From positions 235,796 to 299,795 of the forward strand of contig JAKPHF010000046.1 of the NCBI GenBank assembly GCA_029550525.1: a DNA stretch of 64,000 nucleotides, in the 5' to 3' direction. The notes under the pieces were generated by a model, which was not told where the DNA came from, did not search any database, and saw only the letters and a list, made by a program, of their open reading frames with translations. This document shows positions 1 through 64,000 of the stretch, piece by piece. This DNA comes from Planctomycetota bacterium. Lineage in GTDB: Bacteria > Planctomycetota > Phycisphaerae > UBA1845 > PWPN01. Positions within the stretch are counted from its first letter, which is position 1; each line of letters begins with the position of its first letter. A program made the position numbers and the translations under genes.

Positions 1-2
1 AG

Positions 3-104
3 GCCCGCATCGACGACGAGATGGTGCTGTTCAGCTTCAACGGGCGAGAGTCTCACCAGCAGACCATCACTTCCGACCTGCCCGAACCGGCCCACAGCGT
101 CTGA
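3..104 (+). CDS. C-terminal end of an unrecognised protein (partial)
   Basis: An open frame runs in from the left edge and ends at a TGA at 102-104. Only 33 residues are visible, ending in DLPEPAHSV. They are hydrophilic with no membrane segment and no motif I recognise, so no function is assigned. It lies upstream of the CNNM transporter on the same strand with a 130-160 bp gap. Confidence 0.4.
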   Translation, partial: ARIDDEMVLFSFNGRESHQQTITSDLPEPAHSV

Positions 105-265
105 TTCGATTTTCTGGTCCAGCGTCAACACTCCAACCGGCCGGCCTTTTTGCCTGTGTCCAGCTCCGGCAGCTTGTCGATCGCCGCCGGATTTAGTACA
201 GTCGAGAGTCGGCCGGCTGGCCTGGGCCCACGAGCCGGTTGACCGTCGCCAATACACAAAGACCG

Positions 266-1609
266 ATGCTCATTTTCATCACCGCTGTCCTGACCGCATT
301 GTGCGTTTCCGCACTCTGCTCGCTTTTGGAAGCCACGCTGCTGAGCTTTACGCCCAGCCAGATCGCCGAACTCGAACGGCGCCGGCCCGGCATTGCCGCG
401 GTGTGGAGACGCTTCAAACAGAACATCGAAAAACCCATCGCGGTCATCCTCATCCTGAACACGGCCGCCCACACCATCGGGGCCACCATTGCCGGCGCCC
501 AGTTCGAGGCGGTCTACGGCAAATCCTCTCTTATCGCGTTCTCGCTCATCTTCACCTACCTGATGCTCCAGTTCACCGAGATCCTCCCCAAGACGCTCGG
601 CGTGCGCTACAACCGGGCTCTAGCCCCGATGATCGCCCGGCCGCTCGAACTGCTGGTGCGAGTGGTCACGCCGGTCCTCTGGCTGGTCCACCTGGTCAAT
701 CGGCCCTTCCAAGGCCGACGGCGAGCAGAGGATTCACACACCGTCGAGGAAATCTCGGCGCTGGCCAGCATCGCCCTGACCGCCAACGACATCGACGCCA
801 CGCAGGAGCGAATCATCCGGACCGCCTCGCGGTTTCGTGATCTGCACGCCCGTCAGATCATGACCCCTCGCCCGCAGGTCGATTACCTCCTGCTGGGCCA
901 GCCCATGAGCGAGATCCTGACCACGGTTCAAAAGAGCGCCTACACGCGGCTACCCTTGTGCGATGGCTCCATCGACAAGGTGGTGGGCATCGTGCACATG
1001 AAGGACCTGTTCAATCACCTGAAACTCAGCCCGGGACGGCTGCGGCTGGCCAAAGGCGACAACGGCGAGACCATTGCCATCATCGACGGCATGCCCGGCT
1101 CTGCCGTCCACGTGATCGGATCAGGTGACATCGATCTGTTGGCCATCAAACGCCAGGCCGTCCACGTGCCTGAACAGATGCCCCTGCCCGAATTGCTGCG
1201 GCTCTTCCAGGAGAAGCGCAACCACATGGCCATTGTGGTGGATGAGTACGGAGCCACGCAGGGCATCGTGACACTCGAGGACGTCATCGAGGAGTTCATG
1301 GGCGAGATCGACGACGAATTCGACACGCCCGTGAGCGTGACGCTGCGGAAAGAGGGAGATGTCTACCGAGTGTCTGGCCTCTACCCCATGCACGCCCTGA
1401 TCGACGAACTGAACGTCGAAGATATCGATCTCGGTGACGTCCAAACCATCGGCGGCTACGTCACGCGCGAACTGCAGCGAATGCCCAAGCCTGGCGACAC
1501 CGTCCCCCTCGGCACGTTCACCGCCCGTGTCGAATCCATTCAACGGCACCGCGTGGACGAGGTGGTTCTCATCGCAAGCGATGCCGAGAATCGAAACAGC
1601 CGTTCGTGA
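266..1609 (+). CDS. CNNM/CorC-type membrane transporter with CBS pair
   Basis: Integral membrane protein of the HlyC/CorC (CNNM, DUF21) family, linked in other bacteria to magnesium/cobalt efflux or sodium-coupled magnesium transport. The first ~160 residues hold the hydrophobic CNNM region with a conserved small-residue and Glu segment (SLLEATLLS). A CBS pair follows from about residue 195 (RQIMTPRPQVDYLLL, then NHMAIVVDEYGATQGIVTLEDVIEEFMGEI split across the second CBS), and a C-terminal CorC_HlyC domain is marked by the VQTIGGYV segment. Length (447 aa) is normal. I take the ATG at 266; an in-frame TTG at 239 would add nine residues, and neither has a strong ribosome binding site. Substrate cannot be read from sequence. 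Confidence 0.9.
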   Translation: MLIFITAVLTALCVSALCSLLEATLLSFTPSQIAELERRRPGIAAVWRRFKQNIEKPIAVILILNTAAHTIGATIAGAQFEAVYGKSSLIAFSLIFTYLMLQFTEILPKTLGVRYNRALAPMIARPLELLVRVVTPVLWLVHLVNRPFQGRRRAEDSHTVEEISALASIALTANDIDATQERIIRTASRFRDLHARQIMTPRPQVDYLLLGQPMSEILTTVQKSAYTRLPLCDGSIDKVVGIVHMKDLFNHLKLSPGRLRLAKGDNGETIAIIDGMPGSAVHVIGSGDIDLLAIKRQAVHVPEQMPLPELLRLFQEKRNHMAIVVDEYGATQGIVTLEDVIEEFMGEIDDEFDTPVSVTLRKEGDVYRVSGLYPMHALIDELNVEDIDLGDVQTIGGYVTRELQRMPKPGDTVPLGTFTARVESIQRHRVDEVVLIASDAENRNSRS

Positions 1610-1991
1610 TCAGGACGGACGTTCGCCACACCGTCGCCCTCGGTGCCCTCCAGGCGAGCCCCAATATGCTGATCTACTGTAAGTATAAGGGATTACGCAA
1701 GATATGGACGCAACTGGCCGAAATGCTCGCAGGAGGGGTGTTGGAACCCGGCCAGGACTGGGTCGATTGGGGCCAAAGCAGCGACGAATGATGAACTGAG
1801 CCGAAAACATCCAAACGTCGTTGTCCGTCTCGCGCGACATCGGACCGCGCGCTGGATGTCCCGAAACGCCGGCCATGCCCGATCAGGTCCGAGAATCGGC
1901 CCCAAACTGGCGGGGCCTTCAGCGAGTATTTATACTACGAGTCCTCGTTTGGACACCATTGGCTGCTGTTCGTAGCTTACGGAGCACTCCT
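1610..1991. other. Intergenic region, no gene seen
   Basis: About 380 bp between the CNNM transporter and the DUF1573 protein. Open frames here (such as 1606-1791) lack a ribosome binding site and any family resemblance. The 3' end holds the GGAG ribosome binding site (1981-1984) of the next gene. A promoter for that gene is expected here, but I cannot define -35/-10 boxes. Confidence 0.4.
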
Positions 1992-4664
1992 ATGTCCAGC
2001 TGGTTTTCTGACCGTCTGAACTTTACTTCCCCCTCTCGTCGGATGCAGGCGGGTCTGGCGTTCTGCACCGCCGCGATCCTGACCGCTGCCGCCATGGCCG
2101 CGCCCGAGGGCGCTGCCGGTGCCCAGGCCGCGCCGGCCCAGACGCAGCCGGCAGGTCCCCTCCCAAAGGCTCGCTGCGATCAGCCCGAGTACAACTGGGG
2201 GCAGGCTTGGGGGAGCGACAAGGTCGAGCACACGTTCATCATCGCCAATGACGGCGATGCCGTACTCACGCTCGAAGCCCGCCCCTCTTGCGGATGCACC
2301 GTGGCCGAGTACGACAAGACGGTCGCGCCTGGCGGCCAGGGCAAGGTCAAGACCATCCTGACCCTCCCCAACGCCAACCAGGAGAAGATGTCGAAGGCAA
2401 TCAGTGTTATCACCAACGATCCGACCAAGCAGACCCTGGCTCTGACGCTGGTGGGAGCGGTGAAGCAGAAAATTTCGTCCGATCCACCGCTGTTCGCCTA
2501 CTTCGGTCAGTTGACCCCTGGCCTGAATCTGACCAAGACGTTCAAGATCACCAACAACACCGACCAGCCTATGAAGCTCGAGCTTGTGCCGCCGGCGGCT
2601 CCGAGCTGCTTCAAGGTCGAGATCAAGGAGTTGGAACCAGGTAAGACGGCTGAGGTGATCGTCACCGCCGAGCCACCGTTCAAAGATGACACCAACGCCG
2701 CCCAGTTCACTATCAAGACCGGGATCGAAGGCGTGGCCGACCTGTCGCTGCCCTGCAACCTGATCAAGCCGCCGCCCGTGCAGGTCACGCCTTCCGCGCT
2801 GCGTCTCCCGCCCGTGCCGCTGCAGACACAGTCTCGCCAGACGGTCGTCGTGCGCAACAACACCGAAGCGCCCGTGCAGATCATCTCCGCCGAAGCCAAC
2901 GATCCGGCAATCAAGACCGAGGTGAAAGAGTCCTCGCCGGGCAAAGTGTGGGTCATCCAGATCGAGGCGCCCGTCGGCTTCAACCCCGAGCCGGGCAAGT
3001 CGCCGACGCTGACGATCACCACCGACTACAAGGACAAGCCCGTCTACACTGTGCCGATGATTCCGGCGCCGAGCACTCCACGGCCGCCCACCACCGCCCC
3101 CGCGCTGGTCAACGCCGATTCACTGATCGGCGCTGCCGCCCCCGTGCCGGCTATCTCGACCACCGACGGCCGGCAGATCCAACTCGGAGCGAGTAACGGG
3201 CAGGTCAAGCTGGTCAACTTCTGGGCTTCCTGGTGCACACCGAGCCGCACGCAGGTAACGCTGCTCGATCAGTTGTACCAGACCTACCGTCGGCGAGGCG
3301 TCGAGTTCATTAACGTGAGCGTGGATCGATACCGCCCTGCCGACGAACTCGAAGCCGTCCGCCGCGCACTCGACAGCAAGATCCCGTTGGCTCTCGATCC
3401 CGAGCGCCGGCTTACCCGGGCCTTCGGCGTGTCCGAAGCGCCCACGTTGTTCCTGATCGGCAAGAACGGAATCATCGAGGCGGTCCGCCGCGGCGTGGGC
3501 CGAACCGACCGGGATCTCGAGATGTTGTCACAGATCATCACCGAACAGTTGGATGCCCTGCTGGAAGGCAAGACCCGCACCCAGTTCACACCCCGGCCGG
3601 TGTCCATCGGCATGACCTGCCGCCTCGAGCAGATCACCATGTCGCCGCTGGCGGCCAGCGGGGCTTTCCTCAGCGTGGACGCCCTGTCGCAGGACGCCGG
3701 CCTGTTCAAGCCCAAGACCAAGGGCGAGTTCAAGCTGTACTTCCGCAACGATGGCGCCCAGCCGCTGGAGATCAAAGACATCCAAGCCAGCCCCGGCCTG
3801 ACCATCGAGCCAGGCTATCCCACGCTGGTCGCCTCCAAGGCCACCGCGTTTGTGACCTGCTCGTTCGAGACATCGGCCCGGCCCGAGCAGTTCATGCACT
3901 ACGTCACCTTCCACACCAATGGTGCCAACCCGACGGTGAAGGTCACCATCGTCGGCCGCGTTCGGCCGTACATCGAGCTCCAGCCGGTCAGCGGAATCGA
4001 CTTTTCCAACCGCGCCCGCACCTTCTCCGTGCCGCGCATCGCCACGCTCATCTATAACGGCCCGGGTGAGATCGAGTACAAGAAGGCGACCTCGTCCTCG
4101 CCCAAGTTCGAACCGGCCATCGACGTGCGCAGGCCCGACATCGCGATTCTGACCGTCTATCCCAAGCCGCCCTTCGAACCGGGCGAAAACAACGCCATCA
4201 TCACCATCGAGACCAACCAGCCCGAGCAGCCGACCGTCCAGGTGCCGGTCAAGCTGTTCATGCCCAAGCGCATCGAGGTGACGCCAGCCACTGTCCAGGT
4301 GCCGCCTACCCGCACCGTTTACCAGACACAGGTGAGCATCACCAACTCGGGAACGACGTCGCTGGACATCCTGGGGATCGACAAGAGCAATCCCGAGATC
4401 CAGACGCAGTTTTATCCTGAGCCCGATGGCCTGTCGTACAAGCTGCAGTTGACCTTCCCGCCGAATTTCAGCGCCGGCCCGGAGGGCGAGACGGTGACCG
4501 TCCGCACGTCGGACAGCGAGTTTGCCAAGATCGTGATTCCGATCCGCGGCGGCGCCGGTCCGCGGATGCGAGGTTCCTCGCCGCAACTCGTATCCCCGGC
4601 GGGTCGACCGGCCGCTCCGGCCGCCCCGCAGCCGGCTGCCCCGGCCGCCGGTCCGCAAGACTGA
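1992..4664 (+). CDS. Secreted multi-DUF1573 protein with embedded TlpA-like thioredoxin domain
   Basis: 890-residue exported protein. An N-terminal signal peptide (hydrophobic stretch ending near AAAMAAPEGA) is followed by a DUF1573 domain with the SCGCT signature at about residue 100 and a series of Ig-like repeats. A thioredoxin/TlpA-like domain lies around residues 385-510 (VNFWASWCTPS), and further beta-sandwich repeats run to a Pro/Ala-rich tail. The active site reads C415-T-P-S418, so the resolving cysteine of the usual WCxxC is absent. The ATG at 1992 is chosen because GGAG lies about 7 bases upstream and the signal peptide follows; the frame stays open upstream to a TTG at 1821. It ends in a hairpin shared with the convergent gene. 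DUF1573 is common in Planctomycetota and Bacteroidota; function is poorly known. A periplasmic thiol-disulfide or scaffold role is inferred. Confidence 0.85.
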   Translation: MSSWFSDRLNFTSPSRRMQAGLAFCTAAILTAAAMAAPEGAAGAQAAPAQTQPAGPLPKARCDQPEYNWGQAWGSDKVEHTFIIANDGDAVLTLEARPSCGCTVAEYDKTVAPGGQGKVKTILTLPNANQEKMSKAISVITNDPTKQTLALTLVGAVKQKISSDPPLFAYFGQLTPGLNLTKTFKITNNTDQPMKLELVPPAAPSCFKVEIKELEPGKTAEVIVTAEPPFKDDTNAAQFTIKTGIEGVADLSLPCNLIKPPPVQVTPSALRLPPVPLQTQSRQTVVVRNNTEAPVQIISAEANDPAIKTEVKESSPGKVWVIQIEAPVGFNPEPGKSPTLTITTDYKDKPVYTVPMIPAPSTPRPPTTAPALVNADSLIGAAAPVPAISTTDGRQIQLGASNGQVKLVNFWASWCTPSRTQVTLLDQLYQTYRRRGVEFINVSVDRYRPADELEAVRRALDSKIPLALDPERRLTRAFGVSEAPTLFLIGKNGIIEAVRRGVGRTDRDLEMLSQIITEQLDALLEGKTRTQFTPRPVSIGMTCRLEQITMSPLAASGAFLSVDALSQDAGLFKPKTKGEFKLYFRNDGAQPLEIKDIQASPGLTIEPGYPTLVASKATAFVTCSFETSARPEQFMHYVTFHTNGANPTVKVTIVGRVRPYIELQPVSGIDFSNRARTFSVPRIATLIYNGPGEIEYKKATSSSPKFEPAIDVRRPDIAILTVYPKPPFEPGENNAIITIETNQPEQPTVQVPVKLFMPKRIEVTPATVQVPPTRTVYQTQVSITNSGTTSLDILGIDKSNPEIQTQFYPEPDGLSYKLQLTFPPNFSAGPEGETVTVRTSDSEFAKIVIPIRGGAGPRMRGSSPQLVSPAGRPAAPAAPQPAAPAAGPQD

Positions 4665-4702
4665 CGCAACCGGATAGCGACATATAGAAGTCACACAGTG
4701 AG

Positions 4703-4731
4703 CGGCGGGGCTTGACCCCGCCGTTTCTTTT
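4703..4731 (+). terminator. GC hairpin with T-rich tail between convergent genes (repeat family A)
   Basis: Perfect 8-bp stem CGGCGGGG (4703-4710) / CCCCGCCG (4716-4723), loop CTTGA, followed by TTTCTTTT. It lies 38 bp after the DUF1573 stop codon and before the stop of the convergent SDR gene. Near-identical copies occur at 15206, 37167 and 52865. Confidence 0.75.
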
Positions 4732-4791
4732 CGAGGTCAGAGTGCCTCCGCCCGTTTCTTTTCGACGTAGCCCCCCCCGTTCTCTCGCGGA

Positions 4792-5826
4792 TCAGAACTT
4801 GCCGTCGCGAGCGTCGTAGTGAGTGGGCTTGTTGAGCGTTTCGCCGCCAATGCGGACCCAGTGGGCGACCCAGTCGAGCATGCGCTCGACGGAAACGCGC
4901 GGCGGCCCCAGACGGCGGACGTATTCACCGGCGTTGCTCAGCAGCGCGGTGGCCGCCTCGCTGCCGGTGAAGACCGGCTCGCGACCCAGGCGCCGGCCGA
5001 GCCCCTGGGCCAGTTCGCGAACGCTCAGCACGCCGGGGCCCGTGAGGTTCAGGATGAGCGGCGGACTGGAGGTGAGCAGCAGGCTGCGCAAGATCGCCTC
5101 GTTGGCGTCGCCCTGCCAGATGACATTTACATGACCCATGCTCAAGTCGATGGGCGTGCCCGCCTGCACACGAGTGGCAATGTCGAGCAGCACGCCGTAG
5201 CGCAAGTCGATGGCATAGTTGAGCCGGATAAGTGCGGTCGGCGTACCGTGCAGGCCGCTGAAGTATTGGAACATGCGCTCGCGGCCCAGACAGGACTGGG
5301 CGTACTCGCCGACCGGGCCCACGGGCGCGGTCTCGTCGGGTCCGCCGCTGTCCACGGGCGTGAACGGATACACATTGCCGGTGGACAACGCAACGATGCG
5401 CGACTGGCGGAAACGGTCCGCCACCAGCCCGGGCAGGAACACGTTCATGGCCCAGGTCAGCGGCTCGTTGCCCGTCGAGCCGAACTTCTGTCCGACCAGG
5501 AAGATCACGTTCGGGACTTCCGGCAGGCGATCCAGCACGGTGGGAGCAAGCAGGTCGGCGGCAATGGTCTGGACACCGGCCGACTCGAGCCGCCCGCGCA
5601 GGTCGCCACGGCTGAAACGAGCCACACCGATCACCCGATTGTCCTTGCCGGCCTCGGCGAAAGCCCGCTTGGCGAGCACGGCCAGCGTCGGGCCCATCTT
5701 GCCCGCCACGCCAAGCACCAGCAGATCGCCCTCGATCCGTCGCAGATCCTCGATCAGCGCCGATGAAGGCGTGGTCATCACATCATCGAGTTGGGCAACC
5801 GTCTCAATCGTCGCAGGCTGATTCAT
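4792..5826 (-). CDS. NAD-dependent epimerase/dehydratase-like extended SDR lacking the catalytic lysine
   Basis: 344-residue protein with a Rossmann nucleotide-binding motif at residues 39-45 (GVAGKMG), an STGNVYPF strand, and a helix that carries Y175-A-Q-S-C179 where extended SDRs have YxxxK. The fold is that of NAD-dependent sugar epimerases/dehydratases, but replacing the lysine makes ordinary SDR redox chemistry doubtful. It lies 65 bp downstream of the DHDPS-like gene on the same strand, so the two are probably cotranscribed. ATG start at 5826. The substrate is not evident. Confidence 0.75.
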   Translation of the reverse strand: MNQPATIETVAQLDDVMTTPSSALIEDLRRIEGDLLVLGVAGKMGPTLAVLAKRAFAEAGKDNRVIGVARFSRGDLRGRLESAGVQTIAADLLAPTVLDRLPEVPNVIFLVGQKFGSTGNEPLTWAMNVFLPGLVADRFRQSRIVALSTGNVYPFTPVDSGGPDETAPVGPVGEYAQSCLGRERMFQYFSGLHGTPTALIRLNYAIDLRYGVLLDIATRVQAGTPIDLSMGHVNVIWQGDANEAILRSLLLTSSPPLILNLTGPGVLSVRELAQGLGRRLGREPVFTGSEAATALLSNAGEYVRRLGPPRVSVERMLDWVAHWVRIGGETLNKPTHYDARDGKF

Positions 5827-5861
5827 GATGCTGGATCCTGATGAAGCAGTTTGCTTCCTGC

Positions 5862-5897
5862 CCCTGTCTCCTGTCTCCTATCTTCCGTCTCCTATTT
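5862..5897. repeat. Short degenerate tandem repeat of GTCTCCT
   Basis: The spacer between two minus-strand genes contains four imperfect units of about 7-8 bases (CTGTCTC CTGTCTC CTATCTTC CGTCTCCTA). It overlaps the stop codon of the DHDPS-like gene. It resembles the other short-period spacers in this window, though the unit differs from the AGCTG type. Confidence 0.5.
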
Positions 5898-6965
5898 CAA
5901 CCACTCCTCCCGATGTTCCCGCACAAACTCATCATCGTTCAGTTGCGGGTACGCCCGGTAGACGCGGTCGATCTCGTCGGCCTGCCCGGGGGACAAACTC
6001 TCGTCAGGATCGAGACACCAGATGCCCTCGAGCAAGCCTTGGCGTCGCAGCACCTCGTGCAGTCCGGCGATGCAGCCGGCAAAGCCGTTGGCCGCATCGA
6101 AGAAAGCGGCGTTGCTGTCGGTGACGGCCACGCCCAGAGCCAGCGTCTCCGCGGGCACGGGAGTGTTCGTCTCAACGATCCGATGGACGGCCTCGAGTTG
6201 CTCGACGGCACGCTTCGTCCACACCGCCCAGTGACCCAACAGTCCGCCGACCACCCGCTGGCGCACGGGCTGGCCGTTCACCATCGTCGTGAAGGGCGTG
6301 AGCAGATCCGCGATGATGTTGTCGTCGTTGCCCGTGTACAACGCGATCTGGCCGGCCCGCCCCGCTTCGGCCACGCCGCGGATCACGTCGAACGTGTGAT
6401 ACCGGTTGAACGGAGCAATCTTGATGGCCACCACGTTCTCGATCTCGGCAAACCGCCGCCAGAACTCGGCCGGCAGCACGCGCCCGCCCACCGCGGGCTG
6501 CAGATAGAAGCCCATGACCGGAATGATCGAGGCGATCTCGCGGCAATGGGCGATCATGGCATCGACGGTATCACTCTTGAACGCCGAAAGACTCAACAGG
6601 CCGATGTGGTAGCCGAGTTCGCGCGCCAGCTCGGCTTCTTTGACCGCCTGGTCGGTCCGGCCACACACGCCGGCAATGCGGATGACCGTCCGGCCCTCGC
6701 GAGCGGTGTAACGGCTCGCCTCTTCGGCCGCGAGTTCCAGCACGGGCCGCAGCAGCCCGACCGACGGCTCTCGAATGGCGAACTGCGTGGTGTGTACGCC
6801 GACAGCCACGCCGCCCGCCCCTGCCGCCAGGTAATATCGCGTCAGCGCCCGCTGCCGTCGCTCGTCGAGCTTGCGCTGAGCGGTCAACGCCAGTGGGTGG
6901 GCGGGGATGACCACGCCTCGTCGTAACGGTACGGCCCAGTCCTCGGACGATCTCGGATCTGACAC
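5892..6965 (-). CDS. Dihydrodipicolinate synthase (DapA)/N-acetylneuraminate lyase family protein
   Basis: TIM-barrel class I aldolase-type protein of 357 aa. The presumed Schiff-base lysine is K182 in the segment VVAIKIAPF, which aligns with the IxGIK motif of the family. The usual catalytic tyrosine is probably Y154 in GFYLQP. The start is the GTG at 6965, because AAGGAG sits 7 bases upstream. The frame extends to 7100, but the added residues are low-complexity and cover a palindromic repeat. Family members cleave or form 2-keto acids; the sugar-acid or amino-acid substrate is unknown. It is the first gene of a pair with the SDR at 4792-5826. Confidence 0.8.
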   Translation of the reverse strand: MSDPRSSEDWAVPLRRGVVIPAHPLALTAQRKLDERRQRALTRYYLAAGAGGVAVGVHTTQFAIREPSVGLLRPVLELAAEEASRYTAREGRTVIRIAGVCGRTDQAVKEAELARELGYHIGLLSLSAFKSDTVDAMIAHCREIASIIPVMGFYLQPAVGGRVLPAEFWRRFAEIENVVAIKIAPFNRYHTFDVIRGVAEAGRAGQIALYTGNDDNIIADLLTPFTTMVNGQPVRQRVVGGLLGHWAVWTKRAVEQLEAVHRIVETNTPVPAETLALGVAVTDSNAAFFDAANGFAGCIAGLHEVLRRQGLLEGIWCLDPDESLSPGQADEIDRVYRAYPQLNDDEFVREHREEWLK

Positions 6966-7000
6966 GGTCACACTCCTTGCCTGGTTTCGGCGAGGGCGAG

Positions 7001-7043
7001 GCATCCTGCCCGCCTCGTCAGGCGGGGGAGACGCCCGCTCCCC
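7001..7043. repeat. Palindromic intergenic repeat, family B
   Basis: Two overlapping inverted GCCCGCC/GGCGGG blocks, including GGCGGGGGAGACGCCCGC, in the 5' leader of the DHDPS-like gene. Other copies are near 16788, 26418, 26515, 31365, 38700, 39031 and 40939. Confidence 0.65.
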
Positions 7044-7160
7044 GTGCTTGGTCGGTGAGTGCAGAGGATACTCGGCGCGGCAGGATGCGCCAACGTGCAT
7101 CGCTCGCAGGTGTGGGGCCTACGGTCAACGCACGCTGGAAGCGTGCACCACAACCATGAC

Positions 7161-8549
7161 TCATCCGTGGGCGGTGCGCTCGCAGCGATCGACACACGCG
7201 GCAATGGCCAGATCGCCGACGACGTTCACCGTCGTGCGGCACATGTCGAGCAGGCGGTCCACGCCCAGGATGATGCCGATGCCTTCGACGGGCACGCCGA
7301 CCGATCCGAGCACGACGGCCACGAACGGGATCGAGCCGCCGGGCACGCCGGCCGTCCCGATGCCCGCCAGGATGCACAGCAGCGCGACCACGAGTTGCTG
7401 CGCCAGCGTCAGCTCGATGCCGAACACCTGGGCGAGAAAGAGCACCGTGACGCCTTCGTACAGGGCCGTGCCGTTCTGATTGGCTGTCGAGCCGACGGTC
7501 AACACGAAGTTGCCGACCTCGGGCTTGAGGCCGAGATTCTCGCGAGCCACGCGCAGCGACGTGGGCAGCGTGGCGTTGGACGACGACGTGCCGAACGCGG
7601 TGACCACGGCATCCGAAATCCGCGAGAAGAACCGCCATGGATTCATCCGCGCAGCCACGACCAGAAACAGGGAATAGACCACGAGCATGTGCAGGCCCAG
7701 CCCGCTCAGCACCGTGCCCACGTACAGGAAGAGGATTTGCACAATCTGCAGGCCCAGCATGGCGGTCAGGGCGAACATCAGCCCGGCCACGCCCAGGGGA
7801 GCGAGCCGCATGGCAAAACCGACGATGGCCAAGGTGGCGTCGTAAACGCCTTCGAGCACGGCAATCACCGGGCCCGCCCGCTCGGGCGTGTACAGCAAGG
7901 CGATGCCGACGGCCAGAGCAAAGAACATGACCGCCAGGATGCCGCCCGAAGCGCTGCCGTCGATGGCTCCCACCAGTTCCTGGAACGGATTGCGCGGAAT
8001 GATGTCGAGCAGCGCGTCGCGAACCGGCCGTGCCTGTTCAGCCTGCGAGGCGATACGTTGCGTCTCGTCGGCGAACCGGGCTCGCAGAAGGTCGCGCTGA
8101 GCCTGAGGCAACCGGGCACCCGGCCGCACGGTGTTGGCCATCAGCAAGCCCAGACCGACCGACGCCGCCGAGAACAGCACGGTGAACACCAGCGTCAGCA
8201 AACCGACTCGCCCCAGCCGCCGCACGTCGCCTGTACCGGTCACGCCCAGCACCAGGGCACAGAACAGCAGCGGCAACACGATCATGAAGATCAGGCGAAG
8301 GAAGATTTGCCCGGCCGGCTCGGCGAGATAGTACACCATCCACTGCACCCGGGGATCGGCGGTGCCGTCGGCCGCCGGCGGACACAGCCACCGAGCCAGG
8401 ATGCCCCCGCAGGCCCCCAGCAACAGCCCGATCAAAATGCGCCAATGCAGCGCGAGCCTTCGCCGACCAGGTTGTCCGGGAGCAAAAGCCGGCTCGCCCG
8501 AAGCAGTCGTGCTGTGTGTCTCCACTACTCTCAAACGTCTGTCCTGCAC
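7161..8549 (-). CDS. Dicarboxylate/amino acid:cation symporter (DAACS/SDF family)
   Basis: 462-residue membrane protein of the GltP/DctA family, which imports glutamate, aspartate or C4-dicarboxylates with sodium or protons. It has multiple membrane spans, the serine-rich re-entrant signature (FGTSSSNATLPTSL), and the NQNGTALYEG segment of TM7. The loop between TM2 and TM4 is longer than in E. coli GltP, with a charged stretch around residues 120-160. The start is GTG at 8549. It is the last gene of a compact minus-strand run of four and begins 31 bp after the SLC13 permease. Confidence 0.9.
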   Translation of the reverse strand: MQDRRLRVVETHSTTASGEPAFAPGQPGRRRLALHWRILIGLLLGACGGILARWLCPPAADGTADPRVQWMVYYLAEPAGQIFLRLIFMIVLPLLFCALVLGVTGTGDVRRLGRVGLLTLVFTVLFSAASVGLGLLMANTVRPGARLPQAQRDLLRARFADETQRIASQAEQARPVRDALLDIIPRNPFQELVGAIDGSASGGILAVMFFALAVGIALLYTPERAGPVIAVLEGVYDATLAIVGFAMRLAPLGVAGLMFALTAMLGLQIVQILFLYVGTVLSGLGLHMLVVYSLFLVVAARMNPWRFFSRISDAVVTAFGTSSSNATLPTSLRVARENLGLKPEVGNFVLTVGSTANQNGTALYEGVTVLFLAQVFGIELTLAQQLVVALLCILAGIGTAGVPGGSIPFVAVVLGSVGVPVEGIGIILGVDRLLDMCRTTVNVVGDLAIAACVDRCERTAHG

Positions 8550-8580
8550 TTAGTCTGCCGCGCCGGTGCCTTCTGCAGAC

Positions 8581-10395
8581 TCAGAAGGGGAACGCCAATG
8601 GAAGCACGCTGACCGCGACGATCCAACAGAGAATGTCGATGGCCAGCCCCACCTTGAAAAAGTCGCTGAAACGGTAGCCGCCCGGGCCGTAGACCATCAG
8701 ATGCGTCTGGTAGCCCAGCGGCGTGGCGAAGCCATAGCTGGCTGAAACCGCCACCGCCAGAACGAACGGAAGATAGTTCACGCCCAGTTGATGAGCCGTC
8801 TGCAGCGCGATGGGAAACATGAGCACGGCCGCAGCGTTGTTGGTCACCAGTTCGGTCAGCAACAGGCACACGCCGTAGATGGCAATCAACGACAACATCG
8901 GGCTCCCCGAGGCCCAGCTGGTCAACTGGGTGGCGGCGACGGCGGCCACGCCCGTGATCTCCAGCGCCCGGCCGATGGCCAGCGACGCCGCAATGGCGAT
9001 GAGTACGCTCCAGTCCACGCTCCGCCGCGCCATGGTTCCCGTGCAACAGCCGGTGACGATCATGGCTCCGGCCGCGATCATGCCCGCCTCCAGCATGCTG
9101 AGCCACTCGAAGCTGGCCACCAGGACCATGGCGATCATGATGGCCAGGGCGAGCAGACCACGCTCGTGACGAACGGGCTGCGAGTTCTCGACGGCGCTGA
9201 CCAGGTAAAAATGGCGGCTGTTGCGTTGCTGCTCGACCAGCGAAGGATGCGTTTCGAGCAGCAATGTGTCACCCGGCATGAGCACGATGTCGCCGATCTT
9301 GCGGTTGATGCGCTGACCGCTGCGGGCCACCGCAATGACCACCGCGTTGTACACCGATCGGAAGCGACCATCGCGGATGGTCTGGCCGACAAGCGGGCAG
9401 CGCTCCGACACCACCGCCTCGACGAGGCAGCGTTCGGACCGCGAACTGGTCAGTTTGAACACCTGATCGGTCGCAGGCAACAGGCCGCGGGTCTTGCGCA
9501 GATCGACGACCGAATCCACCACGCCCACGAAGACCAACTGGTCGTTGGCCTGGAGCTTCTCCTGCGGGCCGACCGCGGGGATGATGCGGTCGCCGCGGTT
9601 GATCTCAGCCAGGAAACACCGGGGCAAGTGGCGCAGACCGGCCTCTTCGATGGTCTTGCCCACCAGCGGCCCGTGCGGATCGACCTTCATTTCCACCGTG
9701 TACTCGCGGGGGTCGGCAGTGTCGCTCAGGAGCGGCTTGCGATCGGGGAGCAGCCACTTATGCGTGGCCACCATGAACAGGATGCCGGCCACCGTGCAAG
9801 GCAACCCCACCCACAGAAAGTCCAGCATATTGAAGCCGGGCAGATGTTCGCCGGGCCGGTTCGGGTCCGGTGTCGCCAGCAGCAGGCCGTGCACGATGAG
9901 GTTGGTACTGGTGCCGATGAGCGTGCAGCAGCCGCCGAGGACGGCTGCGTAACTCAACGGAATCATCAACTTCGAGGAGGAGATTCCGTTCTTGCGGCCC
10001 CAGTCGTTTACCGCGGGCATGAACATGGCTACCACCGGCGTGTTGTTGAGCCAGGCGCTCATGAACGAGACCGGTGCCATCAACCGCACCAGGGCTCCCC
10101 GCACCGACTTGGGTCGGCGCAGGAAGTGCTGCACCACCCAGCCGGTGGCGCCGGTGGCATCCAGCGCGCAAGCCACCACGTAGAGAACCGCTACCGTGAG
10201 CATGCCTTCGTTCGCCATCCCGGCGAACGCCTGCTTTGTGTCGAGCACGCCGGTGAGGACCAGCACGGTCACGCCGGTCACCAGGATGAGGTCAGCCCCG
10301 TACTGGGTGAACAACAGCATGCCCAGCACGAACAGGATCACACCGACCGTGACCCACGCATGCCAACCCAGAGCTGCCCACGCTTCCCAGGCCAT
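8581..10395 (-). CDS. SLC13-family permease with two TrkA-C (RCK_C) domains
   Basis: 604-residue anion/dicarboxylate permease related to the CitMHS/ArsB/SLC13 group. Two blocks of transmembrane helices flank a cytoplasmic insert of roughly residues 205-390 holding two RCK_C domains (ligand-binding modules also found in K+ channels). The SLC13 signatures are visible as SAWLNNTPVVAMFMP and LIGTSTNLIVHG in the first half and LVTNNAAAVLMFP in the second. The ATG at 10395 directly abuts the stop of the voltage-sensor gene, with GAGGAG about 10 bases upstream inside that gene. Substrates in this family include sulfate, citrate and succinate; the present one is unknown. Confidence 0.88.
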   Translation of the reverse strand: MAWEAWAALGWHAWVTVGVILFVLGMLLFTQYGADLILVTGVTVLVLTGVLDTKQAFAGMANEGMLTVAVLYVVACALDATGATGWVVQHFLRRPKSVRGALVRLMAPVSFMSAWLNNTPVVAMFMPAVNDWGRKNGISSSKLMIPLSYAAVLGGCCTLIGTSTNLIVHGLLLATPDPNRPGEHLPGFNMLDFLWVGLPCTVAGILFMVATHKWLLPDRKPLLSDTADPREYTVEMKVDPHGPLVGKTIEEAGLRHLPRCFLAEINRGDRIIPAVGPQEKLQANDQLVFVGVVDSVVDLRKTRGLLPATDQVFKLTSSRSERCLVEAVVSERCPLVGQTIRDGRFRSVYNAVVIAVARSGQRINRKIGDIVLMPGDTLLLETHPSLVEQQRNSRHFYLVSAVENSQPVRHERGLLALAIMIAMVLVASFEWLSMLEAGMIAAGAMIVTGCCTGTMARRSVDWSVLIAIAASLAIGRALEITGVAAVAATQLTSWASGSPMLSLIAIYGVCLLLTELVTNNAAAVLMFPIALQTAHQLGVNYLPFVLAVAVSASYGFATPLGYQTHLMVYGPGGYRFSDFFKVGLAIDILCWIVAVSVLPLAFPF

Positions 10396-11358
10396 TTACT
10401 GAGACTCCTCGGTCTGGTCACATAACTCATCAAGTTCGGCCTTGCCGCTCCGCGCGGTGGAAGCGGTGGAACCGTTCGGCTTCACCGGACCGTCAGCGTC
10501 CGGCCGGTTTCGCGAATCAGGCCCATCATAGGAGGGCTCCTTCGCCTGTGTATTCGCGACCGATGCAGCGCTCGCCGCCGCCCGAGACTCCAACTCGTCG
10601 ATGCGCCGCTGGAGCCGCTGAAGCTCCAGAACCAGCGCGGCCCGGGGCCACTTGGCGTAGTCCGGCCGCCCGCCAACCGCGGCCACCTCGGCCCCCTGCC
10701 GGAACCGCTGCGTGAAACGCAGGCCCAACAGCACCGGCACCATCGTCCGCACCGCTTTGAGGCCTACGCCGCGCAAAGCGTACAGCCGGCTCACCTGCAC
10801 GACCCGGGCCACCTGCAACGGTTTCAAGAAGCGGATCGTTCGAAAGCCCTGCAGCGGACGGAGGAACGGCAGGATGATAATGATCAGGTCCAGCCAGTTG
10901 CGGGCGATATAACCCAACCGGCTCTGAGCGATGCTCACCTTGACCACGAACTCGGCCAGGAACGCGGTGGAAATGGTCACGTGGGCGATCATCACGCCCG
11001 TGGTGAGCCAGTCCTTCCGATGTTCGCCGCGGCTGACGTAGTAGTCCACCACGAGCAACGGCAGGACCAGCACGGCCAACGCCAACATCGGGCCGTTGAA
11101 GAACCGGTCCACCGCCCGGCGAACGTCATCATCGACGTCCAACCAACCGCGAAACGGAACGTGGATTCGCCGGCAGCCCGGCGGCGGTGGAAAGTCCGGC
11201 CGCGTCGGGTGCCAGACAGCAGGTGATGCGGCCGGCGGCTCGACCGTGACGGCGACAAATCCGCCATGGGATTCCGTCCGGAGCAAGACCCCGCAGTGAG
11301 GACAGACCCCAACCCCTTCCAGATTGCGATCGCCGAGTTGGGGGGCCTGACTGGTCAT
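10396..11358 (-). CDS. Voltage-sensor-domain protein without pore, with C-terminal coiled coil
   Basis: 320 residues. The N-terminus has one CPHC pair (residues 19-22) and a Pro-rich stretch. A four-helix voltage-sensor module follows: S1 ~88-107 (ending VVDYYV), S2 ~118-143 with F133, E136 and K140 at charge-transfer positions, S3 ~152-166 with N154 and D157, and S4 173-191 with R173, R176, K179, Q182, R185, Q188 and R191 at exact three-residue spacing. No S5-pore-S6 is present; a short basic linker leads to a coiled coil near 238-262 (LELQRLQRRIDELES) and a polar tail. This is the general architecture of Hv1-type proton channels, although closer homology to Kv sensors is possible. It overlaps the upstream gene by ATGA. 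Function is inferred only. Confidence 0.7.
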   Translation of the reverse strand: MTSQAPQLGDRNLEGVGVCPHCGVLLRTESHGGFVAVTVEPPAASPAVWHPTRPDFPPPPGCRRIHVPFRGWLDVDDDVRRAVDRFFNGPMLALAVLVLPLLVVDYYVSRGEHRKDWLTTGVMIAHVTISTAFLAEFVVKVSIAQSRLGYIARNWLDLIIIILPFLRPLQGFRTIRFLKPLQVARVVQVSRLYALRGVGLKAVRTMVPVLLGLRFTQRFRQGAEVAAVGGRPDYAKWPRAALVLELQRLQRRIDELESRAAASAASVANTQAKEPSYDGPDSRNRPDADGPVKPNGSTASTARSGKAELDELCDQTEESQ

Positions 11359-12077
11359 TTCTGCACAACGGCCACCCGACCCAGCAGTTCATCGAGCGCC
11401 TTGGCCTTGCGGTGCACGAACAGCACGGTTTTCAGCTCCTTTTCCGTCTGAGCGTCACCGAAATAAAACACCAGCTTGCCCGAGCCGAGCAGGCCGTACT
11501 CGACGATGTCCTCAACGACCATTCGGAAACGGGCCTGGGCAGTCGGGTGCCGTTCCTGCTCGTGCATGAACCCTTCGTGGATGATGATCTCGTTGTTCTC
11601 GACCTTCCAGTAGTTGAACCGGGTCGTGATCCAAGCGATGGCCAGGTTCAGCAGAAGCACGAGCGAAAACGTGAAGTAGAACGCCGCGTTGGCCCAGACC
11701 TGAATGCTCAACGCTCTGGCGATGCCCTTCCACACGCGGTGCCCGAACTGCTGGTTGAGCAAGAAAATGGCCAGCACCAAAGCCAGGATAGCCAGGGCCA
11801 CGATGATGAAGCCGCGCAAGCTCAGGTCGTACAGCAGCAGCGTCATGTTGATCGCCAGGATCACCAGAAACACCAGCCCGACGTAGTGAATGCGGGCGAA
11901 ATGATCCGGCGGCGTCGTGCCCCACAAAGCCATGATGATCCCGCAAACCAGTCCGGCAACAAGCGTGGGCCACATCATGATGATCTTCGGCCAATCGCGC
12001 AGGATCACCGGTTCGGGGACCGATCGCCTAGGGGGCGCCGGCTGCGTCTGATTCGGCTGCGTGGCGGAATCGGCCAT
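11355..12077 (-). CDS. Membrane protein with C-terminal bacterial PH-like domain
   Basis: 240 residues. After a Pro-rich N-terminus there are four likely transmembrane segments (about 30-50, 64-84, 88-107, 127-150). A soluble beta-rich domain follows from ~153 with the pattern YWKVENNEIIIHEG, typical of bPH_2/DUF304-type pleckstrin-homology-like domains. Such proteins are membrane-associated with unknown molecular role. It is the first gene of the four-gene minus-strand run; its TGA overlaps the next ATG (11355-11358), implying translational coupling with the voltage-sensor protein. Confidence 0.65.
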   Translation of the reverse strand: MADSATQPNQTQPAPPRRSVPEPVILRDWPKIIMMWPTLVAGLVCGIIMALWGTTPPDHFARIHYVGLVFLVILAINMTLLLYDLSLRGFIIVALAILALVLAIFLLNQQFGHRVWKGIARALSIQVWANAAFYFTFSLVLLLNLAIAWITTRFNYWKVENNEIIIHEGFMHEQERHPTAQARFRMVVEDIVEYGLLGSGKLVFYFGDAQTEKELKTVLFVHRKAKALDELLGRVAVVQK

Positions 12078-12210
12078 GACTTGCGTCTCCGTGTTCGTTT
12101 AAGTGCTGTATGTTGACCGGCTTAAGTGTCCCCGGAGCAAGAGGCGGCGTCAAGCCGGCCGGAGCATCCCCAAGAAGTACGAGCCGTGGACGGAGGTCCG
12201 GAGTGCCCAC

Positions 12211-12250
12211 AAAAAAGCTGGCGACCCGCACCGGTCGGCGGATCGCCAGC
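12211..12250 (-). terminator. Rho-independent terminator of the PEP-CTERM gene
   Basis: Read on the minus strand, GCTGGCGA (12250-12243) pairs with TCGCCAGC (12224-12217) around an 18-base GC-rich loop region and is followed at once by TTTTTT (12216-12211). It starts 33 bp after the PEP-CTERM stop codon. Confidence 0.8.
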
Positions 12251-12283
12251 GTCCGTCTTTGCTACATGGCCGATTCGAGTCGT

Positions 12284-12859
12284 TCAGCGACGACGACGGA
12301 GCAGCGGCAGACCGAGCGCCACGAGCATCAGGCTGGCCGGCTCCGGCGTGATGGCCAGGTTGTCCACAGCCGTCCAGGTCCACTCGGCAAAGCGGACTCC
12401 GAAATTCACCTTCAGTTCGTCATTGCCGGTGGCCGTGACGGGCACGCTGAAGGAGACCCAGGGGAAGTCGGCCGCCCACTTATCCTCGGAAGGCACGAGA
12501 AGACTCTGGACCACCGTGCCGTTCCAAAGCACATCCACCGAGGCGGGCCGCTCGGAGTCGCTGTAACGCGCCGCCGCAAACAGTTCGCCGCTCAGGATCT
12601 GCTCGCCGGTCACGCCCGTAACGATCTGGGAGATGCTTCCCGAGGGACCGTCCCAGCTTCCGCCCCATGAGATGATCACGCCCGCCGCCGGCGCGCCCGA
12701 CGGGGAAAACGGCAGACCGAAGTCGTCGTTCACGACACGGGCACCGCCTGACACCGTCCAGCCATCCAGACCGCTATCGAACGTTCCATTGATAATCCCG
12801 GCCGAGGCCACACTGGCCACTCCGGCCACCAACAATGTACTGACCCACAATCTGTTCAT
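12284..12859 (-). CDS. Secreted PEP-CTERM sorting-signal protein
   Basis: 191-residue exported protein. It has a signal peptide (MNRLWVSTLLVAGVASVASA), a beta-sandwich body starting GIINGTFDSGLDGW that resembles carbohydrate-binding or choice-of-anchor modules, and a C-terminal PEP-CTERM tripartite tail (PEPASL, hydrophobic helix, RRRR). PEP-CTERM proteins are normally processed by an exosortase and deposited in an extracellular matrix; no exosortase is in this window. The ATG at 12859 is preceded by GGGGAGGG at good distance. The frame continues upstream but without a plausible start. Confidence 0.85.
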   Translation of the reverse strand: MNRLWVSTLLVAGVASVASAGIINGTFDSGLDGWTVSGGARVVNDDFGLPFSPSGAPAAGVIISWGGSWDGPSGSISQIVTGVTGEQILSGELFAAARYSDSERPASVDVLWNGTVVQSLLVPSEDKWAADFPWVSFSVPVTATGNDELKVNFGVRFAEWTWTAVDNLAITPEPASLMLVALGLPLLRRRR

Positions 12860-13389
12860 GGATTGTCCCTCCCCACAAGAGATCCCCTGAGACGTGAATT
12901 GCACTCGCCAATCGCGCACCGGCTGCCCGGGCCGATTGTAACCATCAACTCTCTGCCAAATGCCTGCGAAAGAAATGGTCAGACGGGAGAACGACAACCG
13001 TCTCTCCTCCTCCACGTACACCCGCCAAGATAACTTCGGCAGTGGAAAAAGTCAACTGAAAATTGCTGTTCGATGTCGTTCCAAAGCGGTTTGGAATGGG
13101 GCTAAAACCCTTTGAGACGAATCAACGTCCCGATCCGCCCCACGTGACGGTTTTGGGCCACAGCACTGAAACACGGGCCGGGATTCGAACCCCTCTGTTC
13201 CGATGGTGTGCCCCATTTTTTTGCCACATTGCCGCCGGTCCAGGCCCGGCGTAGGCTATTGCCCATTGCCACCGCCCGCTTGGCGCTTTTCGGGAGACGC
13301 GTCTCGGCCACCGCTGAACGGGCGAGCCGTCGATCCCGCGAGTTCCAAAGTCCTCGCAGAGCGGGTTGGTCGGAAATGGCACTGCAACC
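12860..13389. other. Divergent intergenic region with a tRNA T-arm-like relic
   Basis: 530 bp between a minus-strand and a plus-strand gene, so promoters for both should lie here, but none is clear. The only recognisable item is GGGTTCGAATCCC on the minus strand (about 13180-13193), identical to a tRNA T-loop with partial stem. The surrounding sequence does not fold into a complete tRNA. Confidence 0.4.
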
Positions 13390-14379
13390 ATGCCTGAGCA
13401 TCGCGACACAAAGACCGTCACCCGTTACGACGTCCACACGCACGTGGGGGCGGACACCGGGTTCTATCTGCGCGGCTGGTGGCCCTACTCGGCTACCGCC
13501 CAGGATCTGCTCGGACACATGGATGCCGCGGGGGTCGACCGGGCGGTCTGCTTCCCATTCACGCTCCCGTCGGCGTTCGACGCGTGCGCATTCGCCGACG
13601 GCGGACAGCTGTCACTCCTGCCCGGTCGATTCCCCTTCGACCGCGAAAACGAGCTGCTCGTGCGGGAGTTGGAACGGATCGACACGCACGGCCGGCTGTA
13701 CGCGTTCGCGTTCTTCGACCCGAGCCGATGCGTCGACCAACAGGTCCGTGCGCTCGAGACACTCGCGGGGCGGATTCACGGGCTCAAGACGCAGACGACC
13801 ATTCTCGAATCGCCCATCCGAGCCCTGGTCAACGAGGGGCGCGAGCTCATGGAGTTCGCCGAACAGCATGACTTGCCCGTCCTCGTGCACACGGCGGTGT
13901 ACCCGAAGGATCGCTGGGCCCAGGCGGCAGACTGCCTGGCCGTCGCCGAGGCGTACCCGCGCGTCCGGTTCAACCTGGCCCATTCGCTGCGGTTCGACGC
14001 GGAATGCCTGAAGCGGGCGGCGCAGCTGCCGAACGTGTGGGTCGATTGTGCGGCCCACCTGGCTCAGTGCCGACTCGCTGCCGAGCCCGATTCGCCGTTC
14101 GTGGCGCCGCCCTCGCGCCGCGTGGATGCGGACTACCACAGACCGGCGGAGGTCCTGCAGGCGGTCCACGCGCTTCTGGGCGGCCGATACCTCTGGGGCT
14201 CGGACAACCCTTACATGAGCTGGAGCGACGACACGCTGCGGATCGTGTATTCGTACGAGCAGGAGGCCGCAGTGCTGGAGCAGGTACCCGAAACGGTGCG
14301 CACGGACATGGCGAGCGTGGCACCCGTGGCGTGGTTGTTCGGAAACGGAGGACGCGGGGCTGATCGGCCCGGGCGCTGA
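13390..14379 (+). CDS. Metal-dependent amidohydrolase (amidohydrolase 2 / COG2159 type)
   Basis: 329-residue TIM-barrel hydrolase. The N-terminal strand carries the HxH metal motif (YDVHTHVGAD). Further candidate ligands are the histidine in LPVLVHTAVY, the histidine in RFNLAHSL, and the terminal-strand aspartate in LWGSDNPY, a typical layout for this superfamily of lactone hydrolases and decarboxylases. ATG at 13390; a TTG at 13366 would add eight residues. It is followed after 19 bp by an SDR gene and then an alpha-L-fucosidase, so a sugar lactonase role is possible but unproven. Confidence 0.75.
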   Translation: MPEHRDTKTVTRYDVHTHVGADTGFYLRGWWPYSATAQDLLGHMDAAGVDRAVCFPFTLPSAFDACAFADGGQLSLLPGRFPFDRENELLVRELERIDTHGRLYAFAFFDPSRCVDQQVRALETLAGRIHGLKTQTTILESPIRALVNEGRELMEFAEQHDLPVLVHTAVYPKDRWAQAADCLAVAEAYPRVRFNLAHSLRFDAECLKRAAQLPNVWVDCAAHLAQCRLAAEPDSPFVAPPSRRVDADYHRPAEVLQAVHALLGGRYLWGSDNPYMSWSDDTLRIVYSYEQEAAVLEQVPETVRTDMASVAPVAWLFGNGGRGADRPGR

Positions 14380-14398
14380 AGGCTTGCGGAGGTGAGGC

Positions 14399-15184
14399 GT
14401 GTTTGATCTGAAAGGCCATGCCGCCTTGGTGACCGGCTCGACCAAAGGCGTGGGGCGGGCGATTGTCGAAGCGCTGGCCGCCGCCGGCGCCGACGTGATC
14501 GTGCACGGCCGGGCGATGAGCGTTGAGGCCGAGCAGGTCATGGAGCGCTGCCGGGCGAAAGCCGTGCAGGTGGCATTCGTCGGGGGCGATCTGTCCGGCC
14601 CCACGGAGCCGGTGATCTCGCAAGTGTTCGAGCAGAGCATCGCGGCCATGCCCGGCATCGACATCCTCGTCAACAATGCCGGCCAGTATTTTGACGTGCC
14701 CTTCCTTGACATGACGCTCGAGCGCTTCGAAAAGACCATGCGGCTCAACGTGGCCGCCGGCTACTTTCTCACGCAGCGCTTTGCCCGCTATTGGATCGAA
14801 CGCGGCACGGCGGGTCGCGTGCTGTTCGTGGGCTCGGTCAACGGCCGGCTGGCGGAGGTCGATTCCACCGCGTACGACACGTCCAAAGGCGCGGTCGACA
14901 TGATGGTCAAGACGCTGGCGGTGGCACTGGCCCCCCACCGGATTCGCGTGAACGGACTGGCTCCCGGGCTGGTCCGCACGGAAGCCACGCGCTGGCTCGA
15001 CGGTCAGCCGGCCAAGGCGGCCTGGCTCGCGCATCACACGCCCAATGGCCAAATCCCCCCCGCCGACGTGTGCGGTCCGGGCGTGGTCTACCTAGTCAGC
15101 GATGAAGCCGACCACGTGCACGGCCACATGCTCATGATCGACGGCGGGATGAGCGCCTGGCAGCAACCGGAGCCGATGTCGTAA
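14399..15184 (+). CDS. Short-chain dehydrogenase/reductase (classical SDR)
   Basis: 261 residues, the standard length of a classical SDR. Cofactor motif TGSTKGVG near the N-terminus, NNAG at the end of strand 4, catalytic Ser in VLFVGSVNG, and the YDTSK (YxxxK) catalytic pair, with a C-terminal DGG substrate-loop region. The start is GTG at 14399 with AGGTGAGG just upstream. The 19 bp gap to the amidohydrolase indicates an operon. Candidate roles include sugar or polyol dehydrogenation; given the fucosidase next door an L-fucose dehydrogenase is conceivable, but this cannot be decided from sequence. Confidence 0.88.
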   Translation: MFDLKGHAALVTGSTKGVGRAIVEALAAAGADVIVHGRAMSVEAEQVMERCRAKAVQVAFVGGDLSGPTEPVISQVFEQSIAAMPGIDILVNNAGQYFDVPFLDMTLERFEKTMRLNVAAGYFLTQRFARYWIERGTAGRVLFVGSVNGRLAEVDSTAYDTSKGAVDMMVKTLAVALAPHRIRVNGLAPGLVRTEATRWLDGQPAKAAWLAHHTPNGQIPPADVCGPGVVYLVSDEADHVHGHMLMIDGGMSAWQQPEPMS

Positions 15185-15205
15185 GTGCACTGACGGGGAA
15201 CAGAG

Positions 15206-15229
15206 GCGACGGGGTCAAGCCCCGCCGCT
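15206..15229. repeat. Palindromic repeat family A, inverted orientation
   Basis: GCGACGGGG, loop TCAAG, CCCCGCCGC. This is the reverse orientation of the hairpin at 4703, with one mismatch in the stem. It lies 22 bp after the SDR stop codon and probably separates the SDR transcript from the fucosidase gene. Confidence 0.65.
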
Positions 15230-15405
15230 CGCTGGGAACACGAGGGATCATTCGCAGGCGGCTCGTCTACCAAACCGGGCCCGTCCTGCCGACAAGCTTG
15301 CGTCTTTTCGCTTCTTCGATACACTCTCTTTTCGCAAAACCCCGGCCTTGGGGTGTAACGCCGGGTGTACCCACGCGACGAGCACGAAGGACAGGACGAC
15401 ACGAC

Positions 15406-16671
15406 ATGGCCAAGAAGAACGAGATCCCGCCGTATGAAAAGCGAATCAAGTGGTTTCACGAGGCCCGCTTCGGGATGTTCATCCACTGGGGCCTCTACTC
15501 GCTGACCGGTCGCGGCGAGTGGACGTTCTTCCTCGAGCGCGAGAAGGCCGCGAGTTACATGAAGCTGGCGGACAAGTTCAAGCCGGCCAAGTTCGACGCC
15601 AACGCCTGGGCCCAGGCCGCGGTCGATGCAGGCATGAAGTACATGGTGCTCACGACGCGGCATCATGACGGCTACTGCTTGTGGGACAGCCAGTGCTCGG
15701 ATTTCACGTCGGTCAAGACCGCGGCTCGCCGCGATTTTGTGGCCGAGTATGTCAAGGCCTGCCGCAAGGCCGGACTGAAGATCGGGTTCTACTACTCGCT
15801 GCTCGACTGGCGCTTCCCGGGCTACTGGGAGCCCGACAAGTACCCCGACTCGGCCAAGGCCATGGTGCAGCAGGCGCACGACCAGGTACGCGAGCTGCTC
15901 ACGCAGTACGGCAAGATCGACATCCTCTGGTACGACGGCGGCTGGCTGCGGAACACGTTCCCGCCGCAGATCGATCTGATGATCCCCTTCTGGCGGTCCA
16001 AGCAGCTCAACGCCATGGCTCGCCAACTGCAGCCGCACATCCTCATCAACAACCGTAGCGGCACGCAGGAAGATTTCGACACGCCGGAGCAGCATGTGAC
16101 GGCATCGGAGAAGGGTCGCGGCTGGGAAAGCAACATGACCATCGGCGATCACGTGGGCTGGGGCTACGTCAAGCACAACCCCAACTTCAAGACCGTGCCG
16201 CAGCTCCTGCAGTACCTCGTCCAGGCTGCCTCGGGCGAGGGCAACTACCTGCTGAACGTGGGCCCCAAGCCCGACGGCACCATCCGCAAGGAAGAGCTCG
16301 AGCGGCTCAAGAAGATCGGCGAGTGGATGCGCGTCAACGGTGAAGCCATCTACAACTCGGAGCGTTGTGACCTCGAAGCGGTCATGCTCGGGCTGTGGAC
16401 TCGCAAAGGTAAAGACGCCTACCTGCACGTCTTCCGCTGGCCGGGCAAGGAGGCGGTCATTCCGCTGGTCAAGTCCAAGCCGCGGGAAGCGGTGATCCTG
16501 CAGACGGGCCAGAAAGTCGAGATCCGGCGCGAGTACAACGGCCGACTCATCCTCTCGGGCATGCCGGAAAAACCGCCGCATCCGTACGTCACGACGATTC
16601 GCATTCGGTTCGCCGAGGTGCCGGCCAAGCTGCCCGAGCCGGATCTGTCGGCCTGGCTGACGGGTATTTGA
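15406..16671 (+). CDS. Alpha-L-fucosidase, GH29 family, no signal peptide
   Basis: 421 residues. The N-terminus FHEARFGMFIHWGLYS is the GH29 signature, HHDGYCLWDS and WYDGGW follow. The aspartate of WYDGGW is the expected catalytic nucleophile of this retaining exo-fucosidase family. No signal peptide precedes MAKKNEIPPYEKR, so it is probably cytoplasmic, unlike most secreted GH29 enzymes. ATG at 15406 with AAGGACAGGA upstream. The frame is open back to 15298, but the extra residues are not homologous. A C-terminal beta domain (about 340-421) is present. It probably releases fucose from imported oligosaccharides. Confidence 0.88.
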   Translation: MAKKNEIPPYEKRIKWFHEARFGMFIHWGLYSLTGRGEWTFFLEREKAASYMKLADKFKPAKFDANAWAQAAVDAGMKYMVLTTRHHDGYCLWDSQCSDFTSVKTAARRDFVAEYVKACRKAGLKIGFYYSLLDWRFPGYWEPDKYPDSAKAMVQQAHDQVRELLTQYGKIDILWYDGGWLRNTFPPQIDLMIPFWRSKQLNAMARQLQPHILINNRSGTQEDFDTPEQHVTASEKGRGWESNMTIGDHVGWGYVKHNPNFKTVPQLLQYLVQAASGEGNYLLNVGPKPDGTIRKEELERLKKIGEWMRVNGEAIYNSERCDLEAVMLGLWTRKGKDAYLHVFRWPGKEAVIPLVKSKPREAVILQTGQKVEIRREYNGRLILSGMPEKPPHPYVTTIRIRFAEVPAKLPEPDLSAWLTGI

Positions 16672-16698
16672 CGCAGGTTACGACGCGGAATTGTTTTG

Positions 16699-16757
16699 AC
16701 AGGAGGCAACGGAGGTAACAGAGCTCATGTTTCTCTGTTACCTCCGTTGCCTCCTGT
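16699..16757. terminator. Perfect 25-bp inverted repeat between convergent genes
   Basis: The arms 16699-16723 and 16733-16757 are exact reverse complements around a 9-base loop. The arm itself contains two similar units, GGAGGCAAC and GGAGGTAAC. It lies 28 bp after the fucosidase stop codon and 80 bp beyond the convergent tilS stop. It could act as a bidirectional terminator, but lacks a long T tract; a mobile palindrome is the alternative. Confidence 0.6.
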
Positions 16758-16787
16758 TCATCTGATCTTCACGCTTTTGGGCAAACA

Positions 16788-16810
16788 GGCGGGCGAGACG
16801 CCCGCCCCCC
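16788..16810. repeat. Palindromic intergenic repeat, family B
   Basis: GGCGGGCGAGACGCCCGCC followed by CCCC, 26 bp past the tilS stop codon on the minus strand. Hairpin-forming; probably transcribed at the 3' end of tilS. Confidence 0.65.
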
Positions 16811-16836
16811 AAAGAACGCACGCCCGGATATGCCCC

Positions 16837-18315
16837 TCATGTCTGCGACGACAACGGCCGAGCGACGACGCGCAAGACATTGCGGGTCATGCGCGTGAGA
16901 CGAGCCCGGCCGTCGATGCGGAGAGGCACGACCCAGATCGGCCCCAGTTGATCGCACAAAATGACCAATTTTTCGCGACGAGCGGCCTCGATTTTCTCGT
17001 CGATGAGGAAGTCCGAGATCTTCTTCATGCCCGGACTGCCCAATGGGAAGAAGCGGTCGCCGGGGCGGCGCGGCCGGGCGATCAGCGGTGGACGCACTTC
17101 GTCGGCGTCGAACCACTCCTCGTAGGAGAACTGCCCGCGATCTGCCCGCTGCTGCAGGTATTCGGCAATTTGATCCTCGCCGGCGGCGAACGAATCGATC
17201 TGCAGTTCCATGCCGAACGCCGGGAGCTGCGTCGTGCCGTCGATCGAGACGCAAATCTCCTCTTCGATGGCCCCGCCGGCCCGCTCCTGCCCGCCCTCCA
17301 TCTCGAACACCAAGCGCGAATATCGCCGCGCCACCCGCAGGCCGCCGGGCAAGTGCACTTCCTTCGTGCCCTCCTCGCTGGCCAGCAGATCGGCCACCGC
17401 GTTCAAGTGCGAGAACGTGATTTCGCCCTCGCCCACGCCGAGGCGCAGAATGGCCTCGCGCACGAGCTGCGTCTGGATGACCCGCGGGCGGCGGGCCAGC
17501 GACGGCCCGTGCAACACGAGCTGCCGGTTGTTGTGCTCGACGATGAGCGACTCGAGCATGCGCGTGCAGGTCTCGCGCAAGTACGCTTCGATCGCACGGG
17601 CCTGCTCGCACAGCCGCCCCACCGCCTCGTCCACTTGCGGATTGAATCGCTCGCGCAGCAGCGGGAGCAGATCATGCCGCACACGGTTTCGGGCGTAAGC
17701 CGTGCTGGCGTTGCTGGCGTCGACGCGGAACGGAATTTGCATTGCAGCGGCGTACGCCTCGAGTGCAGCCCGACGCACGCCCAGAAGCGGCCGAACCAAC
17801 ACGATGTCGCTGCCCTCCCGGATCGGCCGAATGGGCCGGATGCCGCCTAGGCCGCGAATGCCCGTGCCGCGGATGATCCGGTGCAGGACGGTCTCAACGT
17901 TGTCGTCCGCATGATGGGCGAGCAGGACCACGTGAGCGCCGAGCCGCAGGCACAATCGCTCGAAGAATTCGTAACGGCATTGGCGAGCGGCGAGTTCGAT
18001 GGACAAGCCGCGGCGGCGGGACTCGGCCGGCACGTCGGCCGAATCAATCGTACACGCCACCTTCAGGGCGCGAGCCTGGGCCTGCACGAACTCGGCGTCG
18101 GCGTCAGAATCCTGCCGCCGCAAGCGGTGATTCAGATGGGCGACATGCAGTTGCAGTCCGAGCTTCTTGGACTGGTTGAGCCGAACAAGGATGTTCAGCA
18201 GGACCATGGAATCGACACCGCCGGAGACGGCCAGCACGACGGTTTCGCCCGTTTCGAAGGGCCGGATGTCACTGATGGCCCGAAGAATGCGCGTTTCCAG
18301 GTCTGACTTGGGCAT
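16837..18315 (-). CDS. tilS: tRNA(Ile)-lysidine synthetase TilS
   Basis: 492-residue ATP-dependent enzyme that converts C34 of the tRNA-Ile CAU anticodon to lysidine so that it reads AUA. The PP-loop ATP pyrophosphatase motif SGGVDS is at residues 31-36 and the HLNHRLR segment follows. A substrate-binding TilS domain occupies the middle and a C-terminal domain (RPRRPGDRFFPLGSPG, KKISDFLID) matches TilS-C. ATG at 18315. Length is typical. It lies between a glycan gene cluster and a convergent fucosidase and is likely housekeeping; no operon partner is obvious (92 bp from the upstream gene). Confidence 0.93.
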   Translation of the reverse strand: MPKSDLETRILRAISDIRPFETGETVVLAVSGGVDSMVLLNILVRLNQSKKLGLQLHVAHLNHRLRRQDSDADAEFVQAQARALKVACTIDSADVPAESRRRGLSIELAARQCRYEFFERLCLRLGAHVVLLAHHADDNVETVLHRIIRGTGIRGLGGIRPIRPIREGSDIVLVRPLLGVRRAALEAYAAAMQIPFRVDASNASTAYARNRVRHDLLPLLRERFNPQVDEAVGRLCEQARAIEAYLRETCTRMLESLIVEHNNRQLVLHGPSLARRPRVIQTQLVREAILRLGVGEGEITFSHLNAVADLLASEEGTKEVHLPGGLRVARRYSRLVFEMEGGQERAGGAIEEEICVSIDGTTQLPAFGMELQIDSFAAGEDQIAEYLQQRADRGQFSYEEWFDADEVRPPLIARPRRPGDRFFPLGSPGMKKISDFLIDEKIEAARREKLVILCDQLGPIWVVPLRIDGRARLTRMTRNVLRVVARPLSSQT

Positions 18316-18407
18316 GGCCTGCCATTATACGTCATCAATCCAGCCGGAGCGAGGCACTCTCCCTATTGTTCTTGCCGCGCACGACCACTCCTCTCCTGCT
18401 CGGTGCG

Positions 18408-21400
18408 TCACGGTTCCGCCAATTTTGCCGTGCTGAATGCGTGCCACTCCGCGTCGAACCGCTCCGCGTCCGGCCGCCCGGCGTGAATCAGGATGCGATA
18501 TCGCAGCACGAGCTCCTGCCCGGCGGGCAACGTGTAGGGTTCAGCCCACAGCAGGGCCGGACTGAAATAGCCGAACGGAATGCGGTCGTCGATCAGGTTG
18601 TGCCAGTACGATGGGTGCCGCAAATTCGCCGGATGATCGAACACCGTCACCCCCGCGGGCGAGCCGGTGAGCATGCCGACCAGGCTGAAATCGCACCATT
18701 TGGACCGTTGGCCGTGCGTGTGCCGGGCCATGCCCTCGCAAGGCTGGTCGCGACGGCCTTCACTGTCAAGTAATTGCCACTCGCGCGTGCGTGGGCTGAT
18801 CCGCACGGACAGGCCCGCGTAGCCGCCGCCTGCCGTCCCCCCTTTCAAATGGACGTCCTCGGCCCCGGCGGTAAATGCACTCGTCCAGTCAATGCGATAT
18901 GAGCCGTCGGCCTCCGGCGGATGCACGTGAATGCTCCGCCGCTCGGTCAGCAGCGCGGGTTTACCGTCGGGATGATAGCTGACGGTCAGGTCGATATCAG
19001 CCGAATGGTCGGGATTCGCCCGGGCCCGTCCGTCGAGCACCCGCGTACGGCCTTGGCCCGGCGTATTCCACTGTTCCCAGTAGTTCAGACCGTTGATTTC
19101 CTTCCACGAAAACCACAGAGCAAAATGCCACTCGTGATCGGGCGGGCTGAGCCAGACCAGCTCGGTTCCGTCGGGCAGGTTGAGCGGATCGAAATACGCT
19201 TTGGGCAAGTCCTTGCCGTAATTGAACCGCCACACGATGCGATCGCCGTTGAGCAGAGCGATACTGTCGTCGGTCTGTGCCCAGCGGTATGCAGGGCTTG
19301 CCGCGGCCGATGGCGTCGAACCCGGTTGCGATTCCGGCGTTGCCTGCGGCCAGTCGAAAATCTCCAGTTCGCGGATCGCCGGCGACGCGGGATAGTAGCC
19401 GGTGATCCTGAGTTCCAACGTCGTGCACGTGACCGGCTCGAACGTGAAGAACGCCTCCACGCTCGTGCGGTCGTACACGGCATTCGAGACGCGCTTCACC
19501 ACCTTGTCGTCGCAGAGAATGTCGAAATCCTTCGGGCAGTGCGACTCGTACTCATATCCGACGATGTTGATGGCCGAAACGCGGGTCGGTTGCTCGAACG
19601 TCACCCGCAAGCGATACAGATCCTTGTTGTCCACCTCGTCCCAGTAGGTCTTCGGATCGCCGTCGATGGCAGCCTGGTCACCCCCCGCGCCACCATCGGC
19701 GTCCAGGCCATCCGGGCTGTCGGCTGCAGCGCCCCGGGCGAGATTCGGCGGACGCTCCGCCCGCCGCTGAAGGACGTCGGCCCGCTTGATGATCTCCGGC
19801 GACCTGGCGTTGGCGATCAGTTCGCGGGCAGCCAGCCGTACCGCATCCTTGTGTGTATCGACCAGCGCGGTCGCGATTTTCAACGCGGTCTCTGCCGCCA
19901 CGTCCGCAACGTCCGCTCGCTGCGTCTGCGAAACCGCAAGGCTCAATGCCTCGGGCGTGGTGATGTTGCCGAGAATGTTCAGTGCCGCCTCGCGTTCATC
20001 GGGCGAACCGGCCGTTTCGAACAGCTTGCCCACACCGGCCACCCACTCGGCGGCCGGCAATTCGCCCGGCACCATCCGGGCCAGCGCGGTCAGTATGGCC
20101 GGCCGCATGGCTTCGTTGCGATGGTCCTGAAGTGCCTGAAGCAAAACGCTGGCGGCAGCCGATGTCGGCCAGTTCATCAACGCGCTCAGCGCCGCCGACC
20201 GAACGGCGGCACTCTCGGCCGCAGCCTCGTCCTTCAGGATCGCCAGCGCCTCATCATTACCCAACTGGTCGAGCACGCCGAGCAGCGCGACCTGCACGTT
20301 CTCCTCACGGAAGTTGCCAAGCACCTCGAACACTTTGGCGTTGGCTGGACGATTCACCAGAGCGCGGGCCGCCGCCGATCGCGTCTGATCGTCCTCGCCC
20401 AGGAGCAGATTGACGAGGGTGTCTTCCGCCGCTGTTCCCGGCATTCGTCGCAGCGCATCCATGGCCGCTGTCCGCTCGGGCGGCTCCCCCCGCATGGCAC
20501 GATCGGCAAGCAGCCCAGCATCCGACTCGTCTCCGAGCCGGGCGAGCGCATCGATAGACACCAATCGGACTTGCGGGTTCTCGTGCACCAATCCCCTGCG
20601 AGCGTTATCCACGGCCGCCTTGTCGCCGCGCTCAGCGAATGCCTGGATCATGATCACTTGCAGATCGGCCGGCACATGCAGGGCGGCACCGGCGATGGCT
20701 TTCGTGTCGCCGACTTTGGGTAATTCGCGCACGATATTCGCCACTGCAACGATGAGCTCGGGCACATTGCTTTCAAGCGCTTCCTTTATCAACGGCGTGG
20801 CCTGCACGGGCTGCGAAAGAATGAGCCCGCGGAATGCCGCGGCGCGTACGGCAGGCGGCTCGGCCGGAGCGTACAGGAGCTTGTACACACCCGCGGCCGT
20901 TTTCTTGTCACCGGCGGCGATGAGCCGTTCGCCGCAGGCCAGATACGCATCGGTAAGCACCGCTCGCATCGCCGGGTCCGAGGTGGCCAGCCGGGCCGCC
21001 TTGATTGCCTCGGCGGCTTCCGGCGTGCCAATCAGACCCAGTGCTGATGCGGCCGCCCGCGCGACAGCCGGATCGGTGTCGCGCAACAATGGCACGAGTG
21101 CGGGCACCGAGTCGGCATCCGCTCGCGTGCCGATGCTGGCGATGACGCCGATGAGCAGGTTGCCCTTCAGCGTGGACAGCGCCTCACGCAGTGCCGCTGC
21201 CGCTTCCGGACCCGCGATCCGCTCCAACGCGAAGCGAGCCATCGTCGCCGTGCCCTCGTCGGCCAGGAGCGGTGCGATGACAGGCACCTGCGCCGGCGTG
21301 CCGATCATGCCCAGTTGACGACAGAAAAACGACCTGGCTTCGGCGGTCTTGCACGCGGCAATGGCTTCGCCGAGTTGGGCAGCCAACCGGGCCCGATCCT

Positions 21401-22346
21401 CCGCCGCCGTCTTGGACGTGTTCGACGTGGCGTGATTGACCAACTGTTCGACCACGAACAAAGGCTCGCGGGGCTCGCCGTGAGCGTACTGCGTGGCGGC
21501 TCGGATCGCGGCGTCCGCATCGACGCCGACGAGAGCCGCGGCAGCCGGCGTGCTCGGCCACTCCTTGGGAATCGGCACCGTCACTTTACCCGTGGCCGCC
21601 CACTCGGTGGCTCGCAGCATGATCGTCTGCCACGCAATATTGCGCATGGCCGGCACGTCGTGGCCGAGCAGGAAGTTCACGCCTCGCCCCTTGCCCAGTT
21701 GCGTGACGATGAGCATGGGCTCCCACGCCCCCGTGCCCGACACATCGGTGTTGGCAAACGCCGTCGCCAGCGTGCGGAAGTCGGTCGGCGTCAGCTTGAC
21801 CATCCGCTGGTACAACTCGTCGGTGATCCAGAAGTCCGGCATGCCCCGCGTGATCGGGTGCTTGTTGTCGTTGATGACCACCTTGAATGTGTGATACGAC
21901 GTGTGGCTCGTGTGGCCGAGCTTCCAGGTCAGGCCCGAGATCTGCTGGAACTCGGGCCAGTCGTTGCACGCGGCACTGGCGGCGTGAAACGACACCATGC
22001 CCGTGCCCTTGCGGATGGCGTCGGCGAACGCCTGTTTGCCTTCTTGCGTCCACGGCCCGCCGGTCATGGTCGGATGGCACGTCCAGTTGCTCACGATGAC
22101 GTCGCAACGAGCGAACGTCTCGGCTGTGATCTTGCTCACGTCCTCGACGATGTCGAGCACATTGAACCGCTTAGGGTCGGCCGCGTAGAGCCCCTCCAGG
22201 AACGGCGTCGTGGATTTCGTATCGTGAACGGTTTGGCCACTAAGGATCACGATCCGAACAGGAGCGGCGTGTCCGCCGGCCGTGCACGCCAGTGTAACCA
22301 TCAGACCGCAGATCACGTGGGTTGTCGTCCGGTATGCTTTCTTCAT
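18408..22346 (-). CDS. Giant secreted ThuA - HEAT - discoidin - PmoA-like (DUF6807) protein
   Basis: 1312 residues. Signal peptide (MKKAYRTTTHVICGLMVTLA, cleavage after GGHA). A ThuA-like class I glutamine-amidotransferase fold follows at ~29-265 (VRIVILSGQTVHDTKSTTPF, SFHAASAA, HPITRGMPDFW). HEAT-type helical repeats span ~300-865, a discoidin/F5-8 type C-like beta domain ~868-1002, and a C-terminal PmoA/DUF6807-type domain ~1020-1312 (LSPPDHEWHFALWFSW, HPPEADGSYRID). The ATG at 22346 gives the signal peptide; the frame is open to 22562 but not homologous. Each module is frequent in Planctomycetota glycan loci; the molecular function is unknown. It lies 83 bp after the Gfo/Idh/MocA gene on the same strand. 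Confidence 0.8.
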   Translation of the reverse strand: MKKAYRTTTHVICGLMVTLACTAGGHAAPVRIVILSGQTVHDTKSTTPFLEGLYAADPKRFNVLDIVEDVSKITAETFARCDVIVSNWTCHPTMTGGPWTQEGKQAFADAIRKGTGMVSFHAASAACNDWPEFQQISGLTWKLGHTSHTSYHTFKVVINDNKHPITRGMPDFWITDELYQRMVKLTPTDFRTLATAFANTDVSGTGAWEPMLIVTQLGKGRGVNFLLGHDVPAMRNIAWQTIMLRATEWAATGKVTVPIPKEWPSTPAAAALVGVDADAAIRAATQYAHGEPREPLFVVEQLVNHATSNTSKTAAEDRARLAAQLGEAIAACKTAEARSFFCRQLGMIGTPAQVPVIAPLLADEGTATMARFALERIAGPEAAAALREALSTLKGNLLIGVIASIGTRADADSVPALVPLLRDTDPAVARAAASALGLIGTPEAAEAIKAARLATSDPAMRAVLTDAYLACGERLIAAGDKKTAAGVYKLLYAPAEPPAVRAAAFRGLILSQPVQATPLIKEALESNVPELIVAVANIVRELPKVGDTKAIAGAALHVPADLQVIMIQAFAERGDKAAVDNARRGLVHENPQVRLVSIDALARLGDESDAGLLADRAMRGEPPERTAAMDALRRMPGTAAEDTLVNLLLGEDDQTRSAAARALVNRPANAKVFEVLGNFREENVQVALLGVLDQLGNDEALAILKDEAAAESAAVRSAALSALMNWPTSAAASVLLQALQDHRNEAMRPAILTALARMVPGELPAAEWVAGVGKLFETAGSPDEREAALNILGNITTPEALSLAVSQTQRADVADVAAETALKIATALVDTHKDAVRLAARELIANARSPEIIKRADVLQRRAERPPNLARGAAADSPDGLDADGGAGGDQAAIDGDPKTYWDEVDNKDLYRLRVTFEQPTRVSAINIVGYEYESHCPKDFDILCDDKVVKRVSNAVYDRTSVEAFFTFEPVTCTTLELRITGYYPASPAIRELEIFDWPQATPESQPGSTPSAAASPAYRWAQTDDSIALLNGDRIVWRFNYGKDLPKAYFDPLNLPDGTELVWLSPPDHEWHFALWFSWKEINGLNYWEQWNTPGQGRTRVLDGRARANPDHSADIDLTVSYHPDGKPALLTERRSIHVHPPEADGSYRIDWTSAFTAGAEDVHLKGGTAGGGYAGLSVRISPRTREWQLLDSEGRRDQPCEGMARHTHGQRSKWCDFSLVGMLTGSPAGVTVFDHPANLRHPSYWHNLIDDRIPFGYFSPALLWAEPYTLPAGQELVLRYRILIHAGRPDAERFDAEWHAFSTAKLAEP

Positions 22347-22429
22347 CTTTCGCTCGCGAGTTGCAGGCCGTTGATGTCGTCGCGTTCGCGCGGGCTCAGG
22401 CCGCGCCGCTCGTTCGCACGTTTCGCCCC

Positions 22430-23746
22430 TTACAGATGCCACGGAGCCCGCATGGCCCGCACGAGCCGGGCGTTGGCCTCCGGATCCTTGACGAACTCTT
22501 CCTTGACGGGGTCCCACTTGAGCTTGCGGCCCAGGTGCACGGCCAGCCAGGTCAACTGACACACCGTTTCGGTGCGGACGGCCACGTCGATGTTACAGAT
22601 CGGCTGAGCCCGTGTCTTGACGCAGTCGATCCAGTTGCGCTGATGGTTGGTGCTGACGGGTAGCTGGATCTCGCCCGGCCCGATTTTTTCGCGCAGGAGC
22701 GACGCGGGCTCGGCCGTAATGCTTCCACGATCGACGTGAACCCAGCCTCGGTCGCCTTCGAAGCGAACGCCGTGACGAATGGGCCCACCGTCGCTGGTGA
22801 AGTGCAGGATCACGCCGTTGGCGTACTTCATCGTCGCGTCCCAACTCAGCGGGTTGTCGCACAAGCTGTCCTTGGCGGGGAACACACCGGAGGCTTCGAT
22901 CTCCGTGGGCCCGGTCAACTCCGTGCCGTTGCCCCACTGAGCGATGTCGATGTGATGGATGCCCCAGCCGGCGATATAGCCCAACGAATAGTCGCTGATG
23001 TGGAACCAGAACGGCGAGACGCAGCGTTTGGGCGTGTACGGCGCCGCCGGCGCGGGGCCGAGCCACATCTCGTAATCGAAGCCCTCCGGCACGGGCGCGG
23101 GCGTGTATCGCACGTTGCCCGTCCGCTCAAACACCCCCACCGGTGCGGAGACCTTGATGGCCCGCAGCTTGCCGAGCCGGCCGTTGATTGCCAGCTCGCA
23201 AGCCTGACGAAACTGGGGGCTGGACCGCTGCTGTGTGCCGAACTGAAACCGCCGCCCGTAACGATGGCAGGCGGCGCGAAGCACCTTGGCTTCCTGGATG
23301 CTCATGCCCAACGGCTTTTCGACGTAAATGTCCTTGCCCGCCCGCACGGCGGCCAGCGCGTGCAGGACGTGCCAATGGTCGGTCGATGCGATCTGGACGG
23401 CGTCGATGTCGGGCCGAGCCACCAATTCGCGGAAATCGTTGTACGCCGCGCAGGCGTCGCCTTTGTAATGCTCGTTGACGATCTGACGTGCCTTGTCGCG
23501 CCGGTCGCGCTTGGGGTCGCAGACGGCCACCACCTGCACGTCGGGTAGCGCGAGTAGTTGGCCCATGTCATAGAGCCCCTGCCCGCCCACGCCGATGCAA
23601 CCGACCGTGATGCGATTGCTCGGCGCGACCGCGCTGCCCGCACCTAGCGCGGAAGCTCGCACGATCCACGGGAACCCGAAAGCGGCCGTCGCCGCCTTGA
23701 GCACGCTCCGCCGATGGATCCGTCCGTTCTGGCTTGACCTGGTCAT
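22430..23746 (-). CDS. Tat-exported Gfo/Idh/MocA family oxidoreductase
   Basis: 438 residues. The N-terminus contains the twin-arginine motif (RIHRRSVLKAA) and a hydrophobic stretch, so export of the folded cofactor-bearing protein by Tat is likely. The Rossmann motif GCIGVGGQG follows, then the EKP signature (DIYVEKPLG) with the family's conserved lysine, and a C-terminal alpha/beta domain. This family uses tightly bound NAD(P) for sugar oxidoreduction, and some members act as glycosidases. ATG at 23746 with AGGACGGGAC upstream. It overlaps the preceding glycosidase by four bases (ATGA), showing translational coupling. Confidence 0.9.
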   Translation of the reverse strand: MTRSSQNGRIHRRSVLKAATAAFGFPWIVRASALGAGSAVAPSNRITVGCIGVGGQGLYDMGQLLALPDVQVVAVCDPKRDRRDKARQIVNEHYKGDACAAYNDFRELVARPDIDAVQIASTDHWHVLHALAAVRAGKDIYVEKPLGMSIQEAKVLRAACHRYGRRFQFGTQQRSSPQFRQACELAINGRLGKLRAIKVSAPVGVFERTGNVRYTPAPVPEGFDYEMWLGPAPAAPYTPKRCVSPFWFHISDYSLGYIAGWGIHHIDIAQWGNGTELTGPTEIEASGVFPAKDSLCDNPLSWDATMKYANGVILHFTSDGGPIRHGVRFEGDRGWVHVDRGSITAEPASLLREKIGPGEIQLPVSTNHQRNWIDCVKTRAQPICNIDVAVRTETVCQLTWLAVHLGRKLKWDPVKEEFVKDPEANARLVRAMRAPWHL

Positions 23747-26370
23747 GGTTGTCCCGTCCTGACTGGTTGCTCGGTCAATTCCCATATAGCGTGAATCTGT
23801 CTCTTGCGGGCGTCTTCGCTCCGACCGTAGTCCTCGAGCACCTTCTGCAAGCCCGCCGCGAGTTTGATCGCCGTCTCGCGGTAGCTGCGATCGGCCGCGA
23901 TCTGCGAGGCTTCACTCACCAATCGGGCGAGTTGACCGGCCTCCTGCATCCGGCTTCGGCGGACGGCGGTCGCCGCGCACTCGAGCGTCAGCCGGGCATG
24001 CCGCGCCTCGTACGTCTCGCCCAGACCGGCGGCGACCAGACGCTCATGCAGCTTACTTATACGCTCCAGCGAGGCCTGATGTCGCGGCTGCACCCGCGCC
24101 GACGCCACCTGCTTACCATTCACGTAAAGCCGCAATTCGCCCGTCGCGTCATGGCTGCTCGCCACGTGCGCCCACGTGCCGGGGACCAATCCGGCTTGAT
24201 GCGTGACCGTCCCGTACGGCGTGATCAACCGCAGGTCGTTCCGAGGAAACGTGTCGAACGTCCATCCGTCGGCGGTGCCGGCCGGGCACTTGTCGATGAT
24301 TCGGCCGCCGCCGAGCGGCAGCTCGCCGGGGCAGATCCACGCGTCCAGCGTGAACCCGTCGAGCAGATCCAGCCGCGGATCGTCGGGGATTTCCAGAAAA
24401 CCTTGGCCGCGGAACTCCAGCGCATTGCGTGCAGCGTCCTGTTTCACCGCCACCGTTTCGAGTTGCCCCACCACATTGGCGTCGAGTCCTCCGCCCGCCT
24501 GGTTAATCAACACCTCCTGCTTGCCCGCACCGGCCATCCAATCCCCCACCAGCGCGGTCCCGGTCAGCGTGGCATTCATGTTGCCGGCGAGCGTTTGAAT
24601 CTCGGCCGTGCTGAGCGCCCGCGCATGAACGCGGACACGATGGATCTGACCAACGAACCGGTTGGCGCCGTTGCTGTCCGCGCCGATGCGAACCGGCAAG
24701 CCGTTGCCTTTCTCGGCCGAAGTGAATTCTTCGAGGCTGGCGACCGGTACGCGCGCATCGTCAGCCGTCTCGGAATTCCACGCTGGCCCCGGAGTCGCCC
24801 CGCCGCGGAAGATTTCCACGCGTACGAGATTCGGCGTCCGCGCATCGTCCGGCAGGAATACTGAATTGCCATCGAAGCGATCCCATGCCTGGCCGTTCAT
24901 CCGCACGGCCGTGATGTTCCCGGTACCCACAGTGCGGATGTACAGCCGGCGCGGACCGAAGCGAATGGGAAACTTCTGCTCGATCCGCGTGATGCTGGGC
25001 GGGATTTGCGGCACGAGCTTCAATCCGTCGGCGGTGTAGGCGTACTGGTACAGGCCGCGGATCATGGCCGCGGGCACGCCCCAGTTGTCGTACACGCAGT
25101 TGATGGGCACGTGCGGCTGATAGACGTCGTTGCCGAAGTCGATCAGCGGATTGTCCATACGGAACCGCCGGGCGTAGTCGAGCATCTTCTTCATGGACCG
25201 ACGAGCGTCTCCGAATTGACCGAGCCGATAATAGGCCATGATCATGCGGGCCTCGCAGGTGGACCAGTGCCCGCCGTTCACCCAGTGGCCAAACTTCCAG
25301 ATGCTCGTCTGCTCCTGGTACATGTCGTCCAGCGCGGGGTAGTTCGTGATGATGAGACCATACGGCCGCAGGCCGGGGATCGACGCGATCTTGTCGTAGA
25401 TCCGGCGAGCTTGCGCATCATCCACCACGTTGAAGCAGATGGCGTCGTGATTACACACCGCCTCGAAGTAGCCGTGCTCAGGCGCGCCGTACACGCCATG
25501 CTTCGTGCCGTCCGGGTCGATGTATTTGACGAAGTAGCCCTCGTCGGTGACCAGCCGCGGCAAGCCCTGGCGGGCCAGATCGCGCCGCCGCGTATAGAGC
25601 TCCGCTTGCTCGTGGCGACCGGCCATCGTCTCCAGCTCGATCAGACGATCCAGCGCGGCGATGTACGTGATCGACAAACCGGACAGGTACGCCATGCTAT
25701 ACGAACCATCGGGTTTGCGGTAACCGGCGTAGCTCGGCGCGAGCAGATTGCCGGCCGGGCCGGCGAGAAACAGATTGGTCTCGGGATCGCGCCGCGTCTC
25801 GATGAAGTTCGCGCTGCGTTCCAGCTTGGGCAGATACCGTTCAATAGCAGCGCGATCGCGGCTGATCAGCAGCAGTTCGGCCTGCATGACGATCCCGGCC
25901 GCCGTGAACTCCATACCCCAGTCGTGAATATCAATGCGGCCATCACCCTGCTTGTAAATGACTCGGCCAGGCGAGGCGGCATCGCAGAGACAACCGTCGG
26001 GCGCAACCCAATCATGCTCGCCCTTTCGCCGGCCGTCGCCCATCTGGTCGAACCACAGATCCTGCGAGTTCTGAATGAAGGTCGTGTACGGCTCGGTCCA
26101 GAACGGCAGCGCGCAGTAGGTCGTCCCGTAGCTGTTCTGGATCCACCACGCATCCCACGTCGGGCCTTCGACCAGGCCGTTCCACGCCGGGGTGTAGAGC
26201 ATGGGCAGATTTTGGAACTCCGGGTCCGGCTCGAACATTCGGCGGGAGATATCGAGGAGTTGGAGGTACTCGACGTCGCCGGCGCCACTGAAGAATCGGC
26301 CCTCAAACTGCGACGCTTCCGCTGGCGTGACAACCAGCGTCACCGCGATCAAGGTGGGTACTGGTATCAT
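23743..26370 (-). CDS. Secreted six-hairpin glycosidase-like protein with LamG domain
   Basis: 875 residues. Signal peptide (MIPVPTLIAVTLVVTPAEA). The region ~60-470 resembles (alpha/alpha)6-barrel glycosidases (segments such as PTWDAWWIQNSYG, YLSGLSITYIAALDRLIELE, GHWVNGGHWSTCEARMIMAYY). Parts of a concanavalin A-like LamG fold are visible at ~555-600 and ~645-760 (FTLDAWICPG, LRLYVNGKQVASARV), and a helical tail follows. The exact glycoside hydrolase family is not certain; an amylo-glucosidase-like or inverting alpha-glycosidase role is plausible. Its stop overlaps the start of the Gfo/Idh/MocA gene, suggesting joint action on an exported carbohydrate. Confidence 0.75.
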   Translation of the reverse strand: MIPVPTLIAVTLVVTPAEASQFEGRFFSGAGDVEYLQLLDISRRMFEPDPEFQNLPMLYTPAWNGLVEGPTWDAWWIQNSYGTTYCALPFWTEPYTTFIQNSQDLWFDQMGDGRRKGEHDWVAPDGCLCDAASPGRVIYKQGDGRIDIHDWGMEFTAAGIVMQAELLLISRDRAAIERYLPKLERSANFIETRRDPETNLFLAGPAGNLLAPSYAGYRKPDGSYSMAYLSGLSITYIAALDRLIELETMAGRHEQAELYTRRRDLARQGLPRLVTDEGYFVKYIDPDGTKHGVYGAPEHGYFEAVCNHDAICFNVVDDAQARRIYDKIASIPGLRPYGLIITNYPALDDMYQEQTSIWKFGHWVNGGHWSTCEARMIMAYYRLGQFGDARRSMKKMLDYARRFRMDNPLIDFGNDVYQPHVPINCVYDNWGVPAAMIRGLYQYAYTADGLKLVPQIPPSITRIEQKFPIRFGPRRLYIRTVGTGNITAVRMNGQAWDRFDGNSVFLPDDARTPNLVRVEIFRGGATPGPAWNSETADDARVPVASLEEFTSAEKGNGLPVRIGADSNGANRFVGQIHRVRVHARALSTAEIQTLAGNMNATLTGTALVGDWMAGAGKQEVLINQAGGGLDANVVGQLETVAVKQDAARNALEFRGQGFLEIPDDPRLDLLDGFTLDAWICPGELPLGGGRIIDKCPAGTADGWTFDTFPRNDLRLITPYGTVTHQAGLVPGTWAHVASSHDATGELRLYVNGKQVASARVQPRHQASLERISKLHERLVAAGLGETYEARHARLTLECAATAVRRSRMQEAGQLARLVSEASQIAADRSYRETAIKLAAGLQKVLEDYGRSEDARKRQIHAIWELTEQPVRTGQP

Positions 26371-26417
26371 TGTCTCCGCTCCTCAAGCCCCGGCCACACC
26401 TGGCCCGGAGACCTCTT

Positions 26418-26550
26418 GGGGGGCGGGCATCTTGCCCGCCTCGTACGTGTTTAGCGTCCGGTACCTTCGCGCCCCTTCGGGGCGAAGCCGCGCCGATCTC
26501 TTGCACGCTAAACAGATGCCCCGCCTCAGGCGGGCGAGACGCCCGCCCCC
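26418..26550. mobile_element. MITE-like element with family B terminal inverted repeats
   Basis: 133 bp. The left end (26418-26442) and right end (26529-26550) are inverted copies of the family B palindrome GGCGGGCRAGAYGCCCGCC. An inner inverted pair GTTTAGCGT / ACGCTAAAC and a central hairpin (TTCGCGCCCC, TTC, GGGGCGAA) lie between them. It occupies the spacer between the GH116 gene and the LamG glycosidase, and the last GH116 codons lie inside its right end. It carries no transposase. Mobility is inferred from the structure only. Confidence 0.5.
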
Positions 26551-29500
26551 TTACTCGTGATCATCAGTCTCTCACCCGACTTGATCACGATCTCCGGATC
26601 GAATCGGATTCCGTCCGGTTCGTAGTGCGCAACTTGCACCTCATGGCCGCTCAGCGTCGCCCGTATCTTCGCGTTTGCCGCATCCGCCAGGCGGATGGTT
26701 CGCAAGCGCAACTGACCGTATTTGACCTCGATGAACGCCCTCAGACCATCCGCCGTACGTTGTTGCTCGAACGTACCCCAGCCCTGGGCGGCGGTGAACG
26801 CGGCGCGGAATCGCTGGCCCGGCATGCGTGGCGCGAAACCGATGTGACCTTTCGGCCCGTCGTACTCAAAGCCACACGCGGCCAGGAACGTGCCGTAGCT
26901 GGCCATGGCCCGCGCGTAATGATCCGAGCACTCAACCTCGTTGTACGGGTTGCGCAGGCGTCCGTGGTAGCGATCGTGAATGGCCCGCGTGACGGCCAGT
27001 GCCTCGAGCGTCATCCCCTCCCACATCATGTGCGAAGCTGCCTGATGCTCGAAGCCGCTCATGCACTCGTTGAAGTAGCCGGCCGACCAGGCCCCCGGGC
27101 CGGTGAACTTGCGTTCGGACGAGAACGGGAACGTCACCATGATCAGCCCGCCGTCGCCGGCCAGGGCATACCAGCGTCCGGCCTGCTTGGCCTTGCGCCA
27201 CGGTCCGACGTCGGGCGTGAAGTTGTACGTCCAGAGCGACCGCAGGGCCGCCTTCACGCGCGCGGGCGTCATGACCTGGCCCAGCCCCACCTGCCACGCC
27301 CAGCCCTGGCCCAACACCTGGTCGATGTGACAGCCGTCGTAAGCGCCGACCTCGTGGGCGTGCGCGTCATCGCCGCGATGAACGTAGTACTGGTGATCCT
27401 CGCTCCAGCATTTGGCGTCGAGATTGCGGGCGGCCACGTCGAGAATGGCCCGGCACTGGTCGGCAAATTCGCGATCGTTGACGAGCTTGGCCATTTCCTC
27501 GGCCGCCCGCAGCGCGGCGTGATACAGCCCGCACAGCCAGGGCACGTAGCCGAACCAGTCGGCGTCCAGCGTGTTGTGTAGCGGGCCCAGCAGCAGGCCG
27601 TCGCGCTTCGGGTCGGCCTGCATCAGCCGCTGGGTCGCGAGCTTCACCTTGGGCCAGATCCGCCGCAGAAATGTGTCGTCGGCCGACATCAGGTGCTCGC
27701 GGTATGCGCCGAGGATGCGCCCGGCTTGGCCGTCGGCGGCGAACAGGTCGCCGTGCTCGGCCCGGAAGCGTATGGTGCCGTCGGGCTGCAGCGCCAGGCC
27801 GAAATCCACCCGTTCGCGCTGGTCGCGCTCGATCTCGGGGAACAGCCTTGCGAGCGCCTGGGCATAGTGCCACACGTGCGTGCACGTGCCCGGGCAGCAG
27901 CCCACGCCTTCCCACGCCCAGAACCGGCCGTCCTCGAAACGGTGACAAGTAGTGGTCGCAAGGTTGCAGGTGTTGGCGAACGTGCGGTCCAGAAACCAGT
28001 ACGGAAGCGTCGAGTCGTACCACGTGTCGCGCCACAGTCGCGTCTGGCCGGCAAGCCGCTCGAAGTTTTCAGCCACGTAGCCCACGACGTCGGCGGCGGT
28101 CTTGAACCTCGCCGCGTAGTGACGGCGGTTCCGGCCGATGATGCCCACGTTGGGGAAATGCCACGCGATGACGAACGCGATCTCGGCCCGCTGGCCGGCG
28201 GCGAGCGTCAGTTGCCGCCCCAGCCGTCCCACCAGCTTGCGCTCGAGTTCGGCCTCCGCGTTGCCGCTGCTGACCTGGGCGGGCGCGCCGAGCAGGCCCA
28301 GGGCCATCGTACCGAAGTCCGGCTGCTGCTCGGGGTCGACCACCCCGACGGGTGTGTCGCTGAACACGATCCGGCCCACGCCGATGTTGCCCCAGCCGCC
28401 GGTTTCGTTGTCGATGATCTCGATGGTCGCCTGTTGACCCTCGAACTCGTGCACGGCGATCGACCGCTCGGTCATGCGGTTTTCGTTGCGGCCGGTCTCG
28501 CTGCGCACGACCTTGCCGTCCACCAGCACGTTCAACGCGGTCTTGTTCTTGTGAGCCCCGCCGCCGATCCACACATTGATGAACCGCCTGTTCACGGTGA
28601 ACGGCCGGCTGAGCAACGTGCCCGTGGCACCGTCCTTGCCGCCGATCGCGTCGCCCGGCGCGGTCGCGTGCGAGTTCACCACGCGCGGTGTCGGTCCGCC
28701 CACGTCGCCCTGGTACGCTGGGATGTCCTTGCGGGCAATGGGCCCCTTGCCGAACGCCTCGCCCAGCACCTGCCAACCCACGTAGTCTTCCTTGGACCAG
28801 TCCTCGAAAACGATGTCGGGCCTGGGCGTGAAGACTTGCGGTTGCGGCTGAACGGATCCCTGCATCACGGTGGCCCCGGCCCGGGCCATCACCTCGTTAC
28901 GCCGCGTGCCGCTCCAGTGCTGCGGGCCCTTGCAGGCCGCGTTTTCGAGATGTCCGGTAAGTTCGATCTCGACAGGTTCGTTGGCGGTGTTCTCCAACTT
29001 GAAAGCGAAGATCGTGGCGGGCAGACTGGAATCATCGACATTGAGCGGAATGAACGGCGAGAACGCCTCGAGCGTGACCGCGAGCGGAACAGCCGGATCG
29101 GCATAGCGGATCGTGCCGATGGGATACTGGCCCGTGAACGACACGTCGCGAAAACCGTTGCTGTCCAGCGTCCGCTCGATCATGCCCGAGCCGGTCTTCA
29201 CACGGAGTGTGAAACCCTGTTCGAGATTGCGATGTTGATCGGCGACGGCCGGCTGAACGTAAGCCGCCCCGCAGATCGAGTCGAGTTTGTGGCCGTAGAA
29301 ATCGACGGGCTCGGATAGGATGCCGTTGCGGTTGCGGTTGAAGATGTCCCACAGCCACAGCCGTCCGTCGCCGCCAAGATAGACCGTGCCGCAGAACAGG
29401 CCGCCGACCGGCATGCCGATGAACTGCAGCTCCCGCCCGCGGTACGTCTGGGCCTGGCCTCGGGCAAATAAGCTCTCGACCCACTCAGGGCGAAGCTTTT

Positions 29501-29675
29501 TGTCGCGCGGGATGAGACGCTCGAAGTCTGCCGCTACGAACGGGCCGGCAAACGCCAGCCACTCCGGCACCAGCACCGCGACCGCCCCCAGCCCCGTCGC
29601 CTTCATTAGCTCGCGTCGGGAAATGCCGCCCTGTTCCCCGCATCCGCAGCCATCGCCACAGTCAAGACTGCCCAT
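26526..29675 (-). CDS. Tat-exported GH116 (GBA2-type glucosylceramidase-like) glycosidase
   Basis: 1049 residues. The N-terminus has an unusual cysteine cluster (CGDGCGCGEQGG, residues 6-17) directly before the twin-arginine segment SRRELMKATG. A beta-sandwich domain (RGRELQFIGMPVGGLFCGTVYLGG...) and an (alpha/alpha)6 catalytic domain (GCCPGTCTHVWHYAQALARLFP, YDGCHIDQVLGQGWAWQVGLG) match GH116 proteins, which are retaining beta-glucosidases/xylosidases. ATG at 29675 with GGAGGGCGGAGA upstream; the frame is open to 30350 without homology. The C-terminal residues KGAGVSPA derive from a family B palindrome, suggesting the element altered the gene's end. First gene of the probable glycan operon running down to 18408. 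Confidence 0.85.
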   Translation of the reverse strand: MGSLDCGDGCGCGEQGGISRRELMKATGLGAVAVLVPEWLAFAGPFVAADFERLIPRDKKLRPEWVESLFARGQAQTYRGRELQFIGMPVGGLFCGTVYLGGDGRLWLWDIFNRNRNGILSEPVDFYGHKLDSICGAAYVQPAVADQHRNLEQGFTLRVKTGSGMIERTLDSNGFRDVSFTGQYPIGTIRYADPAVPLAVTLEAFSPFIPLNVDDSSLPATIFAFKLENTANEPVEIELTGHLENAACKGPQHWSGTRRNEVMARAGATVMQGSVQPQPQVFTPRPDIVFEDWSKEDYVGWQVLGEAFGKGPIARKDIPAYQGDVGGPTPRVVNSHATAPGDAIGGKDGATGTLLSRPFTVNRRFINVWIGGGAHKNKTALNVLVDGKVVRSETGRNENRMTERSIAVHEFEGQQATIEIIDNETGGWGNIGVGRIVFSDTPVGVVDPEQQPDFGTMALGLLGAPAQVSSGNAEAELERKLVGRLGRQLTLAAGQRAEIAFVIAWHFPNVGIIGRNRRHYAARFKTAADVVGYVAENFERLAGQTRLWRDTWYDSTLPYWFLDRTFANTCNLATTTCHRFEDGRFWAWEGVGCCPGTCTHVWHYAQALARLFPEIERDQRERVDFGLALQPDGTIRFRAEHGDLFAADGQAGRILGAYREHLMSADDTFLRRIWPKVKLATQRLMQADPKRDGLLLGPLHNTLDADWFGYVPWLCGLYHAALRAAEEMAKLVNDREFADQCRAILDVAARNLDAKCWSEDHQYYVHRGDDAHAHEVGAYDGCHIDQVLGQGWAWQVGLGQVMTPARVKAALRSLWTYNFTPDVGPWRKAKQAGRWYALAGDGGLIMVTFPFSSERKFTGPGAWSAGYFNECMSGFEHQAASHMMWEGMTLEALAVTRAIHDRYHGRLRNPYNEVECSDHYARAMASYGTFLAACGFEYDGPKGHIGFAPRMPGQRFRAAFTAAQGWGTFEQQRTADGLRAFIEVKYGQLRLRTIRLADAANAKIRATLSGHEVQVAHYEPDGIRFDPEIVIKSGERLMITSKGAGVSPA

Positions 29676-30111
29676 TCTCCGCCCTCCAGTGGCCCCAAGC
29701 AGACCATCGTTTTGTGCTCGAGCAGTGTGCCCAAGATTAACTGTCAGCGCGATGGACGCGAACAATGAAGTCATGGCTTGCGCCCCTGCTACCTGGCCGA
29801 TGCTCGGCCAAGGTTTGCTGCCATCCACGCGTTCTGCATCCAGAGATGACTCGCCCGGTATTGTGCCCCCGATAGCGCAGCGGAGCAACCTCGCCGCCGC
29901 CGGCCGTCGCCACCGCTTCCGGAGTCCGTACTCGCTCCGCGCAGCGCCATCCCGCCGACGATGTGATGATCCATAAATTGCAGGATGACACAGCGCAGCT
30001 GCTGCCCCCCCAAACGATCCACGAGATAAGCTCGGAAAAAGAGGCGCGAGCGCGCGGCATGCAGAGTCGGGTAGATTCGATACGCCAGGAATACCGCTAC
30101 CAGGACGGCTC

Positions 30112-30164
30112 TTGCCCCGCAAGGGGCAGCGGTCAATAGCCGGGCGGCGTAAGCCCCCGTTCAG
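30112..30164 (-). repeat. Dispersed repeat family D, copy 1
   Basis: On the minus strand it contains GGCTTACGCCGCC, GGCTATTGACCG and TTGCGGGGCAAG in this order. The same three blocks in the same order and spacing occur on the plus strand at 38917-38970. Each block is flanked by short palindromic bases. Confidence 0.6.
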
Positions 30165-30353
30165 CGACGGCAACCAAATTGCTTCCTCCCCTCTATTTGA
30201 TGGAGCCCCGACAGGGGCGACAGTGCAACCCGGCGCCGCAATACGATGTATGTCGTTGGCCGGCGCGTTCGAGGGGTGTTTGCGTTGTTCGCCGATCGGA
30301 TCACTACTGTCGGCTTTATGGCATGTGCTTTCGCTGCGCGCGTACACCACAAG

Positions 30354-30395
30354 CCCGGCTCATAGCTCATAACTCACAGCTCAGAGCTCACAGCG
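30354..30395. repeat. AGCTC/AGCTG short-period tandem repeat, family C
   Basis: Runs of GGCTCATAGCTCATAACTC and related units with a period of about 7-10 bases. It lies 18 bp beyond the stop codon of the M14 lipoprotein gene. Similar stretches occur at 35541, 51514 and 52789. Confidence 0.6.
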
Positions 30396-30412
30396 ACCGC
30401 CCGCCTTGACGA

Positions 30413-31315
30413 TCATTTGCCCAGCGTACGGGCGGACGGGTCGGACGATTCGGCCGTCGCCTGGGCCACGTTGGCGGCGGCCAGACTGGGCGCGGATTCG
30501 GGGTAGCAGATACCCACGAGGAGCATGCGGCCGTAGCGGGCCCACAGCGTCTCCGGCGAGAGGTCATCGGCCGAGCGAGCGAACTCGACGGTGATGATGG
30601 GCGTGTTGAGCGAGATACCGGCGAACGAACCGAGCGAGCCGGCCAGGCTGCCGAGCTTCTTGAGCGGCAGCCGCGAGCTGGTAGCCATGGCCCGGGCCAG
30701 CCCCTCGGCCGGACCGTCGTAGTCGATACAGTTCAACGGCTGATGGATGCTGATGATCCGCCGCGGCGGGTATTTGACGATCAGCTCGTGAAGGGCCCGG
30801 CTCTCGGGCTCCGACAGCGGCTGAGCCCCGTGATTGCCCGTCGCGCTGTAGTTCCACGCGGGAAAGTTGCGGTTCAGATCGACGCCCCGCGCGTTGGTCC
30901 GGCGGTTGGCGGCCATACCGTCGGGATTGGCCACCGGCACGAGGATCACTCGCTTGCCTTCGAGGATCTCGGGGTAGGCGACCAGATACTCCGAGAGCTT
31001 GCGAACCAGTGGCGTGCCCGCGGTCTCGTTGCCGTGAATCGTCGCGAGAATAAGGATGATGTCCTCGCCGTCGCCATGGATTTCGGCCGTCAGAGGCCGG
31101 CCGCCGACCGAGTGACCGAAGACGATTTCCTCGAACGCCGGCTTGGGTGGAGGCGGCGGTGGCGGAGGCGGCGGCACGACCACGCGAGGAGGCTGGCGGA
31201 CCACCGGCTCGTGCCGGACCGGTTCGGGCTTCGGTCCGCACGCGGTCAGCGTCAACAAACCGCTCAACGCGGCCGCCCATGCCAAGCGGGAAATCGAGCA
31301 CGGCTGACTGATCAT
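30413..31315 (-). CDS. Lipoprotein M14-family zinc carboxypeptidase (MpaA-like murein peptide amidase)
   Basis: 300 residues. Lipoprotein signal with lipobox LTAC (Cys26), a Pro-rich spacer with a run of ten prolines, then an M14 catalytic domain. Zinc ligands are expected from HGNE (in IHGNETAG) and the later histidine in SIHQPLN. NPDGMAANRRTNARGVDLNRNFP holds the substrate-binding Asn-Arg pair (given here only as an identifier, split NPDGMAANRR / TNARGVDLNRNFP). The catalytic Glu is in ITVEFAR. MpaA-type enzymes remove the terminal diaminopimelate from murein tripeptide; this one is surface-anchored. ATG at 31315 with GGGAGG five bases upstream. A family B repeat lies in its leader. Confidence 0.85.
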   Translation of the reverse strand: MISQPCSISRLAWAAALSGLLTLTACGPKPEPVRHEPVVRQPPRVVVPPPPPPPPPPKPAFEEIVFGHSVGGRPLTAEIHGDGEDIILILATIHGNETAGTPLVRKLSEYLVAYPEILEGKRVILVPVANPDGMAANRRTNARGVDLNRNFPAWNYSATGNHGAQPLSEPESRALHELIVKYPPRRIISIHQPLNCIDYDGPAEGLARAMATSSRLPLKKLGSLAGSLGSFAGISLNTPIITVEFARSADDLSPETLWARYGRMLLVGICYPESAPSLAAANVAQATAESSDPSARTLGK

Positions 31316-31364
31316 GCGCCTCCCTGCCACAGTCTTCCCAGAGCGCAATGAACAATGGAGAACG

Positions 31365-31405
31365 GATGCCCCGCCCGAATGAGGCGGGCAAGATGTCCGT
31401 TCCCG
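31365..31405. repeat. Palindromic intergenic repeat, family B
   Basis: GATGCCCCGCC followed by GAGGCGGGCAAGATGTCCG, between the M14 lipoprotein start and the TIGR03790 stop codon. One arm is degenerate (TCCG for CCCG). Confidence 0.6.
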
Positions 31406-31531
31406 ACCCGTCCGCAACAGACTAACGGCAAAAGCAAGGCACGGCAACGCACAGGCGCGCTTCGCCACGGCTCGTACGTCGCCGGCGCTGTGAATTTTTC
31501 GGATCACACAGGTCCGTCCGCCGGCCCGGCT

Positions 31532-33268
31532 TCATTTTGTCGATGTGGCGGGCTGCGTGGCGGCCGGCGCCGGCCGAAACTCCGGCGGGATCCGCTCGCT
31601 CGGAAACACCTGCTCGAGCTTGAGCGGCGGATTCACCGCGAACGGCCGGTAGAGCGGGTCGCCGATCAACAGCATCATCCACGAGTTGAAGTCGGTCGTG
31701 TACGCAAAGCACTCGGCCAGCGTGAACTGCCCGGTGAGCAACAGGCCGAAGAAGTCCCGCGGCTTGGGGAACGCCTGCAGGTAAGGCTCGGCGACCGAAC
31801 CGAGCGTGGCGGCCACGCCATCGTTCAACAGCGCCTTCACCCAGCCGCGCTCCGCCGGCGCCTTGATGCTGATGGCCTCGAAACTGGCCATGTGATAGCC
31901 GACCGCCCCCGGCACGAAGTCGAACGCGTCCACGTATTGCCGCAGCGAGTACCAGCCGCAATACAAGGCCGCGTTGGGGCAGGACCGCGGCCGAAAGACA
32001 CCCGGCTCAACGTCGAGTTTCAAGGGCAGATCCGTGAGTCGGGCGAGCAACGCCGCCAAGTCCCGCAGGTTCTGGTCATACGGGACCAGCCCGTCGTCAC
32101 CGCTCAAACCGCGGGCGTCGAGATAGACCTTGCCCTGCAGGCCCGTCTTCTCGACGGCGATGGAATCGTCGATGATGCGGCGAGCCACGCTCAGCGTCGG
32201 CCCGTCGATACGGCAGGCCATCAACACGGGCGCCTGCCGCTGACGCGGCGTAAGACCCGCCAGTACGCCCGGATTGGCCCGCACGTTCCAGCTCAACAGG
32301 TTCGGAACCCAGCGATACAGGATGTAGTCGTCCCACCAAACGAGCGACAGCTCGCTGTCCAGCGAGGCGGTCGTCTCATCGGCGCGGCTCGAGGCGATGT
32401 CGTGCAACAGGCTGCGCAGATAGCCGGCCAGACCGTGGTTGTAGCGGATAAGCTGGCGGGCTTGCGCCCGCGAAGGATCGGTAAGCCCCTTGTCGAACAA
32501 TTCGCGGATGCGGGCTTCGTTGGCCTGAATCTGCTCGACCGCCTTTTCCACCTGGACGGCGTTCTCCGAAGCTTGCGGCGTATTCGCCGCGGCAATGGCC
32601 ACCACTCGGGCTACCCCTTCCACCGCCTGGATGATGGCGACCGTCTGACCGAATTCCTCCTGGCCCTTGCCGTCCCGGCGTAAGGCATCAATCCGCTGAC
32701 CGGCCGCCACGCGGGCCCGCTCGTAGCGTGACAACAGCGCCGCCAGCGATGGCTCGTCGGCCGCCGCCGGCGCTGACTGCGGAACCGCCTCGCCGGCCAG
32801 TTCCTCCAGCCGGCTCACAACCGCCGCCAGTTCCGTCAGGCCTTTCTTGAGCTCTTCCTCCAACTGGCGAGCCACGCTTTGCTCCGCCGCCGTCGGCTTC
32901 TTGGGCCCCACGCGGATGGGCAAACCGTAGAACAAGACCAGACAACGGATGTTGCGACCGAACGGCTGCGACTCCAGGTACGCCCGGACGGCCGGTCGAA
33001 TGAACCGGTCGAAATGCTCTCGCGAAATCTCTTCGGCGTTGGCGTTGGCTCGCACGCCGCACAGCCGGTCGATTGGAACGGAGCGTGCTTTGGCGTAATA
33101 CTCAGCCAGCTCGCGCGATCGCGCATCGTCACGGTTGTACACGAGGAGCAGTTGGTCCGGCCGCAGCGGTTCGGCCGCGGCCGCCGGCAGGCTCAATCCG
33201 GCCGTCATCGCCAGGAGGACCGAGAAAAACAGTCGGATTGGCAAGGAGCTTGGTGTCACGATAACCAT
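31532..33268 (-). CDS. Secreted TIGR03790-family protein
   Basis: 578 residues. A signal peptide (hydrophobic run LFFSVLLAMTAGLSLPAAAA) is followed by PDQLLLVYNRDDARSRELAEYYAKAR, typical of the TIGR03790 family of exported proteins of unknown function found in Planctomycetota, Acidobacteriota and others. Family features seen include IRCLVLFYGLPIRVG and the C-terminal SFEAISIKAP / YTDFNSWMMLLIGDPLYRPF segments. An alpha-helical charged insert lies at about residues 130-290. ATG at 33268; the frame continues to 33301 with no better start. No neighbour suggests a role. Confidence 0.8.
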   Translation of the reverse strand: MVIVTPSSLPIRLFFSVLLAMTAGLSLPAAAAEPLRPDQLLLVYNRDDARSRELAEYYAKARSVPIDRLCGVRANANAEEISREHFDRFIRPAVRAYLESQPFGRNIRCLVLFYGLPIRVGPKKPTAAEQSVARQLEEELKKGLTELAAVVSRLEELAGEAVPQSAPAAADEPSLAALLSRYERARVAAGQRIDALRRDGKGQEEFGQTVAIIQAVEGVARVVAIAAANTPQASENAVQVEKAVEQIQANEARIRELFDKGLTDPSRAQARQLIRYNHGLAGYLRSLLHDIASSRADETTASLDSELSLVWWDDYILYRWVPNLLSWNVRANPGVLAGLTPRQRQAPVLMACRIDGPTLSVARRIIDDSIAVEKTGLQGKVYLDARGLSGDDGLVPYDQNLRDLAALLARLTDLPLKLDVEPGVFRPRSCPNAALYCGWYSLRQYVDAFDFVPGAVGYHMASFEAISIKAPAERGWVKALLNDGVAATLGSVAEPYLQAFPKPRDFFGLLLTGQFTLAECFAYTTDFNSWMMLLIGDPLYRPFAVNPPLKLEQVFPSERIPPEFRPAPAATQPATSTK

Positions 33269-33397
33269 CCATAAGCAAGATTGACAGCGTTCGCCTGCCA
33301 CCGCTCATTCAGTGTAACGGAACCTTCCGGCGACGGCCAAAAACCGGCCGAGATCTTGTGGTACCCCGGACGCCGGTGACTCACGCATACGGCATTT

Positions 33398-33417
33398 CCA
33401 AGAGCATAGGCTCTTGG
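33398..33417. promoter_or_regulatory. Perfect inverted repeat just upstream of ligA
   Basis: CCAAGAGC-ATAG-GCTCTTGG, an exact 8-bp palindrome with a 4-base centre, ends 15 bases before the ligA ATG. It overlaps the place where the ribosome binding site should be. It could be an operator or an mRNA hairpin that limits initiation; no such site is known to me for ligA. Confidence 0.5.
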
Positions 33418-33420
33418 TAG

Positions 33421-35460
<2,040 letters not shown>

Positions 35461-35481
35461 TAAGGTACGGGTGGAGAGTGA

Positions 35482-35535
35482 CTGTGGCACCAGCGTGCCG
35501 CCGTTGCTTGCATCGGCGAAGCGCGGGTGCCACAG
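35482..35535. repeat. Inverted-repeat element after ligA
   Basis: CTGTGGCACC (35482-35491) and GGTGCCACAG (35526-35535) are exact reverse complements; the interior adds CGCCG/CGGCG pairing. It starts 21 bp after the ligA stop and could be its terminator hairpin. I found no second copy in the window. Confidence 0.55.
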
Positions 35536-35540
35536 CACGA

Positions 35541-35576
35541 AAAGCTGTAAGCTGTAGGCTGTAAGCTGTGAGCTGG
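35541..35576. repeat. AGCTGTA short-period tandem repeat, family C
   Basis: Four to five units of AGCTGTA/GGCTGTA/AGCTGTG with a period of 7 bases, directly following the inverted repeat after ligA. Confidence 0.65.
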
Positions 35577-35641
35577 AAGCGTCGGCACGACGCAGGGCCC
35601 ACATCACGGGCCGTTTGACGGGAGCCGTTCCGCGATCGGCC

Positions 35642-35812
35642 TTAGAACGTCGCGTCGATCCAAGCGATGACCGGTGCCTCGATCAGCGCGGCGACCGCCG
35701 AGGCCAACCCATCCGTGAACCCGTCGCGCAGACCATCCTCAGCGGCGCAGCCGGCGAACAGAGCGAGCCCCAGCCCCGCGAAAACCGTCAGAAGCTTCTT
35801 GCTTGCCTTCAT
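35642..35812 (-). CDS. Small lipoprotein of 56 residues
   Basis: MKASKKLLTVFAGLGLALFAGC is a clear lipoprotein signal with lipobox LFAGC. The mature part is only about 35 residues (AAEDGLRDGFTDGLASAV...). ATG at 35812 is preceded by GAAAGGAAA at proper distance, which supports a real short gene rather than the longer open frame reaching 36070. No family is recognised. The gene is convergent with ligA and divergent from the DMT transporter. Confidence 0.65.
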   Translation of the reverse strand: MKASKKLLTVFAGLGLALFAGCAAEDGLRDGFTDGLASAVAALIEAPVIAWIDATF

Positions 35813-36177
35813 GCACGTTTCCTTTCTCGAAACCGCGTATAAACCCGGCCTGGTCTCCGCATCCGTTCGGACGATCCCCAGAACCGTTGGATGCACTCTT
35901 CTCAAGACGGGCCTGATGTCATCGGCGAAAGGTCGGGGAGCCAGCTCCCCCCGCTGCGGACTGCGAGCAGTGTCACCCCGTTCGCGGTCAGACGGCCTTT
36001 CGCTCCATCGGCAGGCCCTTATCGCCCTCCCGCCTCCTGAACGCCCAACATGTAGCCGATTATCCGCCAAAACGCAACTGCCGATCGTCCGGCGACGTCA
36101 CGCCCGCGGAGCATTGGACAGGCTGCCATGCCCCCGATATCGTGCGACATTTTCCGAATGGGGGACGAATCCACCTG
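35813..36177. other. Divergent intergenic region, nothing recognised
   Basis: 365 bp between the small lipoprotein and the DMT transporter. It should carry both promoters, but no boxes, repeats or RNA structures stand out. Confidence 0.35.
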
Positions 36178-37113
36178 ATGCGACGAGTCGATCTGTTTGC
36201 GGTTCTGTGTCTGGCCGGAGCCACGCTGAGCTGGGGCGCCACCCCGGTCATGCTCCGGGCGCTGACGACCTCGGTCCCCGACGGCTTTACAGCCAATGCC
36301 GTCCGCTATCCGTTGGCCAGCTTGCTGTACCTGCCCTGGCTGATCCACGGCGTCCGGCAGGGCGTCGGCCGCCGATTCTGGCTGATCGCCCTGATCCCGG
36401 CGGCCATCAATTTCTTCGGCCAGACCCTCTGGGGTATCGCCCCCTACTACCTGTCGGCCGGAATGATCTCCTTCCTCCTGCGGTTTTCAGCCATCTTCGG
36501 CATCCTCGGGGCATTCATCTTCTTCCCCGACGAGCGTCAGTTGGCCCGCAGCAAGGTGTTCTGGACGGGCACCGCCATGGCCCTGGCCGGCTTCATCATC
36601 ATGTCCTGGGCCCAGATTACGCAGGTGGCCGGTGCAAGCTGGACCGGGCTGATCATCATGGGATTCTGTGCACTGTGTTACGGGGGTTACGGCGTGTCGG
36701 TCCGCTACGTGGTGGGCAACCACAACCCGCTGTTCGTGTTCAGCGTGATCGGCTCGTATACGTCGGTGGCGCTCATCCTGGCCGCCCCGCTCGGCCGCCC
36801 GGAGTCCTTGCTCGAGGTGTCGGGAGCGACCTGGCTCCTTCTGGTCATCTCGGCCGTGGTCGGTATCGCCCTGGCCCACGGCATGTACTATGCCGCTCTT
36901 CAACGGCTCGGAGCCGCGGTCTCCATGCTCATGCTGAGCGTCACGCCCTTCGTGACCATCGTGGGCTCGCGTGCCTTTCTGAACGAGCACTTCACCGCCG
37001 GCCAGTGGCTGGGCGGCTGCGTCCTCGTCCTCGGGGCCACCGTGGCCATGTCCGCCCAACAGCACCTGCCCCATCACCCGCCCGCGGACCCGCACGAAAC
37101 CGCCAACGAGTGA
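36178..37113 (+). CDS. DMT-superfamily (EamA) transporter
   Basis: 311 residues with about ten hydrophobic helices in two EamA repeats (first LFAVLCLAGATLSWGATPVML, second beginning near SWTGLIIMGFCALCYGGYG). EamA proteins export amino acids, sugars or other metabolites; the substrate is unknown. I take the ATG at 36178 because the preceding 12 codons from a GTG at 36142 are polar and unlike the family. Convergent with a Gfo/Idh/MocA gene, with a hairpin between. Confidence 0.85.
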   Translation: MRRVDLFAVLCLAGATLSWGATPVMLRALTTSVPDGFTANAVRYPLASLLYLPWLIHGVRQGVGRRFWLIALIPAAINFFGQTLWGIAPYYLSAGMISFLLRFSAIFGILGAFIFFPDERQLARSKVFWTGTAMALAGFIIMSWAQITQVAGASWTGLIIMGFCALCYGGYGVSVRYVVGNHNPLFVFSVIGSYTSVALILAAPLGRPESLLEVSGATWLLLVISAVVGIALAHGMYYAALQRLGAAVSMLMLSVTPFVTIVGSRAFLNEHFTAGQWLGGCVLVLGATVAMSAQQHLPHHPPADPHETANE

Positions 37114-37166
37114 TCACCGCACGCGCCGCGTTGTTTTACTCGCAACGACGTGAGCACCCTCGCGAG

Positions 37167-37187
37167 CGGCGGGCCGTGCCCCCGCCG
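37167..37187. terminator. Hairpin between convergent genes (family A-like)
   Basis: CGGCGGG (37167-37173), loop CCGTGCC, CCCGCCG (37181-37187), then TCCCTTTCC. The stem matches the family A palindromes but the loop differs. It sits 53 bp after the EamA stop codon. Confidence 0.6.
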
Positions 37188-37266
37188 TCCCTTTCCGACT
37201 GCAGCGTGTTTCTCGGCGCGATCTCTTCCAGCGGATTCTGGCGCCGCTGCGTCACTCAACCCTTGC

Positions 37267-38652
37267 TCAGATCGTCCACGGCGCACGCATCGGCCGCGAG
37301 CGGAAGCCGTTCGCGTCGGCGTCGGCGAATTCCGCCTTCGCCGGATCGAACTTCATATCGCGCTTGAGCCACATGCAGATGTTGGCCGCGTGCACGGTGG
37401 TCATCGTGTGGTACATCACATCGGCGTTGGCCACCGGCTGCTGGCGCGAGCGAACGCAATCGAGGAAATTGCGCATGTGGTTCAATGCGCGGCCCGTCCG
37501 CTCCTTGTACGCCGACACGATCTTGTCGAAGTCCGCCAGCATGGCCGGATCCGACACGTCGGGCCGCTCGTAGTTGTCGGCCGCAGCCACCCAACCTTCC
37601 GTGCCCTCGAACCGCATGCCGCACGAGCCGCGCCAATAGCCCTCGCGATGCAGCGTCATCTTGACCCCGTTGGCGAACCTCGTCACCATCCCGTCGCCGG
37701 TCGTGTTCTTGACGTACTCGTATTCGACAGGCGAGGTATCCAGCAGGTTCAGACCCGCCTGGCACTGGGCGAACGTGTGGGCGCCCCACTCGCCGATGCA
37801 GCTCGTGTGGAAGTCGTAATGCCCGCGCCAGGCTCCGCGGACGTAGGACGAGTTGAACGGCCGCCATCGGCACGGCCCCAGCCACAGATCCCAGTCCACC
37901 TCATCCTTGGGCGGCAACGGCTCCGGCGGCAGCCATTCGTGCTTCAGTTCCGCCGCGTCCCACGGCGCGATGTGAGCCCGCGCCGTGTGCACTTCGCCGA
38001 GCCGGCCGCTGCGGGCCATCTCGAAACAGAATACGAAGTTGGGTTCGCTGAGCCGCTGCGTGCAGGTCTGGTAGACCCGGCCTAGGCTGCGAGCCGTGTC
38101 CATGACCGCTTTGCCTTCCTCGATGGTCATGCAAGAGGGCTTCTCGCTGAAGACGTCCTTGCCCGCTCGCATGGCCATGACGGCAGCAGGGGCATGCCAA
38201 CGATCGCCGGTCGCGATGAGTACCGCATCGATGTCCTTGCGCTGCTCGAGAAACTCTCGCAGGTCACCGTAGACCTTGCAGTCGCTGTTTCCGTACGTGG
38301 TATCCACCAGCTTCTTGACCGCTTCCCGCCGCGACTTCTGCGCGTCGCAAACGGCCACGAACTGCACGTCCTTCTCCGGCAGCATCCACTTGAGATCGTG
38401 CGTGCCTCGCCGGCCGATCCCGATGCCGCCGACGACAATCTTCTCGCTCGGCGGAACCGCACCGTTACGACCCAGCACGGACGCCGGCACGATGTATGGC
38501 GCCGCCCACGCGCCGCCCGCTAACGTCGCCGTGCCTTTCAGCATCCGCCGCCGCGTCACCTTGCGCGACGATGACGCCTCGGTCGATGGATTGGCCGATG
38601 GTCCTTGAAGTGAATCATTTCCGTTGTTGTGTGAGATGTGTTTGGATGACAT
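37267..38652 (-). CDS. Tat-exported Gfo/Idh/MocA family oxidoreductase
   Basis: 461 residues. Twin-arginine segment (KVTRRRMLKGTATLAG) after a Ser/Asn-rich start, Rossmann motif GGIGIGRRGTHD, EKPSCM carrying the family lysine, and a C-terminal domain with the sequence EWGAHTFAQCQAGL. A paralogue of the protein at 22430 but not closely similar. Likely periplasmic NAD(P)-dependent sugar chemistry. ATG at 38652 has no strong ribosome binding site. It stands alone between repeat-rich spacers, so its substrate is not indicated by neighbours. Confidence 0.88.
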   Translation of the reverse strand: MSSKHISHNNGNDSLQGPSANPSTEASSSRKVTRRRMLKGTATLAGGAWAAPYIVPASVLGRNGAVPPSEKIVVGGIGIGRRGTHDLKWMLPEKDVQFVAVCDAQKSRREAVKKLVDTTYGNSDCKVYGDLREFLEQRKDIDAVLIATGDRWHAPAAVMAMRAGKDVFSEKPSCMTIEEGKAVMDTARSLGRVYQTCTQRLSEPNFVFCFEMARSGRLGEVHTARAHIAPWDAAELKHEWLPPEPLPPKDEVDWDLWLGPCRWRPFNSSYVRGAWRGHYDFHTSCIGEWGAHTFAQCQAGLNLLDTSPVEYEYVKNTTGDGMVTRFANGVKMTLHREGYWRGSCGMRFEGTEGWVAAADNYERPDVSDPAMLADFDKIVSAYKERTGRALNHMRNFLDCVRSRQQPVANADVMYHTMTTVHAANICMWLKRDMKFDPAKAEFADADANGFRSRPMRAPWTI

Positions 38653-38699
38653 GAACGGAATTATATATGCGAGACAATGTACCGCAAGCGAAAACCCGG

Positions 38700-38721
38700 A
38701 GAGCGGACGTCTCGCCCGCCC
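38700..38721. repeat. Palindromic repeat, family B (degenerate)
   Basis: GAGCGGACGTCTCGCCCGCC, a degenerate family B palindrome in the leader of the Gfo/Idh/MocA gene at 37267-38652. Confidence 0.5.
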
Positions 38722-38855
38722 CAGTTGAGCAAGCGATTTGCGCTTTCGCCCTGCGAGCGCGCAGAGTCAACAGCCGTGGGCTCGCCCTGAAAGGGCGCAG
38801 AGTAAGTCGCCGTGGGCGTGAACCCACGGGCTACCGGCTTCGCAAAATGTATTCC

Positions 38856-38896
38856 TTGACCATCTGAGGGCGGCTTCGCCGTCTTCAGATGGTCAA
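38856..38896. repeat. Long imperfect hairpin
   Basis: TTGACCATCTGA (38856-38867) is the exact reverse complement of TCAGATGGTCAA (38885-38896); the interior adds CGGC-TTC-GCCG. No adjacent gene end or T tract, so a terminator role is doubtful. Confidence 0.6.
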
Positions 38897-38916
38897 GGGG
38901 GAATTTTAGTAAAACG

Positions 38917-38970
38917 TGCTCACCGGCGGCTCACGCCGCCGGCTATTGACCGCCGCCTCTGCGGGGCGAG
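38917..38970 (+). repeat. Dispersed repeat family D, copy 2
   Basis: Contains GGCTCACGCCGCC, GGCTATTGACCG and CTGCGGGGCGAG in the same order as the minus-strand copy at 30112-30164. Confidence 0.6.
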
Positions 38971-39030
38971 AAGAACGCCATGCTGTATGCAGACACTGAA
39001 ATAGTGCACAATAATCGTCACTCAGCATTC

Positions 39031-39055
39031 GAGGCGGGCAAGATGCCCGCCCCCC
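39031..39055. repeat. Palindromic intergenic repeat, family B
   Basis: GAGGCGGGCAAGATGCCCGC followed by CCCCC, 57 bp after the stop codon of the minus-strand ADP-ribosylglycohydrolase gene. Confidence 0.65.
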
Positions 39056-39111
39056 GGCATGCGTGAAGCGGCCCGCGACACGGCACGAGCCTGCACGCCC
39101 CGCGTCGTCCG

Positions 39112-40800
39112 TCACTCCGACCGGATCTCGATCTTGCCCCAGTAGGCGGCCTCCCACTTCCATCCGTTGGCCGCATTGATCAGTTGCACGGTGATGATCT
39201 CCCCGGCGTACTCCGACAGGTCCACGTCGATGGTCGTCCAGCCGTTGACCGTGGTCTCCGGGCCGATCACCTTGCGCACCAACTCGCGGTCGGCGGTCAC
39301 GCTCAGCAGCCAATCGCCCTCCGGATGATGCCCGACTTCCAGATGCAGCGTGGTCTTCTTGTCCGGCAGCACGTCCAGCCGGCGGCCCAGCACGCAAGGC
39401 ATACTCTCGCTGATCGGGTGCGTGACCAGCACGTTCTTCCGACCGCCCACGTCGCGAATGCCCGGCGACATGGCCGCCCCGCAGTCCTTGGCCATCCAGC
39501 CGGGCGCGAACTTGGCCACGGCCTCGTTGATGTCGATCCGGGCGGCTTCGTTCGGAGGCGGCGGCGGGTTGATCCGGGCCATCTCCTCGGCTGTGAACCG
39601 GCTGCCCGCGATCGGACCGGGGTTCCAGCACTGCTCGAGCTTGCTGGGCACGGGCCGCGTCACCGGCAGCACGAAGACTTCCTGCCCGTCAGCGTCCTTT
39701 TCGATCCGGCCGCCCGACTGCACCACCGCTTCGCGAGCCACCTTCTCGCACGCCGCAATCAGCTTGGCAAAGTTGTATTCCGTGTAGACCCAGTACTTCT
39801 CCTCGTCGAGTTTCTCCTTGAACTTCTCGGGCACGTTGGAGAATCCGAGAGTGGTGAACAACACACCGGCCGCGTTGGAAGGGTTGCAGTCCGAATCCTG
39901 ACCGGCCCGCATGGAAATGACGATGGTCTGATCCAGGTCACCCTTGCCGTAGAGCATACCCAGCACGATGTAGGCACCGTTGATCTTGGCGTCGATATTG
40001 AAATCGCCCTTGTCGCATGACGCCTTGCGATACGCCGGGTTGTCCTGGTACTTCTCTTCGATCCGCCGCCAGGTCGCCTCCCAATCGTTCGGGTTCTCCC
40101 GATACCAGGCGAGCACGTCGCGAACGCATTCGGCATACTGGCTGCCCGGCGGAATGCAGGCCAGCCCCGCCTCGACCAGCTTGACCGGATCCTTCTCGAA
40201 GAACGCCTCGGCGTACATGCCGCCCACGAACTGCCCGCCGTACAGGCCGTCGCCGTAGTTCATGAGACGCCCGAACTTCTCGCCCAACGCGATGACGGTG
40301 TTGGGCAGACCGGGCGACACCAAACCCGCAAAGTCGGCCTCGATCTGATAATCGATGTCGTCGGCGTGCTTGTTGAACTGCGGATGGCCCGAATCGGGCG
40401 GGGCGATGCCCGCGCGCAGCGCGTCGCGACCGGCCTTGTTCGCGTGCCACAGTTGATACCCGCTGTTGGCGAAGTCGATGCCGGCCTGTCGAATGGACAC
40501 GCCGAGCCCGTACACCTCGAGCGTACGGAGGAAGGTCATGTCCACGTACAGGTCATCCTGCCAAAAGCTATCGTTGATCATTTCGGGCTGCCACGCCGGC
40601 ACTTTGTCGGCAGGGATGATCGCGCCCTTCCACTTGAACTCGGTCGGCGCCCCCCAGGCCACACCCGCCATCTGCCCCAACCAGCCCGCTTTCATCTTGT
40701 CGCGGTATTCCGACACGGGAAGCCGGCGATACTCCGCGGCCTGAACCCAACCGGCTGCGGATGTGGCGATAAGCAGACTCATGACGACGCGCTTCATCAT
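39112..40800 (-). CDS. Secreted ADP-ribosylglycohydrolase-fold protein
   Basis: 562 residues. Signal peptide (MMKRVVMSLLIATSAAGWVQA). The ADP-ribosylglycohydrolase (DraG-like) all-helical fold is suggested by MAGVAWGAPTEFKWKG near the N-terminus, the aspartates in DSFWQDDLYVDMTFLRTLE and the DSDCNPSNAAGVL segment, positions where the family binds two metal ions. A C-terminal beta-sandwich of about 110 residues follows. Family members remove ADP-ribose, but exported planctomycete versions are unlikely to see ADP-ribosylated protein and may act on glycans or nucleosides. ATG at 40800 with AGGAGG upstream. It follows the sugar isomerase gene after a palindrome. Confidence 0.82.
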   Translation of the reverse strand: MMKRVVMSLLIATSAAGWVQAAEYRRLPVSEYRDKMKAGWLGQMAGVAWGAPTEFKWKGAIIPADKVPAWQPEMINDSFWQDDLYVDMTFLRTLEVYGLGVSIRQAGIDFANSGYQLWHANKAGRDALRAGIAPPDSGHPQFNKHADDIDYQIEADFAGLVSPGLPNTVIALGEKFGRLMNYGDGLYGGQFVGGMYAEAFFEKDPVKLVEAGLACIPPGSQYAECVRDVLAWYRENPNDWEATWRRIEEKYQDNPAYRKASCDKGDFNIDAKINGAYIVLGMLYGKGDLDQTIVISMRAGQDSDCNPSNAAGVLFTTLGFSNVPEKFKEKLDEEKYWVYTEYNFAKLIAACEKVAREAVVQSGGRIEKDADGQEVFVLPVTRPVPSKLEQCWNPGPIAGSRFTAEEMARINPPPPPNEAARIDINEAVAKFAPGWMAKDCGAAMSPGIRDVGGRKNVLVTHPISESMPCVLGRRLDVLPDKKTTLHLEVGHHPEGDWLLSVTADRELVRKVIGPETTVNGWTTIDVDLSEYAGEIITVQLINAANGWKWEAAYWGKIEIRSE

Positions 40801-40938
40801 GCTGGTCCTCCTGGGTGAGGTATGGATCGATGCGAACAACTTGGAACCGCTCGCAGTATGCCGGTGGCCAGCTCGCCCGTCACCGGGCTCCTTGCTGCTG
40901 TGCCGGCGTCGTGCTGGCCCTCTGGCGGACACGTCCAT

Positions 40939-40975
40939 CCCGCCTGCCAAAAGGCGGGCAAGATGTCCGCCCCCC
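40939..40975. repeat. Palindromic repeat family B abutting a stop codon
   Basis: CCCGCCTGCC then AAAAGGCGGGCAAGATGTCC then GCCCCCC, ending directly at the stop codon of the isomerase gene (40977). On the minus strand it reads as a GC hairpin followed by TTTT, so it may terminate that transcript. Confidence 0.65.
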
Positions 40976-40976
40976 A

Positions 40977-41807
40977 TCAGACCTTCCAGCCCACGTCGGC
41001 GCAAATCTGCTTGAGGGCGTCGGCGGCCACCTTGAACAGTTCCGGGCCGGTCTGACCGGTCGAGTGCATAGCTTTGCCCAGGTGCGGTTCGAGCGCGAGG
41101 AAGCCGTCGTAACCGTCGGCGGCAGCGTCCCGCAGCATCTCGGGGATGTTGCCGTCGCCCTGCCCCGCCGGCACCGCGTGCTCTTTCTCGCCGTACTTGA
41201 AGTCTTTGATGTGGAAGTACCCGACGTAACGGCGCAGCGGCAGCCAGCACGTCTGGTAGACGTTCTGAACGTCCATGTTCACGAAGTTGGCCGGATCGAA
41301 CGCCATCACCAGCTTGTCCGACGGGATGGCCGAGTGCAGATACGCGCAGCGCTCCGGGAACGCACCGAACAGGTGCGACTCGTTCTCCAACACCAGCGTG
41401 ACCGGACGATTGCTGACGTAGTCGACCTTCTCGGTCAGCCGGGCCACGACCTCGCCGCGATAGTCGGCCACGTCGCGGCCTTCCGGCGGGTAGTAGCTGA
41501 AGATGCGGATGTAGCCCGCGTCGAAGAACTCGGCCAGCTCGACCGCCCGTTTGAACTCGTCGAAATGCTTGCGGTAATCGTCGTCGATGCGGACCTTCCC
41601 GATCGGCGATGCGATGCACGAGACGCGGAAGCCGCGATCGCTGAACTGCTTCTTCAGATCCGCCGCCTGCTCGTCGGAGAACTTGAGCACGTTCAGGCCC
41701 AGAGCCCCGCGCAACTCGATGAACTTGATTCCATTGGCTTCCAGGGCATCCATCTGAGCCTGTGGATCCTGGCTGATTTCGTCGGCAAAAGCGCTCAGCG
41801 TCGGCAT
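40977..41807 (-). CDS. Sugar phosphate isomerase/epimerase-like TIM-barrel protein
   Basis: 276 residues. The xylose-isomerase-like/AP-endonuclease-2 fold is indicated by MPTLSAFADEISQDPQAQMD, GIKFIELRG, IRIFSYYP, LVLENESHLFG, VMAFDPANF and YFHIKDF, which carry the Glu, Asp and His residues expected to bind a divalent metal. Family members isomerise or epimerise sugars and inositols. It is cytoplasmic (no signal peptide). ATG at 41807 with GGGAG upstream; the frame remains open to 41975 without homology. Confidence 0.85.
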   Translation of the reverse strand: MPTLSAFADEISQDPQAQMDALEANGIKFIELRGALGLNVLKFSDEQAADLKKQFSDRGFRVSCIASPIGKVRIDDDYRKHFDEFKRAVELAEFFDAGYIRIFSYYPPEGRDVADYRGEVVARLTEKVDYVSNRPVTLVLENESHLFGAFPERCAYLHSAIPSDKLVMAFDPANFVNMDVQNVYQTCWLPLRRYVGYFHIKDFKYGEKEHAVPAGQGDGNIPEMLRDAAADGYDGFLALEPHLGKAMHSTGQTGPELFKVAADALKQICADVGWKV

Positions 41808-42013
41808 CGATTCGTGCTCCCGAATGCGGGGCGTGGGCACCGGCTCCAGCCGGTTCCGGGCACCTCCTTCATCCTCCGCCCCACCGCCCGGGGCCGGCCA
41901 TCGTTCCTGCCGGCCCGTTCGGGGCACACTATACCGGCCATGCGACGCCTGGGCCAGACCGCCCCGGCCTCGCACTCACAACCTGCGCGATGAAGACATG
42001 GAATGAAGCTGAA

Positions 42014-42087
42014 TACGCCCGACAGGATTCGAACCTGTGACCGCGGGATTAGAAATCCCGTGCTCTATCCAGCTGAGCTACGGGCGC
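42014..42087 (-). tRNA. tRNA-Arg (anticodon UCU)
   Basis: 74-nt cloverleaf on the minus strand. The 7-bp acceptor GCGCCCG/CGGGCGT has one terminal G-U pair. D arm GCTC/GAGC, anticodon stem CGGGA/TCCCG with loop TTTCTAA (anticodon TCT), 5-base variable loop, T arm ACAGG-TTCGAAT-CCTGT, discriminator A. CCA is not encoded. It decodes AGA/AGG arginine codons. Confidence 0.95.
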
Positions 42088-42400
42088 ACGCGGCGTTGCC
42101 GCCGGCAGTGTTCCGGCCGAGCGTCGCCCGCCCCGCCGACACTGCCACCCCATTTATCTACCAAATTTCCGGACCGCCGGCCAGTCCATTTGCACGGGCT
42201 CCGCCCCGGCCGCAACGACAGGGCCGCCTCTCCCAACCGACCGCCGGCCGCCAGACCGACGCCCCCCAGCCCAGCCGACCGCAACGCAACCCGTCCCCTC
42301 TGCGACCGTCCGGCCCACCGCCCGTCGACGCGGACCAACGTCGCCAGCCCGACCGCCGGCCCGACCCGCCTCGCTGTCACGGTGTGCCATCGCTGCGTTC
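42088..42400. other. G-rich (minus strand) low-complexity spacer
   Basis: About 310 bp with strong strand asymmetry: the minus strand is rich in GGG and GGCGG runs (for example GGCTGGGCTGGGGGGCG), compatible with G-quadruplex formation. Several overlapping open frames exist, but all are low-complexity Gly/Arg-type and lack homology. It lies between the small secreted open frame at 42401 and the tRNA. Confidence 0.4.
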
Positions 42401-42598
42401 TCATCGTGCACCTCCGCCGGCGTGTGCCGGCCTGAACGAGAAAAAAGAAAGAGATATGAGTTCGCCGTGCCCTATCGCTGCGCCGAACCGACAGCCCCTC
42501 ACGGAGTCGTCACCCCGGTCGAAGGCCTGCAGCGCCTTCGCCGGGCCGGTCAACGCAACCAAACCGACCAGCAATGCGCCCATGCTGACGTGTCTCAT
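42401..42598 (-). CDS. Possible small secreted protein of 65 residues
   Basis: The ATG at 42598 is preceded by an optimal AGGAGG eight bases upstream. The first 21 residues form a credible signal peptide (MGALLVGLVALTGPAKA core, cleavage after AKA). The remaining ~44 residues have no known motif and end in a Gly/Ala-rich tail. The good start context argues for translation, but the C-terminal half is unconvincing and may reflect a frameshifted or decayed gene. Confidence 0.35.
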   Translation of the reverse strand: MRHVSMGALLVGLVALTGPAKALQAFDRGDDSVRGCRFGAAIGHGELISLSFFSFRPAHAGGGAR

Positions 42599-43117
42599 GC
42601 CCTATCCTCCTGCGTTTATGGCAGACTACCCTGCTACTTCGCTCCCGATCGGCTCGGAGAGCCGTGAGCCGAGCAGCAAAGCAGAGAGATCGCCGGCTCC
42701 CTCTCAGCCTTACTGTCTACCGGGTATCCGTAGGTCCCCCTTCGGCCCGAGTGCTCCAAAATTGACACACTCAAGCAGATACCCGGCCCCACAGGGATAT
42801 ACAACTACGAAATTGAGCGGGACACAGTTGCGTCAGCTCCCCTTACTCGAAGTACTTGCGCGCACATCTCCACGAGCAGCCGGCTTATCCGTCGTCCAGG
42901 TCCGCGTTCAGCGTGCCAGGCACGTTTTCGTCGCGCGGCTCAGGAACTTGGGTTAAGTCTCTCCCCATGCTGTCCGATAAGTCAGTTACGTGCTTCGATC
43001 GGCTGGTCCGGGGGTTGGACGGCATGTCTGCCGGTCGGGCGTCATGATCCTTCCGGGGCTGCGGCGTTCACGGATGGGCCCGGAGTCCATGATTCGGAAG
43101 GACATGGAGGAAGCCGC
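42599..43117. other. Intergenic region, lower GC, nothing recognised
   Basis: 519 bp between a minus-strand candidate gene and the plus-strand sigma-4-like gene. GC content is lower than in the genes. An isolated TTGACA occurs near 42763, but no -10 box at suitable spacing is seen. The last bases hold GGAGGAAG, the ribosome binding site of the next gene. Confidence 0.35.
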
Positions 43118-43423
43118 ATGTCATCTGCTCGCAAACCCAAGAAGGCCACGAGTCGGGCCGACACCGATTCCGACACCGCATACGCCTCGCCGGCCGCTCC
43201 CCCGCTGCCGGTGGATCGCGACGACTTGGCCTACTACGTCCGGCATCATCTGAGCCGGACCGAGCGACTGATCATCATGTTACGCTATGCCGAGGAGCTG
43301 GACTTCGACGAAATCGCCGGCATCCTCAAGATGCCGCAGGCCGAAGTGGAGGAAATCCACAAGCTCATCGTCGGACGACTCAAGAGCAGCCTGATGCCGT
43401 GCGAGGCCTTGGCGGGAGTCTGA
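43118..43423 (+). CDS. Stand-alone sigma-70 region 4-like DNA-binding protein
   Basis: 101 residues. A basic, disordered N-terminus (MSSARKPKKATSR...) is followed by a helix-turn-helix of the sigma region 4 type at ~45-95 (LSRTERLIIMLRYAEELDFD, EIAGILKMPQAEVEEIHKLI). Region 2 is absent, so it cannot be a complete sigma factor. It could be a transcription regulator or a co-sigma of the kind in which regions 2 and 4 are separate proteins. ATG at 43118 with GGAGGAAG upstream. The next gene is convergent. Confidence 0.75.
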   Translation: MSSARKPKKATSRADTDSDTAYASPAAPPLPVDRDDLAYYVRHHLSRTERLIIMLRYAEELDFDEIAGILKMPQAEVEEIHKLIVGRLKSSLMPCEALAGV

Positions 43424-43460
43424 ACGCTTGGCGTGGAACGCATTTCGCCGTCGACGGTAC

Positions 43461-43730
43461 TCAACCGCGATCGGCTGAACGGGAAATGCGCCCTTCCCGC
43501 TCGGGCGAATCCACCGGGTTCCCGTGGGTCGAGTCGTTTATCGCCGAGTCGCCTGAAGTCTCACTCGGATCGGGCGCCTCCGGCGACTGCTTCTCCCGAG
43601 CCGCCAGTTCCGCCTCGGTGGGCAGGCGAATCATCAATTTGCAGCGTGGGCACTGGCCCCGCCGGCCGTACGATCCGTCCGGTGCCTTGATGCGGTAGCC
43701 GCAGACCGGGCATTTCACGCGAAGCGCCAT
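43461..43730 (-). CDS. Small zinc-ribbon protein
   Basis: 89 residues. The N-terminal two-thirds starts MALRVKCPVCGYRIKAPD and continues GQCPRCKLMIRLP, a CxxC...CxxC zinc ribbon of the kind widespread in planctomycete regulatory and membrane proteins. The remainder is acidic and disordered. Function unknown; protein or nucleic-acid binding is possible. It follows the glycosyltransferase gene by 57 bp on the same strand. Confidence 0.7.
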   Translation of the reverse strand: MALRVKCPVCGYRIKAPDGSYGRRGQCPRCKLMIRLPTEAELAAREKQSPEAPDPSETSGDSAINDSTHGNPVDSPEREGRISRSADRG

Positions 43731-43787
43731 GCCCCATTATACCGACCGCCACATTTCCCCGCCCACGACCGGGCGGTCCGCGATTTC

Positions 43788-45560
43788 TCACGCCACCCGA
43801 ATCTTCGGCCAGTCGCCGGAGAGTTCGTCGAACACCGGCATTACGAAGTTGCGGGCCACCACGTCCCAACTCATGCGGCTGGCCAGCTTGTAGCCGCTCT
43901 CCAGGAGCGCTTCCATCGCCACGTCGCCGTCCGGCAGCAGTTCCGCCAGCTTGCTCGCCACGCCGGCCGCCACTCGCGTCTCGTGCACGTGCCGCTCGCG
44001 CCGGGTCATGCCCAGCCACTGCGCCTCGCTCCGCCGCTCGGGCCCGAAGTTGCAGTAATCCGCCACCAGCACGTTGGGCACGTCGTGTCCATCCGTGATC
44101 CGATCCACGAGCCCCGCGCACCCGCACACCTCGCTCATCACGCAGATGGCGCCGTACGTCAGCGGTTCGAGCTGGGCGATGCCGAAGGGCTCATAGATGC
44201 TCTGGCCGAACTCGACGTCCGTGCCGCGGCGGATGTCCAGCGGATCCATGTCGCTCGGCATCAGCCTCCCGCACAGCTCGGGCGACCAGCCGAACTGGTT
44301 CACGAACACGATCTTGATCCGGCGCGATCGCGCGTTGAAGTGCTGCACGCCCGTGTAGTAGATGGCCTCGCCGTACGACAGGTCGGCATCCTTCTCGCGA
44401 TGGGCCACGGGCCAGCCCCACTCGGCTTCCATGCGCACGATGTCCTGTGACGAGCGGGCGGGCAGTTCGGTCGAAAGCACGAACATCACTGCCGAGCGGC
44501 CCAGCCGCCGGAACAAGTGCTCCAGATGTTCGAGCACGCGAAAATCACGCCAGAGCCCTTTACTTGTCACCATCCGGCTCACATGCGTGAAGATGTAGTC
44601 GGGCCGGTCACCCAACAAAGCCTCGGCGTAATCGCGCATGCGCTCGCGGCTTTCCTTGCGCTCGTGCAACGTGATCTGCTCGGCGGGGATGCCGTTGTAC
44701 ACGACCTCGATGTTCGCGTCGGCCATGCACGGACCGAGGAAGCGCAGCTCGCGTTCCACGTAGTCGCCCACGGCCAGGATCCGATCACATTGCGAAGCAG
44801 CCTTGACCAGGGCGTGCCGGTAGTAGTGGTCCTGCGAGCCGAATACGTCGTCCACATACCGGCCGCGATTCAAGGCGGACTCCAGCACGTTGTAGAACGT
44901 CACGTCGTGGCCGGGATGGTGCTCGATGATCGGCCGCACCGAGGCGGTCTCATGAGCATAGAAAACCGTGCGGAACGCGCCGGTGCGGTCGAACGTGGTC
45001 GCCAGGGTGGTGGGCAAGCCCATCCACTCGTGCGCCACGATCACACATTGCCCCGGCCTCGACGCCGCCCCCAGCGCCCGCAGCACCGCGAGCGCGGGCT
45101 GGGCCAGCTTGACGTACAGATCGTATTCCCACGAGTGCTCGTACCGGATCGAATCGATCCCGAAGGCGTCCCATAGTCCGGCTTTGAACGTGTTGACCTT
45201 CCCCAGGCACATCCGCGACACGTCGATGAGCACCACCTCGGTGGTGGCTCGCGCTCCCGTGTGCGGATTGACCCACGTGCGGTGTCCGTACACCAGTTCG
45301 ACCTGAAACTCGCGCCGCACCTGGTTGAGCGCGTCGGCATACGGACCGCGCGTCACGTGATCCGGGCTGCTGTAGAGCACCTCGCCGTGTTCGCCCAGGC
45401 GGTGGCGGGCGTCGCCCGGCGCATGAAACAGCGGGCCGATCAGAATGGAGCGAAACTCTCTCGCGCGATACGGCTCGCTGGTGAGCAGGCCTTCGAGCAC
45501 CGCCCCGATGCCGCCGGCCTTGTGAATCGCTTCGTGTGTCACATGGGCAATCGTGCGCAT
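43788..45560 (-). CDS. Glycogen/starch synthase-like glycosyltransferase
   Basis: 590 residues. The N-terminus MRTIAHVTHEAIHKAGGIGAVLEGLL resembles the KxGGL sugar-nucleotide loop of starch/glycogen synthases. The C-terminal GT-B half includes FTHVSRMVTSKGLWRDFRVL and the donor-binding pattern SIYEPFGIAQLEPLTYGAIC (EPFG...E), typical of GT5/GT4 retaining enzymes. It probably elongates an alpha-glucan or a related polysaccharide. It begins 151 bp after the polyferredoxin stop. ATG at 45560 with GAGGAAAG upstream; the frame extends to 45626 without support. Confidence 0.8.
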   Translation of the reverse strand: MRTIAHVTHEAIHKAGGIGAVLEGLLTSEPYRAREFRSILIGPLFHAPGDARHRLGEHGEVLYSSPDHVTRGPYADALNQVRREFQVELVYGHRTWVNPHTGARATTEVVLIDVSRMCLGKVNTFKAGLWDAFGIDSIRYEHSWEYDLYVKLAQPALAVLRALGAASRPGQCVIVAHEWMGLPTTLATTFDRTGAFRTVFYAHETASVRPIIEHHPGHDVTFYNVLESALNRGRYVDDVFGSQDHYYRHALVKAASQCDRILAVGDYVERELRFLGPCMADANIEVVYNGIPAEQITLHERKESRERMRDYAEALLGDRPDYIFTHVSRMVTSKGLWRDFRVLEHLEHLFRRLGRSAVMFVLSTELPARSSQDIVRMEAEWGWPVAHREKDADLSYGEAIYYTGVQHFNARSRRIKIVFVNQFGWSPELCGRLMPSDMDPLDIRRGTDVEFGQSIYEPFGIAQLEPLTYGAICVMSEVCGCAGLVDRITDGHDVPNVLVADYCNFGPERRSEAQWLGMTRRERHVHETRVAAGVASKLAELLPDGDVAMEALLESGYKLASRMSWDVVARNFVMPVFDELSGDWPKIRVA

Positions 45561-45710
45561 TTCTTTCCTCGCCAACCATTCGCCCCGTTCCGTAGGATTA
45601 ATGCGGCGCACCAAGTGACCCGCCAAACTCTTCCCGTCCCGTCATCTCTGATGGTCAGCGAGAACGAAAAAAGGGAAGCGGCAACGCAGACCCGCGCCCG
45701 TTCGCGGTGC

Positions 45711-47651
45711 TCATGCGTGACGTCCGCGTCCCGGGCGCTGCGGCAGGATCATTCCACTCAAGTCCACGCCAGAACCCGTCCCGCCTCCGCGAACGGGCGC
45801 CGCGTCGGCCGTTTTCAACAGACGCACAGACCGGTTCCGCTCCCGCTCGAGGTAATGCTGCGAACGCGTCTCGCCTTCTGGTGTCACATATACAGCACGT
45901 CGGTCGCCTACCACCGGGCATTCCATCTCGCACAGGCCGCAGCCGATGCACAGCTGGGTGTCGATCTTGGGCAGCTTGAATTCGAGGTTGATCTCGACAA
46001 TGGCCCCGCGGGCGGGCGGGCGTGTGAACCGCGATCCGCTGATCACCTCGCCCCCGACCGGGTCGATCTCGCCGATGAGCAGCGTGTCCGCGTCGTTGTT
46101 CAGAATCCGGTGCGTCTCGCTCGTGCCGTCGCGGTGGATGACCCGAACGTGATAGCTCGTGGTCTGATCGCCCTTGAACTCGCCCGGCCGGAACGTGCAT
46201 GCCTCGCCGAACGCCATACCCGGCGGCGGATAGTCGGCCAGCGTGACCGTGACCGGCGTGCTTGCCGTCACCTGCTTCTTGCCGTCGCGGATGAGCAACT
46301 GGCGATACTCGGAATGGATCGCCTTGGGCGACGTCGGGCACACTTCCTCGCACACGACGCACGGGATGTTCTTGGACCACGGCAGACACCGCCCCAGGTC
46401 GTAGTGAGCCGTGCCGAGCTTCACCGGTCCGTCCTGAGCATGCGGACCGTAGCCGAGCTTCTGCTCGATGGTCAGCCGCTGGATGGCGCCGGTCGGGCAG
46501 ACCTGGCCGCACGCCGTGCAGTTCAACTGGCAGAACCCCATGCGGAAGTTCATCACCGGCGTCCAGATCCCCTCGATCCCCGCCTCGAACATGGCCGGCT
46601 GGAGCACGTTGGTCGGACAGACGCGGATGCACTGATCGCACTTGATGCAGCGCTCCAGAAACTCGCGTTCCTCCACCGAGCCGGGCGGCCGCACCACCTT
46701 CGCCGAGAAATCCTTTGTGGTTTTGCCCGCCAGCTTCGCGAACGGATAGAACAGCACGCCCACCACGCCCGCGTAGATGGCCCGCCGCTTGGGCAGGTCG
46801 GGCCAGGCGATCTCGTGCTTGCGCGGCGGCAGCAGAGCGAAGCTCAACGCGTCGTGCGGACAATCCTCGATGCAGTTGAAGCAGACGAAACACTCGCTCT
46901 TGCGCAGCTGCGTGTGCGGGTCGCTGGCGCCCTCGCAGCTCTGCAGGCACAGATCGCAGTCGGTGCATTTGTTCGGATCGCGCTCGATGCGCCAGATCGC
47001 AAACCGGCTCAGCACGCCCAGTGTCGCCCCCAATGGGCAGAGCACGCGGCAGAAGAACCGGGGGATCACCAGGTTCATGCTCACCAGGAACAGAATCAAA
47101 AAGCCGATCACCCAGGCGAGTTGATGCTCCTTGGGGTCGCCTACCACGCGAGCCACCGGGCCCGGCATGTTGAGCGCGGGCAGAATGGATGTGCTGAACG
47201 AGCGATAGAGCAGGCAGATGGGATCGAGCAGGCCGATCTGCAGACTGCCGAAGATCGCCGCCACGATCATGCCGATCAGGATGTAATACTTCAACGCGTA
47301 CAGCCGTCGATATCGGTTCGACTCGATCCGCTGCTTGGCGTTGCGCCGGTTGAACAGCCACCCCGTGAACTGGTGCATGATGCCGTAGGGGCAGATCCAG
47401 TTGCAGAAGATCCGGCCCAAGAACAGCGTGGGGATCAAGAGCACCAGCGCCCAGGCCAGCCCCTTGTACAGCGTGTGCGTGGTGATGACCGTGGCTGCGG
47501 CCACCAACGGGTCGATCTCCAGGAATTTGCTCACCCAGAACTTCAGGGCCGGCGCTTCTTCCAGCCAGGCGAACGTGGTCACGAACACGAACGCCAGGAA
47601 GAGCGACATCATGAGCGTCTGGACAATAATCCGTACCGTTGTGATCCGCAT
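45711..47651 (-). CDS. Membrane polyferredoxin (NapH-type membrane domain fused to multiple 4Fe-4S domains)
   Basis: 646 residues. Several transmembrane helices carry the NapH signatures CNWICPYG and CRVLCPLG. The soluble part has successive cysteine clusters ([49 protein letters not shown] and a C-terminal [11 protein letters not shown]), resembling NapH and NapG joined in one chain. Such proteins move electrons between the quinone pool and periplasmic or cytoplasmic partners. No reductase or cytochrome partner is encoded here. The ATG at 47651 lies downstream of four 16-bp direct repeats. Confidence 0.88.
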
Positions 47652-47699
47652 TGGCGCAATCCCACCCGATCGGTCAGCAAGTCCTCATCCGCCCGTGCG

Positions 47700-47763
47700 C
47701 GGCAAGCCTCGTCCGAGGCAAACCTCACATGAGGCGAACCTCACATAAGGCAAGCCTCACATG
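47700..47763. repeat. Four 16-bp direct repeats in the polyferredoxin upstream region
   Basis: Units at 47700, 47716, 47732 and 47748, consensus AGGCAAGCCTCACATG; the first unit is more diverged (CGGCAAGCCTCGTCCG). They are 49 bp upstream of the polyferredoxin ATG. Direct spacing of 16 bases could suit a regulator binding along the helix, or be a simple tandem duplication. Confidence 0.7.
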
Positions 47764-47873
47764 ATACGTCTTTCAGATGCCGGTTTCATCCTCCGGATGA
47801 CAAAACGTCCCCGCATCCGCGGGCCGGCGGGCCCGGGACGAGGGAAAACTCACTCGCAGCCTTCGGCGGGTCG

Positions 47874-48236
47874 TCACTTGCCCGGTACGTTGCAGTTACA
47901 AGGCGCGGGAATGAGACAGATGAACTCGCAGGTCTCCCGGCTGGTGTTGCAAAACTGGTGAATCTCGTTCGGGGCGACGTAGATGACGTCCCCGGCCTTG
48001 AACGGCCGATCCCCGTCCGGCGTGTGGGCTGTGCCTTCGCCCTTGAGCACCAGGATCTCATGCTCGTAATCGTGAGCGTGCCGGGGCGTGCAGCCGCCCG
48101 CCTCGACCTCGAAATGTCGCATGTGGAAGTTGCCCGCCCCATCGTCCGGTCCGATGAGCACGCGAATCCGCGCCCCCTTGGCCCCGGGAGCAACCACGGG
48201 TTCCTGCCGGTGTGATTTGAGAGATCGAATCTTCAT
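47874..48236 (-). CDS. Small cupin-domain protein
   Basis: 120 residues forming one cupin barrel. The first cupin motif appears as GGCTPRHAHDYEHEILVLKG (metal ligands H, H, E) and the second as PNEIHQFCN with the last histidine. The C-terminus is rich in cysteine (PCNCN). Cupins of this size may be metal-dependent isomerases, dioxygenases or sensors; no substrate is indicated. ATG at 48236. The nearest same-strand neighbour downstream is the polyferredoxin, 222 bp away. Confidence 0.85.
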   Translation of the reverse strand: MKIRSLKSHRQEPVVAPGAKGARIRVLIGPDDGAGNFHMRHFEVEAGGCTPRHAHDYEHEILVLKGEGTAHTPDGDRPFKAGDVIYVAPNEIHQFCNTSRETCEFICLIPAPCNCNVPGK

Positions 48237-48344
48237 GCCAACCCAGTGTACCCATCGGCCATGCCGGGGGGAAGAGGGTTACCAGTATAGGATGTACCAG
48301 TTGTCATCGCGCAGTTGCGCGTTTGTCGGGTCGGTCCCTCCCTC

Positions 48345-48987
48345 TCACCGGGTCCCTTCTTTACTCCCCAATCCCGCCGGCGGCACCAGGCTCGCCAGGG
48401 TCTGGCGAGCCACCCGTACCGCGGTCTGCCGCTGAAGCGGATAGATCGTGTCCTTGATCCGCTGACGTGCCCTCCTGCCCAGAACGAAAGCCCCCGCCAA
48501 CAGCGTCCCCACGATACTCAGGAACACAATGAAAGGCTCGTCGTCCTTGCCACGCTCTATCCACCTTAGCATCATCACTTCCCCGAAGGCCAGCCCTATC
48601 GTCGTCGGAACCACGACCACCAGACCATAGAGATGACAACTCAGCAACGCCCGCCGCCATTCGGGACTGCCTCCACAAGAGTGCTTGAAGGCAACAGCAG
48701 CCCAGATCCACGCCACGATCGATACGACCAAAGGTGTTCCGCAGCAGACGAGCCCGTCGGTATCGCCCCTTTAAGAGCACGAGCGTGATCATGCCCGCGA
48801 ACAACAGCGCGGCGAGCGTCGCCGCCACACACACGGTCGGCGCGGTCTCCATCCGCCGCAACTCCCGGGCGACTGCACCCGCCGGCACTGTCATGACGCT
48901 CATCGGATCCCCCGACAGGCCGCGGAGGTTGTACCCGCAGTTCAGACAGTACAAATCCAGGTCGGCGTCGTTGCCTTGTCCGGTCAT
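48345..48987 (-). pseudogene. Frameshifted zinc-ribbon membrane protein ('GYNLRGL' type)
   Basis: The 5' part (from ATG 48987) encodes YCLNCGYNLRGLSG, a half zinc ribbon common in Planctomycetota, then one transmembrane helix (TVCVAATLAALLFAGMITLVL). After about 48740-48760 this frame turns into Ser/Arg-rich nonsense, while another frame continues with two or three hydrophobic helices (VVSIVAWIWAAVAF, LYGLVVVVPTTIGLAFGEVM, IVFLSIVGTLLAGAFVLG) to a stop at 48345. A single-base indel joining CGT-CTG-CTG-CGG to the second frame restores one membrane protein. It is either a real decayed gene or an assembly error. Confidence 0.6.
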
Positions 48988-49162
48988 GGTCGTCTCTGCG
49001 TTACACCATCGGCTGGTCGGTTTCGCTTGCGGATGTGGATCGTAAGCTCACCGTCCCCGTCGTGAGCACTGACCGACCGCCAAGCCACTGTAACCCCGGT
49101 TCCCCGGTTTTCCACTCCATCCACACTTGCCAAATCGGCAGGTTTCCCGGAAAGTACTCCGC

Positions 49163-50557
49163 ATGTCTTGTCTGGCGGCTTCGTTCATCACATTCAACCG
49201 CCGGCGTGTCGGTGGTCGCCTTGCCGCAAGCGTAGCGCTGCTTGCCCTTGCCCTGCTGGCCGGCTGCGTGCGCAGCGAGCCCGACGACGGCAAGCTCCAC
49301 TTGACCTATTGGGAGAAGTGGGAACGCTTCGAACGCGAAGCCATGCAGCGGGTGGTGGACGACTTCAACGCCTCGCAGGACCGCATCGTCGTGCACATGC
49401 ACACGTTCGGCTCCATCGACAAGAAGATCCTCGGCGCCACCGCCGGCGGTAACCCGCCCGACGTGGCCGGCGTCTGGATGCCCTACATCGTGCCCTTCGC
49501 CGAACGCGGCGTGCTGACCCCGCTCAACCCCTACCTCGAACGTGATGGCATCAAGCCCGACCACTGGATCAAGGTCTACGCGGACATGTGCACGTACAAG
49601 GGCACCATGTGGGCCGTCCCCACCACGCCCAGCGCCACTGCCCTGTACTGGAACAAGGCCATGTTCCGCGCCGCCGGCCTCGATCCCGACCGGCCGCCCC
49701 GCACCATCGCCGAGCTCGACGAGATGGCCGAGAAGCTCACCAGGTACGACGCCGACGGCCGCATCATTCAGATGGGCTTCCTGCCCACCGAGCCCGACTG
49801 GTTCCTGCCGGCCTACGGTGCCTGGTGGGGTGGCGAACCGTTCGACGGCCAGAACATCACTGCCAACACGCCCGGCCATGTCGAGGCCCTCGATTGGATT
49901 CGCAGCTACAGCCTGAAATACGGCGTCGATCGCCTCAAACGCTTCGCCAGCGGATTCGGCAACTTCTCGTCGCCGCAGAACCCGTTCTTCTCGGGCAAGC
50001 TGGCCATGGTCCTGCACGGCGTCTGGCTGCACAGCTATATCAGCCAGTACGCGCCGGGCATGGACTACGGCGCCGCTCCCTGGCCCAAGACGCCCCGCGG
50101 CCCCGAGAACTTCACGCTCGCCGACGCCGACGTGCTGATCATACCCGCCGGCCTGCCTCAGCATCGACGTGACGCCGCCTGGGAATTCGTCAAGTTCGTC
50201 TCCTCACAGCGGGGCATGGAGACGCTTAACCTCGGCCAACGCAAGAACACGCCGCTTGCCGAGGTGAGCGAAGGATTTCTCGAGAACCATCCTCACCGGT
50301 ACATCCGCTTGTTCATCGATCTGTCCAAGGGCCCGGGCGTCTGGCACTATCCGCAGATGGGCATCTGGAGCCGATACGACAACGAGATCCGAGCCGCCGT
50401 CGAAAAGATGCGATACCTCGAGATCAATCCGGAGACAGGCCAGCCCTACACGGGCAAAGAGGCTCTCGACATGGTCCAAACCCGCATCAGCGCAGGCTGG
50501 GCCCGCTATCAAAAGTCGCTCGCCCTGCGGGCCGCCCGGCAGGAGGCTGCCCCATGA
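49163..50557 (+). CDS. Sugar ABC transporter substrate-binding lipoprotein
   Basis: 464 residues. Lipoprotein signal (LLALALLAGC lipobox), then a periplasmic binding protein of the family 1 (MalE/UgpB) type: LTYWEKWERFEREAMQRVVDDFN, NPPDVAGVW and AVPTTPSATALYWNK are typical. It captures an oligosaccharide or glycerol-phosphate-like ligand and delivers it to the permeases. Start at ATG 49163 (a TTG at 49127 would add 12 residues). Its TGA overlaps the next gene's ATG (50554-50557). Confidence 0.9.
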   Translation: MSCLAASFITFNRRRVGGRLAASVALLALALLAGCVRSEPDDGKLHLTYWEKWERFEREAMQRVVDDFNASQDRIVVHMHTFGSIDKKILGATAGGNPPDVAGVWMPYIVPFAERGVLTPLNPYLERDGIKPDHWIKVYADMCTYKGTMWAVPTTPSATALYWNKAMFRAAGLDPDRPPRTIAELDEMAEKLTRYDADGRIIQMGFLPTEPDWFLPAYGAWWGGEPFDGQNITANTPGHVEALDWIRSYSLKYGVDRLKRFASGFGNFSSPQNPFFSGKLAMVLHGVWLHSYISQYAPGMDYGAAPWPKTPRGPENFTLADADVLIIPAGLPQHRRDAAWEFVKFVSSQRGMETLNLGQRKNTPLAEVSEGFLENHPHRYIRLFIDLSKGPGVWHYPQMGIWSRYDNEIRAAVEKMRYLEINPETGQPYTGKEALDMVQTRISAGWARYQKSLALRAARQEAAP

Positions 50558-51516
50558 CCCGCGCCGAACGACGGCATTTGCGCAACGGACTGTTGTTTGC
50601 CGCCCCGTGGCTCGTCGGTCTGGGCACGTTCCTGGCCTTCCCCATTCTCTCGTCGCTGTACCTGAGCTTCTGCGACTACTCGACGCTGCAGCCGCCCGTC
50701 TGGATCGGCCTGCAAAACTACCGCGACCTCATGGGCGACACGGTCTTTCACAAGTCGCTCTCCAACACGTTCATTTTCGCGGCCATGGCCCTGCCCGCGG
50801 GACTGGTCACCGCATTGTTCCTGGCCATCCTGCTCAACAGCGGCGTACGCGGCCTGCCCATCTTCCGCACGCTGTTCTACTTGCCCTGCCTCGTGCCCGC
50901 GGTGGCCTCGGCCATGCTGTGGCTCTGGGTATTCAACGGCCAGTACGGCATTCTGAACTACGCGCTGAGCGGCGTGCTCGATCCGCTCAACAGCTTGATC
51001 AACTCGTTGCTGAGCAGCCTGGGCTCGGACGCCCGGGTCCATCTCGCCCCGCCCACGTGGCTCAGCGACCCCAATTGGTCCAAGCCGGCCCTGGCCATCA
51101 TGAGCGTCTGGGGCGTCGGCGGCACCATGATCGTCTATCTCGCCGGACTGCAGGACGTGCCGGCCGAGCTCTACGAGGCAGCCGAAATCGACGGCGCGGG
51201 CTGGTGGCGAAAGCTCTTCCACGTCACAATCCCCTGCCTGTCGCCGGTGATCTACTTCACGCTGATCATTGGCCTGATCAACGTCATGCAGTTCTTCACC
51301 GCGGCGTACATCATGGGTGGCGGGCCCATGGGCGGCACGGCCGGCATGCCCGCCCGTTCGACGTTGTTCTATGCGATTTATCTCTGGGGCCAAGCCCTCG
51401 AGTGGCTGCACATGGGTTATGCCTGCGCCATGGCCTGGATCCTGTTTATGATCGTCGTGATCCTGACGCTCATCGCCCACGGCACGGCCCGGCGCCGGAT
51501 CACGTATTTGGGATAG
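50554..51516 (+). CDS. Sugar ABC transporter permease (MalF/UgpA type)
   Basis: 320 residues, six transmembrane helices. The N-terminus GLLFAAPWLVGLGTFLAFPI is typical. The EAA loop that contacts the ATPase is at ELYEAAEIDGAGWWRKLFHV. The loop after TM3 is longer than usual. Translationally coupled with the binding protein (ATGA overlap). It forms a heterodimer with the next permease. Confidence 0.92.
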   Translation: MTRAERRHLRNGLLFAAPWLVGLGTFLAFPILSSLYLSFCDYSTLQPPVWIGLQNYRDLMGDTVFHKSLSNTFIFAAMALPAGLVTALFLAILLNSGVRGLPIFRTLFYLPCLVPAVASAMLWLWVFNGQYGILNYALSGVLDPLNSLINSLLSSLGSDARVHLAPPTWLSDPNWSKPALAIMSVWGVGGTMIVYLAGLQDVPAELYEAAEIDGAGWWRKLFHVTIPCLSPVIYFTLIIGLINVMQFFTAAYIMGGGPMGGTAGMPARSTLFYAIYLWGQALEWLHMGYACAMAWILFMIVVILTLIAHGTARRRITYLG

Positions 51517-51589
51517 CTATCAGCTGTCAGCTATCAGCCATCAGCTGGATGTCTGGCTCATAGCTCACGGCTCAAAGCCCACAGCTTTT
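51514..51589. repeat. AGCTATCAGCTGTC short-period tandem repeat, family C
   Basis: Between the two permease genes. Units such as AGCTATCAGCTGTCAGCTAT and later AGCTCACGGCTCAAAGC, with a period of about 7 bases. It inserts ~75 bp into an otherwise tightly packed operon. Confidence 0.7.
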
Positions 51590-51593
51590 GCCC

Positions 51594-52787
51594 ATGGAAC
51601 CGAGGACGATCTACGGCCGAGTTCTGACCTACATCCTGCTCATCGTGGGCAGCTGCGCGTTCGTGTTCCCGTTCGTGTGGATGCTGGGCACGTCGCTCAA
51701 GCCCATCGAGCAGACCAACACCATGCCGCCGCGGTGGGTGCCCTACGACTACAAGGCCACGCTCAACGGCCGCTATCAACCGGTGATCCGCGACAACAAC
51801 CCGCTCACCGCGCCCGTCCTGGTGGTCCGCATGACCGAGGGGCCGCAGGCCGGCATCAAGCGAGTCATCGGCGTGGATGAATACAAGGACGGCAAGGCCC
51901 GGACCGTCATCGCCGGATCCACCGAGTGGCTGGGCGCCACGCTGCTCTACCGGGCCGAGCCGGGCTGGTACTACGTGAAAGAGCGCAAGGAGACTGAGCA
52001 GATCGACGCCCCCGCCGAGTGGGATCTGCTCCCGCCCGAGAAGATCGACGGGCGGGCTCGGCTGTTCTGGGAAAACTACCCCAACGCGATTCGCAAGATG
52101 GGCACGACGCGCGTGTGGATCCCGTTCCTCGGCGAGCGAACTATTCCGCTGTTCTTCCTCTACCTGCGCAACTCGCTCATCGTCTGCACGCTCGGTGTGA
52201 TCGGCACCGTAATCAGTTCCGCCCTGGCCGCCTACAGCCTGGCCAAGATCCCCTGGCGCGGCCGCGGCGTCCTGTTCGCCGTGACGCTGGCGACCATGAT
52301 GGTGCCCTTCCCCGTGCTCATGGTGCCCATGTACGCCCTGTTCAAGACGTTCGGCTGGGTGGGCACGCTCCTGCCGCTCTGGGTGCCGCCGGCTCTGGGC
52401 ACCGGCTTCAACATCTTCCTCCTGCGACAGTTCTTCCTGACGATCCCTCGCGATCTCTCGGAAGCCGCCCGCATCGACGGCTGCAGCGAGTTCGGCATCT
52501 TCTGGCGGATCATCCTGCCACTGAGCCGCCCGGCGCTGGCCGTCGTGGCCCTGTTCCATTTCCTGTATGCCTGGAACGACTTCCTCGGCCCGTTGCTCTA
52601 CCTGACGCGCCGCGAGACCTTCACCCTCTCGCTCGGCCTGCAGGCGTACCAATCCCAGCAGGGCGGCGTCGACTGGTCCAGCCTCATGGCCGCCAGTACG
52701 CTCGTCTGCGTCCCCATCATCGTGCTGTTCTTCTTCACACAGAAGACCTTCATTCGCGGCATCGCGACGACGGGGATCAAAGGGTAG
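51594..52787 (+). CDS. Sugar ABC transporter permease (MalG/UgpE type) with a large extracytoplasmic insert
   Basis: 397 residues, about 110-120 longer than MalG-type relatives. After TM1 (VLTYILLIVGSCAFVFPFVWML) there is a soluble, probably periplasmic, segment at ~40-180 (including KATLNGRYQPVIRDNN and WYYVKERKETEQID). It precedes the normal five helices and the EAA loop (DLSEAARIDGCSEFGIFWRI). No ATPase gene follows, so a shared MsmK-type ATPase encoded elsewhere is expected. ATG at 51594; a TTG at 51588 is less likely. Confidence 0.88.
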   Translation: MEPRTIYGRVLTYILLIVGSCAFVFPFVWMLGTSLKPIEQTNTMPPRWVPYDYKATLNGRYQPVIRDNNPLTAPVLVVRMTEGPQAGIKRVIGVDEYKDGKARTVIAGSTEWLGATLLYRAEPGWYYVKERKETEQIDAPAEWDLLPPEKIDGRARLFWENYPNAIRKMGTTRVWIPFLGERTIPLFFLYLRNSLIVCTLGVIGTVISSALAAYSLAKIPWRGRGVLFAVTLATMMVPFPVLMVPMYALFKTFGWVGTLLPLWVPPALGTGFNIFLLRQFFLTIPRDLSEAARIDGCSEFGIFWRIILPLSRPALAVVALFHFLYAWNDFLGPLLYLTRRETFTLSLGLQAYQSQQGGVDWSSLMAASTLVCVPIIVLFFFTQKTFIRGIATTGIKG

Positions 52788-52788
52788 A

Positions 52789-52844
52789 AAAGCTGTCAGC
52801 TATCAGCTGTCAGCTATGAGCTGTGAGCTATGAGCTGTGGGCCA
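52789..52844. repeat. AGCTGTCAGCTATG short-period tandem repeat, family C
   Basis: Begins 2 bp after the permease stop codon and comprises about eight units of AGCTRTSAGCTRTGAG with a 7-base period. It is followed by a family A hairpin. Confidence 0.7.
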
Positions 52845-52864
52845 TACGAGAGGCCTCACGCAAG

Positions 52865-52893
52865 CGGCGGGGCTTGACCTCGCCGTCTCTTTT
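52865..52893 (+). terminator. GC hairpin with T-rich tail (repeat family A)
   Basis: CGGCGGGG (52865-52872), loop CTTGA, CCTCGCCG (52878-52885; one wobble pair), then TCTCTTTT. Same sequence family as the hairpin at 4703. Located between the permease gene and the convergent M48 protease. Confidence 0.7.
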
Positions 52894-52965
52894 CCTCGTC
52901 AGTTTGCTCCCCTCTCGAGAGTTCCGGCGCGGACGACGTTGCACCGCCTCACTGCGGAGCCGCAC

Positions 52966-54177
52966 TCACGAACGCGCCGAGGTGCGGGCGGTTTCGTAGG
53001 CGGTGGCCATGGCGATGCGCTTGGCCGTCGCCGGGTGGTCGTCGAAGAGGATCTCTTCCCACCGCGGCGGGTCGGGGTCGGCCAGATTCATGCGGGTCAG
53101 CAGTTCGAACGCTCCGCGGAACGCGGCGGGGTCGTCGGTCATTTCCAGCGCCTTCCAGTCGGCCTGACGCTCGAAGTGCCGGCTGATCGCGTTGGTCAGC
53201 GGCCCGATCAACAATGGGTACACCGTCGAGATGAGCATCACCGGCGCGAAGGCTGCCACCGCCCCCGTCCAATCCGCCTGCGATCCCGCGTACGGATTGA
53301 GCCGCCAGTAGAACAGAGCAACCAGCACCGATGTCACAGCGGCCGACAATGCGATCATCTTGATGATGTGCCGATGAACGTGATGCCCCAGCTCGTGAGC
53401 GAAAACGACGGCGATCTGATCGGCGTCGAACGTCCCCACGAGCGTGTCGGACAGGTACACCCGTCGCGTCGCACCCAGCCCGGCCAGCATGGCGTTGGCT
53501 TTCTTCGTGTCCTTGCTCAGGCCCAGGTTGTATACACCGGTGATGGTCATGCCCGCTCGTCCGGCCAGCTCGCTCAGCCGCTGTTCGAGTTCGGGCTTCT
53601 GCAGCGGCGTGGCCGGATAGAACAACGGCAGGATCACCAGCGGAAACAGCTTGGCCAGCACCACGCTGAGCACCATCAGGCCGATCCACAGCCACACGCC
53701 CCATAGCGGACCCGCGTACCAGACCGCCCCATACAAGCCGCCCACGAGAATGACCGCGAGCACGCCGCCGACCGCCCAGGACTTGAACTGGAACACCAAC
53801 CAGGTCCACGGCGTCTGATTGCTTAGCTTGAAGCGCTGCTCGACGACGTAGCTGCTGTAGTAATCCAGCGGCAGACCGACCAACACGCTGCCGCCCACCA
53901 TCGCGCCGGCCGTCACCAGCAACCCCAGCCACCGGTTGTCGATGAAGCCGTCGAGCCAGCCCACAAACGAAAAGGCGACCGCCGTCCAGAAAACCCAGTA
54001 CGCCACCGAGATTGCGATGCCAGACAAATGGCACCAACGCTTGACGCGGGCGTAGTCCTTGATCTGAGCCAGGTCCAGCGCGGGCACGGCCGCCGACGTA
54101 TCGGCGCCGTCGGCATCAGCGACGCCGGCGGCTGCTTGGCCATTCTGTTGATCTTCACGAACGGGTTGATCGGTCAT
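52966..54177 (-). CDS. M48-family membrane zinc metalloprotease (Ste24/CAAX-protease-like)
   Basis: 403 residues. About seven hydrophobic segments surround the zinc-binding motif HELGHH (in VVFAHELGHHVHRH), with a downstream glutamate in SRHFERQADWKA as third ligand. The layout matches Ste24p/M48A enzymes rather than the shorter HtpX. It probably takes part in membrane protein quality control. ATG at 54177 preceded by AAAGGCGAC; longer frames to 54378 are Arg-rich and unsupported. It follows the secreted protein gene by 10 bp. Confidence 0.9.
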   Translation of the reverse strand: MTDQPVREDQQNGQAAAGVADADGADTSAAVPALDLAQIKDYARVKRWCHLSGIAISVAYWVFWTAVAFSFVGWLDGFIDNRWLGLLVTAGAMVGGSVLVGLPLDYYSSYVVEQRFKLSNQTPWTWLVFQFKSWAVGGVLAVILVGGLYGAVWYAGPLWGVWLWIGLMVLSVVLAKLFPLVILPLFYPATPLQKPELEQRLSELAGRAGMTITGVYNLGLSKDTKKANAMLAGLGATRRVYLSDTLVGTFDADQIAVVFAHELGHHVHRHIIKMIALSAAVTSVLVALFYWRLNPYAGSQADWTGAVAAFAPVMLISTVYPLLIGPLTNAISRHFERQADWKALEMTDDPAAFRGAFELLTRMNLADPDPPRWEEILFDDHPATAKRIAMATAYETARTSARS

Positions 54178-54187
54178 CGTGTCGCCT

Positions 54188-55726
54188 TTATCGGGTCCGA
54201 GATCGGCCGCGCGTCCGGCCGGGCGATCGCGTCTTCGTCTCCGGTGCCCTTGACTTGCCCGCCGGACCGGCCTGAGGTTGCGCGGACGGCTCCGGCAAAC
54301 CCATGCTTTCGCGAAACTGCTTTTGTGTCGCTCGAATGCGCTCACCGAACTCGGCCTCGAGTTGCTCGGGCGATACAAGCGTCATCTCCACCGCCCCGGA
54401 GGCCAGGTGAACCGGCCGCCCGGACCGATCGACGATGATCTCGTTCACCGGCGGCAGGAGTCCTTCGCAATCCTCGATCTTGTAGCCCGAGACCCGCCGG
54501 CCGGCGACCGTCACCTGGGCCGGCCCCGCCACGCGCAGCGTCCGCAACGACATGCCCCGCCGCTCCGTGTCATACATGCTGAAGGCGTACAACTCGGGCG
54601 AGTCCAGATCGACCAACCGCGGCAATAGCAGCGGCAGACCGGTCGAGCCGTACGAACGATCGATCTCGATGGCCTTGTCCTGCCGATCGTTCGGGTTCTG
54701 CCCCGCGTACTTGACAATCAATTGATCGCCCCGGCGAATCCCCGCCTCCATGTGCATGATCACCCGCTGTTTGGGGTCCGTCTGCTTGCTGGGCATGAGC
54801 TGCGTCAGGTTCCGCCACTCGTCATACGTGAAATCCGCCGAGATGAACTTCTCCTCCTGGAGGAACTGAACACTCCCGTCGGGATTGAAGATCCATGCCT
54901 GCTGGAGGTTCCGCACGCCCTCCTTGCCGGCAATCTTGTCCACCTTTTCGTGAATTTCCACCATCCCCACGGGCTGACCTTCGCGCGTCAGCCGCAAGGT
55001 CACCGGCTCGAGAATGCGATCGGTAATCTTTTTCTCCCCGTGCCCCGCGCGTTGCAGGAGATCGGCTCCGCGTTCCAAAGCCGCCTCGATTTGCTTCTGC
55101 TGCGTCTCGGTTCGCACGATCTGGAAGCTTTCGAGGATCTCGGAAAACGTCCGGCCCGCCACGTCCAGATCGTCGTGAGGCGTGGTCAGGATCAGCAACA
55201 CGTACTCTTTCGGCCGAAGTGGAACGACCAGTTGTTGCCGCAGCCAGATCTGCCCCTCGCCCGAGAACGCCGCGGCCAGCCGCACCCCTTCGCGCGGGCC
55301 GACCTGCACTGTCTCCGCGAGCGTCACCCGCCAGTCCGGGTATTGAACGGACAGGTCGAACTCCAAGGCCTCCCGGGCTGCCTCGACGTCGATGGGCCGC
55401 TGGCTGCTCGACAGCCGCACGGCCAACGACCACGCCACGTCCAACCGGACAAACTGCGCGAGTTGCAGCCGCCCTTCCACCGTTCGTTTTCGCCGGTCGA
55501 TGGTCGCACCGGCCAGCGGCCGAAACCCGAATCCGAAACTGGCATCCACGTACTGAGGGCCGAGCGTTCCCTTGGGCACCGCGCCGGCTGCCGGCGCCGG
55601 TCCGGTCTGCGAATCCGGCGCGGTCGCGCCCGCTCCCGCCGGAACCTGCCCCGTGCTGACGGACGCCCGGCTGCCGAGCACCAGGATCGAGGCGCACACA
55701 CCGGTCAGGAGAGAACAACGCCTCAT
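54188..55726 (-). CDS. Secreted protein of unknown function
   Basis: 512 residues. Signal peptide (MRRCSLLTGVCASILVLGSR...). A mixed alpha/beta region ~55-200 contains FGFGFRPLAGATID and EYVLLILTTPHDDLDVAGRTFSEILESFQIVR, reminiscent of PsbP/MOG1-like folds. A beta-rich middle part follows (segment VTLRLTREGQPVGMVEIHEK), then a basic low-complexity tail. No enzymatic motif is seen. It probably works outside the cytoplasm together with the following M48 protease and the upstream membrane protein, all on one strand with short gaps. Confidence 0.6.
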   Translation of the reverse strand: MRRCSLLTGVCASILVLGSRASVSTGQVPAGAGATAPDSQTGPAPAAGAVPKGTLGPQYVDASFGFGFRPLAGATIDRRKRTVEGRLQLAQFVRLDVAWSLAVRLSSSQRPIDVEAAREALEFDLSVQYPDWRVTLAETVQVGPREGVRLAAAFSGEGQIWLRQQLVVPLRPKEYVLLILTTPHDDLDVAGRTFSEILESFQIVRTETQQKQIEAALERGADLLQRAGHGEKKITDRILEPVTLRLTREGQPVGMVEIHEKVDKIAGKEGVRNLQQAWIFNPDGSVQFLQEEKFISADFTYDEWRNLTQLMPSKQTDPKQRVIMHMEAGIRRGDQLIVKYAGQNPNDRQDKAIEIDRSYGSTGLPLLLPRLVDLDSPELYAFSMYDTERRGMSLRTLRVAGPAQVTVAGRRVSGYKIEDCEGLLPPVNEIIVDRSGRPVHLASGAVEMTLVSPEQLEAEFGERIRATQKQFRESMGLPEPSAQPQAGPAGKSRAPETKTRSPGRTRGRSRTR

Positions 55727-55781
55727 GAGTCAGAAAACTCCTCTGGGATGAGCGACGCCGAATCCGATACGAATGACGATC

Positions 55782-56543
55782 TCAGGCTCCGCCGACGCCT
55801 TCGCGCACCAGCGTCACACCGGCTCCAGGCCCACCGGGCTCTTCGGGTCGGTAGACCTGAACCGAAGGCGACGGACCGGGTTTCTCGGCATCTTCAGCCC
55901 CCTCGACCGGTCCGTCAATCGCGTCGTCCGCCCTGCCGCGAGGCGACGGCTGCGACTGGTAGATGACATTGTCGCTGAATGCCGCGATCAGCCGCCGGTC
56001 CCGCCGGGTAACCGGCCCCTCCGTAATGAGCAGCACACCGACGACGTGTCGATCGGGCGTGGTCGCCACGTTGGCCAGGCCGCTCTGCAGCCCCCCACCC
56101 ATCGCCGGCGACAAGACCATTAACTCGTATACCTCGCTCTCGAGCCCCCCGAGCTTGGATGGTCCCCCACGTCCGGGTTCGCCACACCGGGCGTCAGGAT
56201 CGATCGCCCGGACCGCACGCAGCACCGCCGCCAACCGCGTCATCTGTCTCGGCCCGCGCACGGACGGACGCATCCGGAACACAACCAGATGCCGACCCAG
56301 CTCGCTGGACGGGTCACTGGCGACGACCACTTGCCCTCCCGCGACCGCCTCGGCCGGCGCGATCTCCCAGCCCCGGGGGAAACCGGCCTGCAGATGAAGC
56401 CCGGGATACAACTGCCGATCCCCCAGAACAATCTCCGCCTGCCTAGACTTCTGATGTGAAACCAAGCCCGCAATCGCGGTCGTGAGGAGGAACAGAATCG
56501 CGGTGGCCATAACCGCCCAGCGGGGGTTGCCGGCCCGGTTCAT
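55782..56543 (-). CDS. Membrane-anchored protein of unknown function
   Basis: 253 residues. A single N-terminal hydrophobic helix (AVMATAILFLLTTAIAGLVS) is followed by an extracytoplasmic domain (LHLQAGFPRGWEIAPAEAVA, VGVLLITEGPVTRRDRRLIAAFSDNV) that may share the PsbP/MOG1-like layout of the downstream protein. The C-terminus is acidic and disordered. ATG at 56543 chosen because GAGG is eight bases upstream; an ATG at 56561 is also possible. It precedes the secreted unknown by 55 bp and is likely cotranscribed. Confidence 0.55.
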   Translation of the reverse strand: MNRAGNPRWAVMATAILFLLTTAIAGLVSHQKSRQAEIVLGDRQLYPGLHLQAGFPRGWEIAPAEAVAGGQVVVASDPSSELGRHLVVFRMRPSVRGPRQMTRLAAVLRAVRAIDPDARCGEPGRGGPSKLGGLESEVYELMVLSPAMGGGLQSGLANVATTPDRHVVGVLLITEGPVTRRDRRLIAAFSDNVIYQSQPSPRGRADDAIDGPVEGAEDAEKPGPSPSVQVYRPEEPGGPGAGVTLVREGVGGA

Positions 56544-56812
56544 GGAGAAAACCTCGTACATTCACCGGCATCTTAGGGCTCCCGCCCAGGGATTGCAAAC
56601 CCTAGCCCATGAGCAGGTTGGGGCAGTTTGAGCCTCTATTGACGCAGAACGGCCCATGCCGTACATTCGAGTCGAGTCATGGCTCGGCCGGGCGCCGCCC
56701 CCGGCGTCGCCCCCCGGGTTTTGACTTACCCGAAGGTCGCCACAGGGGTGCGCACCGCTCGGCTGGACCCGACTCGAACCCCGGCCCCGAGGGCCGGATC
56801 AGGAGACATGCC

Positions 56813-57139
56813 TTGGAGATATCCGTCACGGGACGACACCTCGAAGTCACGGACTCCATGCGTCAGTTCGTGAACGAGAAGGTCGCCCGACTCCAACGCT
56901 TTTACGACCGGATCGAGTCGATCCAGGTACTCGCGGACCGGGAATCGATGCGGTTTCGCACGGAACTGCTCGTACGGACCGATCATAAGCAGACATTCGT
57001 GGCCCAGGTGGAGGCCGACGAATTTCACGAATCGGTGGATCTCGTCATCGATAAGATGGAACGACAATTGCGTGAGCACAAGGAGAAGCTCCGCAACCGC
57101 AAGCACCAGCCCGGGTCCCCGCCCCAGCCCGAGAGCTGA
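56813..57139 (+). CDS. hpf: Ribosome hibernation promoting factor (HPF/RaiA family), short form
   Basis: 108 residues starting LEISVTGRHLEVTDSMRQFV from a TTG codon at 56813, with AGGAGA six bases upstream. The longer upstream frame to 56609 is not homologous. The HPF/YfiA alpha/beta fold binds the 30S subunit and inactivates ribosomes in stationary phase. This is the short form without the dimerisation domain. The tail is basic. It is followed by PTS IIA (48 bp), HPr and enzyme I; the hpf-ptsN neighbourhood is known from many bacteria (rpoN region), though rpoN is not here. Confidence 0.88.
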   Translation: MEISVTGRHLEVTDSMRQFVNEKVARLQRFYDRIESIQVLADRESMRFRTELLVRTDHKQTFVAQVEADEFHESVDLVIDKMERQLREHKEKLRNRKHQPGSPPQPES

Positions 57140-57187
57140 GCCGTCCCCGTCAAACGAGCTGAACGAGTCCCGCGTAAAGGGTTTTTT

Positions 57188-57658
57188 ATGAAACTGACTG
57201 ACTTCATTCGGACGGATGCGATTATCCCGGAACTACAGTCGGCCGACCGTAACGGCGTGATCCGGGAATTGGTGGACGCTCTGGCCAAGAGCATGGGTTG
57301 GGATGAAAAAGAGGCCACGGCCATCAGCAAGGCCGTGATCGCTCGGGAGAACCAGGGCAGCACCGGGTTCGGCAAGGGAGTCGCCGTCCCCCACGTCAAG
57401 CATCCGTCCATCAAGCAGATTTGTGCGACCATCGGGCGCTCGAGCACCGGGGTGGACTTCAACGCCCTGGATCGGGCTCCGGTCTACCTCGTCGTGCTCC
57501 TGCTCAGCCCCGTGGACAACCCGGACCAGCACCTGGCATCCATGGAGAATATCTTCCGGCACTTGCAGCGGGAGAATTTCCGGCGATTCCTCCGGCAGGC
57601 TGCCACCAAGGAGGAGATCATCGAGCTGATCCAGGAAGCGGACGAGTTACCTAGTTGA
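57188..57658 (+). CDS. PTS EIIA component (fructose/nitrogen type, PtsN-like)
   Basis: 156 residues, a PTS_IIA type-2 domain. The phosphorylated histidine is H69 in GVAVPHVKHPSI. Such proteins accept phosphate from HPr and regulate other proteins, for example in nitrogen and potassium control. No IIB or IIC domain is attached or nearby. ATG at 57188 after AAAGGG. Confidence 0.9.
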   Translation: MKLTDFIRTDAIIPELQSADRNGVIRELVDALAKSMGWDEKEATAISKAVIARENQGSTGFGKGVAVPHVKHPSIKQICATIGRSSTGVDFNALDRAPVYLVVLLLSPVDNPDQHLASMENIFRHLQRENFRRFLRQAATKEEIIELIQEADELPS

Positions 57659-57736
57659 GTTGGTGAGGAAACACAGGCAAGACCCCGCCCGCCGGCCCGC
57701 CCGGCGAGCGGATGATCAGTTCAGTCGAGACCCGTT

Positions 57737-58009
57737 TTGGCAGAGGAAGCGCGCATTGTCACTGTCGTTAACCCCCAAGGGCTCCATGCGCGCCCGGTAA
57801 TGCGGTTTGTCGATCTGGCCAACCAGTTCAAAGCCCAAGTCCGGGTCAAGAAGGGCGAGTGTGTCGTCGACGGCAAGAACCCCATGGAGATGATGCTGCT
57901 CGAGGCCTCTCAGGGGTCGACCATGGAGTTGGCCGCGGATGGCCCGGACGCCGCCGGCGCCATCGAGGCCCTCGCCGCCCTGGTCGCCAGCGGATTCGGC
58001 GAAATGTAA
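57737..58009 (+). CDS. ptsH: Phosphocarrier protein HPr
   Basis: 90 residues. The phosphorylation site is H17 in GLHARP. The second regulatory serine (Ser46 of other HPr proteins) is replaced: the segment reads GKNPMEMM, with Asn48 in its place. Start at TTG 57737, as no ATG precedes the fold. It transfers phosphate from enzyme I to the IIA protein. Confidence 0.9.
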   Translation: MAEEARIVTVVNPQGLHARPVMRFVDLANQFKAQVRVKKGECVVDGKNPMEMMLLEASQGSTMELAADGPDAAGAIEALAALVASGFGEM

Positions 58010-58020
58010 ATACGTCGGGG

Positions 58021-58060
58021 GGCCCGGCGCAAATTGGCCCGTTCGTGGGCACGCCGGGCC
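58021..58060 (+). promoter_or_regulatory. Hairpin between HPr and enzyme I genes
   Basis: GGCCCGGCG (58021-58029) and CGCCGGGCC (58052-58060) are perfect complements, with additional internal GCCC/GGGC pairing, followed by GTTTCC. It starts 11 bp after the HPr stop. It may act as an attenuator or a processing structure that sets HPr above enzyme I. Confidence 0.5.
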
Positions 58061-58108
58061 GTTTCCAATCGGTCCCCCGCCGGCCGGCCAGCAATAATAT
58101 CGAAGCTC

Positions 58109-59848
58109 ATGGAGATCAAAAAAGGCATTGCGGTTTCGCCCGGCGTGGTCATTGCCAACGCCGTCGTGCTCGACTCCGGCGAGTACCGGATCCCCTACCG
58201 GAACGTTCCCGCCGAGCAGGTCGAGGCCGAACTGGAGAAGCTCCGGAAGGCCTTCGAGGACTCCATCACCGAGCTGAACAGCCTGCGTGACGCCACCGCC
58301 GAGCAGTTGGGCCGCGACATCGCCTCGATCTTCGATTTCCACTACGGCGTGCTCACGCAGGGCCGCCTCCGCGAGCAGATCGCCCAGCTCATCCGCAACC
58401 AGAACTACTCCGCGGCGTTTGCCGTCCGCGAAGCTTTGCGAGGCTACCAGCGGCGGTTTCTCAAGATGCAGGACCAGCTCCTGCGCGAGCGGTACAAGGA
58501 CGTTCGCGACATCGAGCGGCGGCTGCTGCGCAACCTGATCGGCCAGGAACACGAGGATCTGAGCAACCTGCCCGAGCCGTCCATCCTGGTCGCCCACGAT
58601 CTGACGCCGTCGCAGAGTGCGAATCTGGTCAAGGCCAAGATCATCGGCGTGGCCATGGACGCCGGCGGACTGACGTCGCACACCGCCATCGTCGTGCGGT
58701 CGATGGGCATCCCCGCCGTCATGGGGCTCCAGAACATCTCCGCGGGAGTCTCGACCGGCGATACGATCATCCTCGACGGAACCAAGGGTCTGGTGATCGT
58801 CGGGCCGGACCCGGAGATGCTCGCCGAGTACCGGGCCGAGGAGCGGCGGCTGGCCGCAGTCAGCTCCGGTCTGATCGAGCTGCGCGACAAGCCTGCCGTC
58901 ACCGAGGATGGCGTTCAGATCTCGCTCCTGGCGAACATCGAGTTTCCTTACGAAGTCCAGACCACACTCGAAAAAGGTGCCGAGGGCATCGGCCTGTATC
59001 GCACCGAGTTCCTGTACCTGCGGAGCGAGAAGGAGCCCACGGAAGAAGAGCACTACGACGCCTATACGCTGGTCATGCGCAACATCGGCCAACGGCCGGT
59101 GATCATCCGCACGCTCGATCTGGGCGCCGACAAGTACACGCAGTCGCAGGCCCGCGATCCGGAACGCAACCCGTTCCTGGGCTTGCGCTCCATCCGGTAC
59201 TGCCTGCAGAATCTCCAGCCGTTCAAGGTGCAGTTGCGGGCCATCCTGCGGACCAGTGTGGAAGGCGACGTGCGGATCATGTTCCCGTTGATTTCGGGGC
59301 TCATGGAGCTACGGCAGGCCAAGATGGCCCTGGGCGATGCCATGGAAGATCTGGAAGAATTGGGCATCCCCTTCCGCCGGGACATGCCGGTGGGCATCAT
59401 GGTCGAAACGCCCGCCGCCGCCATCCAGATCCGCGAACTGCTCCGCGAAACCGACTTTATCAGTATCGGGACCAACGATCTCATCCAGTACACGCTGGCG
59501 GTCGATCGCGGCAACGAGCGGGTGGCCCCGCTGTACACCGCCTCGCATCCGGCCGTTCTGCGAATGCTGCGAGACATCATCCGGGAGGCCAACCGGGCCA
59601 ACGTGCCATGCAGCCTGTGCGGTGAGATGGCCGGCGAGCCGATGTACACGCTGTTCCTGCTGGGCATCGGCCTGCGATCGTTCTCCATGGCTCCGAACGA
59701 CATCCCGGAGATCAAGAAGATCATCCGGTCCACCACGATTGCCCGGGCAGTCCGAATCGCCCGGCGGGCCCTGTCGTTCGACACCGACCGGCAGGTGAGC
59801 AACTATCTGCGCGACGAGACGCGCCGAATTGCGCCCGAAGCGCTGTAG
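58109..59848 (+). CDS. ptsI: PTS enzyme I (phosphoenolpyruvate-protein phosphotransferase)
   Basis: 579 residues. It takes phosphate from phosphoenolpyruvate and gives it to HPr. The phospho-histidine is H191 in GGLTSHTAIV. The C-terminal PEP-binding barrel has GADKYTQ, the RTEFLY segment and SIGTNDLIQYTLAVDR, and the cysteine motif CSLCGEMAG is present. Normal length. Start ATG 58109 (MEIKKGIAVSPG), as the upstream residues are not homologous. A hairpin (59856-59877) follows the stop. Confidence 0.95.
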   Translation: MEIKKGIAVSPGVVIANAVVLDSGEYRIPYRNVPAEQVEAELEKLRKAFEDSITELNSLRDATAEQLGRDIASIFDFHYGVLTQGRLREQIAQLIRNQNYSAAFAVREALRGYQRRFLKMQDQLLRERYKDVRDIERRLLRNLIGQEHEDLSNLPEPSILVAHDLTPSQSANLVKAKIIGVAMDAGGLTSHTAIVVRSMGIPAVMGLQNISAGVSTGDTIILDGTKGLVIVGPDPEMLAEYRAEERRLAAVSSGLIELRDKPAVTEDGVQISLLANIEFPYEVQTTLEKGAEGIGLYRTEFLYLRSEKEPTEEEHYDAYTLVMRNIGQRPVIIRTLDLGADKYTQSQARDPERNPFLGLRSIRYCLQNLQPFKVQLRAILRTSVEGDVRIMFPLISGLMELRQAKMALGDAMEDLEELGIPFRRDMPVGIMVETPAAAIQIRELLRETDFISIGTNDLIQYTLAVDRGNERVAPLYTASHPAVLRMLRDIIREANRANVPCSLCGEMAGEPMYTLFLLGIGLRSFSMAPNDIPEIKKIIRSTTIARAVRIARRALSFDTDRQVSNYLRDETRRIAPEAL

Positions 59849-59855
59849 GACAAGA

Positions 59856-59877
59856 CGGCCCGCCCGCGGGTGGGCCG
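59856..59877 (+). terminator. GC-rich hairpin after enzyme I
   Basis: CGGCCCGCC, loop CGCG, GGTGGGCCG with one G-T pair, eight bases after the ptsI stop codon. No T tract follows, so this is a possible rather than a proven terminator. Confidence 0.45.
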
Positions 59878-60025
59878 CGCGATCGATATCCGGCCTCGAC
59901 GGCCGGGAAGGTCATCCGGCCGACTCAGGCCGGGAGGTCAGGAGGGATTAGACGACGAAACACGGCCCGCACGGTGCGGTGCCGAACGAATCGGAACACT
60001 GTTTTCACAGGTAGTACAGAGCGAT

Positions 60026-60700
60026 TTGCGGTACAAAGTAGCGATCCGTTTCGCTGTCCAGGACGATGTCCGGTTCATCTCGCATCATGACATGATGCGG
60101 CTGTTCGAGCGGGCCCTCGCCCGCACCCAATTGCCGGTGCGGTTTTCCGAGGGATTCAACCCCAGGCCCAAGCTTTCGCTGCCTCTGCCTCGACCGGTTG
60201 GCATCGCTTCCACGGCGGACGTGCTGGTGGTTGAATTCACTGGCCCGATGGACCCGCAGGAAGCCCTTCGACAACTGGCGGCCCAAATGCCAGGCAGCGT
60301 GACACTCGAGGAGGCGTGGATTCCGCCCGGGCAGCGTCCCATGCAACCGGAGTCGGCCACCTACAGCCTGGAGCTTCCCGCCGATCAGGTCGCCCCCGTC
60401 GGCGAACGGATCGGCGTTCTCCTGCAGGCCTCGAACTGGCCCATTCGTCGGAGCGACAGTGAGTCCGAACCGGGCAAGGAGCTGGACCTGCGAAGCTATT
60501 TGCTGCACGCGGGCATCGAAGGCCGCCGCCTTTCCTGGACCGTTCGGATCAGCGGTGGCGGCACCATCCGGCCCTCGGAGTTTCTGGCCGCCGTCGGACT
60601 GGACCCGGCCCAATGGCACCATCGGGTCTGTCGAACGGCGATCGCCTGGCGAACCCAGGCCCCGGCCGGTCCCGAACCGCACAGCCCCGCAGACGAGTAG
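60026..60700 (+). CDS. TIGR03936-family (DUF2344) radical-SAM-associated protein
   Basis: 224 residues. The opening LRYKVAIRFAVQDDVRFISH, followed by HDMMRLFERALARTQLPVRFSEGFNPRPKLSL (split), is the conserved start of the TIGR03936/DUF2344 family. It is usually fused or adjacent to a radical SAM protein (TIGR03960) and just upstream of an RNase E/G gene. The radical SAM half is absent here and its place is taken by ptsI. The start is probably the TTG at 60026; no good ATG exists. Function is unknown. Confidence 0.75.
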   Translation: MRYKVAIRFAVQDDVRFISHHDMMRLFERALARTQLPVRFSEGFNPRPKLSLPLPRPVGIASTADVLVVEFTGPMDPQEALRQLAAQMPGSVTLEEAWIPPGQRPMQPESATYSLELPADQVAPVGERIGVLLQASNWPIRRSDSESEPGKELDLRSYLLHAGIEGRRLSWTVRISGGGTIRPSEFLAAVGLDPAQWHHRVCRTAIAWRTQAPAGPEPHSPADE

Positions 60701-60763
60701 AAGACTCGGCGAGCTGCTTTCACCGCCATCGCTCAGGACAAGGATGTCACCGAGCAAGTAACC

Positions 60764-63604
60764 ATGACAGACAAAGACAAACCCGAAGCACAAGACAAGC
60801 CGAAGAAGACCGGACGAACCACCAAGTCGACCACTCGCAAGACCACGACGACCAAGACGGCGACGCGAGCCAAGAGCAGTACCGCCGCCAAGAAGTCGAC
60901 CACTGCCAAGGCGACGAAGGAAACCAAGGCCAGGACCACACGGACTCGCCCTCGCCGCGTGAAGCCGAAATCAGAAGAGACCGTTGAAGCGACGGAAGCG
61001 ATCGAGTCGGCACAAGCGGTTGTGGGAGCTTCGACAGTCGAATCGTCGGCCCCCGCAGAGTCCTCGGCACTTGCCGAGTCATCGTCAATCGCCGAATCAT
61101 CCGTGCCCACCGTGCAGGAACTCGAAGCGCCCGTGGAGGCGGTGGCTCAGCCTGAGCCGGTCGAAGATCCCGGTGCAACGGCACTGGCCGAGTGGGCGGC
61201 CGTGGGCGCGAGTGACGACCGCCGCCGGCTGGCTAACCGCGGACGAGGTCGGCCGCTTCGTCCCTCACGGCCGACTGGTTCGGCCGTGACCGAGAAGCCC
61301 GCCCCGCGTGCCGATTCCGAGTTGCTGGACATCCCGGCGTGGCCGGAACTGTCCGATGATGCCCCCGCTGCTGCGGCCAGCCCGGCGCCGCGAGCCGAGC
61401 CGCAGACTCCTGCTCGTGCGGACACCAAAGCGGCAGAGCCTGCATCGAAAGCGGCACCTCGTCCGACCCGGCAGGCGCCCGCTCAGCCCGCCAAGTCGCA
61501 AGAGGCCGGCCGCGAGCCCTTCCGTCCGGTGGACCAGAAGGAAGCGGACGTCGATTCCGACTTCGGTGCGGGACTCGAACTGGAGTCCGAGGCGCAAGCC
61601 GAGCCCGATGCCGAGAGCGAGGTCGAAGATCAAGCCGTTGCGGAGGCACCTGCGGGTGAACCGACCACCGATGAGGAACGGCCTCAAAAGTCGCGCCGTC
61701 GTCGTCGCCGCCGTCGCGGCCGTCATCGCAAAGACCAGCAGGGTCAGGATGAGCCGGGCGAAGCACAAACCAGCGGACAGAGCTCCGGTTCAACGGCGGC
61801 ACCGGTTCAGCCCGAAGCGTCCGCCGACAGCTCGGCCTCGTCGACGAACTCGCCTACCTCAGAGACCGCCCTGGCGGCACCGCTACCGGCTGACACGGAG
61901 TGGGACGCCGAGTTGTCCGAGGAGGAGCTCGAACCGACAACTCCCGTGGACGAGAAGAACGGCCGGCTCATGCTGATCAACGTGGCCGAAGGCGAAGAGT
62001 GCCGGATCGCCATCCTGCATCAGAATCGGCTCGAGGAACTGTTCATCGAACGAGCCAGCGCCGAGTCGCACGTGGGTAACATCTACAAGGGACGTGTGAC
62101 AAACGTCGAGCCGAGCATCCAGGCGGCCTTCGTGGATTTCGGCCTGCCCAAGAACGGCTTCCTGCACATTTCCGACCTGCAACCGCAGTACTTCCCCGGC
62201 GGCATGAAGACCGTCGAGGAAGTGGGCCGCAAAACCCCCCGCCGGGATCGGCCGCCCATCCAGAAGTGTCTGCGCCGCGGGCAGGAAATTATCGTCCAGA
62301 TCATCAAGGAAGGCATCGGCACGAAGGGTCCGACGCTGACCACGTACATCTCCATCCCGGGGCGATACCTGGTGATGATGCCCGGCATGAACCGCCTGGG
62401 CGTGTCGCGGCGAATCGAGGACGAAGAAGCCCGGCGGAAGATGCGCAAGGTTCTGGAAGAGCTGAACCTGCCCAAAGACATGGGTTTCATCCTGCGGACC
62501 GCGGGCCTGGACCGCACGAAACGCGAGCTCCAGCAGGATCTGCTCTACCTCCAGCGATTGTGGAAGGTCGTGGAGCGGCGCATCAAGACCGAGCGAGCCC
62601 CCTGCGAGTTGTACCGCGAATCGGACCTGGTCATCCGGACCATTCGCGATGTGTTCTCGCCGGACTTCTCCAAGATTCTGGTCGATGACGCTCAAACCGC
62701 GGAGAAAGTCCGCGATTTCCTGGCCATCGCCATGCCGCGCAGCAGCGCGCCCGTGGAGGTGTACACGGGCCATCGCCCGCTCTTCCACGAGTACAAGCTC
62801 GAACAGGAAATCGAGCGGATCAACTCGCGATACGTTCCGTTGCCCTCGGGCGGCTCGCTGGTCATCGAGTCGACCGAGGCTCTGGTGGCCATCGACGTCA
62901 ACAGCGGTAAATACCGCGAGCACGACGACGCGGAAGAGACCGCATACCGCATCAATCTCGAAGCGGCTGAGGAGATCGCCCGGCAGTTGCGACTGCGAGA
63001 CCTGGGCGGGCTGATCCTCTGCGACCTGATCGACATGCGGCTGGAGAAGCATCGCCGCGGCGTCGAGCGGGCGCTGCGTGAGGCCCTCAAGAAGCACAAG
63101 GAACGGGCCAAGTGCCTGCGGATGAGCCAGTTCGGCATCATCGAGATGACGCGGCAGCGCATGCGGCCGTCGATCAAGCGCAGCATCTATCAGGACTGCC
63201 CGCACTGTCGCGGCACCGGCCTGGTCAAGAACAGCGAGTCCATGACGCTGGACATCATGCGGCTGCTGCGTCTGGCCACGCATCACGACCAGGTGGACAC
63301 GGTGGAGGTCCGCGTGGCGCCCGCCGTCGGGTTCCAATTGCAGAATCGCAAGCGTGCGGCCATCCACGCGCTCGAGCAGGAAACCGGCCGGCGCATCATC
63401 ATTCGGACCGACGAAAATCTCGGACCCGACCAGTACTCGTTCGAGTGCCTCGACCAGCGCGGCGGCACGGTTCGCATCGAAGATCTGCCGGAAAGCGCAC
63501 GATCCATGCCCGAGCCGCGATCCAAGCGCCGCTCGGGCGGCGGCGGGTCCGATGCCCGCTCCAACGGCAACGGCCGCGAGACGCTGGAAGATGTCTTCGA
63601 TTGA
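60764..63604 (+). CDS. rne: Rne/Rng-family endoribonuclease with long disordered N-terminal extension
   Basis: 946 residues. Residues 1-400 are low complexity: a Lys/Thr/Ala-rich histone-like stretch, then acidic and Pro/Ala-rich repeats and an Arg block (KSRRRRRRRRGRH). The catalytic core begins near 402: an S1-like RNA-binding domain (GNIYKGRVTNVEPSIQAAFV), and the DNase-I-like region with catalytic aspartates in AIDVNSGKY and LCDLIDM. The zinc link is CPHC in DCPHCRGTG. Canonical RNase E has the disordered scaffold at the C-terminus; here it is N-terminal. It cuts single-stranded AU-rich RNA in mRNA decay and rRNA/tRNA maturation. ATG at 60764. Confidence 0.92.
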   Translation: MTDKDKPEAQDKPKKTGRTTKSTTRKTTTTKTATRAKSSTAAKKSTTAKATKETKARTTRTRPRRVKPKSEETVEATEAIESAQAVVGASTVESSAPAESSALAESSSIAESSVPTVQELEAPVEAVAQPEPVEDPGATALAEWAAVGASDDRRRLANRGRGRPLRPSRPTGSAVTEKPAPRADSELLDIPAWPELSDDAPAAAASPAPRAEPQTPARADTKAAEPASKAAPRPTRQAPAQPAKSQEAGREPFRPVDQKEADVDSDFGAGLELESEAQAEPDAESEVEDQAVAEAPAGEPTTDEERPQKSRRRRRRRRGRHRKDQQGQDEPGEAQTSGQSSGSTAAPVQPEASADSSASSTNSPTSETALAAPLPADTEWDAELSEEELEPTTPVDEKNGRLMLINVAEGEECRIAILHQNRLEELFIERASAESHVGNIYKGRVTNVEPSIQAAFVDFGLPKNGFLHISDLQPQYFPGGMKTVEEVGRKTPRRDRPPIQKCLRRGQEIIVQIIKEGIGTKGPTLTTYISIPGRYLVMMPGMNRLGVSRRIEDEEARRKMRKVLEELNLPKDMGFILRTAGLDRTKRELQQDLLYLQRLWKVVERRIKTERAPCELYRESDLVIRTIRDVFSPDFSKILVDDAQTAEKVRDFLAIAMPRSSAPVEVYTGHRPLFHEYKLEQEIERINSRYVPLPSGGSLVIESTEALVAIDVNSGKYREHDDAEETAYRINLEAAEEIARQLRLRDLGGLILCDLIDMRLEKHRRGVERALREALKKHKERAKCLRMSQFGIIEMTRQRMRPSIKRSIYQDCPHCRGTGLVKNSESMTLDIMRLLRLATHHDQVDTVEVRVAPAVGFQLQNRKRAAIHALEQETGRRIIIRTDENLGPDQYSFECLDQRGGTVRIEDLPESARSMPEPRSKRRSGGGGSDARSNGNGRETLEDVFD

Positions 63605-64000
63605 CCACGCCCAGCCCCCCGCGCGGTTCCCCGGTCCTTCGCTCGCCGGCGAGCGGAAGCGACACGGCTCGTTCATCGCCGTACTGCTTCTGCTCGTCGG
63701 CGTGTGGGTGCTGGCCATGCTCTTTCGCTGGGAGATTCGCGCCCAGTGGTGGGCGTGGCAGGCCGTCCGGGCGGAAACACGTGAGACGCGCGACTACTAC
63801 GTGGTACGGCTGGCGTCCATCCGCGATCAATCCTTGCCCGCCCTTGCTCGGCTGATCGATGATCCTCGCGCGGAGGTGCGCGAAGCCGCAATCACGGTTC
63901 TTCGTCATTGCGAGGGTGCTCGCGGCGCCGATTGTCTCCTCGACTTGCTGGCCGACGAAGAGCCGGACGTAGCGGGGCTTGCGGCCACGGCGTTGGCGTG
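63591..64000 (+). CDS. Membrane-anchored HEAT-repeat protein, partial
   Basis: ATG at 63591 lies inside the RNase E/G gene (14-base overlap) and the frame runs past the window end, so it is 3'-truncated. At least 136 residues: a polar start, one transmembrane helix (FIAVLLLLVGVWVLAMLF), then alpha-helical HEAT-like repeats (LPALARLIDDPRAEVREAAI, CLLDLLADEEPDVAGLAATA). Overlap with rne suggests translational coupling. Function unknown; a scaffold role is typical of HEAT proteins. Confidence 0.65.
   Translation, partial: MSSIDHAQPPARFPGPSLAGERKRHGSFIAVLLLLVGVWVLAMLFRWEIRAQWWAWQAVRAETRETRDYYVVRLASIRDQSLPALARLIDDPRAEVREAAITVLRHCEGARGADCLLDLLADEEPDVAGLAATALA

Follow-up and report, generated by a model that had tools for sequence, protein, structure and literature searches.

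Stand-alone voltage-sensor domains (VSDs) are known in eukaryotes. Hv1 combines a VSD that lacks a pore with a C-terminal coiled coil, and TMEM266 and Ci-VSP also carry a VSD without a linked pore. Hv1, which is known in eukaryotes only, is recognised by an acidic residue in the middle of S1 together with the motif RxWRxxR in S4, and a 2023 review stated, after database searches, that every prokaryotic VSD is accompanied by a pore (PMC10377628). Protons can also pass through an isolated Shaker VSD (PMC13095418). In a 64,000-nucleotide stretch of DNA from a Planctomycetota bacterium (the window; contig JAKPHF010000046.1, positions 235,796 to 299,795), we found a 320 aa voltage-sensor-only protein (10396..11358, minus strand) that shares with Hv1 a VSD without a pore and a C-terminal coiled coil, the latter predicted. 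Judged from sequence, this protein is a member of a conserved, apparently undescribed bacterial family present in three phyla.

The assignment of the window protein draws on its open reading frame, an Ion_trans match, hhalign, an AlphaFold model and the family alignment. When the gene is read in frame, the ATG at 11358 is the sole ATG ahead of the conserved part of the protein. An N-terminal tail leads into an RGW hairpin (residues about 62-75), and this is followed by S1 (about 86-108), S2 (about 116-143), S3 (about 150-167), an S4-like basic segment (167-192; 10783..10860, minus strand), an amphipathic helix (195-226) and a predicted coiled-coil helix (239-273; 10540..10644, minus strand), where both sets of coordinates are calculated from residue numbers. 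The match to Ion_trans (PF00520) covers residues 97-191 and profile positions 14-110 of 241, with an E value of 1e-3 that lies below the curated cut-off. An earlier, sequence-only reading of this DNA had described basic or Gln residues at every third position of S4. We found that this pattern is real and even longer than described: R167, Q170, R173, R176, K179, Q182, R185, Q188 and R191 make nine consecutive third positions occupied by R, K or Q, a run reached by none of 20,000 shuffles. When R and K only are counted, the longest run is 3 and falls within chance (p=0.16), so the significance of the pattern in the window protein depends on counting Gln as well, which is a post hoc choice. The hydropathy of this S4 is low (0.07).

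We collected at least 63 pore-less VSD proteins from Planctomycetota, Gammaproteobacteria (mainly Granulosicoccaceae) and Cyclobacterium (Bacteroidota). Some of them come from named strains, such as Ca. Laterigemmans baculatus and Cyclobacterium. In the family alignment, F133 and E136 in S2 are each present in 63/63 members, as are P100 and P164; W155 and D157 in S3 are present in 61/63 and 59/63 members, respectively, an acid is found at position 105 in 59/63, and position 196 is R or K in 63/63. F133, E136 and D157 are the residues of the gating-charge transfer centre. A filter motif is absent in all 63 members and the tail beyond position 205 is just 50-161 residues long; together with the confinement of the Ion_trans match to S1-S4, the missing filter bears out the earlier observation that no pore domain follows S4. 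For pairs of family members where dS was computable, dN/dS is 0.055-0.25, indicating that the VSD-only genes are under purifying selection and are not broken channels. We also considered that the window gene might be a frameshifted channel gene and rejected this, since the relatives are uniformly pore-less and dN/dS is well below 1. Runs of basic residues at i+3 in S4 reach 9 in a row in Granulosicoccaceae, with a mean run of 4.2 as compared to 2.1 in shuffled sequences. The length of S4 varies from 20 to 36 residues between window positions 165 and 196, and regularly spaced S4 charges are few in some members, so voltage sensing may differ across the family. NCBIfam holds no model for the VSD-only family. 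A PHROGs phage family of unknown function (phrog_7872, 254 positions) matches S1-S4 of the window protein with an E value of 7e-8, and phage or prophage channels may, from this similarity, belong to the group of the VSD protein; a search of viral contigs for relatives of the VSD protein returned none.

When we compared a profile of 45 family members with four pore-bearing bacterial channels by hhalign, S1-S4 aligned with a probability of 99.3% (E 3e-20) and the alignment then ended. Individually, 20/45 members match Ion_trans at E<=0.1, the best at 3.4e-6. The family thus has its S1-S4 sequence in common with short voltage-gated channels of bacteria (Ion_trans, PF00520), such as the one from Chloroflexi on L066, including F..E in S2, W.D in S3 and LRPLR at the start of S4. 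In contrast to these channels, the family lacks S5, the selectivity filter and S6, and carries a basic amphipathic helix straight after S4, with a helical coiled-coil tail behind it. Of the four pore-bearing rows in the tree, the Chloroflexi channel (L066, 342-1142) is nearest the VSD-only family, on a long branch, and is a possible model of the family's ancestor.

In 50/63 members, an extra N-terminal half-VSD precedes the VSD and is homologous to the protein's own S1-S3 (hhalign E 1.1e-7, probability 94%). This half-VSD stops at PPLR without an S4, and a WLP..GW hairpin then leads to the complete VSD. Such two-repeat members, which carry an internal duplication, comprise L031, L034-L035, L037-L065 and L122-L139. 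The 13 single-VSD members, which include the window protein, are mostly from Phycisphaerae, keep the hairpin and form one group on the tree (support 85/95). The members from Proteobacteria and Bacteroidota branch from within the planctomycete sequences, a placement suggestive of horizontal transfer.

The AlphaFold model of the window protein (mean pLDDT 71) contains S1-S3, the helix after S4 and the helix at 239-273, which fits a coiled coil; with the S1-S4 homology, this supports the original description of a voltage sensor that has a coiled coil and no pore. S4 itself is modelled at low confidence (pLDDT about 49-55). A model of a two-repeat member, L050, reached a pLDDT of 87 and a pTM of 0.78, with pLDDT 64-73 in S4 and a predicted C-terminal helix at 311-348. 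In a PDB fold search with the window model, the best matches were voltage-gated channels, KCNQ2 first, and these were weak (E >= 0.027). The L050 model gave chance helical matches only, with no VSD among the matches listed, and PDB sequence searches with the window protein and with the family profile returned coiled-coil or chance matches only. The fold evidence for a VSD, which comes from predicted models, is thus supportive at best.

Taken together, these data lead us to favour, with roughly even confidence, a family of pore-less voltage sensors in which a dimer passes a potential-driven shift of S4 or of the adjoining helix to a cytosolic or membrane partner. Such a family would descend from a short-type bacterial pore-bearing channel through loss of S5-S6, with a VSD that retains the charge-transfer centre (F133, E136 and D157) and a basic S4. 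S4 would continue into the cytosolic amphipathic helix and then into the coiled coil, which would bring about dimerisation. Membrane potential would shift S4 or the adjoining helix, and the movement would be relayed to a partner encoded at no fixed neighbouring place, giving the protein a signalling or regulatory role. Voltage sensing by the family is our inference from these features: the charge-transfer residues are invariant, which argues for continued passage of charge, and the variable S4 calls for caution.

That same variability in S4 length and charge number would be expected if the VSD were degenerate and the protein, without sensing voltage, were a membrane-anchored coiled-coil scaffold in which the basic S4-like helix and those after it attach to the inner leaflet or keep the fold stable. 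The most conserved sites include structural Pro and Trp residues (P100, P164 and W155), the window S4 combines low hydropathy with low AlphaFold confidence, and the L050 model found no VSD fold among its listed matches, all of which fit a scaffold. However, F133, E136 and D157 should drift if no charge were passed, and an S4 that did not cross the membrane would place up to nine positive charges outside, contrary to the positive-inside rule. We therefore consider a scaffold unlikely, though it is the alternative to which we give most weight.

The homology to channel VSDs could also mean that the protein is an accessory or silent subunit that assembles with a pore-bearing K+ channel whose gene lies elsewhere and modulates the gating of that channel. 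The genome that carries the window does encode, elsewhere, a single Ion_trans channel whose filter is GYGD, and the tail of pore-bearing relatives could also be a coiled coil. This channel is not close in sequence, however, and a search of the genome with the VSD protein retrieved only the protein itself; moreover, the genes that recur beside members of the family did not include a channel gene. An accessory subunit therefore seems improbable to us.

The sequence-only reading had proposed a proton channel, and a protein of the Hv1 type would pass protons through the VSD itself. In its VSD-only layout and its predicted coiled coil at the C-terminus, the protein resembles Hv1, and an isolated Shaker VSD is reported to conduct protons (PMC13095418). 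By both of the signatures that define Hv1 (PMC10377628), the proposal fails: D and E are absent from S1 positions 92-103 in all 63 members, in a sequence register that may be in error relative to Hv1, and RxWRxxR occurs in none of them. A Trp occurs within 165-205 in 14 members and, according to the alignment, it follows R196 and is not part of such a motif. The conserved S1 acid at 105 appears from the sequence to lie nearer the outer end of S1 than the mid-S1 window does. In Kv channels, the S1 acid sits towards the outer end, so that the position in the family is Kv-like. In addition, Hv1 was matched neither in the PDB sequence search nor among the fold matches listed. Since the Hv1 signatures are missing, we do not assign the family to Hv1, from which it also differs in being bacterial and in matching bacterial channels in sequence, and we regard an Hv1-like channel as quite improbable. 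By analogy, the VSD protein may leak protons as the isolated Shaker VSD does.

We confirmed the four packed minus-strand genes among which the VSD gene had been described, together with their junctions. The gene for a membrane protein whose C-terminal part is soluble (11355..12077; open reading frame and Pfam) overlaps the VSD gene by ATGA at 11355-11358, the VSD gene abuts a CitMHS/SLC13-like permease gene (8581..10395) with zero bases between them (10396/10395), and a 31-bp gap separates the permease gene from that of an SDF-family symporter (7161..8549). The sequence GAGGAG lies about 10 bases upstream of the permease start, within the VSD gene, and no terminator-like site was found at the gene junctions inside the run. 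The run of four holds as described. It also extends into two further genes of the same strand that had been omitted, one for a DHDPS-like protein (5892-7100) and one for an epimerase-like protein (4792-5826). With most DHDPS homologues the alignment begins at about residue 22-58, so the true start of the DHDPS-like gene may lie further downstream and its gap to the symporter gene may be larger. At the other end, a strong terminator-like hairpin (12217-12250, minus strand) separates the gene at 12284-13021 from the start at 12077, and the run therefore probably begins its own transcription unit.

Of the partner assignments, the SLC13 permease with two RCK_C domains was confirmed by Pfam (CitMHS and two TrkA_C stretches). 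The dicarboxylate symporter belongs to the SDF family by Pfam, with GltP as its top NCBIfam match, below the cut-off. The protein called PH-like is a membrane protein, but the PH label did not hold: Pfam gave no PH family and only a sub-threshold TctB match, and its homologues gave no convincing family match. The two transporters are ordinary members of the SLC13/DASS permeases with RCK_C and of the SDF (GltP/DctA) symporters, groups that elsewhere have no linkage to VSD genes.

To find relatives, we searched with the VSD protein in 248 genomes of the class, 114 of the order, the named genome collection and 392 of the phylum. Genes were called around the VSD genes of 43 named relatives and the window, plus 18 more phylum genomes, for 61 VSD-relative neighbourhoods. 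The 617 neighbour genes (window included) contain no match to the PH-like, SLC13, SDF, DHDPS or epimerase proteins except in the window itself. In the 13 genomes of the window's family, the PH-like gene is found in 7, SLC13 in 5 and SDF in 1, and the VSD gene is found only in the window genome and in G277, where it lies on a different contig from the PH-like gene. A third match of the VSD search in these genomes (G273) is a pore-bearing channel. The PH-like gene adjoins a VSD gene in the window only, and no PH-like, SLC13 or SDF gene of the window's family does so outside it; they lie on other contigs or in genomes without a VSD gene. The only pair of the run that recurs is the DHDPS-like and epimerase-like genes (window 4792-7100), in at least 4 genomes of the order (L155, L159, L161 and L162). 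This pair, possibly part of a sugar-acid pathway, recurs apart from VSD and transporter genes. In Phycisphaerales loci L023, L024, L028, L032 and L033, the VSD gene directly precedes NAD synthetase and mutL, and in 4/5 of them an HTH/response-regulator gene lies immediately upstream of it.

The arrangement of a VSD gene with carboxylate transport genes is a one-off and not a conserved system. The sequence-only reading had tied the VSD protein to organic acid uptake, had asked for this neighbourhood search and had said that its proposal would be refuted if related genomes lacked the pairing; in the related genomes searched, the pairing is indeed lacking. An operon for organic-acid uptake with its own voltage-responsive regulator or proton channel, which the packing and the terminator-free junctions would suit and which could hold for the window lineage alone, is therefore very improbable, as no relative has the pairing, no outside neighbour gene matches the partners and the partner genes are found apart from VSD genes.

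Compared by description, the family differs from TMEM266 and Ci-VSP in that it lacks a recognisable effector domain such as a phosphatase. We tentatively suggest, with somewhat less than even confidence, that its members are widespread bacterial stand-alone voltage sensors, most with a leading half-sensor, that report membrane potential without conduction and are an independently arisen counterpart of TMEM266 and VSP. A search confined to openly available literature found no paper on a pore-less bacterial VSD family. The family contradicts the statement that all prokaryotic VSDs have a pore (PMC10377628) and is relevant to the possible origins of stand-alone sensors such as Hv1 and VSP. These are small bacterial proteins, some of them in named strains, which allow pore-free voltage sensing to be tested, and the family would be a molecular candidate for bacterial membrane-potential signalling.
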